64,000 bases of DNA from Ferrimonas marina (GTDB lineage Bacteria; Pseudomonadota; Gammaproteobacteria; Enterobacterales; Shewanellaceae): NCBI RefSeq assembly GCF_900129905.1, contig NZ_FQXG01000005.1:398735-462734 (forward strand), written 5' to 3'. Shown here in pieces: positions 1 to 64,000 of the stretch. Position numbers and translations under genes: made by a program. The notes under the pieces were generated by a model that saw only the letters and a program-made list of their open reading frames with translations, was not told where the DNA came from and did not search any database. How positions within the stretch are numbered: the first letter of the stretch is position 1; every line of letters starts with the position of its first letter.

Positions 1-42
1 GGTGCTAGGTGCTAGGTGCTAGGTGCTAGGTGCTAGGTGCTA
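1..42 (+). repeat. Heptamer tandem array (GGTGCTA)6, cut by the window edge
   Basis: Six perfect head-to-tail copies of GGTGCTA, followed by the partial unit GGTA. The window starts exactly inside the array, so six is a minimum and the gene to the left is unseen. The same unit occurs at 20023-20064 and 54232-54392. No spacer separates the copies, so this is not a CRISPR. Confidence 0.95.
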
Positions 43-46
43 GGTA

Positions 47-473
47 GGCATCGTGAACCCAAAGAAAGCGTATTTCCTAATAAAGAATTGAGCTTCACGA
101 GGGCTCTGATTGATAACAAATGATTGCGCCCCGCCAGCACTTCGCCGACTTGGAGGCGCCCGAGTGAAGCCCAGCAAGGCTAGGGAGAGGGCCAGGATGG
201 CCCGAAAGGCCAGCGGAGGCATGGGTGAAAACTGCAGGTTTGAACGCGTAGGCAGGGATGCCGAAGCCGGGCTTTGATGCGAAGCAGGGACTGCGCAGCA
301 ACAAAGTCGACTCTGGCCGAGACCTAAGCTGTGCTTGGCGAGAACGAGTTTGAGCGCCGACCGGAGGCAACGGGGGTTCCAAGGGGGCGCGTAGCCCCTT
401 TGGTTGTCGTCGCCAAAGCGACAAGAAAGTACGTTCAAGCTCACGGGTGAGCAGCAACCCCAAACAGGACAAA
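47..473. other. Unexplained stop-poor non-coding block downstream of acnB
   Basis: This stretch holds no gene I recognise. Two overlapping minus-strand frames stay open for 134 and 125 codons (about 40-444 and 95-472), both rich in Pro, Arg, Ser and Leu with no domain. Two long open frames over the same DNA argue against either being a protein. Short palindromes are visible, for example AAGGGG around 379-398 pairing with CCCCTT, and GTCGC/GCGAC near 407-422. I suspect a dispersed structured repeat, but the copy number elsewhere in the genome cannot be seen from here. Confidence 0.4.
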
Positions 474-510
474 AGACAAAAAAGAACGCCAGCTCAATTG
501 AGCTGGCGTT
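474..510 (-). terminator. Rho-independent terminator of acnB
   Basis: A perfect 26-bp palindrome at 485-510 (arms AACGCCAGCTCAA) is followed on the minus strand by TCTTTTTTGTCTTTT. It lies about 45 nt past the acnB stop codon. Confidence 0.85.
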
Positions 511-555
511 GTTGTATCAAGCAAGCGGGCCGAGGCCCCTTGCCATCAGCGACGA

Positions 556-3150
556 TTAGGCCGGCTGCTGCAGGATCACCTCGCCGGCGGGCTGGGTGTA
601 CTGCTCCATCAGGTGGAAGTTCAGGTAGCGGTAAGTGTCCGCCGCCTGGGCATCGATGGTCTTGGCGTAATCCAGGTACTCCTCCACGCTGGGCAGCTTG
701 CCCAGGATGGAGGCCACCGCCGCCAGCTCCGCCGAAGCCAGGTAGACGTTGGCACCGGTACCCAGACGGTTGGGGAAGTTACGGGTGGAGGTGGAAACCA
801 CCGACGCCCCATCAGCAACCCGAGCCTGGTTACCCATGCACAAGGAGCAGCCTGGCTGCTCGGTGCGGGCACCGACGCGGCCGTAGATGCCGTAGTAGCC
901 TTCGTCGATCAGCTGCTGCTGGTCCATCTTGGTCGGCGGTGCCACCCACAGGCGGGTCGGCAGCGCACCCTTGTGCTTGTCCAGCAGCTTACCGGCAGCA
1001 CGGAAGTGACCGATGTTGGTCATGCAGGAACCGATGAACACCTCATCGATGTCACTGCCCTGAACCTCGGACAGCAGGCGAGCGTCGTCCGGATCGTTCG
1101 GCGCACAGAGGATCGGCTCCTTGATCTGGGCCAGGTCAATCTCGATCACCTCGGTGTATTCGGCGTCGGCATCCGCTTGCATCAGCTCCGGATTGGCCAG
1201 CCAGGCCTCCATCGCCTGGATGCGGCGCTCGATGGTGCGACGGTCGCCGTAGCCACCGGAGATCATCCACTTCAGCATCACGATGTTGGACTGCAGGTAC
1301 TCGGCAATGGAGTCCTCGGACAGCTTGATGGTACAGCCCGCAGCGGAGCGCTCAGCGGAGGCATCAGACAGCTCGAACGCCTGCTCAACGGTGAGGTCCT
1401 CAAGGCCCTCGATCTCCAGGACACGACCGGAGAAGATGTTCTTCTTGCCCTTCTTCTCCACGGTCAGCAGGCCCTGCTGGATGGCGTAGTAGGGGATGGC
1501 GTGGACCAGGTCACGCAGGGTGATACCCGGCTGCATCTCGCCCTTGAAGCGCACCAGCACGGATTCCGGCATGTCCAGCGGCATCACACCGGTGGCGGCG
1601 GCAAAGGCCACCAGACCGGAACCGGCGGGGAAGGAGATCCCCAGCGGGAAGCGGGTGTGGGAGTCGCCACCGGTACCGACGGTGTCCGGCAGCAGCATGC
1701 GGTTCAGCCAGGAGTGGATCACGCCGTCACCGGGACGCAGGGAGACACCGCCGCGGTTCATGATGAAGTCCGGCAGGGTGGCGTGGGTGTTCACATCTAC
1801 CGGCTTGGGATAGGCGGAGGTGTGGCAGAATGACTGCATGGTCAAGTCGGCGGAGAAGCCCAGGCAGGCCAGGTCCTTCAGCTCGTCCCGGGTCATCGGG
1901 CCGGTGGTGTCCTGGGAGCCCACGGTGGTCATCTTCGGCTCGCAGTACTGGCCGGGGCGTACGCCCTCGACGCCACAGGCCTTGCCCACCATCTTCTGGG
2001 CCAGGGTGTAGCCCTTGCCGGTGTCGGCCACGTCCTGGGGACGGCGGAACACCTCGGAGGGGGCCAGCTTCAGCGCCTCGCGGGCCTTGTCGGTCAGGCC
2101 ACGGCCGATGATCAGCGGGATACGGCCGCCGGCGCGGACTTCGTCCAGCAGCACGTCGGTCTTCAGTTCGAACTCGGAGATCACCTCACCGGCTTCGTTA
2201 CGCACCACACCCTCGTAGGGGAATACGGTGATCACGTCACCCATGGCCATCTGGTCCACCGGCATCTCGATGGGCAGGGCGCCGGCGTCTTCCATGGTGT
2301 TGAAGAAGATCGGGGCGATCTTGCCGCCAAAGCAGAAACCACCGCCGCGCTTGTTGGGCACGCCGGGCAGGTCGTCGCCCATGAACCAGAGCACGGAGTT
2401 GGTGGCGGACTTACGGGAGGAACCGGTGCCCACGACATCGCCCACGTAGACCAGCGGGTGGCCCTTGGCGGTCAGCTGCTCGATGGTGGAGATGGGGCCG
2501 ACGGTGCCGGGCTCATCCGGGGTAATGCCATCACGGGGGGATTTCAGCATCGCCAGGGCGTGCAGCGGGATGTCCGGGCGGGACCAGGCGTCCGGGGCCG
2601 GAGACAGGTCATCGGTGTTGGTCTCACCGGGCACCTTGAACACGGTCAGGGTGATGGACTCGGCCAGCGCCGGCTTGCTGGTAAACCACTCGGCGTCAGC
2701 CCAGGATTGCAGTACCTGCTGAGCGTAGCTGTTGCCACCTTGCGCCAGCTCCACCACGTCGTGGAAGGCATCAAACATCAGCAGGGTATGGGACAGTGCC
2801 TTGGCGGCCAGCGGGGCCAGCGGCTCGTGGCTCAGCAGCTTGATCAGCGGCTCGATGTTGTAGCCGCCCTGCATGGTGCCCAGCAGCTCGGTGGCACGCT
2901 CGGCGCTGATCAGCGGGCTGCTGGCTTCGCCGGTGGTGATGGCTGCCAGGAAGCTGGCCTTGACGTAGGCCGCCTCATCCACGCCCGGCGGGATGCGATT
3001 CTCCAGCAGATCGATCAGAGTCTCTTCTTCGCCGGCGGGGGGATTCTTCAGCAGTTCGACCAGCCCACTGGTTTGCTGGGCGTCTAGGGGCTTGGGCACG
3101 ATGCCCTGGGCGGCACGCTCTGCGACGTGTTCACGATAGGCTTCTAACAC
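556..3150 (-). CDS. acnB: Bifunctional aconitate hydratase 2 / 2-methylisocitrate dehydratase
   Basis: AcnB interconverts citrate and isocitrate through cis-aconitate in the TCA cycle and can dehydrate 2-methylisocitrate in propionate breakdown; it is cytoplasmic and carries a labile [4Fe-4S] cluster. The 864-residue product is one residue shorter than E. coli AcnB. The N-terminal HEAT-like domain begins [13 protein letters not shown], the swivel domain follows, and the cluster cysteines lie near residue 710 ([10 protein letters not shown]) and around 769-772 (GCSLCMGNQ). It is monocistronic, with its own terminator at 474-510 and a 360-bp upstream region. The family can also act as an iron-responsive RNA-binding protein; nothing in the sequence proves that here. 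Confidence 0.98.
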
Positions 3151-3268
3151 AACTCACTTCCTTCTCTTCCTGGCAGGCTCACAACAAGCTGCACTTCCTG
3201 TGATGCAATGTGGCTACCGATGATGCCTAACAGAAAAGAAGAGGGAGAGCCGCACGGCCGCCCTGCCC

Positions 3269-3283
3269 CCGGCGTTGCGCCGG
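3269..3283. other. GC-rich hairpin in the acnB leader
   Basis: CCGGCG-TTG-CGCCGG lies about 120 nt upstream of the acnB start. It would form in the 5' leader if transcription starts near the CRP-like site further up. No T-run follows, so it is not a typical terminator. I see nothing else in 3151-3465 apart from the CRP-like site. Confidence 0.4.
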
Positions 3284-3351
3284 TGCGGGAGGATGTCGCC
3301 CCTGCAGTGATACACACCCATCTAATTCCCTGGAAAGCAGTCCCGGTGTCT

Positions 3352-3367
3352 TGTGACACAGACCACA
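3352..3367. promoter_or_regulatory. Candidate CRP site upstream of acnB
   Basis: TGTGACACAGACCACA matches TGTGA-N6-TCACA except for one base in the right half. It sits about 200 bp upstream of acnB. CRP control of acnB is known in E. coli; use here is inferred. Confidence 0.35.
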
Positions 3368-3465
3368 TCCTTCGGGGGTGTCGGCAGTATAGCGATCTTG
3401 CGCACAGTTTTAAATCAAATTACGGCCCGGCTCACTGTGAACAAAGCTTACCTTTTAGGCCCTAA

Positions 3466-3495
3466 CGAAAAAATGGACGCCGAAGCGTCCATTTT
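3466..3495 (-). terminator. Rho-independent terminator of the DUF4382 lipoprotein gene
   Basis: An 11-bp stem (AAAATGGACGC at 3470-3480 with GCGTCCATTTT at 3485-3495) and a four-base loop lead on the minus strand into a run of six T. It lies about 20 nt after the stop codon. Confidence 0.9.
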
Positions 3496-3516
3496 GAATG
3501 ATCGTCAGCCTTGGGC

Positions 3517-4524
3517 TCAGTTGCTGCCGAAGGCCACCTCGGTGGTGCTGTTCTCTTCCACTACGACATTATCGATAGCATCAAACAGGAAGAAGCTGGC
3601 CTCTTCACCGTTCATATCATCCGCCACCGGATCGTCCTTTTGCGCCACGCAGGTGTAGCCCAGGGCGTAGTCGCTGGCTACCACGAAACCAAACTCGAAT
3701 TTGCCTTCCTCGTCCACCCGGGCGCTGGCGATCGGCGCGGTTTCCAAAGTGGTGTATGGGGCGTCACGGAAGTCCGCCATCTTGGCCGCATTCTCTGACC
3801 CATCCAGGGTAGCGCCGGCGCGATAGAGGTACACCGCGCTGCGGTTGTCGGCGTCATCACCGGCTTCCACCAGGCAGTCAGCGGTGATCCGAGAGTCAAC
3901 GCTGCCACTGATGGTGCCCACATCGGACACGTTCTCGATGCGCACCACGTCGGTGGGCTTCAGTACCCAGTAATCCTTGTTGCCCTTGGGCGGCTGCAGC
4001 TTGGCCAGGTTGAACTCGGCCACGAAGCGGTTGTCACCCACGGCGATGGGGAACTTCTTGTTGAGGAAGATGCGCCCCTCCTCCTTTACCGCCTGATCTT
4101 CGCTGTCAGCGTTGCCGCAGCTGCCCTGGGAGTTGGAGATCAACCCCTTCATCGCTTCCTCGGCGATCACAAAGGAGGTGTCATCCGCACCGGTGGTGTC
4201 GTTCTTCATGTAGATGCACATCTGGTATTCACCCACTGGCACCTCTTGGCCAGAGACCAGGGTTTCCACCTCCTGGCCCTGATAATCCAGCAGGTTGACC
4301 TGCTTGAGCTCGCCCTCTTCGGTGACATCGAAGGTGTAGCTTTCGCTGCTGCCCTTGAGCACAACGCGATCGAAGGCGATGGTCACATTGGTGGCCAGCG
4401 CCGGGCTGTCGGAGACGCCCAGGCTGAATTGGCCGGTTTTTGCGGTATTATCGTCGTCGCTGCCGCCGCAGCCTGCGAGCGCCAGTACCAGGGCCGAACT
4501 CAGAGCCGTTTTTGCCAGATTCAT
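3517..4524 (-). CDS. DUF4382-domain lipoprotein, function unknown
   Basis: The 335-residue product begins with a lipoprotein signal peptide; the lipobox is LALAGC, so mature Cys is about residue 19, followed by GGSDDDN. The acidic residues after Cys fit either outer- or inner-membrane retention. Residues from about 31 (GQFSLGVSDSPALATNVTIAF) match the beta-rich DUF4382 domain; the C-terminal half (from about 205, GTISGSV) looks like a carboxypeptidase-regulatory-like beta-sandwich. The composition is strongly acidic, as in many marine exported proteins. It is a single gene with its own terminator, divergent from the HAD phosphatase gene. No substrate or partner can be assigned. Confidence 0.75.
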   Translation of the reverse strand: MNLAKTALSSALVLALAGCGGSDDDNTAKTGQFSLGVSDSPALATNVTIAFDRVVLKGSSESYTFDVTEEGELKQVNLLDYQGQEVETLVSGQEVPVGEYQMCIYMKNDTTGADDTSFVIAEEAMKGLISNSQGSCGNADSEDQAVKEEGRIFLNKKFPIAVGDNRFVAEFNLAKLQPPKGNKDYWVLKPTDVVRIENVSDVGTISGSVDSRITADCLVEAGDDADNRSAVYLYRAGATLDGSENAAKMADFRDAPYTTLETAPIASARVDEEGKFEFGFVVASDYALGYTCVAQKDDPVADDMNGEEASFFLFDAIDNVVVEENSTTEVAFGSN

Positions 4525-4681
4525 CGTTGATTTCCAGAAAGGTTGTCAGTGTTTTGATGGGCCAGACTCGTGCTCGGTAGGCCGTAATTCTTGAGCGGAT
4601 GCTGTATTGCTAGGGCGTCCGCCTGACGCTGAAGCTGAAGCTGATTCAGCGGGCGCAGTTTTTGACACAGAAGGCGGCAAA

Positions 4682-5353
4682 TTGAAAGCGATTATTTTTG
4701 ATATGGACGGGGTTTTGGTGGATTCCGAGCCCCTGTGGCAGCAAGCGGAGCTGGCGATCCTGCCCAAGTACGGCGTGCCCCTCACCTTCGAAGATACCTT
4801 AAAAACCCAGGGCTTGCGTATCGACCAGCTGGTCCACTACTGGCATCAGCGCTTTCCCTGGCAGGGGGCTTCCATTGAGGCGGTGGCGGATGAGCTGGTG
4901 CAGGAGGTCGCGCGGCAGATCCGACTGCAGGGCCGTGCGCTACCCGGGGTGGCCGAGGCGATGGCGGTGGTGCAGGCTTCCGGCTTGCCAGTGGCCCTGG
5001 CCACCTCTTCGCCGGGCCCCATCATCGATGCCACCCTGGAGCGGCTGCAACTGCAGCCCCATTTCCAGGCCTGCCTGTCGGCGGAGCACCTGGCCTATGG
5101 CAAGCCCCACCCCGAGGTGTACCTCAATGCGGCGGCGGCTATCGATGTTGCGCCGGAGCGCTGCCTGGCGATCGAGGACTCCTTCAACGGCATCCTGGCC
5201 GCCAAAGCGGCGCGGATGCAGGTGCTGGCGATCCCGGACGATCACCATCGCGATGACCCGCGCTTTGTTATTGCCGACCACCGGATGGACAGCCTGAAGC
5301 AACTGACCGCCCCCTGGCTGCAGCAGTGGCAGCAGGCGGTGGACGCCCAGTAA
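4682..5353 (+). CDS. HAD-superfamily phosphatase, hexitol phosphatase HxpB-like
   Basis: Predicted small-molecule phosphatase of the HAD superfamily. Motif I is FDMDGVLVDS near the N-terminus, with a helical cap after it; motif II is the Ser of ATSSPGP, Lys of GKPHPEVY supplies motif III, and the acidic pair in AIEDSFNG is motif IV. The sequence is closest to E. coli YniC/HxpB, which acts on sugar and hexitol phosphates; the substrate here is inferred. I chose the TTG at 4682 because it gives 223 residues, close to YniC, places KAIIFDMDG at the N-terminus and has AAGGCGG upstream. Another TTG at 4607 would add 25 low-complexity residues. It converges with the sensor gene, whose stop is 4 bp away. 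Confidence 0.8.
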   Translation: MKAIIFDMDGVLVDSEPLWQQAELAILPKYGVPLTFEDTLKTQGLRIDQLVHYWHQRFPWQGASIEAVADELVQEVARQIRLQGRALPGVAEAMAVVQASGLPVALATSSPGPIIDATLERLQLQPHFQACLSAEHLAYGKPHPEVYLNAAAAIDVAPERCLAIEDSFNGILAAKAARMQVLAIPDDHHRDDPRFVIADHRMDSLKQLTAPWLQQWQQAVDAQ

Positions 5354-5366
5354 CGCGCTACTGGGC
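5345..5366. other. Hairpin containing both stop codons of two convergent genes
   Basis: GCCCAGTA (5345-5352) and TACTGGGC (5359-5366) flank a six-base loop. The TAA of the phosphatase gene (5351-5353) and the TAG of the sensor gene (5358-5360, minus) both lie inside it. Neither side has a long T-run, so any termination would be weak or Rho-assisted. Confidence 0.5.
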
Positions 5367-8300
5367 GGCTTCTTCGGTATTGTGGGATAGCTGGGTGACG
5401 GCCGGCTCCAGCAATGGCGGACTCAGCCGCTCCCGCAGCCAGTTACAGCACGCCTCGCTACCCATCGGCCGGGCAAAGTGGAAGCCCTGCACCAGGTGAC
5501 AGCCCTGCCCCTTGAGGAAACTGACCTGGTCTGGGGTTTCCACCCCTTCCGCCAGCACCGTCAGTTCCAGGTTGCGACCCAGGTCTAGGATCGACTGAGC
5601 AATGGCGGTCTGGGTTCGGTTGTCCGGCAGGTCATGGACAAAGGAGCGGTCGATCTTAAGCTGGTCCACCGCGAACTGACTGAGGTAGGCCAGGCTGGAG
5701 TAGCCGGTGCCAAAGTCGTCGATCGCCACCTTGACCCCCAATCTTCTCAGTGCCTGCAGATGGCGCTTGGCCAGCGGTACCTGGCGCATCAGCACCCGCT
5801 CGGTGATCTCCAGGCACAGTCGCGAAGGATGCAGGCCGCAGCGCTCCAGTACCTGGGTGACGTACTCAACGAAGTCGGACTCGCGGAAGTGGGTGGGGGA
5901 GACGTTCACCGACAACACCAGTCGGTCGTCCATGCCCCAGCGGGAGAACTCCTCACAGGCCCGTTTCAGTGCCCAGCGATCCAGCTTGGTGACAAAGCCG
6001 TTGGCCTCCGCCAGCTCGACAAACTGGGCCGGGTCCATGTCGCCGGCCTGAGGATCGTAACAGCGCAGCAGCGCTTCCACCCCAACCGGACGCTCCAGTA
6101 GCAGGTCCCATTGGGGCTGATAGTGCAGCCTGAGGCGGTCCCCCTCCAGCGCCTGGCGTAGCACCTTGTCCAGCGCCAGCTGATAGGTGGCCTGGGCATT
6201 GCGCTGGCTGGAGTAGAAACACAGCTGACCGCGACCGGCGTCCTTGGCCTGGTACATCGCCAGATCGGCGTTCTTGATCAGGTTCTCTGCCTGCTGGGCA
6301 TCCTGCGGCCAGCAGGCGATCCCCACACTGGTGGAGAGATAGAACACCTGTCCCTCCACCTCGAATGGCTCGGCAATGGTGGTCAGGAAGGCGTTGGCCA
6401 AGGCTTCCAGCTGAGCCCGCTGCTCTACCTGGGGCACCAGCACCATGAACTCATCGCCACCGAAGCGGCACAGCAGTTCGGAGCCACTGAGCTCCTCCTG
6501 CAGGCGGCGGGCCGCCTCCACCAGCAGGGCATCGCCGGTGGAGTGGCCATAGGTGTCGTTGATGTGCTTGAAGCGGTCGAGATCCAGGAACATCAGGCCC
6601 GCTTCCGCCCCCAGCAGTTCGTTCTGCTCCAGCACCTGCTCCAGCTGCAGGTTGAAGTGGCTGCGGTTGAGCAGGCCGGTCAGGGCGTCGTAGTTGGCCA
6701 TGCGGGCCATCGCCAGCTCGGTGCGCTTGCGCTCGGAGATGTCGGAGAACAGCAGGATCCAGCGCTGCTCGCCCTCCTCGCCCATGGTATTTAGGGTCAG
6801 GCTGACCGGCAGCGGCGCGCCGTGCTGGGGCAGCAGGGTGACCTCACCGCGCCAGGACTCGCCCTGCTGCAGCAAGCGCGATAGCGGCGTGTCCTGCTCC
6901 CGCAGCCAGTAATGGCTGAAGTTGGCACCACTGAGCAGGGATTTCTCCGTACCCAGGATAGCGGCGGCGGCGCTGTTGCAGACGTGGATATTGCAGTGGC
7001 GGTCGAGGATCAGTGCCCCCTCGGCGGCGTGATCAAATGCCAGGGCATAGAGCGAGTGCTCCTCCTCCATCCGCCGGGACTCGGTGATGTCGGTGTAGAT
7101 CCCGGTCATAGACAGGGCCCGCTGGCTGCGGGGGTCACGCTGCTGGGCCTGGCCGGTCACCCACAGCCAGCGCCAGTGTCCCTGGTGGTCCGCCTGGCGA
7201 TACTTGATCTCGTAGCGCTCGGTCTGGCCCAGCACGTGGGCCTGCCAGGTCTGGTGCACCCGCAAGCGATCATCCGGATGCAGCCGCAGGGTGAGGATAT
7301 CCATCTCGATGGGCTCGCCCTTGGCACTGAACAGACGGCGGCGATCCTGCAGTCGAATCCGGTTGCTGCTGGCGTCCCACTCCCAGGTGTCGGAGCCGCC
7401 GGCGCTCAGTGCCAGCTGCAGCTTTTTCTGGTTGCCCACCAGTTGGTACAGATCCCGTCGGCTGCGCTGCAATCGGCGGGAACGCACCCACAACAGCACC
7501 AGCAGGAACAACGGCAGGGCCGCGGCGGCGCCCAGGCGTATCTCATGGCGCTGCCACCAGTAGGGGGCGATGGTGAACTGCAGCCGGCTGGGCATGGCGT
7601 ACCAACCACCCTGGCGAATGCCAAACAGCTCCAGCTCGTAATCGCCATAGGGCAGCTGGCCGAAGATCAGCTGGCCGTGCTGGCTCTGCTCATGCAGCTC
7701 GCCCTGCTCGCCATTGTGGTTGAGGCGATAGCGGAACATCTTGCTGCTGCGATCCAGCAGCCGGTTGTTGGCAAACTGGATGCGGATCTGGTGATAGTGC
7801 GGCTCGATCACCGTGGGGCGTACCTCGGGCCGCAGCAACAGCTGACGCTGGCCATCCTGGTACTGGATCTGCAGCGATTCGATCAGCGGTCGCTCGCCCT
7901 GCTCCTGGGAGGCAAAGTAATCTGGGTCCACCACCACCATGCCGCGCACACTGCCCATCATCAGGCCCTGCTCAGGGCTGTAGAAGTAGGCGCCCTCGTT
8001 GTAGCCGGTCATCTCCAGGCCATCGTACTGGTCCAGGCCGATCACCTCGTCCCGGGCCGGATCGATGCGGTAGAGGTACTTGTTGCAGGCCAGGAATACC
8101 CGGTTGTCGATCATCTGGGTGAAGTTGGGGTTGTCGCACTGGATCCCCCAGGTGTCGCCAATGGGGGTCAGCTCCTGCCAACGGCCATCGTATTGCCACA
8201 GACCGCGGCCAAAGGAGCCGAACCAGACCCGGTTATGGGGCAGCGGCTGGATGGTGCTAACGAAGTGGGAGCGTTGCCCCTCCGGCAGCAGCGCCAGCAG

Positions 8301-9830
8301 CGAGGTGTAGCTTCCGTCGGCGTCGCTAAAGCCCCAGACATTGTCGCCAGCCAGCCAGAGGCGGTTGTTGTCATCCCGAACCAGGTTGCGCACGCCAATC
8401 AGCGGCTCGCCATCCACCTCGAACGGCTCAATCAGGTTGCGTTCGGGCGACCAGTGCAGCAGGTAGAGATCGGTCAGGATCCAGAAATCGTCCCCGTCCG
8501 GCAGCAGGTTGAGGACCTGGCGCTGGCGCAAGGCGATGTCCTCCTCCGGGTCAAAGCGCGCAGCCTGACGGCTATGGCGGTCGATCTGGTACAGGCCGCT
8601 GGAGGTGGCGACCATCAGGATATCGTCATCCAATGGCTGCAGCGCGAAGGCGTCGCCCACCGGTCCCAGGCCCGGCAGCTCAATCATCTGGTATTCGCCG
8701 CTGGCGCGATCAAACCACTGCACCCCGCCGGGGCTGGCCAGGTAGCGCTGGCTGCCATCGGCAAAGATGTGCCATACCGTGGCGCTGGTCATCTGCGGGT
8801 AGCGCTGCTGATCGTACAGCTCGGTGACCAGGCCGGAGTTGGCGCGCACACCAAGCAACCCCTGGAAGTCACTCATCAGCCACAGCTGCTGACGCGAATC
8901 CAGGGTCATGCGATAGCTCATCTCGGTACGGAAGTCGTTACTCCAGGGCGTGGTCACCTGGTGTGGCTCCGATTCCGTTACCGGCCAGTACCACAAGCCC
9001 CCTTTGCCCAACAGCCAGAGATCGCCATCCGGCTCCTGGGCCAGGTCCCACAACCGGCCGGTCAGGATCGGCTCAGGGGACACCCGTTTGCGGTTCAGAT
9101 CCAGTCGGTACAGGCCATGACTGCTGGCCAGCAAGGCCTCGTTGGGACTGATCTCCAGCAGCGAGCGCAACTCGCCGCGGCTGGCGGGCCAATGATCCTG
9201 CTCCAGTACCACCCCGTCGGCGCTGAGCTGCCACAGCTGGTTGCGTCCCAACACCCAAAGGGTGCCATCGCTTTGCTGCCAGACATCACGCCAGCGCTCA
9301 TCGGCGGGCAGTTGCGCCAGTTGGCGCAGCTCGGTCAGGCTGTCGTTGAGCTCAAACAACACCCCTTCGCCGGTGACGAACCATACCTGGCCCCGCTTAT
9401 TGCGGAAGAAGCTGCGAGTATAGAGCGCGGAGGGAAGTTGCGGCAGTGAGTGGTGCAGGTAATCGAAGCGGTGCTCGGCGATGTCCAGCACCACCAGACC
9501 CTGCATGGTAGAGAGCAGCAGGCGCTGATCACTCAGTGGTTGGATGGCATAGAACACCGGGTCTTCGGTGAGCAGGTCCTTGCCCAGGCGGTCGACCCGG
9601 CGGATCACCCGGTCACTGATACGAAACAGGCCATCCTCGGTGCCGACCCACAACAGGCCGTCGCCATCCTCGACCACGTCGAGAACGGTTCCATTGGATA
9701 AGCCTTGATCTACCCCGAAATGGCGAAAGACGTCTGCCTGGGCTGCTGTCGCCAAACACAGCGACAGCCAAAGAATGATGCGAGCCACCACGATCCTTGT
9801 TGGTTTATTGCTCAGGGTAAGGTACGGCAT
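5358..9830 (-). CDS. Membrane sensor with periplasmic beta-propeller, PAS, GGDEF and EAL domains
   Basis: A 1490-residue predicted c-di-GMP turnover protein. A signal peptide (IVVARIILWLSLCLATAAQA) leads into many two-component-regulator propeller blades (GLLWVGTEDGLFRI, GDLWLLGKGGLWYW), then a Y_Y_Y-type domain (about 680-760) and one membrane helix near 770. The cytoplasmic part has PAS/PAC modules (about 800-1050), an intact GGDEF at about 1127 (RFGGDEFMV) and an EAL domain from about 1252 (EALLR, NVSPTHF, EITE, DDFGTGYSSL, KIDRSF, AEGVE), so both catalytic sites look intact. The ATG at 9830 precedes the signal peptide; an upstream TTG at 9854 would add eight residues. GGGAGGTG lies about 16 nt before the ATG. 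The ligand is unknown; propellers of this kind often sense polysaccharides. Confidence 0.88.
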   Translation of the reverse strand: MPYLTLSNKPTRIVVARIILWLSLCLATAAQADVFRHFGVDQGLSNGTVLDVVEDGDGLLWVGTEDGLFRISDRVIRRVDRLGKDLLTEDPVFYAIQPLSDQRLLLSTMQGLVVLDIAEHRFDYLHHSLPQLPSALYTRSFFRNKRGQVWFVTGEGVLFELNDSLTELRQLAQLPADERWRDVWQQSDGTLWVLGRNQLWQLSADGVVLEQDHWPASRGELRSLLEISPNEALLASSHGLYRLDLNRKRVSPEPILTGRLWDLAQEPDGDLWLLGKGGLWYWPVTESEPHQVTTPWSNDFRTEMSYRMTLDSRQQLWLMSDFQGLLGVRANSGLVTELYDQQRYPQMTSATVWHIFADGSQRYLASPGGVQWFDRASGEYQMIELPGLGPVGDAFALQPLDDDILMVATSSGLYQIDRHSRQAARFDPEEDIALRQRQVLNLLPDGDDFWILTDLYLLHWSPERNLIEPFEVDGEPLIGVRNLVRDDNNRLWLAGDNVWGFSDADGSYTSLLALLPEGQRSHFVSTIQPLPHNRVWFGSFGRGLWQYDGRWQELTPIGDTWGIQCDNPNFTQMIDNRVFLACNKYLYRIDPARDEVIGLDQYDGLEMTGYNEGAYFYSPEQGLMMGSVRGMVVVDPDYFASQEQGERPLIESLQIQYQDGQRQLLLRPEVRPTVIEPHYHQIRIQFANNRLLDRSSKMFRYRLNHNGEQGELHEQSQHGQLIFGQLPYGDYELELFGIRQGGWYAMPSRLQFTIAPYWWQRHEIRLGAAAALPLFLLVLLWVRSRRLQRSRRDLYQLVGNQKKLQLALSAGGSDTWEWDASSNRIRLQDRRRLFSAKGEPIEMDILTLRLHPDDRLRVHQTWQAHVLGQTERYEIKYRQADHQGHWRWLWVTGQAQQRDPRSQRALSMTGIYTDITESRRMEEEHSLYALAFDHAAEGALILDRHCNIHVCNSAAAAILGTEKSLLSGANFSHYWLREQDTPLSRLLQQGESWRGEVTLLPQHGAPLPVSLTLNTMGEEGEQRWILLFSDISERKRTELAMARMANYDALTGLLNRSHFNLQLEQVLEQNELLGAEAGLMFLDLDRFKHINDTYGHSTGDALLVEAARRLQEELSGSELLCRFGGDEFMVLVPQVEQRAQLEALANAFLTTIAEPFEVEGQVFYLSTSVGIACWPQDAQQAENLIKNADLAMYQAKDAGRGQLCFYSSQRNAQATYQLALDKVLRQALEGDRLRLHYQPQWDLLLERPVGVEALLRCYDPQAGDMDPAQFVELAEANGFVTKLDRWALKRACEEFSRWGMDDRLVLSVNVSPTHFRESDFVEYVTQVLERCGLHPSRLCLEITERVLMRQVPLAKRHLQALRRLGVKVAIDDFGTGYSSLAYLSQFAVDQLKIDRSFVHDLPDNRTQTAIAQSILDLGRNLELTVLAEGVETPDQVSFLKGQGCHLVQGFHFARPMGSEACCNWLRERLSPPLLEPAVTQLSHNTEEAAQ

Positions 9831-9895
9831 TTGAGTAGGATTTTCACCTCCCAATGGCCGTATCGCGCAGACAACCCGGGCTGGGTCACAGCGAC

Positions 9896-9920
9896 AAAAA
9901 AAGCGGCCCGAGGGCCGCCT
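9896..9920 (-). terminator. Rho-independent terminator of lpd
   Basis: GCGGCCC/GGGCCGC stem at 9903-9918 followed on the minus strand by seven to eight T. It begins about 15 nt past the lpd stop. Confidence 0.88.
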
Positions 9921-9935
9921 TTCAACGCCAGAAGA

Positions 9936-11366
9936 TCACTTCTTCTTCTTGGCCTTGGGGTTGGGCAGATCGGTGATGCTGCCCTCGTATACCTCGGCCG
10001 CCAGACCCACGGACTCGTGCAGGGTCGGGTGGGCGTGGATGGTCAGTGCCAAATCTTCGGCATCACAGCCCATCTCGATGGCCAGGCCAATCTCGCCCAG
10101 CAGCTCGCCGCCGTTGGTGCCAACAATGGCGCCACCGATCACGCGGTTGCTGTCCTTGTCGAAGATCAGCTTGGTCATGCCGTCGCTGCAATCGGAGGCG
10201 ATGGCACGGCCACTGGCTGCCCAGGGGAAGGTGGCGGTTTCGTAGTTGATGCCCTGCGCCTTGGCTTCCTTCTCGGTCAGGCCAACCCAGGCCACTTCCG
10301 GATCGGTGTAGGCGATGGAGGGGATCACCTTGGGATCGAAGTAGTGCTTCTTACCGGCAATCACTTCCGCCGCCACGTGGCCTTCATGCACACCTTTGTG
10401 CGCCAGCATCGGCTGACCAACGATGTCGCCGATGGCGTAGATGTGCGGCACGTTGGTGCGCATCTGCTTGTCAACGTTGATAAAGCCACGCTCATCCACG
10501 TTCACACCGGCGTTTTCCGCCGCCAGCAGCTTGCCGTTCGGCGCACGACCGATGGCCACCAGCACCGCGTCGTAACGCTGCGGCTCAGACGGGGCCTTCT
10601 TGCCTTCCATGGAGACGTAGATGCCATCGTCCTTGGCTTCGACCGCGGTCACCTTGGTTTCCAGCATGTACTTGAACTTCTTGCCGGTACGGCGGGTGAA
10701 GGGCTTCACCACGTCCTTATCGGCGGCCGGGATGACCTGGTCGAGCATCTCCACCACTTCCACCTGGCTGCCCAGGGAGTGGTAAACGGTGCCCATCTCC
10801 AGACCGATGATGCCGCCACCCATGATCAGCAGGCGCTCCGGCACGTTGCGCAGCTCCAGCGCATCGGTGGAGTCCCAGATCCGCGGATCTTCATGAGGAA
10901 TAAAGGGCAGCTCGATCGGGCGGGAGCCCGCGGCGATGATGGCGTTGTCGAACTTCACGGTGGTGACCTTGCCGTCATCACCGGTGACGTCGATGCTGTT
11001 GGCGCCGGTGAACTGGCCCTTGCCGTTGACCACCTTGACCTTACGCATCTTGGCCATGCCCCCGAGGCCGCCGGTCAGCTGACCAATCACGCCCTCTTTG
11101 TAGCTGCGGATCTTGTCCAGATCGATTTCCGGCTTGCCGAAGCTGATGCCGTGGGAAGAGACCATCTGCGCCTCTTCGATCACCTTGGCCATGTGCAGCA
11201 GGGCCTTGGAGGGGATACAACCGACATTGAGACACACACCGCCCAGGGTGCTGTAGCGTTCAATGATGACGGTCTCGAGGCCCAAGTCCGCGGCACGGAA
11301 AGCGGCGGAGTAACCTGCAGGGCCGGCGCCGAGTACAACAACCTGGGTCTTGATCTCGTTGCTCAT
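9936..11366 (-). CDS. lpd: Dihydrolipoyl dehydrogenase (E3)
   Basis: FAD-dependent E3 subunit that reoxidises dihydrolipoyl groups of pyruvate and 2-oxoglutarate dehydrogenases and the glycine cleavage system, passing electrons to NAD+. The 476-residue product (474 in E. coli) has the N-terminal FAD-binding GAGPAGYSAA, the redox-active pair C45/C50 in GGVCLNVGC, an NAD-binding GGGIIGLEMG and the C-terminal interface motif HAHPTLHES. The chosen ATG starts MSNEIKTQVVVLG; the open frame extends 15 codons further without homology. It follows aceF after 160 bp that contain a hairpin, so it may have its own promoter as in E. coli while also receiving pdhR-aceEF read-through. Confidence 0.97.
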   Translation of the reverse strand: MSNEIKTQVVVLGAGPAGYSAAFRAADLGLETVIIERYSTLGGVCLNVGCIPSKALLHMAKVIEEAQMVSSHGISFGKPEIDLDKIRSYKEGVIGQLTGGLGGMAKMRKVKVVNGKGQFTGANSIDVTGDDGKVTTVKFDNAIIAAGSRPIELPFIPHEDPRIWDSTDALELRNVPERLLIMGGGIIGLEMGTVYHSLGSQVEVVEMLDQVIPAADKDVVKPFTRRTGKKFKYMLETKVTAVEAKDDGIYVSMEGKKAPSEPQRYDAVLVAIGRAPNGKLLAAENAGVNVDERGFINVDKQMRTNVPHIYAIGDIVGQPMLAHKGVHEGHVAAEVIAGKKHYFDPKVIPSIAYTDPEVAWVGLTEKEAKAQGINYETATFPWAASGRAIASDCSDGMTKLIFDKDSNRVIGGAIVGTNGGELLGEIGLAIEMGCDAEDLALTIHAHPTLHESVGLAAEVYEGSITDLPNPKAKKKK

Positions 11367-11493
11367 GATATTCCTCTGATTATTCTGTAGTCCTTTTGGG
11401 GGCAACGGCATTGTACTGCCCCCGGAGTCGGAACAGAAGGCGGATCACAAAGAACCCCCTTCACGTGACACACACCCTGTTCATCCAAGCTGA

Positions 11494-11516
11494 CAACCGG
11501 CCGCGAGGGCCGGTTG
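11494..11516. other. Hairpin between aceF and lpd
   Basis: CAACCGGCC and GGCCGGTTG pair around a five-base loop, just after the aceF stop. There is no T-run on either strand. It may protect the aceEF message end or partly separate lpd transcription; this is inference. Confidence 0.45.
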
Positions 11517-11526
11517 CAGCGGGGTA

Positions 11527-13416
11527 TTACAGGGTCAACTTGCGGATATCGCTGAGGTAACCCGCCAGGGTTGAGCTGAAGCGGGCACCGTCGGCACCGT
11601 CGATCACCCGGTGGTCGTAGGACAGCGACAGCGGCAGGGTCAGACGCGGCACGAACTCCTTACCGTTCCATACCGGCTTCATCTCCGATTTGGAGACCCC
11701 GAGGATGGCCACTTCCGGCGCATTAACGATGGGGGTAAAGGCAGTACCGCCGATGCCACCCAGGCTGGAGATGGTGAAGCAGCCGCCCTGCATATCACCG
11801 GCGGTCAGCTTGCCACCGCGGGCCTTCTTGGAGATCGCCATCAGCTCCTGGGACAGCTCGTAGATCCCCTTCTTATTGACGTCGCGCACCACGGGTACCA
11901 CCAGGCCGTTGGGGGTATCCACCGCCACACCGACATTGATGTACTTCTTGAGGATGACGCTCTGGCCGTCTTCGGACAGGGAGCTGTTGAACTGGGGCAA
12001 GTCCGCCAGGGTCTTAGCCACCGCCTTGAGGATGAACACCAGCGGGGTGATCTTGAAGCCCAGCTCCTGCTTGGCCACCACGGCGTTTTGCTCCTTGCGG
12101 AACGCCTCCAGCTCGGTGATGTCCGCCTCGTCAAACTGGGTGACGTGGGGGATCATCGCCCAGTTGCGGGCCAGGTTGGCGCCGGAGATCTTCTTGATCT
12201 TTGACAGCGGCTTCTCTTCCACCTCGCCAAACTTGGCGAAGTCCACCTTGGGCCAGGGGATCAGATCCAGGCCACCACCATTGCCCGCCGGGGCTGAAGC
12301 CACCTTGCCGGACTGCACCTGAGCCAGGGCCGCCTTAACGTAAGCTTCCACGTCCTCTTTGAGGATCCGGCGCTTGCGACCGGTACCGGTCACCCGGGAC
12401 AGGTCAACACCCAGCTCACGCGCCATGCGGCGGATCACCGGGGTGGCGTAGGCGTAGGCACTGTTTTCGATAAAGCCGGTGCCCGGTTCAGTATGTGCCA
12501 CCTGATCGGAGGCCACCGGGGCCGGGTGCGGCATCTTGCCCTTGGGCTCATCCGCCGGAGCGGGGGCCACCGGAGCCGGTGCAGGGGCTGCACCAGCCAC
12601 CTCGAACTCCATGATCAGGCTGCCGGTGGAGACCTTGTCACCCACGGCAATGGTGATGGCCTTCACCGTGCCGGCGAACGGCGCTGGCACCTCCATGGAG
12701 GCCTTGTCGCCCTCCACGGTGATCAGGGATTGCTCCTCCTCGATGCTGTCGCCCACGGCCACCAGCACCTCGGTCACTTCCACCTCGTCACCACCAATAT
12801 CCGGCACCGCAACGCTTTGTACGCTGGTGCTGGCCGGGGCCGCCGGTGCAGCAGCGGCAGCCGGAGCGGCCTCGACTGGGGCCGCGCCGCCCACTTCGAA
12901 CTCCATGATCAGGCTGCCTGTGTTGACCTTATCGCCCACCGAGATGGTGATGGATTTCACCGTGCCGGCGAAGGGGGCCGGGACCTCCATGGAGGCCTTG
13001 TCGCCCTCCACGGTGATCAGGGATTGCTCCTCCTCGATCTGGTCACCCACCGCCACCAGGATCTCGGTCACCTCCACCTCGTCGCCACCGATGTCCGGCA
13101 CCGCAACGGATTTCACCTCGGAGGCTGCTGCCGGGGCCGCGGCGGCCGGAGCCGGTGCCGCTGCTGCGGCAGGCTCGGCTGCGCCTTCGGCTTCAAACTC
13201 CATGATCAGGGAGCCAGTCACGACCTTGTCGCCCACCGCTACCTTGATCGCCTTGACCACACCGGCCTGGCTGGCCGGCACCTCCATGGAGGCCTTATCG
13301 CCCTCCACGGTGATCAGGGATTGTTCCTCTTCGATCCGGTCGCCCACGGCCACCAGGATCTCGGTCACTTCAACTTCGTCAGCACCAATATCGGGTACGT
13401 TGATTTCAATAGACAT
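11527..13416 (-). CDS. aceF: Pyruvate dehydrogenase E2, dihydrolipoamide acetyltransferase
   Basis: Core E2 component that transfers acetyl groups from E1 to CoA. The 629-residue protein carries three lipoyl domains (about 1-75, 103-174, 202-272), each with the lipoylated Lys in EGDKASMEV (41, 140, 239), joined by Ala/Pro-rich swinging linkers. The E1/E3-binding domain is at about 323-361 ([15 protein letters not shown]) and the catalytic domain ends with DHRVIDG (601-607). Three lipoyl domains are also found in E. coli AceF (630 residues). The gene starts 14 bp after the aceE stop, consistent with co-transcription. The three lipoyl-coding segments are very similar at DNA level, a substrate for unequal recombination. 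Confidence 0.97.
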
Positions 13417-13430
13417 GGTCAGGCAATCCC

Positions 13431-16097
13431 TTAAGCGTAAAGCGGGTTAACTTTGTCAGCGTCGATGCCGTACTTGGCGATGGCGTCGGCCACCACACTC
13501 TTGTCCAGCTCGCCACGGTTGGCCAGTTCGTTCAGGGCGGCGACCACCACGTAGTGGGCATTCACCTCGAAGTGGCGACGCAGGTTGGCACGGCTGTCGG
13601 AGCGGCCAAAGCCGTCGGTGCCCAGCACCTTGTAGCTGTCCGCCGGGATGAAGGCCCGCACCTGCTCGGCGTAGTTCTTCATGTAATCGGTGGCGGCGAT
13701 GGTGGGGGCGTCGCCCAGCACCTCGGTGATGTAAGGGGTACGCGCCGCCTCGGTGGGGTGCAGCATGTTCCAGCGCTCCACGTCCTGACCGTCGCGGGTC
13801 AGCTCGTTGAAGGAGGTCACGGAGAACACGTCAGAGCCGATGCCGTACTCTTCGGACAGGATCTGGGCCGCTTCGCGCACCTGCATCATGATGGTGCCGG
13901 AGGACAGCAGCTGGACCTGGGCTTTATCACCCTGGTAGGACTCCAGCTTGTAGATCCCCTTGCGGATCCCCTCCTCGGCGCCTTCCGGCATGGCCGGCTG
14001 GGCGTAGTTCTCGTTCATCAGGGTCAGGTAGTAGAACACGTTCTCCTGCTCCGGCCCGTACATGCGCTGGATACCGTCTTGCATGATCACCGCCACCTCG
14101 TAGGCAAAGGTGGGATCGTAGCTGATGCAGTTCGGCACGGTGTTGGCCAGCACCAGGCTGTGACCATCTTCGTGCTGCAGACCTTCACCATTGAGGGTGG
14201 TACGACCGGCAGTGGCACCGAGCAGGAAGCCACGGGCCTGTTGGTCGCCCGCCATCCAGGCCATGTCGCCCACACGCTGGAAGCCGAACATGGAGTAGTA
14301 GATGTAGAAGGGGATCATCGGCAGATCGTTGGTGCTGTAGCTGGTCGCCGCGGCCACCCAGGAGCTCATCGCCCCCAGCTCGTTGATCCCTTCCTGCAAT
14401 ACCTGACCGGAGGTGGACTCCTTGTAGTAGGAGACGACGTCACGATCCTGCGGGGTGTAGTGCTGACCCTTGGGGTTGTAGATGCCGATCTGGCGGAACA
14501 GCCCTTCCATACCAAAGGTACGCGCCTCATCGGCGATGATCGGCACGATATTCTTGCCGATGCCCTTGTCCTTGAGCAGCAGGTTCAAGGCACGGACAAA
14601 GCCCATGGTGGTGGAGATGTCGCGCTTCTGGGCGTCCAGCAGGCCCTGGAAGCTGTCCAGTTTGGGCAGCTCCAGCGGCTGGGTAAAGTTGGGCAGACGC
14701 TGCGGGGTGTAGCCGTGCAGGGCCTCGCGGCGGCCGTGCAGGTAACGGTGCTCCGGCGAGCCCTGTTCCAGCTTGAGGTAGGGCAGCTCGGCCACCTGCT
14801 CGTCGGTCACCAGGTCCTGCAGGCCCAGACGGTCACGCAGGTGGACTACGTGGGTCATGTCCATCTTCTTGACCTGGTGGGCGATGTTCTTGCCCTCGGC
14901 GGCTTCGCCCATGCCGTAGCCTTTCACGGTCTTGGCCAGGATCACGGTGGGCTTGCCCTTGGTGGTCTTGGCGTTCATGTAGGCGGCGTAGAGCTTGGAG
15001 GAGGAGTGGCCACCGCGCTGCAGGGCGAAGATCTCCTCGTCGGTCATGTCCGCCACCAGGGCAGCGGTTTCCGGGTAGCGACCGAAGAAGTGCTCACGCA
15101 CGTAGGCGCCGTTCTTGGCCTTGTAGGTCTGGTAGTCGCCGTCCACGGTTTCGTTCATCAGCTGCAGCAGCTTACCGGTGGTGTCCTTGGCCAGCAGCTT
15201 GTCCCAGCCGTTGCCCCAGATCACCTTGACCACGTTCCAGCCGGCACCTTTAAACAGGCCTTCCAGCTCCTGGATGATCTTGCCGTTACCCATTACCGGG
15301 CCGTCCAGGCGCTGCAGGTTACAGTTGATCAGGAAGCAGAGGTTATCCAGGCCTTCACGGGCAGCGAAGGAGATGGCACCACGGGATTCCGGCTCATCCA
15401 TCTCACCGTCACCCAGGTAGGCGTAGACGCGCTGCTCCTTGGTGTCCTTCAGGCCACGGCCATCCAGGTACTTGAGGAAACGAGCCTGGTAGATGGCGCT
15501 GATCGGGCCCAGGCCCATGGACACGGTGGGGAACTGCCAGAAGTTCGGCATCAGCTTGGGGTGGGGGTAGGAGGAGATCCCCTCGCCATCCACCTCCTGG
15601 CGGAAGTTGTCCAGCTGCTCTTCGCTCAGGCGGCCTTCGATAAAGGCACGTGCGTAGATGCCGGGGGAGATGTGGCCCTGGTAGTAGACCAGATCGCCGC
15701 CGTCTTTCTCATTGGGGGCACGGAACAGGTGGTTGAAGCCGACTTCGTAGAAGGCCGCAGCAGACTGGTAGGATGCCATGTGGCCGCCCAGGTCCAGGTT
15801 CTTCTTGGAGGCGCGCAGCACGATCATGATGGCGTTCCAGCGGATGATGCTACGGATGCGGCGCTCGATGCTCATGTCACCCGGGTAAGCGGGCTCATCG
15901 GCAGGGGCGATGGTGTTGATGTAGTTGGTGTTAATCCCGGTAGGAAGATCAACGCCGTCGAGGCGGGCTTTGTGGATCATCTGTTCCAGCAGGAATTGGG
16001 CCCGTTCTACCCCATCTTCCTGCATCACGGCACTGAGTGCCTCTAGCCATTCCTGGGTTTCTTGTTTATCGACATCGTGATGAATGGTGTCTGACAT
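13431..16097 (-). CDS. aceE: Pyruvate dehydrogenase E1, homodimeric type
   Basis: Thiamine-diphosphate-dependent decarboxylase that oxidises pyruvate and reductively acetylates the E2 lipoyl groups. The 888-residue length equals the homodimeric gammaproteobacterial family (887 in E. coli). The ThDP/Mg signature starts at [10 protein letters not shown] and ends near [10 protein letters not shown], and residues 1-30 hold the acidic N-terminus that binds E2. It lies 60 bp downstream of pdhR and 14 bp upstream of aceF, so the three genes form an operon. Control by PdhR through the boxes upstream of pdhR is expected. Confidence 0.98.
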
Positions 16098-16157
16098 GAG
16101 CTATGCCCTTAGGTTTCCACGCCGCCTCGATAGCGACTAATTGTGAGTGGAGCGCCC

Positions 16158-16916
16158 CTATATGAGGTCGTTCCGCATTCTTCGCAAACTGCGTTGCTGG
16201 CGGCTGTCTTCGCGACGCACCTCCAGCGTGACTTCTTCGATGTAGGCCAGGTGGTCGTTGGAGGCTTGGCGTGCCTTCTCCGGCTCGCGCTTGAGAATGG
16301 CCTCCACCAGCGCTTCCCGGTGGGTATTTGCCACCTCGGAAGACCCCTCCCGGCGGTACAACAGTTCCAGGTTTTCCGCGATGTTCCGACGCAGCAACGG
16401 CGCCAGACTCAACACCAGGTGCAGCATGGCCACGTTGTGAGATGCCTCCGCCACCGAGCCGTAGAAATCGACGATGGCCTTGGACTCCTCTTCGTGGTTG
16501 CCCTGCACCTCCTTGATGATCTGTACCTTGCGTCGCATCGATGCGTGATCGGCATCGGTGCCCCGCAGCGCGGCGTAGTAAGCCATCATCCCCTCGGTGG
16601 CATGACGGAACTCCAACAGGTCGTATTGCGACTCTGGGTTGTTGGCGAGCAGTTCCACCAGCGGGTCAGACAGGCTGTTCCACAGCTGTTGCTTAACGTA
16701 GGTACCGCCTCCCTGGCGGCGGGTCAGCACCCCTTTTGCCTCCAGCTTCTGGATCGCCTCCCGCAAAGAGGGGCGCGATACCTCAAACTGAACGGCCAAC
16801 TCCCGCTCCGGCGGCAGTTTCTGGCCCGGCTTCAAGCTGCCTTCCAGCACCATCTTTTCCAATTCTTTGACGATGACGTCGGACAGCTTCGGCTGATTAA
16901 TTCTGCGGTAGGCCAT
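16158..16916 (-). CDS. pdhR: Pyruvate-responsive GntR-family repressor
   Basis: PdhR represses pdhR-aceEF and is released by pyruvate. The 252-residue protein (254 in E. coli) starts MAYRRINQPKLSD, nearly the same N-terminus as E. coli PdhR; the open frame continues 27 codons upstream without homology. The winged helix spans about 10-75 (LPPERELAVQFEVSRPSLREAI, then the wing RRQGGGTYV), and the FCD effector domain about 95-230. Two matches to the PdhR operator lie upstream at 16951-16966 and 17087-17101, the nearer only about 35 bp from the ATG, so autorepression is very likely. Confidence 0.96.
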   Translation of the reverse strand: MAYRRINQPKLSDVIVKELEKMVLEGSLKPGQKLPPERELAVQFEVSRPSLREAIQKLEAKGVLTRRQGGGTYVKQQLWNSLSDPLVELLANNPESQYDLLEFRHATEGMMAYYAALRGTDADHASMRRKVQIIKEVQGNHEEESKAIVDFYGSVAEASHNVAMLHLVLSLAPLLRRNIAENLELLYRREGSSEVANTHREALVEAILKREPEKARQASNDHLAYIEEVTLEVRREDSRQQRSLRRMRNDLI

Positions 16917-16950
16917 AAAGCGTTTTATTCCAAAGGTTAATGAAACGTGA

Positions 16951-16966
16951 AATTGGTATGACCATT
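16951..16966. promoter_or_regulatory. PdhR operator, proximal box
   Basis: AATTGGTATGACCATT matches the known PdhR box (ATTGGTNNNACCAAT) almost perfectly. It is centred about 43 bp upstream of the pdhR start, where it would overlap promoter elements. Confidence 0.85.
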
Positions 16967-17086
16967 GAAACCTGCGACGAAATGTAGCAGACCTCACACA
17001 ACCAAATCAATACTTTTGAGCCCCATCACAAAACCGCTTTAGGGTGTGATGGTCAACATTGCATGATTATGGCAGGCAAATGACTA

Positions 17087-17101
17087 GATGGTCAGACCAA
17101 T
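17087..17101. promoter_or_regulatory. PdhR-type operator, distal box
   Basis: On the minus strand this reads ATTGGTCTGACCATC, with the TGGT-N3-ACCA core of PdhR and related FCD-GntR sites. Its centre is about 135 bp (close to 13 helical turns) from the proximal box. Binding by another FCD regulator such as FadR or LldR is possible. Confidence 0.6.
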
Positions 17102-17132
17102 GCAATAGGGAGAGTAAGTTGGGGCTGCAGCT

Positions 17133-17984
17133 TTACTGCAGCACACCAAAGATGGTGAGCAGGGAGACCACCACCAGCAACAGGATCAGGTTACGCTTGG
17201 CCAGCTGCAGCAGGGCGAAGGTGGACTGCACACTGACGGGATCGTCGGAGTGCTCCGGCAGGTCTTCCGCCGCCAGCGCCACCTCGGTGATCAGGGTACG
17301 GGCTGGCGCAAAGGGATCCAACAGTCGCGGCAACAGCTGACCCATCGCTCGGCTGAAGTGACCGGACAGGGCAAAACCCAGCGCCACGATCCGCGCCGGC
17401 AACCAGTCCAGCAGGTGCATCAGGGTGGGCACCAGCGGCCGCTTCAGCTCCTGCTGACAAAAGTGATCGTGGTAGGCCCGCACGGTGCTGTAGAACAGCG
17501 CCGCCGCCGGCCCCAGGGCGACAAAGTAGAGTGCCACCGCGGCGTAATAGCGGTAGTTGATCCAGGCCGCCAGCTGGCCCATGTGCTCACCCATCTCACT
17601 TTCCGAGGCGCCGGCCTCGTCACCGGTCTCATCCAGTTGCTGGGCATGGTGATAACAGCTTTGGGTATCGCCGCGGCAGGCGGCATTAAGGTACTCGCGG
17701 AAGCGGTCACGCAGCGGCTGGTGGGCAAACAGCACCAGGCCGGTGCCGATCCACAGCAGCAGATGGAGCAAGCCAAACAGGCGCCCCTCGAGGAAACCCG
17801 CCAGCAGGTGCAGCAGTACCGCAGGCAGCAACAGGGTCAGCAGCATCTGCGGCAGCTGATCCAGCTTGTCATCGTCAAAGCTGGCCTGACGGTAGCGCTC
17901 AAACAGGGTTTCGAATTGCAGCTTGGGGCTAAGCACCTTGGCGCGTTCCAGCAACAGCACCAACAGCAGAGAAAACAGGGCCAT
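17133..17984 (-). CDS. ampE: Regulatory signalling modulator AmpE, inner-membrane protein
   Basis: AmpE accompanies AmpD and is linked to beta-lactamase induction and cell-wall recycling; its biochemical activity is unsettled. The 283-residue product (284 in E. coli) has hydrophobic segments at about 2-15, 40-90, 150-175 and a C-terminal helix ending LTIFGVLQ. The ATG at 17984 lies one base after the ampD stop codon, so translation is probably coupled; the open frame upstream is an ampD shadow. Downstream there is a gap to pdhR with the operator pair. Confidence 0.92.
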   Translation of the reverse strand: MALFSLLLVLLLERAKVLSPKLQFETLFERYRQASFDDDKLDQLPQMLLTLLLPAVLLHLLAGFLEGRLFGLLHLLLWIGTGLVLFAHQPLRDRFREYLNAACRGDTQSCYHHAQQLDETGDEAGASESEMGEHMGQLAAWINYRYYAAVALYFVALGPAAALFYSTVRAYHDHFCQQELKRPLVPTLMHLLDWLPARIVALGFALSGHFSRAMGQLLPRLLDPFAPARTLITEVALAAEDLPEHSDDPVSVQSTFALLQLAKRNLILLLVVVSLLTIFGVLQ

Positions 17985-17985
17985 A

Positions 17986-18588
17986 TCAATCGTCCAATAA
18001 TCGGTAGAAGTCGTCCCAGTCAAACGCCGGGCCCGGATCGGTCTTGCGACCCGGGGCGATATCACTGTGCCCCGCAATGCGGGAGCGAGTCAGCATAGGA
18101 TACTGTTCCATCAGGGATTTAGTCACCCCGGCAAGGGCCTGATACTGCGCATTTTCATAGGGGATGTGATCGCCCCCTTCCAACTCGATACCGATAGAGA
18201 AATCGTTACACCCACTGCGGCCCTCAAACTCACTGACCCCGGCATGCCAGGCGCGGCGGTCAAAGGGCACATATTGCACCATCGAACCGTCCCGTCGGAT
18301 CAGCAGATGGGCTGAGACCTCCAGCCCCACCACCTCCTCCAGCCCGGGAAGCTGCGGCTGCACGCAACCCAGAAACAGCTGATGGATAAAGGGCGCGCCA
18401 AACAGACCGGCTGGCAGGGTGATGTTGTGGACCACCAGCAGGCTGACTTGCTCTCCCTCCGGGCGCGGCCCCTGGTGCGGCGAGAAGCAGTGATGGGCGG
18501 CTAACAGGTAGCGGCCCTGGGGGTCGAGCGCATAGCTATTGGTGGGATCGGCCCCGGGTTTCTCCGGCAAGCCGTGGCCAGTAATCAT
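17986..18588 (-). CDS. ampD: 1,6-anhydro-N-acetylmuramyl-L-alanine amidase
   Basis: Cytosolic zinc amidase that removes the peptide from anhydro-muropeptides during cell-wall recycling. The Amidase_2 fold shows the zinc ligands His (LLVVHN), His (AGHSDIAPG) and Asp in the KTDPG that follows, plus the family motif RAWHAGVS and NDFSIGIELEG. Length 200 residues against 183 in E. coli. I chose the ATG at 18588 because AAGGA lies six bases upstream; the open frame continues to 18660 without homology. It is followed with 1 bp spacing by ampE and diverges from the retropepsin-like gene. Confidence 0.94.
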   Translation of the reverse strand: MITGHGLPEKPGADPTNSYALDPQGRYLLAAHHCFSPHQGPRPEGEQVSLLVVHNITLPAGLFGAPFIHQLFLGCVQPQLPGLEEVVGLEVSAHLLIRRDGSMVQYVPFDRRAWHAGVSEFEGRSGCNDFSIGIELEGGDHIPYENAQYQALAGVTKSLMEQYPMLTRSRIAGHSDIAPGRKTDPGPAFDWDDFYRLLDD

Positions 18589-18647
18589 GGTAATTCCTTC
18601 AACCCTCGCAAATAATGAAGCTAATCCCTCACCATAACAGTGATGCC

Positions 18648-20017
<1,370 letters not shown>

Positions 20018-20022
20018 GCGCA

Positions 20023-20064
20023 GGTGCTAGGTGCTAGGTGCTAGGTGCTAGGTGCTAGGTGCTA
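20023..20064 (+). repeat. Heptamer tandem array (GGTGCTA)6 after nadC
   Basis: Six perfect copies starting 5 nt after the nadC TAA and reading GGTGCTA in the sense of nadC. The array precedes the nadC terminator, so it is probably transcribed as the 3' UTR. Same unit and orientation rule as the array after dolP. Confidence 0.95.
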
Positions 20065-20157
20065 GTAGGGAAGTAATCCTTAAATCACCCAAAAGTACGA
20101 CCACCCTAGCCAAAAAATGCATCCGACACCGAATGAAATAACAAAATGCAAATAGTC

Positions 20158-20182
20158 AATCCCCCTGATGGGGGATTTTTTG
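20158..20182 (+). terminator. Rho-independent terminator of nadC
   Basis: AATCCCCC-TGAT-GGGGGATT followed by TTTTG. It lies about 140 nt after the nadC stop and separates nadC from pilA. Confidence 0.88.
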
Positions 20183-20368
20183 TTCGTTTATTATTTTCTA
20201 AGGATCGGGAATAAATTGGAACACTTGCCCAGCCAGAGCCTCCAAACTAAGAACGATCCGGAGACTGAATTACTAAAAGCCAGGATCTGATCGCAACTTT
20301 CCCGGTTCTCACCTGCCTAGTTGTTACCATTGCGTTATAAAAAACAGTTGAATACACTCGTTTTTGTA

Positions 20369-20419
20369 CCTCTCAAGTGTGTTGCATCCATGCAAATTTG
20401 AGAGGCAGCGTGACGTCAC
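20369..20419. promoter_or_regulatory. Nested inverted repeats in the pilA upstream region
   Basis: Outer arms CCTCTCAA (20369-20376) and TTGAGAGG (20398-20405) enclose inner arms TTGCAT and ATGCAA separated by two bases. A perfect 10-bp palindrome, GTGACGTCAC, follows at 20410-20419. They end about 80 bp before the pilA start, so they may be operators or a folded leader. I found no convincing sigma-54 -24/-12 pair here and cannot place the promoter. Confidence 0.5.
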
Positions 20420-20497
20420 CAGGCAAGCTTCAGCACGGTTTGGTCGGACGCTTCAACCAACTTGAGACACGGATATCCATTCTGGACGGAGATGATG

Positions 20498-20962
20498 ATG
20501 AAACGGACTCAACAAAAGGGCTTTACCCTGATCGAGCTGATGATTGTGGTTGCAATCGTCGGTATCTTGGCCGCGGTTGCACTTCCTGCATATTCTAACT
20601 ACACCAAGAAATCCAACTTTACTCATTTGGTTGCCGCAACAAGCGGCGCAAAGACCGCTGTAGAAGTATGTTCGCAGTCGTTTCCTGGCACCGGGAACAC
20701 CAACTGTGTAGCAAATTCAAATGGCGTTCCCAATACAGTCACTGCTGGTACCACCGGCAATGACACAATTGGGCTTGCGGTTAACTTTTCTAGCACTACT
20801 GCTGTGACGGTTACTTCAACCGCTCCTGCAGATGGCATTGGTTCCTTGGCGTCAGGGCACACCTATGTCTTGACTGGTACGGTAAATGCCACTACCGGTG
20901 CGATAACTTGGGTCGGGGCCTGTAAAAACGGCGCCAACACCGTTACTGATTACTGTCCGTGA
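20498..20962 (+). CDS. pilA: Type IV major pilin, prepilin with N-terminal methylation motif
   Basis: The 154-residue prepilin has the leader MKRTQQKG cut by PilD before Phe, and the class III helix [24 protein letters not shown] with Glu at mature position 5. Two cysteine pairs (VEVCSQS/TNCVAN and GACKNG/TDYCP) could form the alpha-beta loop and D-region disulfides; the middle is rich in Thr, Asn, Gly and Ala. Three consecutive ATG codons start at 20492; I chose the third (20498) because GGAG then lies six bases upstream. The region is visibly more AT-rich than its neighbours. It is followed by a hairpin and pilB. Confidence 0.94.
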
Positions 20963-20970
20963 CATTAAGG

Positions 20971-21003
20971 AACGGCGGGTCATTTAGACCCGCCGTTTCG
21001 CCT
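20971..21003 (+). terminator. Hairpin terminator between pilA and pilB
   Basis: AACGGCGGGTC (20971-20981) pairs with GACCCGCCGTT (20987-20997), followed by TCGCCTTT. The short mixed T-tract suggests partial termination, which would allow much more pilA than pilBCD message. Confidence 0.7.
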
Positions 21004-21025
21004 TTAATGACAAGGCAATGTATTA

Positions 21026-22573
21026 ATGCAGTTAAACCATGACATATTTGGTCATCCAAGCTTTGATGTCGGCTGGCTACTTCCAGAGTACTTTGAGGAC
21101 AATAAAAAAAGTAGAGACCTCATCGAGCGACACCATTGCCTGCCATTATCAATCAGAAGCAACCGATTAGTCCTCGCGATTTCAGATCCCAATGACCTTA
21201 CTGCTCTCGAAGAGTTCCAGTTTAACTCTGGACTTCATGTAGACCCAATTCTCGTTGACCAATCCGAGCTAGATCGTGTTATTGAGAAACTGCTGGGTGA
21301 CGAGATAGAGCAGTTAGACATCACTGAAGAGGATGAACAGCGCCTGGCCGGCGTAGAGACCAGCGAAAGTGAGCGTCCCACCGACGATGCAGTGGTAAAC
21401 GGTGCGGACGATGCACCCGTGGTTGTCTTTATCAATAAGCTGATGACCGAGGCTATTCGCCGCGGCGCCTCGGATCTGCACTTCGAGCCCTATGAAACCA
21501 CCTATCGGGTACGCTTCCGCATCGACGGTATCCTGCAAAGTATAAAAACCGCCCCGGTGGGTTTGGGCCCCCGCCTGGCCGCCCGCATCAAGGTAATGGC
21601 CAAGCTCAATATTGCTGAGCGCCGCTTGCCCCAGGATGGCCGCATTAAGCTACGGCTGGGCAACAAAAAATCCGTCGATTTTCGTGTATCGGTGCTGCCT
21701 ACCCTGTTTGGTGAGAAGGTGGTGATGCGGATCCTCGACTCCTCCGCCGCCAGCCTCAATATCGACGTTTTGGGCTACAACGACCGTCAAAAACAGCTCT
21801 ACCTCGATACCCTACACAAACCCCAGGGCATGATCCTGGTCACCGGCCCTACCGGCTCCGGCAAAACCGTCAGCCTCTATACCGGCCTTTCCATCCTCAA
21901 CACCGAGGAGCGAAACATCTCCACGGCGGAAGACCCGGTGGAGATCAACCTACCGGGCATTAACCAGGTGCAGATCCACCCCAAGGCGGGCCTCTCCTTT
22001 GCCGAGGCGCTGCGCTCCTTCCTACGACAAGACCCGGACATCGTGATGGTGGGGGAGATCCGTGATCTAGAGACTGCTGAGATCGCGGTCAAGGCAGCAC
22101 AAACCGGCCATATGGTGCTCAGTACCCTGCACACCAACTCCTCACCGGAAACCCTGACTCGACTACTCAACATGGGTGTACCCGCCTACAACATCGCCAG
22201 CTCAGTCAGCCTCATCATCGCTCAACGCCTGGCCCGTAAGCTCTGTCCCCAATGCAAGGAGTTGGAGCAGGTACCCCGACACGCATTGGAGGAGGAGGGC
22301 TTTACTTCCGAAATGCTGGCTGAGCCCTTCCCTATCTACAGACCTAAGGGCTGCGACAACTGCAACGGCGGCTACAAGGGACGAGTAGGAATCTACGAGC
22401 TACTCCAAATGACGCCAGAGATGGCAACTCAAATTATGGCCGGGGGCAGCGCCCTCGACCTGGCCGCCCAGGCCAAGGCGGATGGCATGCAAACCCTGCG
22501 CGAATCCGGCCTCGAGAAGGTGATGCTAGGGGTCACCTCCCTGGCGGAGGTTAACCGGGTTACCAAACACTAG
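21026..22573 (+). CDS. pilB: Type IV pilus extension ATPase
   Basis: Hexameric cytoplasmic ATPase that powers pilus polymerisation. Walker A is GPTGSGKT at 274-281, the Asp box and Walker B lie around [14 protein letters not shown], and the zinc-binding cysteines are CPQC and CDNC in the C-terminal third. The 515 residues are about 50 fewer than in Pseudomonas PilB because the N-terminal MshEN/T2SSE-N region is short. Roughly the first 110 codons are AT-richer and differ in codon use from the rest, changing near 21350, which suggests recombination together with pilA. The TAG stop is followed directly by GTACTTG, a degenerate heptamer-like sequence. Confidence 0.96.
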
Positions 22574-22650
22574 GTACTTGATACCAAGAGCCTGGTGCTC
22601 GCCGCTCGCTGCTAGAAAACGGGCGAGCGCAGGCTCGAACGAAAACGCAA
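22571..22650 (+). repeat. Degenerate CTAG-type repeat segment between pilB and pilC
   Basis: Starting at the pilB stop codon itself the sequence reads CTAGGTACTTG, then CTGGTGCTCG and GCTGCTAGAAAAC, with CGCTCGC pairing to GCGAGCG across GCTAG. These resemble diverged GGTGCTA units and the CTAG mini-hairpins seen after secA and dolP. The rest of the 100-bp gap is the pilC leader. Confidence 0.5.
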
Positions 22651-22674
22651 CAATCATGAACCAAGGATGGAGCC

Positions 22675-23919
22675 ATGGCCACTGCCACCAAATCGCGGCC
22701 AAAAAAGGCCAAGGACAGCGTTACTGAGTTTACCTGGTCCGGTAAAAACAAGCAGGGTAAACCGATCAAGGGTGAGCTTCGCGGCAGCTCCGCCCTTGAG
22801 GTGAAGGCTCAGTTGCGCAAGCAGGGAGTACAACCCCTCAGGGTCGCCAAGAAACCCAAGCCTCTGTTTCAGCGCCAGGCCAAGATCACCCCCGCCGATA
22901 TCGCGGTGATCACACGACAGCTAGCCACCATGCTTTCGGCAGGGGTGCCCGTGGTCACCGCCATGGAGATGGTAGCGAGAGGCCACGAAAAGCCGACTAT
23001 GCGGATCCTACTGCAAACCATCCTGGCGGAGATCCAATCTGGCACTCCTGTATCCCAAGCCCTGCGACCCCATCGCCGATACTTTGACGACCTTTACTGC
23101 GATCTGATCGCCGCTGGTGAACAATCTGGCACCCTGGACAAGGTGTACGACCGGGTGGCCACCTATAAAGAAAAGGCCGAGGCGCTCAAGTCGAAGATTA
23201 AGAAAGCGATGTTCTATCCTGCCGCGGTAGTCACCGTGGCCATCGGCGTTACCTTGATCCTGCTGCTGTTCGTTGTGCCCCAATTCGAATCAATCTTCAG
23301 TGATTTTGGCGCCGAGCTGCCCTTCTTTACTCAACTGGTCATTGGTCTCTCCCGTTTTCTCCAGTCCAGTTGGTATTACTTTTTTGGCATCATCGTCGTT
23401 TTGATCTGGGCTTTCGTGCGCACCCATCGCAACTCCGCCAAGTTCCGTAACCGGGTTGATGCAGGCGTGCTGAAGCTCCCCGCCATTGGCCCCATCCTGC
23501 ACAAAGCTGCTATCGCCAAGTTCTCCCGTACCTTGGCCACCACCTTCGCCGCCGGTGTGCCCTTGGTGGAAGGGCTGTATGCCTCCGCTGGCGCCTCCGG
23601 CAACGCCGTCTACCGCGATGCCGTGTTTAAGGTGAAAGAGGAGGTGATCGCCGGTTTGCAGATGAACGTGGCGATGCGCACCGTGCCGGTATTCCCCGAC
23701 ATGGTGATCCAGATGGTAATGATCGGCGAGGAATCCGGCTCGCTGGATGACATGCTCAACAAGGTTGCCAACATCTACGAGATGGAGGTGGACGATGCAG
23801 TAGATGGCCTATCCACCCTGATCGAGCCGATGCTGATGGTGGTACTTGGAGTGCTAGTTGGTGGGCTAGTCATTGCTATGTACCTGCCCATCTTCCAATT
23901 GGGTAACGTTGTCGGATAG
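22675..23919 (+). CDS. pilC: Type IV pilus inner-membrane platform protein
   Basis: Polytopic platform protein on which PilB drives pilin assembly. The 414-residue product has two T2SSF domains (about 75-195 and 275-400), each beginning with the ITRQLATMLSAGVPV / FSRTLATTFAAGVPL pattern and the conserved GEQSGTLD and GEESGSLD. Membrane helices lie near 181-203 (PAAVVTVAIGVTLILLLFVV), 225-250 and 375-400. The N-terminus is Lys-rich and cytoplasmic. It sits 100 bp after pilB and 34 bp before pilD. Confidence 0.96.
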   Translation: MATATKSRPKKAKDSVTEFTWSGKNKQGKPIKGELRGSSALEVKAQLRKQGVQPLRVAKKPKPLFQRQAKITPADIAVITRQLATMLSAGVPVVTAMEMVARGHEKPTMRILLQTILAEIQSGTPVSQALRPHRRYFDDLYCDLIAAGEQSGTLDKVYDRVATYKEKAEALKSKIKKAMFYPAAVVTVAIGVTLILLLFVVPQFESIFSDFGAELPFFTQLVIGLSRFLQSSWYYFFGIIVVLIWAFVRTHRNSAKFRNRVDAGVLKLPAIGPILHKAAIAKFSRTLATTFAAGVPLVEGLYASAGASGNAVYRDAVFKVKEEVIAGLQMNVAMRTVPVFPDMVIQMVMIGEESGSLDDMLNKVANIYEMEVDDAVDGLSTLIEPMLMVVLGVLVGGLVIAMYLPIFQLGNVVG

Positions 23920-23953
23920 GATCGTCGGGAAGATCTTTCTATAGGCGACTGTT

Positions 23954-24877
23954 ATGGCCTGGTGGCTTGAATCCTTTACCCTCTATCCGGCGCTGTTTTT
24001 TAGCTGCGTGTTCTTGGTCAGCCTGCTGCTGGGCAGCTTTCTCAATGTGGTGATCCACCGCCTGCCCATCATGATGGAGCGGGAGTGGAAGCTGGAGTGC
24101 GCGGAAGCCCTGGAGCTGAGCGGTGACCAGGCCACCCTGAAAACCGGCACGCTAAATAACGGCAACTTCAATGATGGCTATCCAGCGCAGTACAACCTGG
24201 TGGTACCCGGCAGTGCCTGCCCCCACTGTGGCACCGCCATCCCCGCCTGGCGCAATATTCCCCTGATAAGCTACCTGGCCCAGAAGGGCCGCTGCCACCA
24301 GTGCGCCGAGCCTATCTCTGTGCGCTACCCCCTGGTTGAACTCGCCACCGCACTGCTCTGTACCCTGGTGGCCTGGCAACTGGGGCCGACACCGCAGTTC
24401 CTGGCCGCCTGGCTACTGACCCTGTCCCTGGTGGCCCTGTCCGCTATCGACTTGGACAAGATGCTGTTGCCGGATCAGATCACCCTGCCCCTCCTTTGGC
24501 TGGGCTTGCTACTGAATATCGACGGTCTGTTCGCCAGCCTCAGCGACGCCGTGTTGGGTGCCGCTGTCGGCTACCTGTCGCTGTGGAGCGTGTTCCAGGG
24601 CTTTAAGCTGCTCACCGGCAAGGAGGGGATGGGCTACGGTGACTTCAAGCTGTTGGCCCTGTTCGGTGCCTGGTTTGGCTGGCAGGCGATCCTACCCATC
24701 ATCTTGTTGGCTTCCGTTGGCGGTGCCGTGGTGGGGATTACACTGATGGCCACCGGCAAGCTGGCCCAGGGCAAACCCATGCCCTTCGGCCCCTGGATCG
24801 CCCTGGGAGGCTTCATCTACCTGTTGTGGGGCCCACAGCTGGTGAGCTGGTACCTGAGTGCTGCCCTAGGCGCTTAA
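23954..24877 (+). CDS. pilD: Prepilin leader peptidase / N-methyltransferase
   Basis: Aspartic membrane protease that cleaves type IV prepilin leaders and methylates the new N-terminus; it probably also serves type II secretion pseudopilins. The 307-residue protein has the cytoplasmic zinc-binding domain CPHCGTAIPAW...CHQCAEPIS and two catalytic Asp, in SAIDLDKMLLPD and in GMGYGDFKLLA. About seven to eight membrane helices are predicted. It follows pilC closely and precedes coaE by 36 bp. Confidence 0.96.
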   Translation: MAWWLESFTLYPALFFSCVFLVSLLLGSFLNVVIHRLPIMMEREWKLECAEALELSGDQATLKTGTLNNGNFNDGYPAQYNLVVPGSACPHCGTAIPAWRNIPLISYLAQKGRCHQCAEPISVRYPLVELATALLCTLVAWQLGPTPQFLAAWLLTLSLVALSAIDLDKMLLPDQITLPLLWLGLLLNIDGLFASLSDAVLGAAVGYLSLWSVFQGFKLLTGKEGMGYGDFKLLALFGAWFGWQAILPIILLASVGGAVVGITLMATGKLAQGKPMPFGPWIALGGFIYLLWGPQLVSWYLSAALGA

Positions 24878-24913
24878 GCGCCTCAGCCAATCAACAACCT
24901 GGGGAGCCAGACC

Positions 24914-25534
24914 ATGAGCAACTTTATCGTGGGTCTGACCGGCGGCATCGGCTCCGGCAAGACTCAAGTGAGCGATCGCTTCGCCCAGCTGGGGATCACC
25001 GTGGTGGATACCGATATCCTCGCCCGCGAGGTGGTGGAACCCGGCCAGCCGGCCTTTGAGGCGATCGTTGAACGTTACGGTGATGCGATACTGCAGGCGG
25101 ATGGCAAGCTGGACCGCACCGCACTGCGACAACGGGTGTTTGCCGATGAAGGCGAGCGCCAGTGGCTGAACCAGCAGACCCACCCGCGGATCCGACAGCG
25201 GATGTTGGCCCAGTGCCAGGCAGCCCCCTCGTCCTACGTAGTGTTGGTGGTACCGCTGCTGGTGGAGGGTGGCCTGGATAAGTTGGTGCACCGTGTTCTG
25301 GTGGTGGATGTGCCGGAGTCGGTGCAGATAGCCCGTACCAGCGCCCGCGATGGCAATGACCCAGAACTGGTCGAGAGCATCCTCAAACGCCAGGCCAGCC
25401 GTGAACAGCGGCTCAGCGCGGCGGACGACATCATCGACAACAGCGGTGACCTGGCCCAACTCGATGGCGAGGTTCAACGCTTACATCAATCCTATCTTTC
25501 TATGGCGGAGAAACAGCATGTCGCTGACCTTTGA
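24914..25534 (+). CDS. coaE: Dephospho-CoA kinase
   Basis: Catalyses the last step of coenzyme A synthesis, phosphorylating the ribose 3'-hydroxyl of dephospho-CoA with ATP. The 206-residue P-loop kinase has GLTGGIGSGKT at the N-terminus, the substrate-binding VVDTDILAREV and the lid region RQASREQRLSAADDII. GGGGAG lies about 9 bp before the ATG. Its end overlaps the start of zapD by 17 bp. Confidence 0.97.
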   Translation: MSNFIVGLTGGIGSGKTQVSDRFAQLGITVVDTDILAREVVEPGQPAFEAIVERYGDAILQADGKLDRTALRQRVFADEGERQWLNQQTHPRIRQRMLAQCQAAPSSYVVLVVPLLVEGGLDKLVHRVLVVDVPESVQIARTSARDGNDPELVESILKRQASREQRLSAADDIIDNSGDLAQLDGEVQRLHQSYLSMAEKQHVADL

Positions 25535-26267
25535 GCAGCCGCTCAATGAGAAGATCCGCAACTACCTGCGGATCGAGACCGTCGCCGGCGAAGTGAAAGC
25601 CCACGCGACCCTGTCCCATCCCGGTGCGGAGATGGCCTATTTCCGCACCCTGTTTGAACTGGCCGAGCTGCTGGAGCGCGCCGATCTGCGCTCAGACCTG
25701 CTCAAAGACCTGGAGCGCCAGCTCACCCAGATAGAGCTGTGGCGCCCGCTACCCTCGGTGGACCACGCCCAACTGGACCTGTTCGAGCAACAACTGCAGA
25801 ACCTGCAGCGTCGGCTGCAGGCCCAGACCAGGCCCACCCAAGTGCTCAAGAATGACCGCTTCCTCAGTGCCCTACGCCAACGTATGACCATTCCAGGCGG
25901 CTATGGCAATTTTGACCTGCCGCAGCTGCACTTCTGGCTGGCCCAGGACAGCGACACCAAAGCCAAGCAGAGCCAGGCATGGCTGGCAACCCTGGCGCCG
26001 GTGCTGGACAGCGTGGCACTGTCACTCAAGCTGTTGCGTCAAACCGGCCGCTGGCAGGAGCAACTGGCGATCCGCGGCAGTTACCAGGCCAGCTCCGAGC
26101 AGGGGCTCGATTTGCTGCAGGTTCGGGTTAAGCAGGAGTACGGGGTATACCCTACCATCAGCGCCCACCGGCACCGTTTTACCATCCACCTGATCAACCA
26201 CGAGACCGGCAAGGCAGATTCACGTAATCTGCCGATACAGCTGTGCCTGTCTTTGGAGAGCAAATGA
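25518..26267 (+). CDS. zapD: Cell division protein ZapD, FtsZ-bundling factor
   Basis: Cytosolic dimer that binds the FtsZ C-terminal peptide and bundles protofilaments. The 249-residue protein starts [20 protein letters not shown], the characteristic ZapD N-terminus, and continues with a helical domain and a beta domain ending [12 protein letters not shown]. The open frame continues upstream but that part is a shadow of coaE; GGCGGAG precedes the chosen ATG. It overlaps coaE upstream and yacG downstream (ATGA), so the three are co-translated. Confidence 0.95.
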
Positions 26268-26488
26268 CTTTGAAAGTGAAGTGTCCCACCTGTGAAGCCG
26301 AAGTACCCTGGGACAAGGACCACCCCTTCCGCCCCTTCTGCAGCGAGCGCTGCAAGCTGATTGACCTGGGCGACTGGGCCGAGGAACGCAACACCATCCA
26401 CGGCAAGGTGGAGCTGCCGGATGAGTTTGATATCAGTGAGCCGGACTTCTTCCTCCAGGATGAGGATGAGGACGAGCCCAAGCACTGA
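26264..26488 (+). CDS. yacG: DNA gyrase inhibitor YacG, zinc-binding
   Basis: Small zinc protein that binds GyrB and inhibits gyrase in E. coli. The 74-residue product has the four zinc ligands CPTC and CSERC, the conserved [16 protein letters not shown] block and an acidic tail. The ATG overlaps the zapD stop (ATGA); an upstream start at 26243 would add seven residues inside zapD. A bidirectional terminator follows. Confidence 0.95.
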
Positions 26489-26505
26489 ACGCACGGAAAA
26501 CACAA

Positions 26506-26539
26506 ACAAAAACGCCACCCCAAAGGGTGGCGTTTTTTT
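26506..26539. terminator. Bidirectional terminator between yacG and mutT
   Basis: AACGCCACCC-CAAA-GGGTGGCGTT with seven T on the plus strand and, on the minus strand, TTTTTGTTTG. It serves the convergent genes yacG and mutT. Confidence 0.9.
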
Positions 26540-26540
26540 G

Positions 26541-26936
26541 TCAGGCCAATCTCTGTAACAGCGCCTGGATAAGCACTTGATTAGCTGCTGGCATCGCTAG
26601 CTTTGGCAGGTCAGTCACCGGCACCCACTGCAGCGGGTTGCCCTCCTTGGGCTGGGCTTCGCCATCAAACTCGGTGACCAGGTAGGTGGCCAGCTGCACG
26701 GTGCGATCGCCGTAATCGTGGGTGACCGAATGCAGTGGCTCACAGCCCAGCACCGTTAGCCCTACCTCTTCTTCCAGCTCCCGAGCCAGGGCTTGCTCAA
26801 AGCCCTCACCGGCATCCACCTTGCCGCCGGGGAACTCCCACAGGCCGCCCTGGTGCTGCTCTGCTTTGCGCTTGGCCACCAGCACCCGTTGCTGGCTGTC
26901 CAGTACCACTCCGATCGCCACCTGGATAATGGTCAT
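26541..26936 (-). CDS. mutT: 8-oxo-dGTP diphosphatase MutT
   Basis: Nudix hydrolase that removes 8-oxo-dGTP from the nucleotide pool and so prevents A:T to C:G transversions. The 131-residue product (129 in E. coli) has a complete Nudix box, beginning GGKVDAGEGFE and ending RELEEEVGL, preceded by the typical GLWEFP. The ATG at 26936 starts MTIIQVAIGVV; the longer open frame adds 12 residues without homology. It lies downstream of the secA terminator, so it needs its own promoter or read-through. Confidence 0.95.
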   Translation of the reverse strand: MTIIQVAIGVVLDSQQRVLVAKRKAEQHQGGLWEFPGGKVDAGEGFEQALARELEEEVGLTVLGCEPLHSVTHDYGDRTVQLATYLVTEFDGEAQPKEGNPLQWVPVTDLPKLAMPAANQVLIQALLQRLA

Positions 26937-26951
26937 TTCCTCACTCCCTAT

Positions 26952-26988
26952 CGAAACAAAACGGGCAACCACTCTGGGTTGCCCGTTT
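26952..26988 (-). terminator. Rho-independent terminator of secA
   Basis: AAACGGGCAACC (26959-26970) pairs with GGTTGCCCGTTT (26977-26988), followed on the minus strand by TGTTTCG. It lies about 110 nt past the secA stop, after the CTAG-rich segment, and only 16 bp before the mutT start. Confidence 0.8.
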
Positions 26989-27000
26989 GAAGCAGGTTTT

Positions 27001-27097
27001 TAGGTTCTAGGACGCTTCGCTACTAGGTTGCTAGGCGCGGGGGCGCTTCGCTTCTAGGCTACTGCTCTTAGAGCCTGCTCTTCCTAGCACCTAGTCT
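27001..27097 (-). repeat. Degenerate heptamer/CTAG repeat segment after secA
   Basis: Read on the secA strand, the sequence after the TAA is AGACTAGGTGCTAGGAAG, one exact GGTGCTA with flanking partial units, 5 nt from the stop. It continues with CTAG-bounded pieces containing AAGCGAAGCGCC and TAGCGAAGCGTCC. The 97 bp carry six CTAG tetramers. They lie between the stop codon and the terminator, so they are part of the 3' UTR. Confidence 0.7.
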
Positions 27098-29821
27098 TTA
27101 GGACAGCTTGCCGCAGCACTGCTTGTACTTCTTGCCAGAACCGCAGGGGCAAGGGTCGTTACGACCGACCTTGGGGCCCTGACGCTGAGCAACGGCCTGC
27201 TGAGGCGCCTGCTCGGCACCCATCTGCTGAGCCTGCTGGTGCTGGAAGGCACGCTGACGAGCCAGCTGCTCCTCCTGCTCACGGCGCTTCTGCTCCATGG
27301 CATCCACGTCTTCCTGAGCTTGCACCCGTACCTTGGACAGCAGCGAGATAACGTCGGTCTTCAGGCTCTCCAGCATCCCCTGGAACAGCTCGAAGGACTC
27401 ACGCTTGTACTCCTGCTTGGGGTTCTTCTGGGCATAGCCACGCAGATGGATACCCTGACGCAGGTGGTCCATCGCCGCCAGATGCTCCTTCCACAGGTTA
27501 TCGAGGGTCTGCAGCATCACGACTTTCTCAAACTGACGCAGCACCTTCTCACCCACCTGCTCCTCTTTCTGAGCGTAGGCTTCGTCCCATGCGGCAACAA
27601 TGCGCTCACGCAGGGTCTCTTCGTGCAGGTCGTCCTCTTTGTCCAGCCACTCACCGATGGGCAGGGCCAGCTCGAAGTCCAGCGCCAGGCGCTCTTCCAG
27701 CGCCGGTACGTCCCACATCTCCTCCAGGGATTGCGGCGGGATGTACTGGGAGATCACCTCGTTGAGTACATCGGCGCGAACCGCTTCGATGGTCTCCTTG
27801 ATGTCCTCGTCGTCCATCAGCTCGTTACGCTGGGCATACACCACCTGGCGCTGATCGTTGGCGACGTCATCGTATTCCAGCAGCTGCTTACGGATGTCGA
27901 AGTTGCGGGCTTCTACCTTGCGCTGCGCGTTCTCGATGGCGCGGTTAACCCAAGGGTGCTCAATCGCTTCGCCACGCTCCATACCCAGCTTCTTCATCAT
28001 CCCGGAGACACGATCAGACGCGAAGATCCGCATCAGGCTGTCTTCCATGGAGAGGTAGAAGCGGGAGGAACCGGCATCACCCTGACGACCGGAACGGCCA
28101 CGCAGCTGGTTATCGATACGACGGGACTCGTGACGCTCGGAAGAGATGATGTGCAGACCACCGGCCTCCAGCACCGCGTCGTGACGCACCTGCCAGTCGG
28201 CCTTGATCTTCTCGACCTTGTCTTCGCTGGGGTTGTCACCCAAAGCGTCGATCTCCGCCTGCCAGCTGCCACCCAACACGATATCGGTACCCCGACCGGC
28301 CATGTTGGTAGCGATGGTTACCGCGCCGCTGCGACCGGCCTGGGCAACGATCTCCGCTTCCTGCTCGTGGAACTTGGCGTTCAACACGTTGTGCTTGATC
28401 TTCTCTTTGCGCAGCAGGTTGGAGAGGTACTCGGAGGACTCGATGGAGATGGTGCCCACCAGCACCGGCTGGCCCCGCTCCATGCAGTCACGGATGTCGG
28501 CGATGATCGCCTCAAACTTCTCTTCCGCGGTGAGGTACACCAGGTCAGCCATGTCCTTACGGATCATCGGCTTGTTGGTGGGCAGCACCACGGTATCCAG
28601 ATCATAGATGCTCTGGAATTCGAACGCTTCAGTGTCCGCGGTACCGGTCATCCCCGCCAGCTTGTCGTACATGCGGAAGTAGTTCTGGAAGGTGATGGAC
28701 GCCAGGGTCTGGTTTTCGTTCTGGATCTTGAGGCCCTCTTTGGCCTCCACCGCCTGGTGCAGACCCTCGGACCAGCGACGACCGGGCATGGTACGGCCGG
28801 TGTGCTCGTCTACGATCACCACCTGACCCTGGTCATCGACGATGTAGTCGACGTCGCGCTCAAACAGCATATGGGCACGCAGGGCCGCGTTGACATGGTG
28901 CAGCAGCGAGATGTTGGCGGCGCTGTAGAGGGAATCGCCCTCCTGCAGCAGACCCATCTCCAGCAGCAGGGTCTCAACCTTCTCCTGACCGCGCTCGGTC
29001 ATGTGGACCTGCTTGGCCTTCTCGTCGACGGAGAAGTCGCCTTCGCCCACCTCTTCCTCGGTGTCTTCTTTCTCCTGGCGAACCAGTTTGGGGATCAGGG
29101 TGTTGACGCGAATGTACAGCTCGGAGCTGTCCTCGGCGGCACCGGAGATGATCAGCGGGGTACGGGCTTCATCGATCAGGATGGAGTCCACCTCATCCAC
29201 CAGGGCGTAATGCAGCTCACGCTGGACCCGCTCGGCAGCGGAGAACGCCATGTTGTCACGCAGGAAATCGAAGCCGAACTCGTTGTTGGTACCGTAGGTG
29301 ACGTCAGAGCCGTAGGCTTCCTTCTTGGCCTCATGGGGCAGGCCGGACAGGTTGATGCCCACGGTCATGCCGAGGAACTCAAACAGCGGACGGTTCCACT
29401 CGGCGTCACGGCGAGCCAGGTAGTCGTTCACGGTAATGACGTGAACGCCTTTGCCGGTCAGTGCGTTGAGGTAGGCAGGCAGGGTCGCGGTCAGGGTCTT
29501 ACCCTCACCGGTGCGCATCTCAGCGACGCGACCAGACTGCAGCACCATGCCGCCCATCAGCTGGACGTCGAAGTGGCGCATGGCGAACACCCGCTTGGAG
29601 GCTTCCCGTACGGTGGCAAAGGCCTCCGGCAAGATGTCGTCCAGGGTAGCCCCCTCGGCGATTCGTTGCTTAAACTCCTCAGTTTTCTGCTTCAGCTGCT
29701 CGTCGCTGTAGGCTTCAAAATCCGCCTCCATGGCGTTGATCTTGGTCACCACCTTGCGCAGCTGCTTAAGGGTTCGCTCGTTCTTACTACCAAATACCTT
29801 GGTCAGGAGTTTCGCTAACAT
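27098..29821 (-). CDS. secA: Preprotein translocase ATPase
   Basis: Motor of the Sec pathway; couples ATP hydrolysis to movement of unfolded preproteins through SecYEG. The 907-residue protein has Walker A in MRTGEGKT (about 102-109), the preprotein cross-linking domain, the DEAD-like [13 protein letters not shown], the second nucleotide-binding fold with [12 protein letters not shown], and the C-terminal zinc/SecB-binding [14 protein letters not shown]. Ahead of the zinc domain is a Gln-rich linker (about 840-885). No SecM-like arrest gene is visible upstream; instead there is an M23 peptidase gene and an 8-bp hairpin in the leader. Confidence 0.98.
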
Positions 29822-29850
29822 TGCTTTACATCGCTACTTAACACGGCAGA

Positions 29851-29871
29851 CGCCGACAAAAGGTGTCGGCG
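29851..29871 (-). other. Hairpin in the secA leader
   Basis: CGCCGACA and TGTCGGCG flank a five-base loop, 30 nt upstream of the secA start and 30 nt after the M23 stop. There is no T-run after it on the minus strand, so it is probably a leader or processing structure. Confidence 0.5.
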
Positions 29872-29900
29872 CCTGTGAGGATTAATCCGTTAGATCCCTG

Positions 29901-30806
29901 CTAACTTCTCGGTTTGCGGTACACGTACCGCGCAGGATCCACCTGTACGTTATTTTCCAACACTTCGTAGTGAACGTGTGGCCCGGTGGAGCGTCCGGTA
30001 CTGCCGATGGTGGCAATCACCTCTCCTTTCTCCACCACCTGGCCCAACTCCACCAGATTGTCTTTGTTGTGACCGTAACGGGTTTTCAGGCCATTACCAT
30101 GGTCAACCTCAACCAGATTGCCATAGCCGAACATGGTACCAGAATAGGACACCACTCCGGCACCGGTGGCGATCACTTCTCCCCCCTCGGGACCCGCAAA
30201 ATCCAGACCGCGGTGCATCCGGCGACGCCCGTTGAAGGGGTCATTACGATAGCCGAACGAGGAAGACTGCCAACCGTTGGTGAGTGGACGCCCACTCAGG
30301 TAGGTCTCACTCTCGATATGGTGATGGCGTTCCAGACTTTCAAGTAGGGGCAGCTGATTATCTACCCGGTCCAGTCGGATCATCAACTCGTCCATCTCCG
30401 CCAGCAGCAGATCCAGCTCGATGTCGCTCTGATCCGGCACATCGACGCCGCCCAGGCCCACCTCGCTGTTGAAGTCGAACTGCTCACTCAGGTCGGAGCG
30501 CTCCGCCAGGGCGATCCCTACTGCCTCGACCCGGTTCATCCGGGCCTGAATGCGACCCAGACGGGCGGCCAGCACAGACAGCTGGGCTTCAGTCTGATCA
30601 CGCAGTTGCAACAGCTTATCCTGCTGGCTGTCCGAACGCTGGTGGGTCATCGCCAACTCGGTGGCCACCGTCAGCACCCGTTGCTCTGACCAATGCCAGA
30701 TCCCCACCAGGCAGGCGATCAGCGCCACTGGCAGTAAAAACCAACGTTTGCCCGGCTCGATGCGGCGCACGCCGCGCTTAGAGCGGATAAAGACTGTTAC
30801 ACTCAT
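29901..30806 (-). CDS. M23-family peptidase, membrane-anchored, murein hydrolase-like
   Basis: The 301-residue protein has a short basic N-terminus, a membrane helix at about 22-38 (WFLLPVALIACLVGIWHW), a helical, probably coiled-coil region (about 45-110) and a C-terminal LytM domain. The zinc-site residues are present: HRGLDFAG (His, Asp) and GPHVHYEV, plus RYGHNKD. It is therefore likely an active DD-endopeptidase or amidase-like enzyme acting on peptidoglycan in the periplasm. It sits immediately upstream of secA in the position of secM in E. coli, and diverges from dciA with only 28 bp between starts. Confidence 0.88.
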   Translation of the reverse strand: MSVTVFIRSKRGVRRIEPGKRWFLLPVALIACLVGIWHWSEQRVLTVATELAMTHQRSDSQQDKLLQLRDQTEAQLSVLAARLGRIQARMNRVEAVGIALAERSDLSEQFDFNSEVGLGGVDVPDQSDIELDLLLAEMDELMIRLDRVDNQLPLLESLERHHHIESETYLSGRPLTNGWQSSSFGYRNDPFNGRRRMHRGLDFAGPEGGEVIATGAGVVSYSGTMFGYGNLVEVDHGNGLKTRYGHNKDNLVELGQVVEKGEVIATIGSTGRSTGPHVHYEVLENNVQVDPARYVYRKPRS

Positions 30807-30834
30807 GGTGTCTAAACTAATTTCCGTTGTTTAA

Positions 30835-31281
30835 TTGAAATCCAAACCGCAAGACATGGCCAACCTGGCCCGTGAACATTTCGCCCAACTGCAGCGGCAT
30901 AGCGGTCACTTGGGTCAGCTGCAGGCGCAGTTGCTGCCACTGCTCGACCCGGCGATCCGGGACCAGATTAAGGTCGCCAACCTGCGTGGCGGCACCCTGG
31001 TGATTGAACTGGCGTCGGCGGCTTGGGCCACGCGACTGCAGTATCAACACCTTGATCTGCTGTCGGAATTGCGGAAAAAAGGATTTCCCATGCTCACGAC
31101 TATCCAGTTCAAAGTCAACCCGGAGCTGTCCCAGCTAACGCGACAAAAGCCTCAAATATCCAAACACTTAAGCAAAAAGGCAGGGAACGAGCTTGAGACC
31201 CTCGCAAATACGTTAGGCGGCGAATTGGGAGAGAAACTTAAAAAATTGGCCGCCCATTCGGGCGGCCAATCGAAAACCTAA
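30835..31281 (+). CDS. dciA: DUF721 / DciA-family replicative helicase loader
   Basis: DciA recruits or loads the DnaB helicase in bacteria that lack DnaC. The 148-residue protein carries the DUF721 core (RVANLRGGTLVIE-like: IKVANLRGGTLVIELASAAW, then ATRLQYQHLDLLSELR) and a Lys-rich tail. The TTG at 30835 is chosen to give an N-terminus of usual length; an in-frame ATG at 30856 is the alternative, and neither has a clear ribosome site. The last 12 codons include the inverted repeat that forms the terminator of the convergent lpxC gene. Confidence 0.85.
   Translation: MKSKPQDMANLAREHFAQLQRHSGHLGQLQAQLLPLLDPAIRDQIKVANLRGGTLVIELASAAWATRLQYQHLDLLSELRKKGFPMLTTIQFKVNPELSQLTRQKPQISKHLSKKAGNELETLANTLGGELGEKLKKLAAHSGGQSKT
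31240..31269 (-). terminator. lpxC terminator embedded in the dciA coding sequence
   Basis: A perfect stem, TTGGCCGCCC / GGGCGGCCAA with a four-base loop (31246-31269), is followed on the minus strand by six T. It lies 20 nt past the lpxC stop but inside codons of dciA. Confidence 0.88.
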
Positions 31282-31289
31282 TCCAGCGT

Positions 31290-32201
31290 TTACGCCAGTG
31301 AGGGTGCCAGGTAGTCCATCGGCACCTCCTGGGGCTGCTCGAAGGTCACCATCTCCCAAGCGGAGGCGTCTGCCAGCACGGCCCGGATCAACTGGTTGTT
31401 GAGGGCGTGACCAGACTTGTGGGCACGGAACTCACCAAGGATGGCGTGGCCAGCCAGGTAGAGATCCCCCACCGCATCCAGGATCTTGTGCTTCACAAAC
31501 TCGTCCGGATCCCGCAGCCCGTCCGGGTTGAGGATACGGTACTCATCCAGCACGATGGCGTTTTCCATGCTGCCACCCAGGGCCAGGTTGTTGGCCCGCA
31601 GGAACTCGATGTCCTTCATAAAGCCAAAGGTGCGCGCTCGGCTGATCTCGCGGGAGAAGGCACTGGCGGAGAATTCCAGGGCCAGACGCTGAGCGCTACG
31701 GCTGATGGCCGGGTGGTTAAAGTCGATGGAGAAATCCAGGCGGAACCCGTTGTAGGGGCGGAACTCCGCCCACTTGTCGCCCTCTTCCACACGCACGGTC
31801 TTGCGCAGACGCAGATACTTTTTGGACGCGGACTGCTCTGCGATACCGGCGCTTTGCAACAGGAAAAGGAAGGGGTTGGCACTGCCATCCATGATCGGGA
31901 TCTCCGGCGCGTCTACCTCGATGTACGCGTTGTCGATCCCCAAGCTGGCCAGAGCCGCCATCAGGTGTTCCACGGTCAGGACCTTCACCCCCTGCTCATT
32001 GGCCAAGCCGCTGCACAGGGTGGTTTCTTTGATCAGATCGGCACGCGCAGGCACTTCCACCACGGGGGACAAGTCCACCCGGCGAAAGACAATCCCGGTG
32101 TTGACCGGGGCAGGCTGCAACACGATCGTCACCTTATTTCCGGAGTGCAAACCCACTCCAGAGGCTTGGATCGGACGCTGAAGCGTCTTTTGTTTACTCA
32201 T
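31290..32201 (-). CDS. lpxC: UDP-3-O-acyl-N-acetylglucosamine deacetylase
   Basis: Zinc enzyme for the committed step of lipid A synthesis. The 303-residue product (305 in E. coli) has the zinc ligands in VEHLMAAL and [10 protein letters not shown], and the catalytic His in [10 protein letters not shown]. It is the last gene of the dcw cluster, 92 bp after ftsZ, and has its own strong terminator. The protein lacks most of the C-terminal LAxxxxxVLA degradation tail of E. coli (it ends [10 protein letters not shown]), so FtsH turnover may still use a short hydrophobic tail. Confidence 0.97.
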
Positions 32202-32293
32202 AGCCAGCTCTCCTACTGCGTACCAAAGGCGCGCATTCTACCACAAAAATGCAACCTGACAAAAAACAGGCCCAACCAGTTTATCCGATTTCC

Positions 32294-33538
32294 TTAATCG
32301 GCCTGACGACGCAGGAACGCCGGGATGTCCAGGTAGTGCTCTTGGCTCTGCGGCTGCTTGGCGGCAGCGGCGTTGCCCGGGGCGCTCGGATTGGACGGAC
32401 GGCTCGGCTCCGGCTGAGACGGGGTGCTGGTGGCACTGCCCAGGCTCGGGGCGGAGTCGACGGCGTACTGGGCCGGGCTGGCCTTGGCCGGGGCTTCCGG
32501 CGCGGCGCGCTCAACCTGCGGACGGGCTTCTGCCGCCGGCTTGGCGGCAGGCTTGCTCACCAGCTGGATGTCCGGCTTCTTCTCAGCGCCGATGCCGGTG
32601 GCAACCACGGTAACCCGCAGCTCGTCGCTCATCTCAGGGTCGATAACGGCACCCACTACCACGGTGGCGTTCTCAGACGCGTAAGCCTTAACGTGGTTAC
32701 CCACGGTTTCGAACTCTTCGATGCTGATGTCCAGACCGGCGGTGATGTTGACCAGTACGCCGCGGGCACCGGAAAGATCAATGTCTTCCAGTAGCGGGCT
32801 GGCCACGGCGGCTTCCGCCGCTTCCTCGGCACGGTCTTCGCCACGGGCGACACCGGTGCCCATCATGGCGTTACCCATCTCGGACATCACGGTCTTCACG
32901 TCGGCAAAGTCGACGTTGATCAGGCCCGGACGGGTGATCAGTTCGGCGATGCCCTGCACGGCACCCAGCAGCACGTTGTTGGCGGCCTTGAAGGCATCCA
33001 GCAGGCTGGTGCGGCCACCCAGGACCTTCATCAGCTTGTCATTGGGCACGGTGATCAGCGAGTCCACCTGCTTGCCCAGCTGCTCAATCCCCTGCTCGGC
33101 AAAGGCGGAACGCTTCTTGCCCTCGAAGGAGAACGGCTTGGTCACCACCGCCACGGTGAGGATCCCCTCCTCCTTGGCGACTTCGGCAACCACCGGAGCG
33201 GCACCGGTACCGGTACCACCGCCCATGCCCGCGGCGATGAACACCATGTCGGAACCGGCAATGGCGGCGCGAATGGTTTCCCGGTCTTCCAGGGCGGCTT
33301 CACGACCTACCTCGGGGTTGGCGCCAGCGCCCAGGCCCTTGGTGACGTTCTTGCCCAGTTGAATGGTGGTTTGCGCAGAGGATTTGCGCAACGCCTGGGA
33401 ATCGGTGTTGGCACAGATGAAGTCCACCCCTTCGATGGTCTGCTCCACCATGTGCTCGACGGCGTTACCGCCACCGCCGCCGACCCCGACGACTTTAATG
33501 ACAGCGTCGTCGCTGTGACTGTCTACAATCTCGAACAT
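32294..33538 (-). CDS. ftsZ: Cell division GTPase FtsZ
   Basis: Tubulin homologue that forms the Z-ring. The GTP-binding signature GGGTGTG is at residues 106-112 and the T7 synergy loop is [11 protein letters not shown]. After residue 318 comes a long Ala/Pro/Glu-rich linker (about 75 residues) and the conserved C-terminal peptide [13 protein letters not shown] that binds FtsA and ZapD. Its 414 residues exceed E. coli FtsZ (383) because of the linker. The gene follows ftsA by 48 bp. Confidence 0.98.
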
Positions 33539-33586
33539 GCTTTTATCTCCGTTCAGCCCGCGTCCAAATGTTTTACTAAAACGGCG

Positions 33587-34822
33587 TTAAAACTCGCCTT
33601 TGAACCAGTTCTGCATCCTGCCTAGAATCTGACCCAAACCTTGTTTCGGTGCGCGCTCATGGGCCTTCACTGCCAATTGCTTCGCACCGTAATGCAGTAG
33701 CCCAACCGCAGTTGCGTAGCTGGGCTCCTGAATGTAATCGTTTAATCCCTTCAGCGGCTGCGGCTGCGCCAGGCGCACCGGCATGCCGAAGATCTCTTCT
33801 GCCACGGTTTCCGCCCCCTCAATCAGGGCGGTACCGCCGGTCAGTACCACACCGGCGGCGACCTGGTCTTCCAGGCCACTGGTGCGCAGTGCATCGGCCA
33901 CCAGCTCAAACAACTCCTGATAGCGCGGCTCCACCACCTCCGCCAGGGTGTGGCGGGACATGCTGCGCGCCGGGCGACCGCCGACCGAGGGCACCTCGAT
34001 GCTCTCCTCCTGGCTCACCAGGGCACTGCGGGCACAGGCAAACTGCACCTTGATCTGCTCGGCGTGGCTCAAGGGGGTACGGAAGATCTTGGCGATGTCG
34101 TTGGTCACCTGGTTGCCCGCTACCGGGATCACCGCGCAGTGACGCAGCGCGCCGCCGGCGTAGATGGCGATGTCGGTGGTACCGGCGCCGATGTCCACCA
34201 GGCAGACACCGAGATCTTTCTCATCCTCGGTCAGCACCGCTTCAGCGGAGGCGATACCGGAGAACACCAGGTCGTCGACGGAGACGTCGCAACGCTGCAC
34301 ACACTTGGTGATGTTGCGCGCCCAATCGGCGGAGCAAGTCACCATGTGAACGTTGGCCTCCATCCGCATGCCGGACATACCTACCGGCGAGCGAATGCCT
34401 TCCAGCTCGTCGATGGTGAAGTCCTGAGGCAACACGTGCAGGATCCGGCGTTCGGTGGGGATCTTGACCGAGCGGGCGGTGTGGATGACGTCGTCGACGT
34501 CCTCCTGCAGCACCTCGGCACCGTTGATCGGCACCATGCCCTTCTCGTTCTGGCAGCTGACGTGGTGGCCGGAGATGCTCAGGTAGACCGAAGCTACCTC
34601 ACATTCGGCAATGGAGGCCGCCTGGTTCAGCGCCAGCTTAACGCTGCGCATCACCGAGTCGAGATCGTTGACCCCGCCCTTGTCCATACCGCGAGACTGC
34701 TGGCTGCCCAATCCGATGACGCTGATCTGACCATCCGGCAACACCTCTCCGATCACCGCGCTGGTTTGCGCCGTGCCGATATCCAGTCCCACAATCAAGC
34801 TCGATTCCTGGCTCATGGTCAT
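33587..34822 (-). CDS. ftsA: Cell division protein FtsA, actin-like membrane anchor
   Basis: Tethers FtsZ to the membrane and recruits later division proteins. The 411-residue protein has the actin-fold phosphate loops VGLDIGT and VDIGAGTTDIA, the 1C domain between about 85 and 165, the adenosine motif LTGGTALIEG and a C-terminal amphipathic helix (LGRMQNWFKGEF) for membrane binding. I chose the ATG at 34822, which overlaps the ftsQ stop (ATGA); an ATG two codons later is also possible. Confidence 0.97.
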   Translation of the reverse strand: MTMSQESSLIVGLDIGTAQTSAVIGEVLPDGQISVIGLGSQQSRGMDKGGVNDLDSVMRSVKLALNQAASIAECEVASVYLSISGHHVSCQNEKGMVPINGAEVLQEDVDDVIHTARSVKIPTERRILHVLPQDFTIDELEGIRSPVGMSGMRMEANVHMVTCSADWARNITKCVQRCDVSVDDLVFSGIASAEAVLTEDEKDLGVCLVDIGAGTTDIAIYAGGALRHCAVIPVAGNQVTNDIAKIFRTPLSHAEQIKVQFACARSALVSQEESIEVPSVGGRPARSMSRHTLAEVVEPRYQELFELVADALRTSGLEDQVAAGVVLTGGTALIEGAETVAEEIFGMPVRLAQPQPLKGLNDYIQEPSYATAVGLLHYGAKQLAVKAHERAPKQGLGQILGRMQNWFKGEF

Positions 34823-35559
34823 TCTTCTTGTTCCTGCCAACGCACGGCTAAGCCCGTGTCGTATCGTAAATCCACCCGTTCAATGGGCTTGCCTTCCTGC
34901 TCCAGCTGCGGCCAGAGATCGATAAAGCGCTGCGTCCGGGCCAGGGTATCGGTTCGGCCCAAGGCCAGCTCGATCCCCCCCTCCAGCCGCAGCGTCCAGG
35001 CGTGTCGACGGTTCAACTGCAAAGCTTGCCCTTGAAAGCCGTGTAACGCCAGCAATTCAGACAGTTGCTGCCACATTTCCCACACTTTTTCGCCACTTTC
35101 CGGCGGACCGGAGAGTTGCGGCAGAGATTCCAGCCCCTCACGGGGTGGCGCCTGGAATGGCTGCGCCCGCTCATTGAGCCAGGCAGCCTCATGCCAACGG
35201 GCTACCGGCACCTGCTCCAGCAGGTAAACCCGCAGTCGGTTGGGCCACTCGCGACGCACCGACGCCCGGTCGACCCAGGGCAGTGCGGTCAGTGTCTCAC
35301 GCACCGCCTCAACGTCGGCGGTAAACAGCGACCAGCGCCCCAGATCCAATAGTGCCTGACGCACCTCGTCGTCGCTGGTGTACTGGCGCTCACCGATCAG
35401 CGCCAGCTCCTCAATCGGCAGGCTGTCAGCACTGCGGGTAAAGTCCACCACCCACCAGGCACCCCGCGCCAGCCCCAGCAGGACCAGCAGCAGAAACGCC
35501 AAGCCAAACCACATGTCCCAGCGGACATGTTGAGTTTGCGGCAGGGACAGGCTCACCAT
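34819..35559 (-). CDS. ftsQ: Cell division protein FtsQ
   Basis: Bitopic divisome protein that bridges early and late components. The 246 residues comprise a short cytoplasmic segment, one membrane helix (about 16-37, WFGLAFLLLVLLGLARGAWW), a POTRA domain (about 48-118, IEELALIGERQYTSDDEVRQ) and the FtsQ/DivIB beta domain. It overlaps ftsA by 4 bp and is 6 bp downstream of ddl. Confidence 0.95.
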   Translation of the reverse strand: MVSLSLPQTQHVRWDMWFGLAFLLLVLLGLARGAWWVVDFTRSADSLPIEELALIGERQYTSDDEVRQALLDLGRWSLFTADVEAVRETLTALPWVDRASVRREWPNRLRVYLLEQVPVARWHEAAWLNERAQPFQAPPREGLESLPQLSGPPESGEKVWEMWQQLSELLALHGFQGQALQLNRRHAWTLRLEGGIELALGRTDTLARTQRFIDLWPQLEQEGKPIERVDLRYDTGLAVRWQEQEE

Positions 35560-35565
35560 GACGGG

Positions 35566-36483
35566 TTACCTGGCCATCTCGAGGATCTGGCCGACCAGCT
35601 GGTCAAACTCAAGTCCCACCGCCTTGGCGGCCTTGGGCACCAGGCTGGTTTCGGTCATGCCCGGCACGGTATTCACCTCCAGCAGCTGGAACTGACCATC
35701 GGCGTCCTGCATCACGTCGACCCGGCCCCAGCCGGACGCGCCAACGGCCTTGAAGGCCTTGAGCGCCAGCTGCTGCATCCGCTGCTCCTGCTCGGCGCTG
35801 AGGCCGCAGGGAATGAGGTAACGGGTGTCGCCGGTAACGTACTTGGCGTCGTAGTCGTAGAACTCGTGGTCGGTTTCCATCCGGATCACCGGCAGCGCGC
35901 GGTCACCGAGGATCGACACGGTAAACTCCGGGCCATGGATCCAGGCCTCCACCAGCACGGTGTCGTCGTACACCAGGGCCGCCTCAATCGCCTGAGCCAA
36001 AGCCGCGGCATCCGCCGCCTTGGCCATGCCCACCGAGCTGCCCTCGTTGGCCGGTTTAACCATCACCGGGGCACCAAGACGCGCCATTATAGCCGCCGCG
36101 TCTTCCTCACTAAACGATTCTTTTTCAACAACCTCAAACTGGGCGGTGGGCAGATCCAGGCCGGCCCACAACCACTTGGTGCGGACCTTGTCCATCGCCA
36201 CGGCACAGCCCATCACCCGGGAGCCGGTATAAGGGATACTGAGCTGCTCCAATGCCCCCTGGATGCTGCCATCCTCGCCACCGCGGCCATGCAGCACGAT
36301 AAAGGCGCGATCAAACTCGGCCAGCGCCTGCAGCGGTTGCTCCGCCGGGTCAAACTTGTGGGCATCGATGCCACTGCGCTGCAGGCCCTTGAGTACCGCC
36401 GCGCCAGAGTTGAGGGAGACCTCTCGCTCTGCGCTGGTACCGCCGAACAGCACCGCTACCTTGCCTTGTTGCTGTGTGCTCAT
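35566..36483 (-). CDS. ddl: D-alanine--D-alanine ligase
   Basis: ATP-grasp enzyme making D-Ala-D-Ala for the peptidoglycan stem. The 305-residue product (DdlB 306 in E. coli) has the N-terminal FGGTSAEREVSL, the HGRGGEDGSIQG loop, the PANEGSSVGM ATP-binding segment and the C-terminal LEVNTVPGMTETS Mg site. It overlaps the murC stop by one base, in the usual DdlB position of the cluster. Confidence 0.97.
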   Translation of the reverse strand: MSTQQQGKVAVLFGGTSAEREVSLNSGAAVLKGLQRSGIDAHKFDPAEQPLQALAEFDRAFIVLHGRGGEDGSIQGALEQLSIPYTGSRVMGCAVAMDKVRTKWLWAGLDLPTAQFEVVEKESFSEEDAAAIMARLGAPVMVKPANEGSSVGMAKAADAAALAQAIEAALVYDDTVLVEAWIHGPEFTVSILGDRALPVIRMETDHEFYDYDAKYVTGDTRYLIPCGLSAEQEQRMQQLALKAFKAVGASGWGRVDVMQDADGQFQLLEVNTVPGMTETSLVPKAAKAVGLEFDQLVGQILEMAR

Positions 36484-37931
36484 CAGCCTTGCTCCTTCAT
36501 CCGCTGCACCGACATACCCATCTCGGCCAGCTTGCGGGCCACCGCACCGACGTTACCGGCGCCCTGGGTCAGGATGATGTCGCCATCTTGTAGCTGATCC
36601 GCCAGCAGGGCCGGCAGGGCCTCTGGGCCCGGGGCATAGACAGGATCCAGGCCACGCTGACGGATGGAGCGACACAGCGCCCGGCTGTCAGCACCGGGGA
36701 TCGGCTCCTCACCGGCGCTGTAGACCTCCATCAGCACCAGGCAGTCCACCTCGGACAGCACCTGGCAGAAGTCTTCGTACAGATCCCGGGTGCGGGAGTA
36801 GCGGTGCGGCTGGTACACCATCACCAGGCGGCGTTCCGGCCAGCTGGCGCGGGCTGCCTGGATGGTCACTGCCACCTCACTGGGGTGATGACCATAGTCA
36901 TCCACCAGGCGGACCTCGCCCTTACCGGTATCGAAGTCGCCATATTGCTGGAAGCGACGGCCAATGCCCTGGAACTCCACCAGCGCCTTGAGCAGTACCG
37001 CGTCTTCGACGCCCTCTTCCATCGCCACGGCGATGGCCGCCAGGGCGTTCTGTACGTTGTGACGACCCGGCAGGTTGAGGGTCAGGCGCAGCGGCTCATG
37101 CCCTTCACGCACCAGGGTAAACTGGGTCTGGGTACCGATCTGGACAAAGTCTTCGGCACGCACATCGGCTTCGGGGTGGAATCCGTAGGTCACGATACGG
37201 CGACCGATGCGCGGCATCACCGCCTTGACACCCTCATCATCGAGGCACATCACCGCGGTGCCGTAGAACGGCAGGTTATGGAGGAACTCAACGAAGGTGT
37301 CGTACAGCTTGTTGATGTCACCGCCATAGGTGTCCATGTGGTCCGGCTCGATATTGGTCACCACCGCCAGCATCGGCTGCAGATGCAGGAAGCTGGCGTC
37401 GGACTCATCGGCTTCCGCCACCAGGTAGTGGCTCTGGCCCAGTTTGGCGTTGGTGCCAGCGCTGTTGAGCTTGCCGCCAATCACAAAGGTCGGATCCAGC
37501 CCCGCCTCGCCAAACAGGCTGGCCGTCAGGCTGGTGGTGGTGGTCTTGCCATGAGTGCCGGCAATGGCCACGCCATGGCGGAAGCGCATCAGCTCCGCCA
37601 GCATCTCGGCCCGGCGTACTACCGGTATCCGCGCCTCGCGGGCCGCCTGGATCTCCGGGTTGCTCTCATCGATGGCGGTGGACACCACCACCACGTCGGC
37701 CCCTTCGACCCAGCGGGCGTTGTGGCCGATATGGACCTGGGCACCGGCGTCCAACAGACGCTGTGTCACCGGGCCTTGGGCGATGTCCGAACCGGACACC
37801 TGGTAGCCTTCATTGGCCAGTACCTCTGCGATGCCGCCCATCCCGGCGCCACCGATCCCAATAAAGTGGATGCGCTTCACCCGTCCCATGGCACCACGGG
37901 ATTGCGGGTTGGCGGTTAGGTTAATGCTCAT
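36483..37931 (-). CDS. murC: UDP-N-acetylmuramate--L-alanine ligase
   Basis: Adds L-Ala to UDP-MurNAc. The 482-residue Mur ligase has an N-terminal Rossmann domain ([15 protein letters not shown]), the central P-loop [11 protein letters not shown] and the [10 protein letters not shown] segment of the C-terminal domain. Its start overlaps the murG stop by 4 bp, and its stop overlaps the ddl start. Confidence 0.98.
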
Positions 37932-39013
37932 CGACCGCTCCTTTGCGCTAATGTCATGCAGATCTCTGCCACCTTGTCGGTGGCCTCGGGTACCGCACTG
38001 GCGCGGGCTGCTACGGCCATCGCTTCCAGCTGTTTCGGCTGTTGTGCCAACGCCAACAGGCGCTGGGCCAGGTCATCCGGGGTCAGCTCCGGCTGCGGGA
38101 TCAGGATCGCCGCGCCGTCTTCCACCAAGGCCTGGGCATTCTGGGTCTGGTGATCATCCACCGCATGGGGGAAAGGCACCAGGATGGCAGGCCGGCCGGT
38201 CACTGCCAGCTCTGCCACGGTCAGGGCGCCAGCCCGACAGATCACCAGATCTGCCCAGGCATACGCCGCCGCCATATCATCGATAAACTCCGCCACCTGG
38301 GCACCCACACCCGGTGCGCAAGCCTGCCACTGCTGCTCCACCTCAGCACGCTGACCGCGGCCGACCTGGTGCCAGACGGTGATCCTGGCCTTGCCGGCGA
38401 TCTGGCCGACCGCACAGGGCACGGTGTCATTGAGCACCTTGGCCCCGAGGCTGCCGCCTACCACCAACACTTTAAGCTGCTCGCCAGCCTGGACCGGCTG
38501 TTCCGCCCCCAGGGTGACCAGTTCGTCACGCACCGGGTTACCGACCCGCTGGGCATTGTCCAGCGCGCCCTCAAAGGCCACCAGGCGGGCCTTGGCAAAG
38601 CGGGACAGGATCTTGTTGGTGGCACCGGCAACGGCGTTTTGCTCGTGCAGCACCAGTGGGGTGCGGCGCAGCCAGGCGGCGATACCTCCGGGGCCGGCAG
38701 CGTAGCCGCCCATCCCCAGCACCACGTCCGGCTGGTATTCCTTCATGATGCCCAGTGCCTGGCCGATCGCCTTAAGGATCTGCAACGGCGCCTTGAGCTT
38801 GCGCACCAGGCCATTGCCCCGCACGCCCTTGATGTCGATAAAGCGAATGGCGAAGCCATGCTGGGGCACCAGTCGAGCCTCCATCCGCTCTTCGGTGCCA
38901 AGCCACAGTACCTCCCAGCCCTGCTCACGCAGACGCCGAGCCACCGCCAGGGCGGGGAACACGTGGCCGCCGGTACCGCCGGCCATCACCAGTAAACGCT
39001 TGCCATTACTCAT
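37928..39013 (-). CDS. murG: UDP-GlcNAc:undecaprenyl-PP-MurNAc-pentapeptide GlcNAc transferase
   Basis: Peripheral membrane GT-B enzyme that makes lipid II from lipid I. The 361-residue protein shows the G loops [14 protein letters not shown] and VGGSLGAK, the HEQNAVAG motif and the C-terminal [14 protein letters not shown]-GlcNAc site. It overlaps both ftsW (8 bp) and murC (4 bp). Confidence 0.98.
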
Positions 39014-40286
39014 TGCCGGCCCTCCGCTTCTTGCGTCGCTTGGGCTTGATGGGTGGCTCCGCCGGGCTGTCCGCCTCGGGGGCTGGCGTCACCGGTACCA
39101 CACCGATGCGCCGCTCGTGATCGATGCGCAGCAACAAGGCCACTGCGGCGGTCATGATCCATAAACTGCTTCCACCATAAGAGACCAGCGGCAGGGTCAG
39201 GCCTTTGGTGGGCAGTACCCCCACCGAGGCGCCCACGTTAACCGCGGTCTGAAAACTGAACCAGATACCGATGCCGTAAGCGAGGTAGCCGGAGAACGCC
39301 TGCTCCTGCTTGAGAGCCAGGTGGCCGATCCACAGGGCCCGCATCGCCAGCAACAGCAGCAACGACAGCACCCCGATCACACCAACAAAGCCCAGCTCCT
39401 CGCCCAGCACCGCAAAGATAAAGTCCGTATGGGCCTCGGGCAGGTACTCCAGCTTCTGGATACTGTTGCCTAGGCCCTCCCCGAACCAATCGCCCCGACC
39501 GTAGGCCATCAGCGACTGGGTCAACTGGTAGCCGGTGCCAAAGGGATCAGCCCAGGGGTCCATAAAGGATTGGATCCGCGCCATCCGGTAACCCGAGGTG
39601 GCCACCAGGCCGATAAAGCCGCCCAGCCCCACCAGGATCAGGGCGACGAACTGGCCCAGCCGGGCGCCACCGAGGAACAGCATGCCGGTGGTGGTTACGA
39701 ACATCACCACCACGGTGCCGAAGTCCGGCTGCTGAATCAGCAAGGTGGCGTAAACGCCAAAGACCGCCAGCGCCTTAACGAAGCCCTTGAAGTTCTCCCG
39801 CACCTCCTGGTGGCGTCGCACCAGGTAGCCTGCCAGGAACACAAACAGCGCCAGCTTGGCCAGCTCCGCCACCTGGAAATTGAATGGACCGAGTGGGATC
39901 CAGCGGGTGGCGCCGTTCACCGTCCGGCCAATAAAGAGCACCGCGATCAGGCTTAACAGCCCCACCAGCATCAGCAACCAGCTGTAGCGCTCCCAGTAAT
40001 GTACCGGCACCCGCAACACCACCGCGGCGATCACCAGGGCACCGGCCAGGAAGATCATCTGGCGCTTAATGAAGTAATAGGGATCGCCGGTCAGCCGGGT
40101 CGCCTCCGGCATGGAAGCGGAGGCCACCATCAGCAGCCCCAGGGTCATCAGGGTCAGGATCAGCACCAGCAAGCCACGATCGTAGGGCTGTGGCTCGCTG
40201 TTGCTGGCAGGGAACAGGCGGCGCAGCCCATCCTGCCAGCGCTGACCAAACAACTCCATCTGCTGCATCGCGGCGAGTCGGCTCAT
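39006..40286 (-). CDS. ftsW: Septal peptidoglycan glycosyltransferase FtsW
   Basis: SEDS-family polymerase working with FtsI at the septum. The 426-residue protein has ten predicted membrane helices, the [18 protein letters not shown] block that contains family-conserved residues, and the [10 protein letters not shown] motif near the end. The C-terminus is long and basic ([15 protein letters not shown]), a probable cytoplasmic partner-binding tail. The ATG overlaps the murD stop. Confidence 0.97.
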
Positions 40287-41581
40287 AGCGCCTCCACCGC
40301 GGCGGCGAACTGCTCGCCCCGTTCGACAAAGTTGCGGAACATATCCAGGCTGGCGCAGGCCGGTGACAGCAGCACCAGATCACCCGGTCGCGCTTCGGAA
40401 GCGGCCAGGGCCACGGCAGACTGCAGCGTTGCCACCTGCTCGGCACCGGGCTTCAACGCCGCCAGTGCCGGGCCGTCCTGACCCAGAGTGATGAGTTGGT
40501 CGACCTTGGCCAGGGTCGGTGCCAATTCAGTCAGATCAGCGCCCTTGGCGTCACCGCCGGCGATCAGCAGCAACCGGCCGGGCAGATCACACAGCCCGTC
40601 GATGGCGGCCTGGGTCGCCCCCACGTTGGTGGCCTTGGAGTCGTTGATGTAGCGAACACCGCCCTTTTCCGCCACCAGTTCACAACGATGGGCCAGGCCG
40701 CGGTAAGTGCGCAGTGCCTGGTTGATCGCCTCCTGGGGCAATCCGGCGGCCCGGGCCAGGGCCGAGGCGGCCAGCGCATTGGCCAGGTTGTGAGAGCCCA
40801 CCATGGCCAGCTCGTTGCTGTCCAGCAGAGGGGTGTCCCCCTGCACCAGTTGGCCATCCCGTACGCCGTAGTCCTGTCCCACGGGGGCATCCAGGCCAAA
40901 GCTCAGGCTGGCCCGCTCTTCCGGGGCCTGGGTGTGGGGGTCGGCCCGGTTGGTGATGCACAGCTGAGCCTGGTCATAGAGTTTGAGCTTGGCGTCCCGG
41001 TAGGCATCAAAGCCGGTGTAGCGATCGAGATGGTCTGGACTGACATTGAGTACCGTCGCCGCAATGGCATCCAGGCTGTCGGTGGTTTCCAGCTGGAAAC
41101 TGGACAGCTCCAGGATGTAGAGCCGATGGCCCTGTCCCAGCAGATCCAGTGCCGGGGTACCAATATTGCCCCCCACGCCGACCGACCACTGGGCCGCTTC
41201 GGCCATGGCCCCGACCCAGCTGGTCACGGTGGATTTGCCGTTGGAGCCGGTGATCGCCAGTACCGGCGCGTCCACGTGACGGGCAAACAGTTCGATGTCG
41301 CCAATGGCTTCCACCCCGGCCTCCATCGCCTCGGCGATGGCGGGGGTCGCCAGGGGGATGCCCGGGCTGACCACCAGAGAGCGTGCTCGCTTGAGCGCGT
41401 CGGCATCGAACGGGCCGGTCAACAGCCTCACCTCGGGGAATTCAGTGGCCAGGGTATCCGCTCCCGGCGGTTGCATGCGGGTATCCCATACCGCTACCTC
41501 AACGCCCTGCGTCCGCAAAAAGCGGACGCAGGAGAGCCCGGTCAGGCCCAGGCCAAGGATGAGGGTATCGGCGGCATGCAT
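40283..41581 (-). CDS. murD: UDP-N-acetylmuramoylalanine--D-glutamate ligase
   Basis: Adds D-Glu to UDP-MurNAc-L-Ala. The 432-residue enzyme has an N-terminal [14 protein letters not shown] nucleotide fold, the P-loop [22 protein letters not shown] and the C-terminal [12 protein letters not shown]. It is 1 bp downstream of mraY and overlaps ftsW by 4 bp. Confidence 0.98.
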
Positions 41582-41582
41582 C

Positions 41583-42662
41583 TTAACGCACCTTCAGGGT
41601 GGCCAGGCCCAGCAGCACCAGGCACAGGGAGATGATCCAGAAACGCACGATCACCCGCGGCTCCGGCCAGCCCTTGAGCTCATAGTGATGATGGATCGGC
41701 GCCATGCGGAAGATCCGCTTACGGCGCAGCTTGAAGGAGCCCACCTGGAGGATCACCGACAGGGTCTCAATAACGAAGATCCCCCCCATGATCACCAACA
41801 GGAACTCCTGACGGGTCAGCACCGCCATGGCACCCAGGCCTGCGCCCAGTGCCAGCGAGCCAACATCACCCATGAAGACCTGGGCCGGGTAGGTGTTGAA
41901 CCACAAGAAGCCCAATCCGGCGCCCACCATGGCGGTGGCCACCACCCCCAGCTCGCCGGCACCAGGCAGGTGCGGGATATGCAGGTATTCAGAGAAGTTG
42001 ATGTTGCCGGAGAGGTAAGCCACCAGGGCAAAGGCGGAGGCCACCATCACCGTGGGCACGATCGCCAGGCCGTCCAGGCCATCGGTCAGGTTCACCGCGT
42101 TGGAGCTGCCAACAATGGTGAAGTAAGCCAAGGCGATGAACACCAGGCCCAGCTGCGGCATCACGTCCTTGAAGAAGGGCACTACCAGCACCAGGTCTTC
42201 CGGTTGGCTCACGGCATACAGCCACACCGCCACCACGAAGGCCGCAACGGACTGCCAGAAGTATTTCCAGCGAGCGATCAGGCCGGCCGGGTCTTTGCGG
42301 ATCACCTTGCGGTAGTCATCGACGAAGCCGATGGCACCAAAGGAGCCCAGCACAAACAGCATCACCAGCACGTAGTGGTTGCCCAGATCTCCCCACAACA
42401 GGGTGGCGACGAAGATCCCCGCCAGGATCATCACCCCACCCATAGTGGGGGTGCCGCGCTTGGAGAAGTGGGATTCCGGCCCGTCGTGGCGCACTACCTG
42501 GCCGATCTGCAGGCGCTGCAGGTAACGGATCATCTTGGGACCGCACCACAGGCAGAAGCCCAGGGCGGTCAGCAGGCTGATGATGGCCCGGAACGTCAGG
42601 TAGGAGATGACATTGAAGGCGCTGAAATACTGCGTTAAGTATTCGGCGAGATAGACCAGCAT
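41583..42662 (-). CDS. mraY: Phospho-N-acetylmuramoyl-pentapeptide transferase
   Basis: Integral membrane enzyme that forms lipid I from UDP-MurNAc-pentapeptide and undecaprenyl phosphate. The 359-residue protein (360 in E. coli) has ten helices, the catalytic [19 protein letters not shown] and the [11 protein letters not shown] cytoplasmic loop. Its start overlaps the murF stop by one base. Confidence 0.98.
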
Positions 42663-44029
42663 TATTGGTTGTCCCCAAACTGCTCCCGTAGGGCAGCGAC
42701 CACCTGTTCCATTCGGGCGCTGCGGGAACCTTTAATCAAAATCGTGGTGGGCGCCTGGATCCCCTGGATCCGACGCACCAACTGCCGGATCAGCTCAGGC
42801 TGATCGTCGAGGTGCTCCGCACCTTCGAACTGCTCGGCGGCAAAACCGCTTAATGTACCCGTTGTCAGTAAGTAATCAATCCCTTTCTGAGCCGCATAGC
42901 GACCGACTTCACGGTGATGGGCCTCGGCACTGTCACCTAATTCACCCATATCGCCGAACACCAGCAGGGTAACGCCGTTTTGCTGGGCCAGCAGATCGAT
43001 GGCGGCTCGAGTGGACGCCAGGTTGGCGTTGTAGCTGTCATCCACCACAGTGAGCTGGTCGGTGATCTTGTGGAACTGGTTACGACCGGCCACCTCCGGG
43101 GTGTTGGCCAGACCGGCGGCGATCAGCTCCAGGCTCAACTCCGCGGCGCTGGCCAGCGAGGCGGCGGCCAGGGCGTTGTTGACCTGGTGGCGGCCGGCCA
43201 CCGGCAGTTGCACCGGCACACAGTGCTCTCCGCGGTGCAGGTTGAAGCGGTAGTGACCAAAGTTGCCCGGCTCCACCTGTTCGGCCCAGACGTCCGCCAC
43301 GGTTTCGCTGGAGAAGCGGATCACGTCGCGATCCTCCAGCAGCGCCAGCAGGTCGTCGGCACGGTCGTCATCCAGGTTCACCACCGCCTTACCGTCGGCA
43401 GCCAGGTATTCGAAGATCTCCGATTTGGCGCGATAAACCCCATCCATGCCACCGAACCCCTCCAGGTGGGCCGGCTGGATGTTGTTGATCAGGGCCACGT
43501 CCGGGCGCACCAGCGAGCTGGTGTAGCGGATCTCACCGGCGTGGTTGGCGCCCAGCTCGAACACCCCGAAACGGTGTTGCGGCTCCAGCTCCAAAAGGGT
43601 CAGGGGTACACCAATGGTGTTGTTGAGGTTGCCACGGGTGGCCAGGGTCTCCCCGGCCTGGGCAAAGATCGCGGCCGCCATCTCCTTGACCGAGGTTTTT
43701 CCCACCGAGCCGGTTAACGCCACGCTGTAGGGATTCACCTCACGACGCAACCAGGCGCCCAGCTGGCCGAGGGCCATCAGGGTGTCCTCCACCAAAATTT
43801 GGGGCAAGGAGCTGTCCAGCTCACGGCTGACCAACACCGCACTGGCGCCGGCCTCGGCGGCACTGGCGACGAAATCATGACCATCAAACCGCTCGCCGAC
43901 CAAAGCAACGAACAGATCGCCAGGCTGCAGTCGGCGGCTGTCGGTATTGACCCGCTCAATCTCGACGTCGGTGCCGATCAAGCGGCCCCCTACTACCTCG
44001 GTCAACTGTGCCAGCGACTGCGTGATCAT
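42662..44029 (-). CDS. murF: UDP-MurNAc-tripeptide--D-alanyl-D-alanine ligase
   Basis: Adds D-Ala-D-Ala to complete the pentapeptide precursor. The 455-residue protein (452 in E. coli) carries the P-loop [12 protein letters not shown], the [10 protein letters not shown] segment and [14 protein letters not shown]. It overlaps murE by 4 bp and mraY by 1 bp. Confidence 0.98.
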
Positions 44030-45495
44030 TGCTCTTCTCCGGTCAAGGCCTGGGCCAAATGGCGCTCGTTATAGCTTAGGGTTTTACCCTGGATTAGCTG
44101 GTAGTCCTCGTGGCCTTTGCCCGCCAGCAGGATAAGGTCGCCATCGGCGGCCTGTTGATAGGCTTGGCGGACCGCCTCGGCGCGGTCCTCGATCACCAGG
44201 GCGCCATCGGGCTTTTGCAGCCCCGGTAGCATGTCCTGGACAATCTGGTCGAAGGCCTCACTGCGGGGGTTATCGGCGGTGATCACCAGGCGGTCGGCAA
44301 AGCGTTCGGCGCTTTGCGCCATCATCGGCCGCTTGCCGCGATCACGCTCGCCGCCACAGCCAAACAGGCACCACAGCTGGCCCTGGCAGTGGTGACGCAG
44401 GGCCGACAGGGCCTGTTCCAGGGCATCCGGGGTGTGGGCATAATCCACCACCAGGGTGGGCCCGGTGCTGCCCTGATATCGCTCCATCCGGCCCGCCGCC
44501 GGCTGCAGCTTGGCCACCTGGGCTAACAGATCCGCCAGCGGGTAGCCCTGCATCAGCAAAGCCCCTAAGGCGGCAAGCAGGTTGGCCAAGTTGAATTTGC
44601 CCAGCAGTGGGCTGCGCAGTTGGCCCTGGCCGAAGGAGGACTCCAGTCGCGCCTCGACACCAGCGTCGGTAAAGCGCAGATCAGTGGCGGTCAGGTAGTC
44701 GCCTTCGCAGCGTGCACCATCAATGCTGTAACCCAGCGCGCGCATCTGCCCCTTAAGCTGGCGATGCCACAGGCTGCCGTATTCGTCGTCCAGGTTAAGC
44801 ACCGACCCCTGCAGACCCGGCTGGGAGAACAGCTGGCGCTTGGCCTCGGCGTAACTCTCCATATCGCCGTGGTAATCCAGGTGGTCGCGGCTGAGGTTGG
44901 TGAATACCGCCACCTCGATGGGCAGGGCCGAGACCCGGTTCTGGCTCAGGCCATGGCTGGAGATCTCCATCGCCACCGCACTGGCACCGGCTTGCGCCTG
45001 AGCCGCCAGGGTAGCGGCCACGGTGACCGCGTCAGAGGTGGTGTTGGCGGACGGGGTCAGCTGCCCCCACAAGCCATTGCCCACTGTGCCCATCACGCCG
45101 GTACGCTCATCCAATCCGGTTCGCAGCTGGGCATAGAGCTGGGTGACCGTGGTTTTGCCGTTGGTGCCGGTAACCCCCACCAGGCGGGGCTCACTGGCCT
45201 GTGGGTAGGCACGCAGCGCCACCGCAGAAAGGTGCTGGGGCAGCGCCCGGATCCCCACCACGGGCACCCCACCCTGATCCGGCAGGCGGCCACTTTGATC
45301 CGCCTGACACAAGATCGCCACCGCCCCCTTGGCGATGGCGGCTTCAATAAAGTCGCGACCATCCAGCAGGTGCCCCTGCACCGCCACAAACAGATCCCCG
45401 GGCTCGATCTTACGGCTGTCCAGCGCCATGTTATTGAAACGGATCCCTGTTTCTACCGTAACCCAGGGAGCCAATACACTATCGAGTGACGACAT
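44026..45495 (-). CDS. murE: UDP-MurNAc-tripeptide synthetase, meso-diaminopimelate-adding
   Basis: Adds the third stem residue. The DNPR motif (TADNPRSEAF) shows meso-diaminopimelate rather than lysine specificity. The P-loop is GTNGKTTVTQ. The ATG at 45495 (MSSLDSVLAPW) gives 489 residues (495 in E. coli) and overlaps the end of ftsI by 17 bp; the open frame extends upstream only as a shadow of ftsI. Confidence 0.98.
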   Translation of the reverse strand: MSSLDSVLAPWVTVETGIRFNNMALDSRKIEPGDLFVAVQGHLLDGRDFIEAAIAKGAVAILCQADQSGRLPDQGGVPVVGIRALPQHLSAVALRAYPQASEPRLVGVTGTNGKTTVTQLYAQLRTGLDERTGVMGTVGNGLWGQLTPSANTTSDAVTVAATLAAQAQAGASAVAMEISSHGLSQNRVSALPIEVAVFTNLSRDHLDYHGDMESYAEAKRQLFSQPGLQGSVLNLDDEYGSLWHRQLKGQMRALGYSIDGARCEGDYLTATDLRFTDAGVEARLESSFGQGQLRSPLLGKFNLANLLAALGALLMQGYPLADLLAQVAKLQPAAGRMERYQGSTGPTLVVDYAHTPDALEQALSALRHHCQGQLWCLFGCGGERDRGKRPMMAQSAERFADRLVITADNPRSEAFDQIVQDMLPGLQKPDGALVIEDRAEAVRQAYQQAADGDLILLAGKGHEDYQLIQGKTLSYNERHLAQALTGEEQ

Positions 45496-47230
45496 CGCTG
45501 CTCCCCATCCGGTTGTTGGCCAGGGTGCCACGCAGCGCGCGCCCCTGGCTTGGTTCCACATTTAACAGTTGCAAGGCATCCCCCATCACCTCGGCGAAGA
45601 CCGGGGCGGCGACCGTGCCCCCGTGGTAGCTGTCGCCCTGGGGTTCATTGATCACCACCGCCATTGCCAGCCGCGGCTGCTCGGCCGGGGCCAGGCCAGC
45701 GAACAGGGTGACGTAGTCCTCGCCGTAGCCGCCGGCGATCGCCTTACGGCTGGTGCCGGTCTTGCCCGCCACCCGGTAACCGTTCACCGCCGCCCGGGTA
45801 GCCGTGCCGCCGGGCTCAGTCACACCGATCAGCATCTCCACCACCTGGCGGGCCACCTGCGGGGAGAGCACCTGCTCCCCCTCAGGGATGGCGCGGCGCT
45901 TGAGGATGGACGCAGGGCGGGCGACGCCATCGCCGCCGAGGATGGCGTACATCCGGGCCAGCTGCAGCGGGGTGGTGGTAAGGCCATAGCCAAAGGCCAG
46001 GGTGGCGCGCTCATGTTCAGACCAGCGGTGGCGCTTGGGCACATTGCCGGTGTACTCGCCATCCAGGTTGATGCCGCTGTAGGTGCCCAGGCCAAAATCG
46101 GCGTAGAAGGCCAACAGCTCCTCCACGTCCATCTGCAGCGCCATCTTGGCCATGGCGATGTTGGAGGACTTCTCCAGCAAGGTACCGAGATCCTGCTTGC
46201 CGTGGTTACGACCATCCCGCACCAGGCCGCCAGATACCCGCATCCAGCCGGGGCTGGTGTCGATCATCTCATCCGCCGTCACCAGCTCCTTCTCCAGGGC
46301 CGCGGCGACCACCAGGGGCTTGACCACCGAGCCGGGCTCGTAGGCGTCGGTGATGGCCCGGTTGCGCAGCTGGTAGGCCTGGATGCCACGGCGCTGGTTG
46401 GGATTGAAGCTGGGGGTGTTGGCCATCGCCAGGATCTCGCCGGTGGGGATGTCGATGATCACCAGCGAGCCGGAGGTGGCCATGTGCATCTGGGTGGCCC
46501 GCTTGAGCGCCTTGTAGGCCAGGGCCTGCAAACGCATATCCAGGCTCAGCACCAGATCATTGGGGTTCTCCCCCTCCTCCACCACGGACAGGTTCTCCAC
46601 CACTTCACCGCTGCGCGCCTTTCGCACCCGCATCTTTTGCGGTGAGCCGGTCAGCCAGTCATCGAAGTTGCGCTCCAGCCCCTCGATCCCCTTGTCGTCG
46701 ATGTTGGTCAGCCCCACCAGCTGACCGGTGATCTCACCGGCCGGGTAGTAGCGGCGGGACTCGGGCTTGAGTGAGATCCCCGGGATGCGCAGCTGACGGA
46801 TGTACTCCGCCACCGCCGGAGTAACCTGGCGCTTGATATAGAGGAATCGGCCACGGCTGTCGCGGATCTTGGCAATCAGGCTATCGGCATCCAGCTCCAG
46901 CACGTCCGCCAGCGCCCGCCAGCGACGCAGATCCTCGAAGCCGTTGCCATCGCGCACCAGCTTGGGATCGGCAAAAGCGGCCATCACCGGCACACTCACC
47001 GCCAGCATCTCGCCGTTGCGATCGGTGATCATGCCCCGCTGCACCTCGGAGGTCTCCAGCCGCAGGGTACGCAGATCGCTCTCATGACGCAGTTGGTCTG
47101 GTGCCACCACCTGGATCCAGGCGGCGCGGGCACCGATGGCACCGAACACCAGCAGGATCACCACACTCACCAGCTGCAGGCGCCAGCGAAAAGGGGTGGG
47201 TTTGAGCTTTTGCTTGGCCTGACGACTCAT
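45479..47230 (-). CDS. ftsI: Septal transpeptidase FtsI (PBP3)
   Basis: Bitopic class B penicillin-binding protein that cross-links septal peptidoglycan with FtsW. The 583-residue protein has a membrane helix at about 20-40, the dimerisation/pedestal domain, and the three catalytic motifs SVVK (EPGSVVKPL), SSN (KSSNIAMAK) and KTGT (AGKTGTSRK). It overlaps ftsL by 4 bp and murE by 17 bp. Confidence 0.97.
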   Translation of the reverse strand: MSRQAKQKLKPTPFRWRLQLVSVVILLVFGAIGARAAWIQVVAPDQLRHESDLRTLRLETSEVQRGMITDRNGEMLAVSVPVMAAFADPKLVRDGNGFEDLRRWRALADVLELDADSLIAKIRDSRGRFLYIKRQVTPAVAEYIRQLRIPGISLKPESRRYYPAGEITGQLVGLTNIDDKGIEGLERNFDDWLTGSPQKMRVRKARSGEVVENLSVVEEGENPNDLVLSLDMRLQALAYKALKRATQMHMATSGSLVIIDIPTGEILAMANTPSFNPNQRRGIQAYQLRNRAITDAYEPGSVVKPLVVAAALEKELVTADEMIDTSPGWMRVSGGLVRDGRNHGKQDLGTLLEKSSNIAMAKMALQMDVEELLAFYADFGLGTYSGINLDGEYTGNVPKRHRWSEHERATLAFGYGLTTTPLQLARMYAILGGDGVARPASILKRRAIPEGEQVLSPQVARQVVEMLIGVTEPGGTATRAAVNGYRVAGKTGTSRKAIAGGYGEDYVTLFAGLAPAEQPRLAMAVVINEPQGDSYHGGTVAAPVFAEVMGDALQLLNVEPSQGRALRGTLANNRMGSSDVVTR

Positions 47231-47541
47231 GGCAGTCTCACCACCCGTTCCTGGGCCGGATTGGGACGGTTCATCTCCAGCTGATTGCGGGCCAGGCGGT
47301 CGATGCGGCTATGCTCCGCCAGGGTTTGCTCCTCCAGCAGCAGGTGACGCCAATGCACATCGAGGTGATCCCGCTCCTGCAGCAGGTTGTTCCATTGCGC
47401 GGTCAGACGGCGCGACTCCTGCGCCGACCAGATCACCGCAAAAGCGGTGATCACCACCGCCAAACCCAGCACCAGCAGGCCCTTGTGTTGCCACAAGTCG
47501 TTGAGAATGATGCGTGTCAGGCTGGGTTTGTCCGTGGTCAT
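47227..47541 (-). CDS. ftsL: Cell division protein FtsL
   Basis: Small bitopic divisome protein that forms the FtsQLB complex. The 104 residues have one membrane helix (about 21-38, LLVLGLAVVITAFAVIW) followed by a periplasmic coiled coil with Leu/His heptads. Identification rests on this architecture and on the position between rsmH and ftsI. The ATG shares a base with the rsmH stop codon. Confidence 0.94.
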   Translation of the reverse strand: MTTDKPSLTRIILNDLWQHKGLLVLGLAVVITAFAVIWSAQESRRLTAQWNNLLQERDHLDVHWRHLLLEEQTLAEHSRIDRLARNQLEMNRPNPAQERVVRLP

Positions 47542-48488
47542 TACCGTTTCTCCGCTACCCGCAGGACTGAACTGCGTGCCCGGGTGTTCTCTTCCACTTC
47601 GCCGTCACTGGGCTTGAGGGCCTTGCCCACCAGTTTCAGCACCTTGCTTTCATCCAACTGGGCCTGGGTCAGGGGCAGACCTCGCGGTGCCTCCTGGCCT
47701 TGGCTCATCTTGCGCATGAAGCGTTTCACCATGCGGTCTTCCAGGGAATGGAAGCTGATCACCGACAGGCGGCCAGCGGGGGCCAGAACCTGAACCGCGC
47801 CCTGCAGCGCCTGTTCGATCTCTTCCAGCTCGCTGTTGATGTACATCCGGATCGCCTGGAAACTGCGGGTGGCCGGATGCTTGCCCTTCTCCCGCTTGTG
47901 CTGTGGCGTCATCTTCTCGATCAACCCGGCCAGATCCAGGGTGCGCTCCATCGGCAGCCCTTCGGCGATGTGTTCCTTGATCTTGCGGGCGATGGGGCGG
48001 GAAAACTTCTCCTCACCAAAGGTCTTGAGAACCCAGGCGATGTCGTTAGCCTCTGCCCGCGCCAGCCATTGGGCCGCGGTCTCACCGCGGCTGTTGTCCA
48101 TCCGCATGTCCAGCGGCCCGTCGCGCAGGAAGCTAAAGCCGCGCTCGGCGTCGTCCAGCTGGGGAGAAGAGACGCCGAGATCCAGCAGCACGCCATCGAT
48201 CTGGCCCTTGAGGCCCAGCGCTTCGATGTACTCGGCGATGCCGGAGAAGGGGCCGTGAACGATCTGGAAGCGATCGTCTTCGCTGGCCAGTTGCTCGGCC
48301 ACGGCGATCGCCTGGGGATCCCGGTCGATGCCGATCAGGCGCCCTTCGGGCCCCAGTCGCGACAAGATATGACGGGAATGACCACCACGGCCAAAGGTGC
48401 CATCGACGTAGGTCCCGTTCGGCTTCAGGCCCAGACCGTCGACCGCTTCGTCAAGCAAGACGGTGATGTGTTGATATTGCTCTGCCAT
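47541..48488 (-). CDS. rsmH: 16S rRNA (cytosine1402-N4)-methyltransferase
   Basis: Methylates N4 of C1402 in 16S rRNA, the same nucleotide whose ribose is methylated by RsmI, encoded about 1.5 kb upstream. The 315-residue protein starts [13 protein letters not shown] and has the SAM-binding [19 protein letters not shown] and [12 protein letters not shown], with the C-terminal [13 protein letters not shown]. Its start overlaps the mraZ stop. Confidence 0.97.
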
Positions 48489-48946
48489 CAGAGTGAAAAG
48501 TCCTGTAGCCGGGGGTTATTCTGGATATCCTCCGAGCCCACCTGCTGATGGGCTTCGGCGATCTGCGCCTGCCACAAGGGCTCCGACCAGATCTCAAATT
48601 TGTTGAGTTGGCCTACCAGCATCAACGGCTTCTCCAGCTGGGCGTATTGCCGCAGCGGCGCCGAGATCAGTAGGCGACCGGCCTTATCCACTTCGCCCTC
48701 GGTGGCGTAGCCAAGCAGCAAACGCTTAAGCGCCCGCTCCGCCGGCTGTGTATCGGAGAGGGCCATCAGTTTCTGCTCAACCAGTTCCCATTCTGGCAGG
48801 GGATAAAGCAACAGGCAGGGGGATTGGAAGTCGACGGTGCAGACCACTTGGCCGCCGCACAACGAGCGCAACGGTTCGCGGTACCGGGTCGGTACCGTTA
48901 AACGTGCTTTGCTGTCCAGCGCGATGGCGTTGGCACCTCGGAACAT
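48488..48946 (-). CDS. mraZ: MraZ, dcw operon transcriptional repressor
   Basis: Ring-forming AbrB-like regulator at the head of the dcw cluster. The ATG at 48946 gives 152 residues, exactly the E. coli length, and starts [19 protein letters not shown]; the longer open frame upstream has no homology and would run through the operator. The two swapped-hairpin domains are repeated ([16 protein letters not shown] and [16 protein letters not shown]). Four GTGG-type repeats lie 25-60 bp upstream. Confidence 0.97.
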
Positions 48947-48970
48947 AGAGACCCTTCCCTGTCTTAATGA

Positions 48971-49005
48971 TCCATATAGATCCACTAATAACCACTTTAT
49001 CCCAC
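48971..49005 (-). promoter_or_regulatory. MraZ operator, four repeats with 10-bp period
   Basis: Read on the minus strand the sites are GTGGG, GTGGT, GTGGA and ATGGA, each starting exactly 10 bp after the last (49005, 48995, 48985, 48975). This is the known MraZ box pattern, TGG-type pentamers with 5-bp spacers. A candidate -35, TTGAGT, lies just upstream, with TTATTA 18 bp further down. Confidence 0.85.
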
Positions 49006-49052
49006 AACGACTCAAATTATGAGCCGGAAGCAAGGATTGTCAAGGAAGGGAC

Positions 49053-49172
49053 GTGGTCAAATTCTCGGGGAAAGCCGCGCCAGGACTGAAACTTGCCGCC
49101 TATGACTTTGGGAAGTTCATCGCTATACGACTGAAAAACATCCAGTTAAAAGCAAATACTCCGATCGTATAA
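49053..49172 (+). CDS. Candidate 39-residue small protein, unverified
   Basis: A GTG codon at 49053 follows AAGGAAGGG with good spacing and opens a 39-codon frame ending in TAA at 49172. The product would be basic (eight Lys/Arg), with a hydrophobic FIAIRL stretch. It diverges from mraZ, about 50 bp from the operator. I recognise no family and the frame is short, so chance is a real alternative. The rest of 49021-49439 holds only the inverted repeat and weak hairpin listed separately. Confidence 0.25.
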   Translation: MVKFSGKAAPGLKLAAYDFGKFIAIRLKNIQLKANTPIV

Positions 49173-49179
49173 CGATCGG
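49161..49179. other. Inverted repeat, operator-like
   Basis: CCGATCGT-ATA-ACGATCGG, two perfect 8-bp arms around three bases. It overlaps the stop codon of the candidate small ORF. No T-run follows, which favours a protein-binding site over a terminator. Confidence 0.5.
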
Positions 49180-49263
49180 CGATCTTCGAATAAAGGCAGG
49201 CCCCAGCGGCTCTATTGCCAGGTCTTGTTCTGTCCAAGACGCTGTCGGCCGCTGAATGACGAC

Positions 49264-49296
49264 GGGCAGGACCTAACCCTGCCTCTTTCTTTCCAG
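49264..49296 (+). terminator. Weak hairpin with pyrimidine tract
   Basis: GGCAGG (49265-49270) and CCTGCC (49278-49283) with a seven-base loop, followed by TCTTTCTTTCC. It could end a short plus-strand transcript covering the candidate small ORF. Confidence 0.35.
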
Positions 49297-49439
49297 GCAT
49301 TTGTTTGTGCTGCCCAATGGCACGAGACAGTCAGCAAAAAAGGCGATCGACATTGGCACCCCCTTTTTTCTCAAAGCTAAGCACTGCCTGATCCACACAC
49401 TGGCAGCATCTTGTACCAATCCAGGTCGACATAGGACAC

Positions 49440-49469
49440 AAAAAAGCCCCTCAGGTGAGGGGCTTTTTC
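49440..49469 (-). terminator. Terminator of rnpB
   Basis: AAGCCCCTCA / TGAGGGGCTT around two bases, with six T on the minus strand and five on the plus. It lies about 10 nt after the mature 3' end of RNase P RNA. Confidence 0.9.
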
Positions 49470-49478
49470 GTTTTGATT

Positions 49479-49883
<405 letters not shown>

Positions 49884-49966
49884 AAGGCGCAGGAGTATAG
49901 CGCCCCGGGCCGGCGGGCACCAGTCTACACCGGTGCCGCCAGGGCAACTGCTGCTTCCTTAATCGA

Positions 49967-50806
49967 TTACCAGCCCGCCGCCAGGCCATGTTTGTACAGG
50001 GCGTTCTTCTTAACGTTGTGGATCTGCGCCGCCAGCGCCGCCGCCTTTTTCAGCGGCAACTCCTGGCACAGCAGCTCGGTGGTGCGCAGCGCCTCCGCCG
50101 GCAGGGCATCCTCCGCTGCCTTGAACGGCGCCACCATCAACACCATCTCGCCGCGGGTACGGTTCTCGTCCTGCTGCAGCCAGGTCAGCAGCTCTTCTGC
50201 CGGCGCACCGTGGATGGTCTCAAAGCTCTTGGTCAGCTCGCGGGCCAGCACCAGCGGGCGGTCCGGTCCCAGCACCGCTACCATCTGTTCGATGGTGTCG
50301 AGCACCCGACGGGGCGATTCATAGAAGATCAGGGTGCGGGGTTCCTGGCACAGTGCCTCGAGGGTATCGCGCTTGGCCTTGCTCTTGGCGGGCAGAAAGC
50401 CCTCGAAGGCGAAACGGTCCGACGGTAGCCCGGCGGCGCACAAAGCGGTGGTCGCGGCGCAAGGGCCCGGCAGCGGGATCACCTTGTAACCGGCTTCGCG
50501 CACCTGGGTCACCAGGTGGTAACCGGGATCGGAGATCAGCGGGGTACCGGCATCGGAGATCAAGGCGACGCTGTCGCCGGCGGCCAGTTTCTGGATCAAG
50601 CTGGCCGCCCGCTGCCGCTCGTTGTGATCGTGCAGCGCCATGGTGCGGGTATTGATCCCAAAGTGACTCAACAGCTTACCGCTGTGACGGGTATCTTCGC
50701 AGGCGATCAGCGCAACCTGTTCCAACACCTCCAGCGCCCGTTGGGTGATGTCCCCCAAATTTCCGATGGGGGTGGGCACGATGTACAGGGCAACGTCGGT
50801 GGACAT
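49967..50806 (-). CDS. rsmI: 16S rRNA (cytidine1402-2'-O)-methyltransferase
   Basis: Methylates the ribose of C1402 in 16S rRNA. The 279-residue protein has the tetrapyrrole-methylase fold with [38 protein letters not shown] and [12 protein letters not shown]. It diverges from lpoA with about 100 bp between the starts, as in E. coli. Confidence 0.97.
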
Positions 50807-50910
50807 AGGGAGATCGCCTTCTCTGAGCTGGCAGACGCCAATTGGTTTACGACAAACAGGGGGTTAAACTAGAGGGCTAAAGTCTATCACTATCAGACAG
50901 GAAGGTGCTG

Positions 50911-52727
50911 GTGAAAAGCCTTACCCCCCTTCGCGCCCGCCGTTCGCTGACCGTGCTGGCCCTGGTCACAGCCCTGCTGGGTTGTGCCACCGGACCGGAA
51001 CCGGTCTCCGAGCCCAGCAGCATTACCCTGGGTCAATCCAGCGCCGCTCCCGCCTATTACCTGGCCGAAGCGGAGCGCAGCGATGGCGAGCGCCGTCAGG
51101 CCAACCTGCTGCTGGCCGCCCGGGCCTACCTGCAACAGGGTCAGGTCAATGCCGCCCAGAACCTGCTCAACAGCCTGGAAGCACAGCTGCCGGGCAGCGG
51201 CACCCTGGCGGCAGAGCACCGCCTGCTGCGTGCCCGCATCGCGCTGGAGACCCAGCAGCTGGACCAGGTACTGCCGATGCTGGACTGGCCAGGCCAATGG
51301 GCCCTGTCCTCGGCCCAGTGGCGGGATCGCTACGCCCTGCAGATCCGCTACTTCCAGCAAACCGGTGCCCCCCTGTCCCAGGCCTTTGCCCATTACGAGC
51401 TAGGACCCTACCTGTCCGATGCCTACCAGCAGCCCAACTGGGACCGGATCTGGGAACTGCTCTCGCCGATGCCGGAAGAGGAGCTGCAGGCGGCCATGGC
51501 CCAGACCCGCGACAGCCAATGGAAGGCCTGGCTGGAGCTGGCCTGGTTGGCCCAGCATTACGCGGTACAGCCCACCACCATGCTAGCGGAACTGGCCAGC
51601 TGGCAGCGCCGCAACCCGACCCATCCGGCGTCCCGCCGCCTGCCCAGCGATCTGGAGCAGGCGATCAACGTTCAGCCCTACCGACCGGAGCAGGTGGCGG
51701 TGCTGTTGCCCCTGTCGGGCCAATTCGCCAACCAGGCCCGAGCCATCCAGGATGGCCTGCTGGCCAACCTGCTCGGTGATGAACAAAGCCGTAAGGTGCG
51801 CTTCTACGACACCGACCAACTGGACCCGGCGGAGGCCTATCAACAGGCCCTGGATGAGGGTGCCGGCTTTGTTATCGGCCCCCTGCTCAAACCCAACCTG
51901 GACGCGGTTATGGCGGTCTACCAGGGTGAGGTGCCGCTGCTGGCGCTGAATCAGAACGACGGTCTCGATCCCCACGAAGACCTTTACTTCTTCTCGCTGG
52001 ATCCGGAAAGCGAGGCCCGTCAAGCCGCACAGCGAATGCAGGCCCAGGGGATCCAGCGTCCGATGGTACTGGCGTCGCAGAGTGCCACCGGCCGCCGCAT
52101 GGCCGATCGCTTTGCCGAAGAGTGGCTGGAGCTGACTGAGGAGGAGGCGGAGATCCACTACTTCCAGGGCAATGACAGCATGCGGGAAACCGTGCAATCC
52201 GCCATGCATGTGGATCAGAGCAACGCCCGCATCGCCGAGATCCGCACACTGTTCGGCCCCCGCACCAAGGCGGACTTCCGCTCCCGTCGGGATGTGGATG
52301 CGCTCTACCTGGTGGCCACCAGCAACGAGGTCCGACTGCTCAAGCCCTTTGTCGACGTTAACCTGGCAGTGTTCGCCGATCCCCTGGCCTTGTACGCCAG
52401 CAGCCGGGCCCACGGCGAGCTGGGTTCCGGCAGCCAGGCGGAGGAGCTCGATGGCCTGCGCCTCAGTGACATGCCCTGGCTGTTAAGCGACAATGCTGAA
52501 CATCAACAAGCGGTTGCCTTGTGGCCCGAGCGTTCGCTGGCACTGCAACGACTGTATGCCATGGGCTACGACAGCTGGAGCCTGATCGACCGCCTGGCGC
52601 AGATGCGGGTGTTCACCGGCTACCGCATGCGTGGCCTATCCGGCCAGCTGACGGTGGAGCCGGATGGTAACCTGGAGCGACAGCTGGACTGGTCCCGCTA
52701 CCGTCGCGGAACGCTGCGCCCGGAAGG

Positions 52728-52731
<4 letters not shown>
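50911..52731 (+). CDS. lpoA: Outer-membrane lipoprotein activator of PBP1a
   Basis: LpoA reaches through the peptidoglycan from the outer membrane and stimulates PBP1a. The 606-residue product has a lipoprotein signal peptide with lipobox ALLGC, an N-terminal TPR-like domain (about 30-240) and a C-terminal periplasmic-binding-protein-like domain from about 255 (VAVLLPLSGQFANQARAIQDG). I chose GTG at 50911 because AGGAAGG lies five bases upstream; a GTG at 50905 is too close to that site. The yraN ATG overlaps its stop (ATGA). Confidence 0.94.
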
Positions 52732-53665
<934 letters not shown>

Positions 53666-53668
53666 GCC

Positions 53669-54232
53669 ATGTGGCGTGCGATAGGGATATTGCTGGTGGT
53701 CACCCAATTGGCGGGTTGTGCCGGAGCGATCATGGCCGGTGCCGTGGGTGGTGCGGTGATGGTCAACGACCGCCGCTCGATGAGTACCCAGATCGATGAC
53801 CATGCCTTGGAGGTGCGCATCGCCTCGGCCCTGCGGGGCGAGGAGGATCTGCGCGCCCAGGCTCGGATCAGCGCCATCAGCATGAATCAACAGGTGCTGC
53901 TGGTGGGCCAGGTGCCCACCCCGGTGCTGCGTGACAAGGCGGTGCGCATCGTCAGCCAGGTTGAGGGGGTCACCGTGGTGCACGACCAATTGCGCCAGGG
54001 CAGCCCGGTGGGCTTTACCACCAAGAGTAATGACACCTGGATCAGCACCAAGGTGAAATCTCGCATGTTCAGTGACGGCGAGCTGGATGCCCTACGCATC
54101 AAGGTGATCACCGAGAACGGTGAGGTGTTCCTGCTCGGCCTGGTGGACCGCCAGGAGGCCGATCTGGCGGTGGACGTGGCCCGCACCACCGCCGGGGTGC
54201 GCAAGGTTGTGAAGGTGTTCGAGTACCAATAG
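53669..54232 (+). CDS. dolP: Outer-membrane lipoprotein DolP with two BON domains
   Basis: DolP (YraP) supports outer-membrane integrity and localises to division sites. The 187-residue product has a lipoprotein signal peptide with the lipobox LAGC (mature Cys about 17), and two BON domains (about 45-112 and 122-187). The ATG is 3 bp after the diaA stop. Its TAG stop (54230-54232) runs directly into the first unit of the heptamer array, sharing the G. Confidence 0.95.
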   Translation: MWRAIGILLVVTQLAGCAGAIMAGAVGGAVMVNDRRSMSTQIDDHALEVRIASALRGEEDLRAQARISAISMNQQVLLVGQVPTPVLRDKAVRIVSQVEGVTVVHDQLRQGSPVGFTTKSNDTWISTKVKSRMFSDGELDALRIKVITENGEVFLLGLVDRQEADLAVDVARTTAGVRKVVKVFEYQ

Positions 54233-54392
54233 GTGCTAGGTGCTAGGTGCTAGGTGCTAGGTGCTAGGTGCTAGGTGCTAGGTGCTAGGTGCTAGGTGCT
54301 AGGTGCTAGGTGCTAGGTGCTAGGTGCTAGGTGCTAGGTGCTAGGTGCTAGGTGCTAGGTGCTAGGTGCTAGGTGCTAGGTGCTAGGTGCTA
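54232..54392 (+). repeat. Heptamer tandem array (GGTGCTA)23 directly after dolP
   Basis: Twenty-three perfect copies (161 bp) with no mismatch, beginning in the last base of the dolP stop codon. Every unit carries CTAG across the junction. The periodicity of seven places TAG in all three forward frames every 21 bp, and likewise on the other strand. The GG every seven bases also fits a two-layer G-quadruplex pattern. Copy number in an assembly may be collapsed or expanded. Confidence 0.97.
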
Positions 54393-54604
54393 GGCAGGCT
54401 AGCCTAGAGCTCGAACCATCACCGTCAACGACTTTCCTTAGCTCTTCCTATCTCCTGCTCCTCCTAGTACCCAGAAGGGCTTTGCCCGGCCTAGTACCTT
54501 TCCTTCCAACGCTCTTCCTAGCCTCTAGAAGGGCTATGCCCGGCCTAGTGCCTGCCTTTTCCTAGAAGGGCGCAGCCCGCCCCAGTAGCTAGCAGCCTCA
54601 GCGC
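54393..54604 (+). repeat. Degenerate CTAG-rich mosaic with three GGGC/GCCC mini-hairpins
   Basis: After the perfect array come three related pieces: AGAAGGGCTTTGCCCGGCCT, AGAAGGGCTATGCCCGGCCT and AGAAGGGCGCAGCCCGCCCC, each with a GGGC-3 nt-GCCC hairpin and bordered by CTAG. Between them lie pyrimidine-rich stretches (CTCTTCCTA, CTTTCCTTCC). CTAG occurs repeatedly. I see no gene here. Confidence 0.75.
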
Positions 54605-54607
54605 CAT

Positions 54608-54637
54608 AAAAAAGCCGCCCATCGGGGCGGCTTTTTT
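54608..54637. terminator. Bidirectional terminator between dolP and trpS
   Basis: AAGCCGCCC / GGGGCGGCTT with six A before and six T after, so it works on both strands. It is 13 nt from the trpS stop and about 380 nt from the dolP stop. Confidence 0.92.
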
Positions 54638-54649
54638 GTGGCTCAGCGC

Positions 54650-55657
54650 TTAACGCGGCATCGGCGGCAGGCCGACTGCCTCGTACACCTTGGCTAGGGT
54701 GGCAGCGGCTCGCTCGCGGGCGTTCTCTGCGCCGCGCTTCATCACCGCATCCAGGTAGGCCTGATCGGCACGGATCTCTTTGAAGCGCTGCTGCATCGGC
54801 TCCAGCATCGCCACCACGGACTCGGCCGTAGCCACCTTGAGGTGGCCATACATCTTGCCCTCGAACTCCGCCTCGATCTCGGCAAAGCTCTTGCCAGAAG
54901 TGGCGGAGTAGATGCTCATCAGGTTAGAGACGCCGGCCTTGTTTTCCAAGTCGTAGCGCACCACGGCCGGATCGTCAGAGTCGGTTACCGCCTTCTTGAA
55001 CTTCTTGGTGATCACCTTGGGATCTTCCAGCAGGCCAATGCGGTTGTTGGCGTTGTCGTCCGACTTGGACATCTTCTTGGTCGGATCCTGCAGGCTCATC
55101 ACCCGGGCCCCGGTTTGCGGGATGTGCGGCTCCGGAATCGCAAACACCTCACCGTACAGGTTGTTGAAGCGAGTGGCGATGTCGCGGGACAGCTCCAGGT
55201 GCTGCTTCTGATCGTTGCCGACCGGCACCTCGTTGGTCTGGTACAGCAGGATGTCGGACGCCATCAATACCGGGTAGCTGAACAGACCAGCGTTGATGTT
55301 GTTGGCGTGGCGTGCGGACTTGTCCTTGAACTGGGTCATCCGGTTCAGTTCACCCATCTGGGTGTAGCAGTTGAGGATCCAGGCCAGCTGGGTGTGCTCC
55401 TGCACATGGGACTGCACGAACACGGTGCTCTTATCGGGATCGATGCCAATGGCCAGGTACAGGGCCAGGGTATCCATGCAGGCGTTTTTCAGCGCTTCCG
55501 GGTCCTGGCGCACGGTGATGGCGTGCAGATCAACGATGCAGTAGAGCGCATCGTGGCTGTCTTGCAGGTTCACCCACTGACGCAGTGCACCCATGTAGTT
55601 ACCAAGGGTCAGGCCGCCCGACGGTTGGGCACCACTAAAGACGATGGGTTTACTCAT
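54650..55657 (-). CDS. trpS: Tryptophanyl-tRNA synthetase
   Basis: Class I synthetase charging tRNA-Trp. The 335-residue protein (334 in E. coli) has the HIGH-equivalent [12 protein letters not shown] near residue 12, the tryptophan pocket DLHAIT, and KKMSKSDDN near 195. It is the last gene of rpe-gph-trpS; its ATG overlaps the gph stop by 4 bp. Confidence 0.98.
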
Positions 55658-56355
55658 TGGATCTCGTTCTCGGTTAAGGCCGGCAGCAGCGCCAGCAACG
55701 GTTTGAATTGGTCCAGCGCATGATCCGGATCTAGGGTGCGGATGTCCAGCCCGTAGTTATAGCCGTAACTCAGGCCAATGGTGGGGCAGCCCGCCGCCTT
55801 ACCGGCTTCGATGTCGTTGCGGGAATCCCCCACCATCAGCATCTGCTCCGGGGTCAGTCCCCAGCGCTGCAGCAGGGTGTTGAGCGGCAGCGGATCCGGC
55901 TTGCGCCGGGCCAGGCTGTCGCCACCGAACCAGTGATCAAACAGATGATCGATGCCACAGGCCGCCAGCAGCTCAGGCACAAACTGGGCCGGCTTGTTGG
56001 TCACCAGCCCCAGTCGATAGCCCCGCGCCTTAAGGGTAGTCAGGGTCTGAGCCACGTCGGGATAGAGCAGTTCCGGGCCGGCCTGGTGCTGGGCATAATG
56101 GTGATGAAAGCGCGAGAGCGCCTTGGCCACCAGCGCCTCATCCAGGCCGGGATCAACCTGGACATCGTCAGACAGGGCCCGGCGGATCAGCACCTCGGCG
56201 CCATTGCCAATCCAGCCCAAGGCCTTGGTGGGATCGCAGGGCGGTCGGCCCAGATCGATCAGGGTCTCCGCCGCCGCATGGGCCAAGCTGGGACCGCTGT
56301 CGATCAGGGTCCCATCCAGGTCAAAGGCGATGGCTTGTACCTGGGACAGCGGCAT
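55654..56355 (-). CDS. gph: Phosphoglycolate phosphatase
   Basis: HAD phosphatase removing 2-phosphoglycolate formed in repair of DNA 3' ends. The 233-residue protein has [22 protein letters not shown], Lys of RRKPDPLPL and [16 protein letters not shown]. The order rpe-gph-trpS is the one found near dam in E. coli. The ATG overlaps the rpe stop by one base. Confidence 0.95.
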
Positions 56356-57041
56356 CAGCGGGCCACTCCCGCCAGCTCCTGGCGCATCTGTTCGACCACC
56401 TGGGCATAATCGGGCTGGTTGAAGATGGCGGAGCCAGCAACAAACATGTCGGCACCGGCCGCGGCCACCTCGGCGATGTTGTCCACCTTGACGCCGCCAT
56501 CCACCTGCAAGCGGATCGGTCGGCCACTGGCCTCGATGCGCTCGCGCACCTGGCGGATCTTGTCTAGGGTGCCGGGGATAAAGGATTGGCCACCGAAACC
56601 GGGGTTGACCGACATCAGCAGGATCACGTCCAGCTTATCCATCAGGTGGTCAAGGTAGTGCAATGGGGTGGCCGGGTTGAACACCAGGCCCGCCTGGCAG
56701 CCGTGATCCTTGATCAGCTGCACCGTCCGGTCGATGTGCTCCGAGGCTTCCGGATGGAAGGTGATGATGGAGGCACCTGCCTTGGCAAAGTCCGGGATCA
56801 ATCGATCCACCGGCTTCACCATCAGGTGCACGTCGATGGGGGCCTGGATCCCACGGCGATCCATGTCGGCTTTCAGCGCCTGACACACCATGGGGCCGAT
56901 GGTCAGGTTGGGCACATAGTGGTTGTCCATCACATCGAAGTGGACCACATCGGCGCCGGCTTCCAGCACCTTAGCGACATCCTCACCCAGCCGGGCGAAG
57001 TCCGCCGACAGGATGGAGGGGCAGATCAGGTAATTGTTCAT
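56355..57041 (-). CDS. rpe: Ribulose-phosphate 3-epimerase
   Basis: Interconverts ribulose 5-phosphate and xylulose 5-phosphate in the pentose phosphate pathway. The 228-residue TIM barrel shows [41 protein letters not shown] and QVDGGVK. I chose ATG at 57041, with GAGGAAG five bases upstream; the GTG one codon earlier is too close to it. It is divergent from the TorF-family gene. Confidence 0.97.
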
Positions 57042-57226
57042 CACATCTTCCTCGGGCAGCAGTGCGCCACAGTGTATCGCTTTGGTTTATTAGACCCAAA
57101 TCGCTTTTTATCGCCACCTTGCAATTCCAATTCATTCCCGTTTATGTTGAAAGGACCCCCCTAGGTCCTTCCCGATTTGCTTTTAAAAAACCGGGCTTTG
57201 CCCCAATTGGATAAAAGAGGGAATGG

Positions 57227-57901
57227 ATGATGAAAAACGCAGTATCTGTAGCGGTCGGTACCATACTGAGCGCCAGCGCTCTGCTGTCTGCGCCAGCCAT
57301 GGCGGACGTCAGCGGCAATATCGGTGTCACCAGTGATTACCTGTGGCGTGGTGTCACCCAAACCGATGGCGCACCGGCGGTTTCCGGCGGCATCGACTGG
57401 GGTCATGACTCCGGCTTCTACCTGGGCACCTGGGTTTCCAATATCGAATTTGGCGATGCGGCCACCTACGAGTGGGACCTGTACGGCGGCTTTGGCGGCG
57501 AGATTGGCGATTTCGGTTACGACGTCGGCTACATCTACTACGCCTACCCCAATGGCGATGATCTCGACTTCGGTGAGGTCTACGGTAGCATCGGCTGGAA
57601 CTGGCTGGGCCTGAACGTCTCCTACGGCACCAACGAAAGTGCCGACGAGAAGTTCTATGAAAACGCCCTCTACGTGGAAGGTACTCTGGGCTTTGATCTG
57701 ACCGACAGCGTTTCCCTGGGCTTTGCCATCGGCCACTACAGCTTCGACATCGACGAAGATGAGGACTACCTCAACTACAACCTGTCGCTGACCAAGAGCA
57801 CCGAGGCGATGGGCGATTTCACCTTTATGGTAAGCGACACCGATCTGGATGACGATGACCCGATCTTCCTGGTGAGCTGGGCCTACGAGTTCGACATCTG
57901 A
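57227..57901 (+). CDS. TorF-family putative porin (TIGR02001)
   Basis: The 224-residue product has a cleavable signal peptide ending APAMA-DVSGNIG and a beta-strand-rich, acidic mature part with the family motif NIGVTSDYLWRGVTQT at the N-terminus and an aromatic-rich end (SWAYEFDI). This family is predicted to form small outer-membrane channels; substrate unknown. GAGG lies six bases before the ATG at 57227; a second ATG follows directly. It is a single gene, not tightly linked to the small genes downstream. Confidence 0.8.
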   Translation: MMKNAVSVAVGTILSASALLSAPAMADVSGNIGVTSDYLWRGVTQTDGAPAVSGGIDWGHDSGFYLGTWVSNIEFGDAATYEWDLYGGFGGEIGDFGYDVGYIYYAYPNGDDLDFGEVYGSIGWNWLGLNVSYGTNESADEKFYENALYVEGTLGFDLTDSVSLGFAIGHYSFDIDEDEDYLNYNLSLTKSTEAMGDFTFMVSDTDLDDDDPIFLVSWAYEFDI

Positions 57902-57930
57902 AGTCGTTAACACTGAAATAGCATCAACGC

Positions 57931-57942
57931 AACACCGGTGTT
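57931..57942. promoter_or_regulatory. Perfect palindrome overlapping a -10 element
   Basis: AACACCGGTGTT, 12 bp perfect, immediately followed by and sharing T with TATAAT at 57942-57947. No good -35 hexamer is visible at the right distance. The layout fits a repressor or activator site controlling the small gene at 57978. Confidence 0.5.
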
Positions 57943-57948
57943 ATAATC

Positions 57949-57974
57949 GCCTCCTGGGCAGTCCTCAGGAGGCG
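57949..57974 (+). promoter_or_regulatory. Inverted repeat enclosing the ribosome binding site
   Basis: CGCCTCCT (57949-57956) and AGGAGGCG (57967-57974) can pair; the second arm contains the Shine-Dalgarno AGGAGG, 5 nt before the GTG start at 57978. If the transcript starts before about 57950 the ribosome site would be masked; a start at about 57954 would lose much of the first arm. Confidence 0.5.
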
Positions 57975-57977
57975 ATT

Positions 57978-58220
57978 GTGTTTGTTCAACGTCGAAAATT
58001 AGCGCTTATGGGAGCAACCGCTGTGCTGGTCACGGCCGCCGGTGCTGTCACCCTGTCTGGCGTGTTGAGCTGTGAAGAGGACACCCGCTGCCTGCAAGAG
58101 ACCGCCACCCTCAAGTGGCACCAGTGGATCACCGGCAGTGGCTCCAGCCAGTTTCACTTCGTCGACCTGCTCGAGTTGTTGTACCGCCCTAAGGAAGCCA
58201 CGCCCGTTGGCCAGCCCTAA
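57978..58220 (+). CDS. Small exported or membrane protein, unknown function
   Basis: The 80-residue product starts at GTG after a strong AGGAGG. A basic N-terminus (RRK) is followed by a hydrophobic segment (LALMGATAVLVTAAGAVTLSGVL) and Cys; the remaining 50 residues contain two Cys, CEEDTRC, and an amphipathic FHFVDLLELLYR. The segment could be a membrane anchor or signal peptide; VLSC is a poor lipobox. I recognise no family. Its end overlaps the DUF2970 gene by 14 bp. Confidence 0.55.
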   Translation: MFVQRRKLALMGATAVLVTAAGAVTLSGVLSCEEDTRCLQETATLKWHQWITGSGSSQFHFVDLLELLYRPKEATPVGQP

Positions 58221-58404
58221 GCTGCTGGACCTGATACAAAGCGTCGTTGCGGCGCTGTTCGGTGTACAGACTGAGGCCAAACGAACCCAGGACTTTGGCC
58301 ACCACTCCCCGGTTCCCTATCTTATTGTTGGCGTCGTTGCGCTGATCGTCTTTGTGCTCGGCCTGTGGCTGCTGGTGCAGCTGGCCTTGAGCCTCAATCC
58401 CTAG
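58207..58404 (+). CDS. DUF2970-family small membrane protein
   Basis: The 65-residue product has the DUF2970 pattern: LIQSVVAALFGVQTEAKR, then the periplasm-or-cytosol loop DFGHHSP and one membrane helix (PYLIVGVVALIVFVLGLWLL). Function unknown. I chose TTG at 58207, which has AAGGAAG upstream and overlaps the preceding gene by 14 bp, implying coupled translation; longer in-frame starts lack homology. Its TAG stop shares the palindrome CTAG (58401-58404) with the stop of convergent dam. Confidence 0.7.
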   Translation: MASPKLLDLIQSVVAALFGVQTEAKRTQDFGHHSPVPYLIVGVVALIVFVLGLWLLVQLALSLNP

Positions 58405-59225
58405 TCCCGTTCCGGCCGATACAGGGCAAACAACTCATCCACCTTCTTGCGTCCCGATGCCGTCTGGCTGATGGAGCGCGTCACCTTTAGGGTATCCAGG
58501 CTGGCAGCATGGTAAAGCTTGCGGGCCAGCGGCGTATCGTGGTTGCTGATCAGCACGGTGGCCGCTTGCTTGTTGGCTGCGGCCACGGCGCAGTCCGCCA
58601 GCAGAGCCTGATCGTCGAGGCTGAAGCCACCACTGGCGTAGCTGGTAAAGTTCGCGGTGGTCGACAGCGGCAGATAGGGCGGATCGCAGTAGACGGCATC
58701 ACCATGGCGGGCCCGGGCGAAGGCATCGCCATAGCCTTCACAGAAGAAGGTGGCGCGCTGGGCCTTCTCGGCAAAAAACCACATCTCCTTCTCGGGGAAA
58801 TAGGGCTTCTTGTAGGAGCCAAAGGGCACGTTAAAGCCACCGGACTTGTTGTATCGGCACAAGCCGTTGTAGCCATGGCGATTGAGGTAGAGGAACAGCA
58901 CAGCTCGACCGAACTGGTCGTGAGTCTGATTGAACTCGGCACGCATGCCGTAATAGGTCTCTTTGTCGTTATTCACTGGGACAAAGAGCTTACGAGCGGT
59001 CGCTATGTAATCATCCGGTCGTTGCTGCAGCGTCTGGTACAGGCCGATCAGATCCGGATTGATGTCGCTGAGCAGGTACTCGGCGTAGTCGGTGTTGAGA
59101 AACACCGAGCCAGCGCCGACAAAGGGTTCGACCAATCGCTCCGAGCGAGGCAGGCGCGCGGCGATCTGGTCTACCAGCTTAAACTTGCCCCCTGCCCATT
59201 TGAGAAACGCTCTGGATTTAGTCAT
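58401..59225 (-). CDS. dam: DNA adenine methyltransferase (GATC)
   Basis: Methylates adenine in GATC, guiding mismatch repair and replication timing. The 274-residue protein (278 in E. coli) has FLKWAGGKFKLVDQI, the SAM motif FVGAGSVFLN, the target-recognition region NRHGYNGLCRYN and catalytic DPPY (YCDPPYLPLS). It follows damX by 31 bp. No upstream M.HindIII-like restriction partner is visible, in line with an orphan Dam. Confidence 0.97.
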   Translation of the reverse strand: MTKSRAFLKWAGGKFKLVDQIAARLPRSERLVEPFVGAGSVFLNTDYAEYLLSDINPDLIGLYQTLQQRPDDYIATARKLFVPVNNDKETYYGMRAEFNQTHDQFGRAVLFLYLNRHGYNGLCRYNKSGGFNVPFGSYKKPYFPEKEMWFFAEKAQRATFFCEGYGDAFARARHGDAVYCDPPYLPLSTTANFTSYASGGFSLDDQALLADCAVAAANKQAATVLISNHDTPLARKLYHAASLDTLKVTRSISQTASGRKKVDELFALYRPERD

Positions 59226-59256
59226 CGGCCAACCGTTGTATCGAAAAGCGGAGAGT

Positions 59257-60735
59257 TTACCTGTCTTGATTCAGGATCTCAGCCAATTGTTGCTGTTCAG
59301 AAAGTTCTTTTTGTACCGCTGCCATGGATTTGATGTAGGGCGAGAGCTTGGCCAGGTTGTCCGGCAAATCTGACATCGCCTGCTGTGCGGCGGTCCGGCT
59401 GTCGTAGCCCCCCATCACCAGCACATACCAGGGCAGTGGCTGGCGATCGATGCGGTAGACGGTGATCCCCTCGGTCAGCCCGTGGCTCTCAAGAAAGCCC
59501 GGGATCAGGTTGGGGTAGGAGAACACCGCCAGTTGCAGCACGTAGCTGCTGTCCGGCCGTTCCATCAGCGGCTGCTCCGCCAGGGGCAACGGCTCCGGCT
59601 CTGGCTCATACGCCGCGGTGTCCACCGGCTCCGCCTCGGGGGTGGAAACCGGCTGCGAGCTGACCTCCTCCACGGCTGGGGCATCCTCTAGATCGACGCT
59701 GACCAACGCCACATCGGCTTCAGTCACCATGGTCTCAGCTGGGGTCAGCTCTTGCGGCTCATCCGCCGCACTGGCCTCGCTTGCCTGCGCCATCGCCTCT
59801 GCTTCGTTCTGAGCCTTTTCCGTCGGCTCAACCTGGGTCGGTGGCCACTCCCCTGCCAGCGCCAGTTGCGGCTCCGGCTGCGCTTCAGGCTCGGGCTCCA
59901 GCGCCGGCAATGCCACCGGGATCCGTTGCTCGACCAGTTCGACGTCGGAGGCCGGGCCGGGATCCAGCCATAGCCACAGCATCATCAACACCACCAGACC
60001 GGCGACCACGGCAATGCCACGACGATGAAGTGGGGTCAGTTTATTGAAGGCAGACAGGGCCGCACTGGGGGCCAGTGCCTCCACCAGGGCCACCACCGCT
60101 TTGGGGCTGCCATCGGATTGGGCCAGCTGGCGATCCACCGCCTCTTGATTAATGAAGTGTCGTTGTCCCTCGCGGGCGACAAGGGCTTGATACAGCTTGT
60201 GGCGCTCACGCAGGGCCAGGGGGCTGATCTCCACCGGTAACAGCCGAGCCTGGGCATCCTCCGGCAGCGCCTCCAGCAACCGCTGCAACAGCGCAGGTCG
60301 GCAGCACAGCACCAGCACCACCCGTCCCGCCAGGGCTTCGTTGTCCATCACCAGGCCCAACAACTCGGCCAACAGGGTGTCGGCCAGGTTTTCACCATCA
60401 TCCACCACCAGCATCATGCGCTGGGGCTGACGGGGCAGCAGCCGCTCCAGGGTATCGGGCAGGGGCTCCAGGGGGTCAAACACCACCTCGGCGTCCAGTT
60501 GGCGGACCAACCGCTCACGGATCGCCGCCGGATCCTCTCCGGCGCCGCTGGCGACGTAGGCCTGGTTGAACTCCTCACACTGCTCCAACAGTGACTGCGC
60601 CAGGGTGGTCTTGCCCATCCCAGCGTCACCGTGCAGCAAGATAAGGTGATCGCCGTATTCGGTCAGGTAGCGCAGCCGCTCCAGCAGGCTACGTTGGCTG
60701 GGAAGCAGGGTATCCACAGCCTCGGATGAACTCAT
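59257..60735 (-). CDS. damX: Cell division protein DamX, AAA and SPOR domains
   Basis: Bitopic septal-ring protein. The 492-residue product has an N-terminal AAA-type ATPase-like region (Walker [10 protein letters not shown]; Walker [10 protein letters not shown]), a membrane helix at about 238-258, an acidic Pro/Glu/Ala-rich linker (about 260-405) and a C-terminal SPOR domain (about 410-480, [19 protein letters not shown]) that binds denuded glycan at the septum. The start overlaps the aroB stop by 4 bp. Confidence 0.92.
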
Positions 60736-61811
60736 GAAGGATCTAGCAGTTGTTGAAGTTGTGCTTCCGTGACGTCGGACACCACCTCAGCACGCCCCAG
60801 GGTACGGGGCAGGATCAGCCGGAGGCGGCCATCCAGTACCTTCTTGTCGCGGCGCATATGAGGAATAAACTGATCGAAGCCCATCCCTTCCGGGGCGGAC
60901 ACCGGCAGTTCAAAGGCCTGCAGCAAGGCGCGGATCCGGTCGACGGCCTCGGCATCCAGCCAGTCCAGCTGCTGCGCCAACTCAGCGGCCTGCACCATCC
61001 CGGTAGCCACCGCTTCGCCATGGAGCCAGTTGCCGTAGCCCTGTTCGGCCTCGATGGCGTGGCCAAAGGTGTGACCCAGGTTCAGCAGGGCGCGAACCCC
61101 CTGCTCGGTTTCATCCTGTGCCACCACCTCCGCCTTGATCTCGCAGCAACGACGGATGGCGTAATTCAACGCCTCCGGTTGTTGCGCTAACAGATCGTCC
61201 CGGTGGGATTCCAGCCAGGCGAAGAAGTCCGCATCCCAGAGGATGCCGTACTTGATCACCTCCGCCATGCCGGCGGCGAACTCCCGCGCTGGCAGCGTGG
61301 CCAGGGTGTTGATGTCCATCAGCACCAGGGATGGCTGATGGAAGGCACCGATCATGTTTTTACCCAGTGGGTGGTTCACCGCGGTTTTGCCCCCCACCGA
61401 GGAGTCCACCTGCGCCAGCAGAGTGGTGGGGATCTGGATAAAGGGCACGCCCCGCTGGTAACAGGCCGCCGCAAAGCCGACCATGTCACCGATCACCCCA
61501 CCGCCCAGGGCCACCAGGGCACAATCGCGGCTCAGCCCCAGCTCCAGGGCGCGGGAGAAGATCCCGTCAAGGGTGGTCAGGGTCTTGTGGGCTTCACCGT
61601 CGGGCAGGACCAGGGTGTCCACGGTCTTACCGGTGGAGGCCAACATGGCGACGCAACGCTCCAGGTAGAGCGGCGCCACCACCTCATTGGTCACCACCAG
61701 CAGGCGCTTGGTGTTGATCTCACTCAGCCACTGGGCACCGCTGTCCAGCAGGCCGGCCTGGATGATGATGGGGTAGCTGCGCTGACCCAGTTCGACGTCG
61801 ATCCGTTCCAT
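60732..61811 (-). CDS. aroB: 3-dehydroquinate synthase
   Basis: Second step of the shikimate pathway; needs NAD+ and a divalent metal. The 359-residue protein (362 in E. coli) has the NAD-binding [34 protein letters not shown] and the metal ligands Glu (AEVIKYG), His (LGHTFGHA) and His (LHGEAVATG). It is 20 bp after aroK. Confidence 0.98.
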
Positions 61812-61831
61812 GGCACCCTCGTTTGGCGTGG

Positions 61832-62347
61832 TTAGAAGCCCAGGCGTTCGATGATCTCGTTGGCCACGACCTTGGCGCTCTGGTCGTCGGTACGCACCAC
61901 CAGATCGGCAACCTCTTCGTACAGCGGGTTGCGCTCACCGGCCAGCTTCTCCAGCACGCCGCGAGGCTCGTCGACCTGCAGCAGCGGACGACGTTTGTCG
62001 CGCTGAGTGCGGGCCACTTGCTTGTCGATGGTGGTTTCCAGGTAGACCACGATACCGCGGGCAGAGAGGCGATTACGCACCTCTTTGGAGATCACAGAGC
62101 CGCCACCGGTGGCCAGAACAATCCCCTGCTTCTCGGTCAGGTCGTTAATGACGCGGGCTTCGCGTACGCGGAAGCCCTCTTCACCTTCGATGTCAAAAAC
62201 CCAGCTGATGTCAGCCCCGCTGCGGCTTTCGATCTCTTGGTCGGAGTCGTAAAAATCCAGGTGAAGCATTTGAGCTAGATGACGTCCAATGGTGCTCTTA
62301 CCGGCACCCATCGGACCAATCAGAAAAATATTTCTCTTCTCAGCCAT
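61832..62347 (-). CDS. aroK: Shikimate kinase I
   Basis: Phosphorylates shikimate with ATP. The 171-residue P-loop kinase (173 in E. coli) has [12 protein letters not shown], the shikimate-binding [11 protein letters not shown] and GGGSV, and the lid arginines in RDKRRPLL. It heads aroK-aroB-damX-dam, 163 bp after pilQ. Confidence 0.98.
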
Positions 62348-62470
62348 TTCTACAATCGAGGTTAGTAAAAAATAAGCTAGCGACCACCAGGGCGGTGGTA
62401 GCGGAAAAAATCCCCACTTTGACGCTAATTTGACGAGCGATTATCTCAGGGAATGACGCAGCAACGCAAT

Positions 62471-62497
62471 AGAGGCGACACAATGGGTGTCGCCTCT
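62471..62497. other. Hairpin between pilQ and aroK
   Basis: AGAGGCGACAC and GTGTCGCCTCT pair perfectly around five bases, 14 nt past the pilQ stop. Neither strand has a T-run, so pilQ transcripts may read into aroK. The remaining 62348-62470 is AT-richer and probably holds the aroK promoter. Confidence 0.5.
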
Positions 62498-62510
62498 AAA
62501 GTTTGGAGGG

Positions 62511-64000
62511 TTAAAGTTCTTCCGTTACAACCTTGGGCGTAACGAAGATAAGGAGTTCTTTCTTCTCGACAAAGTCGCTGGTATTGCGGAAGAACCAGCC
62601 AACCCAGGGGATGTCCCCCAGCACCGGCACCTTGGAGACGTTGTTGAGCTGTTGCTGCTGGAAGATCCCCCCCAGCACGATGGTCTCACCGTTCTTCGCC
62701 AGCACCTGGGTCGAGATCCGCTGGGTATCGATGGCCGTCGCCGGGCCGGTGGCGGTCTGTACCGTCTCCCCCCGGGTGTCCTGGGTCACGGTCAGATCCA
62801 GCACGATGCGGTTGTCCGGGGTGATCTGCGGCTTCACCGTCAGCCCCAACACTGCCTTCTTGAACTCCACCGAGGTGGCACCACTGGAGGTGGACTGAAC
62901 GAAGGGGATCTCCACACCTTGTTCAATAAAGGCGGTGAACTGGTTGGCCGTGGTCAACCGCGGACTGGCGATGATCTCACCCTTGTTCTCCCGCTCCAGC
63001 GCCGACAGCTCCAGATCCAGCAGGGTACCGTCGTTAAGCTTGGCCACGTGGAAGGCGATGCTGCCGGCCGGTTCTGATACCGGCAGGTTGACGTTGAGGC
63101 GGTCGACAATGGCGGGCGCAATGCCGTTGGCGATGTCATTGGCCCCCTCCAGGGTACCGGAGGTGCCCTTGTTGCCCTGCTGATCGGTCACGCCCCAGCG
63201 GATCCCCAACTCCTCGTTGATGTTGTCGCGGATGGTCACCATGCGCGACTCGATCACCACCTGCTTGATGGGGATATCCAGCACCTCCACCAAACGGTGC
63301 ACATCCTCCAGTCGCTCGGCGGTATCCTGCACCAGCAGGGTGTTGGTACGCTCATCCACCGAGACGGCGCCGCGCTCAGACAGCAGGCTACCCGCCTCGC
63401 CGCTGAGCAGATTAGCGATGTCACTGGCCTTGGCATAATGTATCTGCACATACTCGGAGAACAGCGGTGCCACCTCTTTGGCCTCTTGCTGGTCCCGCAA
63501 CTGCTGGTTCTCCTGCGCCGCCAGCTCATCTCGCGGCGCCACCAACAGGATGTTGCCCTCGATCCGCTTGTCCAGGCCATTGACCTTGAGGATCATGTCC
63601 AGTGCCTGGTCCCAGGGCACATCGTCCAGGTGGAGGGTCAGACTGCCCTGCACGGTATCTGTGGTCACCAGGTTGAAGTTATTGTGATCGGCGATGATCT
63701 GCAGCACGGTCCGAACCTCAATGTCCTGGAAGTTCATCGACAGCTGCGAGCCGGTGTAGGTCTTCTCTTCGTCTACCGGTGCCTGCTGCTCCTGCACCGT
63801 CACCACAAAGCGGTTGCCCTCCTGGCGGTAGTCGTAATCGAACGCCTGACCGCCCATGTCCAGCCGCACCTGGCTGTTGTTGGCCTCCCGGAAGGTTTCA
63901 AAGGCCACCACCTGGGTGTTGAAATCCTCAACGTTCACCACGTAGAGCAGCTCATCCGGCAAGGTGCTGTTGTACAGGGTCACCACCAGATCGGCACCAA
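62511..64000 (-). CDS. pilQ: Type IV pilus secretin PilQ, 5' end outside the window
   Basis: Outer-membrane secretin through which the pilus exits. The visible 496 codons begin mid-protein (GADLVVTLYN reads across the window edge) within an AMIN-like region, followed by the secretin/TonB short N-terminal domain (MNFQDIEVRTVLQIIADHNNFN), a KH-like N domain (VQIHYAKASDIANLL) and the secretin core, ending VPVLGDIPWVGWFFRN and KKELLIFVTPKVV. The missing N-terminus, and probably pilMNOP, lie beyond the right edge. It is some 40 kb from pilABCD. Confidence 0.95.
   Translation of the reverse strand, partial: GADLVVTLYNSTLPDELLYVVNVEDFNTQVVAFETFREANNSQVRLDMGGQAFDYDYRQEGNRFVVTVQEQQAPVDEEKTYTGSQLSMNFQDIEVRTVLQIIADHNNFNLVTTDTVQGSLTLHLDDVPWDQALDMILKVNGLDKRIEGNILLVAPRDELAAQENQQLRDQQEAKEVAPLFSEYVQIHYAKASDIANLLSGEAGSLLSERGAVSVDERTNTLLVQDTAERLEDVHRLVEVLDIPIKQVVIESRMVTIRDNINEELGIRWGVTDQQGNKGTSGTLEGANDIANGIAPAIVDRLNVNLPVSEPAGSIAFHVAKLNDGTLLDLELSALERENKGEIIASPRLTTANQFTAFIEQGVEIPFVQSTSSGATSVEFKKAVLGLTVKPQITPDNRIVLDLTVTQDTRGETVQTATGPATAIDTQRISTQVLAKNGETIVLGGIFQQQQLNNVSKVPVLGDIPWVGWFFRNTSDFVEKKELLIFVTPKVVTEEL

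Follow-up and report, generated by a model that had tools for sequence, protein, structure and literature searches.

In the genome of Ferrimonas marina, the stop codon of a lipoprotein gene runs directly into a long and perfect tandem array of the heptamer GGTGCTA. This raises the question of whether such an array is an accident of a single locus or one copy of something that recurs and, if it recurs, what made it grow and what placed it at the end of a gene. We analysed a window of 64,000 nucleotides around the site (the whole stretch of DNA, positions 398,735 to 462,734 of contig NZ_FQXG01000005.1) together with the remaining genome and the genomes of other bacteria. The array is not the lone oddity as which it had been presented in the initial annotation of this DNA; it belongs to a genome-wide family and forms part of a larger element.

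Results

The heptamer array at the dolP stop codon

Tandem Repeats Finder reports for 54230-54394 a period of 7 with 23.6 copies, 100% matches and 0% indels, which together with the sequence itself confirms the perfect array that had been noted behind dolP (Table 1). The first unit read as GGTGCTA starts at 54232, where the dolP reading frame ends, and shares its G with the TAG stop codon, as previously described. Shuffled sequence would be expected to give 0.03 matches to two consecutive units with at most one mismatch; the window gives 32, a count that includes two other arrays. Those two arrays, at 1-45 and 20022-20065, and the conserved sequence 3' of the focal array are additional to what the initial annotation listed. 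The CTAG contained in each unit had been called one of the rarest tetramers of proteobacterial genomes, and the window outside the arrays agrees with this: among the 256 tetramers CTAG ranks second-rarest by count and lowest of all in observed/expected ratio (0.56). Since TAG occurs in all six frames of the array, no reading frame crosses three units. An Rfam search of 53600-55000 returned nine rows, none above the gathering score and most of them on the terminator. Elsewhere in the window, 12597-13392 holds an imperfect 297-bp tandem repeat in 2.7 copies, probably the repeated domains of a coding gene. The gene names used here (dolP, trpS, nadC) are presumed, dolP following the initial annotation.

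Table 1. Features of the dolP locus and further GGTGCTA arrays in the window
Feature	Position	Strand	Basis or remark
dolP-like gene (presumed), lipoprotein of 187 aa	53669..54232	+	stop codon TAG at 54230-54232 common to array
Perfect heptamer array, unit GGTGCTA (= CTAGGTG)	54230..54394	+	23.6 copies
Leader GGCAGGCTAGCC..GTCAACG..TTTCCT	54393..54438	+	alignment of arrays
Hairpin module 1, CAGAAGGGC-TTT-GCCCGGCCTAG	54472..54494	+	sequence; left CTAG replaced by CCAG
Hairpin module 2, CTAG-AAGGGC-TAT-GCCCGGC-CTAG	54525..54548	+	sequence
Hairpin module 3, CTAG-AAGGGC-GCA-GCCCGCC-CCAG	54562..54585	+	sequence
Bidirectional intrinsic terminator between dolP and trpS	54608..54637	.	first A-run 378 bp from dolP stop codon
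trpS-like gene (presumed), convergent neighbour of dolP	54650..55657	-	ORF
Right part of another GGTGCTA array (= L043)	1..45	+	continues left of the window; holds 10-N scaffold gap
Third GGTGCTA array, 6.3 copies	20022..20065	+	few bp 3' of TAA 20015-20017 of a nadC-like gene (presumed)

A family of CTAGG arrays across the genome

The genome-wide search for (GGTGCTA)n proposed in the initial annotation was run on the F. marina assembly (G000; 4.98 Mb, 18 contigs). Three units gave 209 overlapping matches and the reversed control none; four units of the looser pattern CTAGGNN gave 299 matches (160 + 139), again with no match for the control. CTAGGNN arrays occupy at least 30 sites (30 examined, about thirty estimated), so that, as in bacterial heptamer SSR arrays, tandem 7-nt units are found at many intergenic loci of one genome. 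The 33 rows analysed come from a listing of 100 of the 209 places and from part of a further listing, in which C14:189 and C17:141956 are among the places left out. They reduce to 30 sites because a single degenerate array, L031, accounts for three rows and because the first array of the window is L043. The main unit is CTAGGTG in 23 of the 33 rows, CTAGGGG in five, CTAGGAG in three, and CTAGGCG and CTAGGTA in one each. One variant prevails within most arrays and the prevailing variant differs from array to array; mixed-unit arrays exist as well (L031, L032, L033, L155). A survey with no fixed unit found that 50 of 52 heptamer runs in the F. marina loci, which had been fetched with CTAG patterns, keep CTAGG and not GG alone. 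The degenerate array L031 (3830-4235; contig 6, ~20060-20465) extends over more than 400 bp with many unit variants and is possibly an old array.

The focal array is free of gaps. Four other arrays (L038, L040, L043, L063) contain a 10-N scaffold gap, and contigs C5 and C14 each terminate about 200 bp or less from an array, which makes absolute copy numbers uncertain for the long arrays of this assembly.

A leader and CTAG-tagged hairpins follow the arrays

The arrays form the first part of a composite element, dispersed in the genome, in which the heptamer array is followed by a conserved leader and then by hairpins tagged with CTAG. Where the right edge was visible to the pattern used, 17 of 19 arrays terminate in CTAGGCA or CTAGGTA. 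The leader (GGCAGGCTAGCCTAAGA, about 14 variable bases, GTCAACGCTTTTCCT) was recognised 3' of 12 of the 16 F. marina arrays aligned, a hand-chosen set, after both GGTGCTA and GGGGCTA types; L064 and L170, counted among the 12, match it loosely, and it is missing at L034, L035, L037 and L042. Right of the arrays L038 and L067 we observed tandem 11-mers (CCTAGGCTCTT), also containing CTAG, within the composite element.

The hairpin frame CTAGNAG(9-13 bases)CGCCCTAG has 12 exact matches in F. marina and none in 13 congeners; it recurs in two Shewanella-like genomes, G031 (nine matches) and G035 (six), and once in G014. The frame is a loose pattern, and its reversed control gave three matches in F. 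marina and zero to three per congener, and single matches of the frame consequently mean little. The stem is fully paired in 25 of the 27 matches from G000, G031 and G035, pairing not being required by the pattern, and is not fully paired in the single match from G014. Two stem pairs are changed on both sides, which 23 of 500 shuffles equalled while none reached the covariation score, in a test on 12 variants picked by hand from the output of a script that required a stem. The element therefore contains a conserved short palindrome with compensatory stem changes, as REP sequences do. A strict coupling of arrays and hairpins was rejected, since 4-unit arrays are lacking in the hairpin-bearing G035, and the exact hairpin frame in the array-bearing G018, G028, G029 and G055; in G029 a looser hairpin variant adjoins the array.

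Arrays lie sense and close behind stop codons

Genes around the arrays were called with a custom codon-usage caller, not a standard annotator. By these calls, 20 of the 33 F. marina rows lie between convergent genes, 5 + 5 between tandem genes and one between divergent genes, and two have a gene on one side only; an array within a reading frame or promoter, typical of phase-variation contingency SSRs, was not found in this set apart from the one divergent case. With each site counted once and genes required on both sides, 16 of 29 F. marina sites have the G-rich strand in sense and an array start within 25 bp after the stop codon, against one site in antisense (p ~3e-4). In other genomes the same zone holds 25 of 65 sites in sense against five in antisense (p ~3e-4), this set comprising 80 of the at least 106 loci of the five-unit scan described below and nine loci of relatives, minus shared-site duplicates and arrays with genes on one side only. 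A random intergenic point falls within the zone 5-12% of the time. The 26 held-out scan loci point in the same direction in a small set that is not significant alone, with 7 of 12 sense against two antisense after removal of duplicates (p 0.18) and 8 of 20 against two before (p 0.11). Pseudoalteromonas alone has a low sense count (6 of 26, against one).

In nine of 43 listed cases one of the TAG triplets of the array doubles as the stop codon. Several F. marina arrays outside the zone (L063, L064, L066, L067) start, as judged by eye, right after a terminator-like T-run, hence again at a sense 3' end. The position within 25 bp upstream of genes on the non-coding strand is weakly represented (1 of 31 F. 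marina rows). Placement relative to stop codons, a check suggested in the initial annotation, is thus non-random, with the G-rich strand sense and close 3' of stop codons as in known heptamer SSRs, and this strand bias is the strongest hint of selection or of a transcription-linked process.

The dolP site is empty in congeners

The exact patterns of three GGTGCTA or four CTAGGNN units detect no array in 13 congeners. At dolP, the site covered by our empty-site comparison, the congeners have the stop codon, a short gap and a terminator hairpin, with no array. The first A-run lies 1-32 bp from the dolP stop in 14 relatives (the 13 congeners and L098 from another genus) versus 378 bp in F. marina. 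In 12 of 13 congeners the sequence 3' of the terminator resembles the F. marina trpS end, an assignment based on a trpS motif in four of them and on visual inspection in the rest; the exception, G002 (L106), has other sequence there. The C-terminal residue of DolP is at the same position in 11 of 13 congeners, which indicates that the array starts at the stop codon without having shifted it.

Perfection of the array had been taken to imply recent expansion or homogenisation. Expansion, recent or lineage-specific, gains support from the empty dolP site and the lack of arrays in the 13 congeners. Homogenisation is supported in part: one unit prevails per array and the unit is constant between genomes, but some arrays are mixed and purity is partly a matter of ascertainment (see below).

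Recurrence and copy-number change in other bacteria

Going by sequence matches, the CTAGG heptamer has a patchy distribution among other bacteria, most of them marine gammaproteobacteria. Within the family, CTAGGTT arrays are present in G018, G028, G029 and G031, the last with CTAGGTG as well, and G055, from another family, carries CTAGGTG arrays; a CTAGGAT match in G053 is accompanied by one control match and was taken as chance. Across the order, 14 of 394 genomes, F. marina included, contain four GGTGCTA units, and none matches the reversed control; F. marina has 176 overlapping four-unit matches and the next highest genome 12. A five-unit scan of named genomes yielded at least 106 stretches. 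Among the 80 matches listed, 56 belong to Pseudoalteromonas, Shewanella, Photobacterium or Vibrio, and some others to distant phyla, many of these being metagenome bins and possibly misbinned. Both flanks of one G031 array match Shewanella metallivivens at 88-92%, making G031 probably a Shewanella. Some sites are common across genomes with 67-80% flank identity (L142/L207, L225/L245).

Pseudoalteromonas arrays also sit within a dispersed repeat, with flanks differing from those in F. marina. At L179, L180, L187, L195, L200, L229, L233, L247, L249 and L251 the array is often inside a dispersed intergenic repeat, and several of these loci have CGCGCGAAATAAATTTCACGCCTAC-like sequence to the left and CTAACAGCATAGTGTTGG-like sequence to the right of the array.

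Of 19 genome pairs that share a site, 17 have different copy numbers with the unit unchanged (13 clusters; the pairs are not all independent), all 19 pairs lying outside the F. marina genome, in other genera. Since an exact five-copy query selected the loci, their purity is partly due to ascertainment; the change in length is not. The arrays thus vary in copy number between related organisms, as heptamer SSRs do. A survey of 892 kb, a sample biased by the fact that all its loci had been fetched for heptamers or hairpins, shows period 7 to be dominant among perfect tandem runs with periods of 3-15; it stays dominant without the query unit (in Pseudoalteromonas, for example, 20 other heptamers versus two octamers). 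This fits the over-representation of heptamers cited in PMC4692102 (in excerpt).

Candidate drivers

A phage or plasmid origin was rejected: a collection of viral contigs gave one match of four units (L280, 4402-4560), and neither plasmids nor phages matched the element at 54386-54605. The viral match is a CTAGGTG array that passes into CTGGGTA- and TCGGGTA-like heptamers and then into their inverted complement, together forming a large heptamer palindrome.

Several internal drivers were likewise discarded. Hairpin-driven expansion, in which a CTAG stem and a 3-nt loop would add up to seven, is not favoured by the fold energy of CTAGGTG arrays, for which comparison with 400 random heptamers as DNA and about 1500 as RNA gave ordinary values. 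All 21 genomes searched, F. marina among them, have a MutS that passes the cut-off and shows no internal stops, which speaks against loss of mismatch repair. CTAGG is the sequence context of Vsr; this enzyme is absent from F. marina but also from 12 of 13 congeners, and its loss does not discriminate.

Discussion

Origin of the array

We hold it moderately probable that the array behind dolP is one copy of the genome-wide CTAGGNN family and represents non-essential repeat DNA, grown by slippage and spread with a composite intergenic element. An intergenic element of about 370 bp (array, leader and CTAG-tagged hairpins) would have entered the gap that separates the dolP stop codon from the terminator, and its insertion may have been tolerated owing to the 3' UTR location, where it would do little harm. 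Growth and near-purity would result from slipped-strand mispairing or from unequal recombination, either in steps of 7 nt, and growth of this kind would leave repeat DNA with little or no selection for exact length. The sense-strand bias has two candidate causes: arrays in the opposite orientation may be selected against where transcripts end, or some step of array growth may be linked to transcription. The arrays may have a modest role at mRNA 3' ends, which this explanation does not need. Two observations stand against this account. The strand and stop-codon bias exceeds what pure neutrality would give unless insertion or selection is itself strand-biased, and the same heptamer in unrelated genera, at sites some of which are common to several genomes, could point to a function. 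Moreover, our searches found no enzyme able to move the composite element.

Such a function may lie in the 3' UTR, the sense GGUGCUA array acting in transcript-end formation, mRNA protection or ribosome clearance. The placement in sense within 25 bp of stop codons and, at dolP, between stop and terminator agrees with this, and so does the similar position of the Xanthomonas and Nostoc heptamers, of which those in Xanthomonas are mostly transcribed (PMC4692102, in excerpt). The UAG in each unit makes every frame meet a stop within seven codons; TAG is present in all antisense frames too, however, and a stop-trap fails to explain the bias. Sense RNA folds better than antisense in the seven unit variants seen, though the same holds for 14 of the 16 CTAGGNN units. 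Folding of GGUGCUA RNA is in itself ordinary, 28% of about 1500 random heptamers being more stable. The RNA of the focal element is no more stable than shuffles (z +1.38), which at this site gives no support to a possible giant hairpin between the array and C-rich modules; with nine array units kept and the right part shuffled, z is -1.05 for the focal element and -3.4 to +0.9 for five others in sense, and -1.0 to -3.8 in antisense. The array is missing in all 13 congeners, whose dolP manages without it, and we regard a functional 3'-UTR element as unlikely. As an element acting on gene expression, the two-layer G-quadruplex whose pattern was pointed out in the initial annotation appears very improbable: there is a GG every seven bases, and GGG/GGGG heptamers form quadruplexes in vitro (PMC4692102, in excerpt), but ViennaRNA with quadruplexes allowed predicts none for GGUGCUA x6 RNA, unlike GGGGCUA x6, and the arrays conserve CTAGG rather than GG alone (the 50 of 52 runs above, in loci fetched by CTAG). 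By this energy model the main unit lacks the quadruplex-forming property that marks one subtype of heptamers.

Clustered intergenic CTAG-tagged hairpins with compensated stems bring to mind a REP-like element moved by a Y1 (RAYT-type) transposase, with the array as a by-product, and the F. marina genome does contain a Y1_Tnp ORF and a fragment. Nevertheless, the 10 kb around this ORF hold no GGGC-NNN-GCCC hairpin and instead contain unrelated repeats, so an association of the hairpins with a Y1 transposase gene was not found. Among other genomes, a Y1_Tnp match is present in G018 and G029 (arrays) and in G035 (hairpins), but not in the array-bearing G028, G031 and G055, of which G031 also bears hairpins. 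The tag, moreover, is CTAG and not the GTAG or CGTC of REP sequences, and we judge such a transposition improbable. At the transposase locus itself (L124, 3300-6300; contig 7, ~555800-558800), the Y1-transposase-like ORF and the truncated second copy lie amid CCACTCTGACCCCTTTGGTC-type repeats, one of which is followed by five tandem units of AATAGCC, another heptamer. An assembly artefact, for which one could cite the scaffold gaps and contig ends at other arrays of this draft, we consider scarcely credible given the same-unit arrays in many independently sequenced genomes and a gap-free focal array with genes on both sides that agree with relatives.

Beyond the preferred account of slippage-grown, largely neutral repeat DNA, a more speculative and rather doubtful extension would be a modular system punctuated by CTAG, in which CTAG-GNN arrays and CTAG-NAG[stem]CGCC-CTAG hairpins, joined at CTAG, spread patchily between lineages and insert or grow in sense at the 3' ends of transcription units, through a putative enzyme or a transcription-coupled process favouring period 7. 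Two matters are unsettled (PMC4692102, in excerpt): the preference of bacterial genomes for tandem units of just seven bases, and the sense orientation of G-rich heptamers directly 3' of stop codons. In gammaproteobacteria another unit now proves to be placed in a similar way, and the unusual burst in one genome (176 matches against 12 in the next of 394), with none found in 13 congeners, allows origin, growth and effect to be tested by comparing strains and by simple deletions.

Relation to known bacterial repeats

Text searches of the literature with two-unit array strings found no relevant paper, and a search for Ferrimonas with tandem intergenic repeats found nothing. Cyanobacterial tandem heptanucleotides are named STRR; they resemble the present arrays in being tandem heptamers and have other units. 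Heptanucleotides of Calothrix are mentioned in PMC4692102 (in excerpt), which describes in Xanthomonas and Nostoc the repeats GGGAATC and GGGGA(C/T)T, with the G-rich strand sense just 3' of stop codons and a second preferred site upstream of genes on the non-coding strand; it cites heptamer over-representation and a polymerase-slippage hypothesis from earlier work and leaves the function open. Placement is alike in F. marina, where the second, upstream site is weak. The F. marina unit, CTAGGNN, differs in its palindromic CTAG core and in that no quadruplex is predicted for its main variant. The arrays of F. marina also often run into a leader and CTAG-tagged hairpins, whereas that paper reports generally no link to mobile elements, and the preference of the Xanthomonas and Nostoc heptamers for four units is a further difference.

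Direct repeats of TAACTGA in Beggiatoaceae, Cyanobacteria and Bacteroidetes (PMC4679880, in excerpt) are likewise heptamer arrays, patchy across unrelated taxa, with mostly 7-nt indels between two Cyanothece strains; they have another unit and in the BOGUAY genome lie mostly just upstream of start codons. REP super-families, defined by GTAG or CGTC tags and patchy in Shewanella (PMC3733652, in excerpt), share with the hairpins described here that they are short intergenic palindromes with an unpaired tag, clustered and patchily distributed among Shewanella species, while the F. marina hairpins carry CTAG at both ends, have no transposase link that we found and are embedded in an element with a heptamer array. 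The searched text of PMC12306157 mentions neither Shewanella nor CTAG. The array behind dolP belongs to the known bacterial heptamer arrays, and what is new about it is the CTAG core and the composite element of which it forms part.
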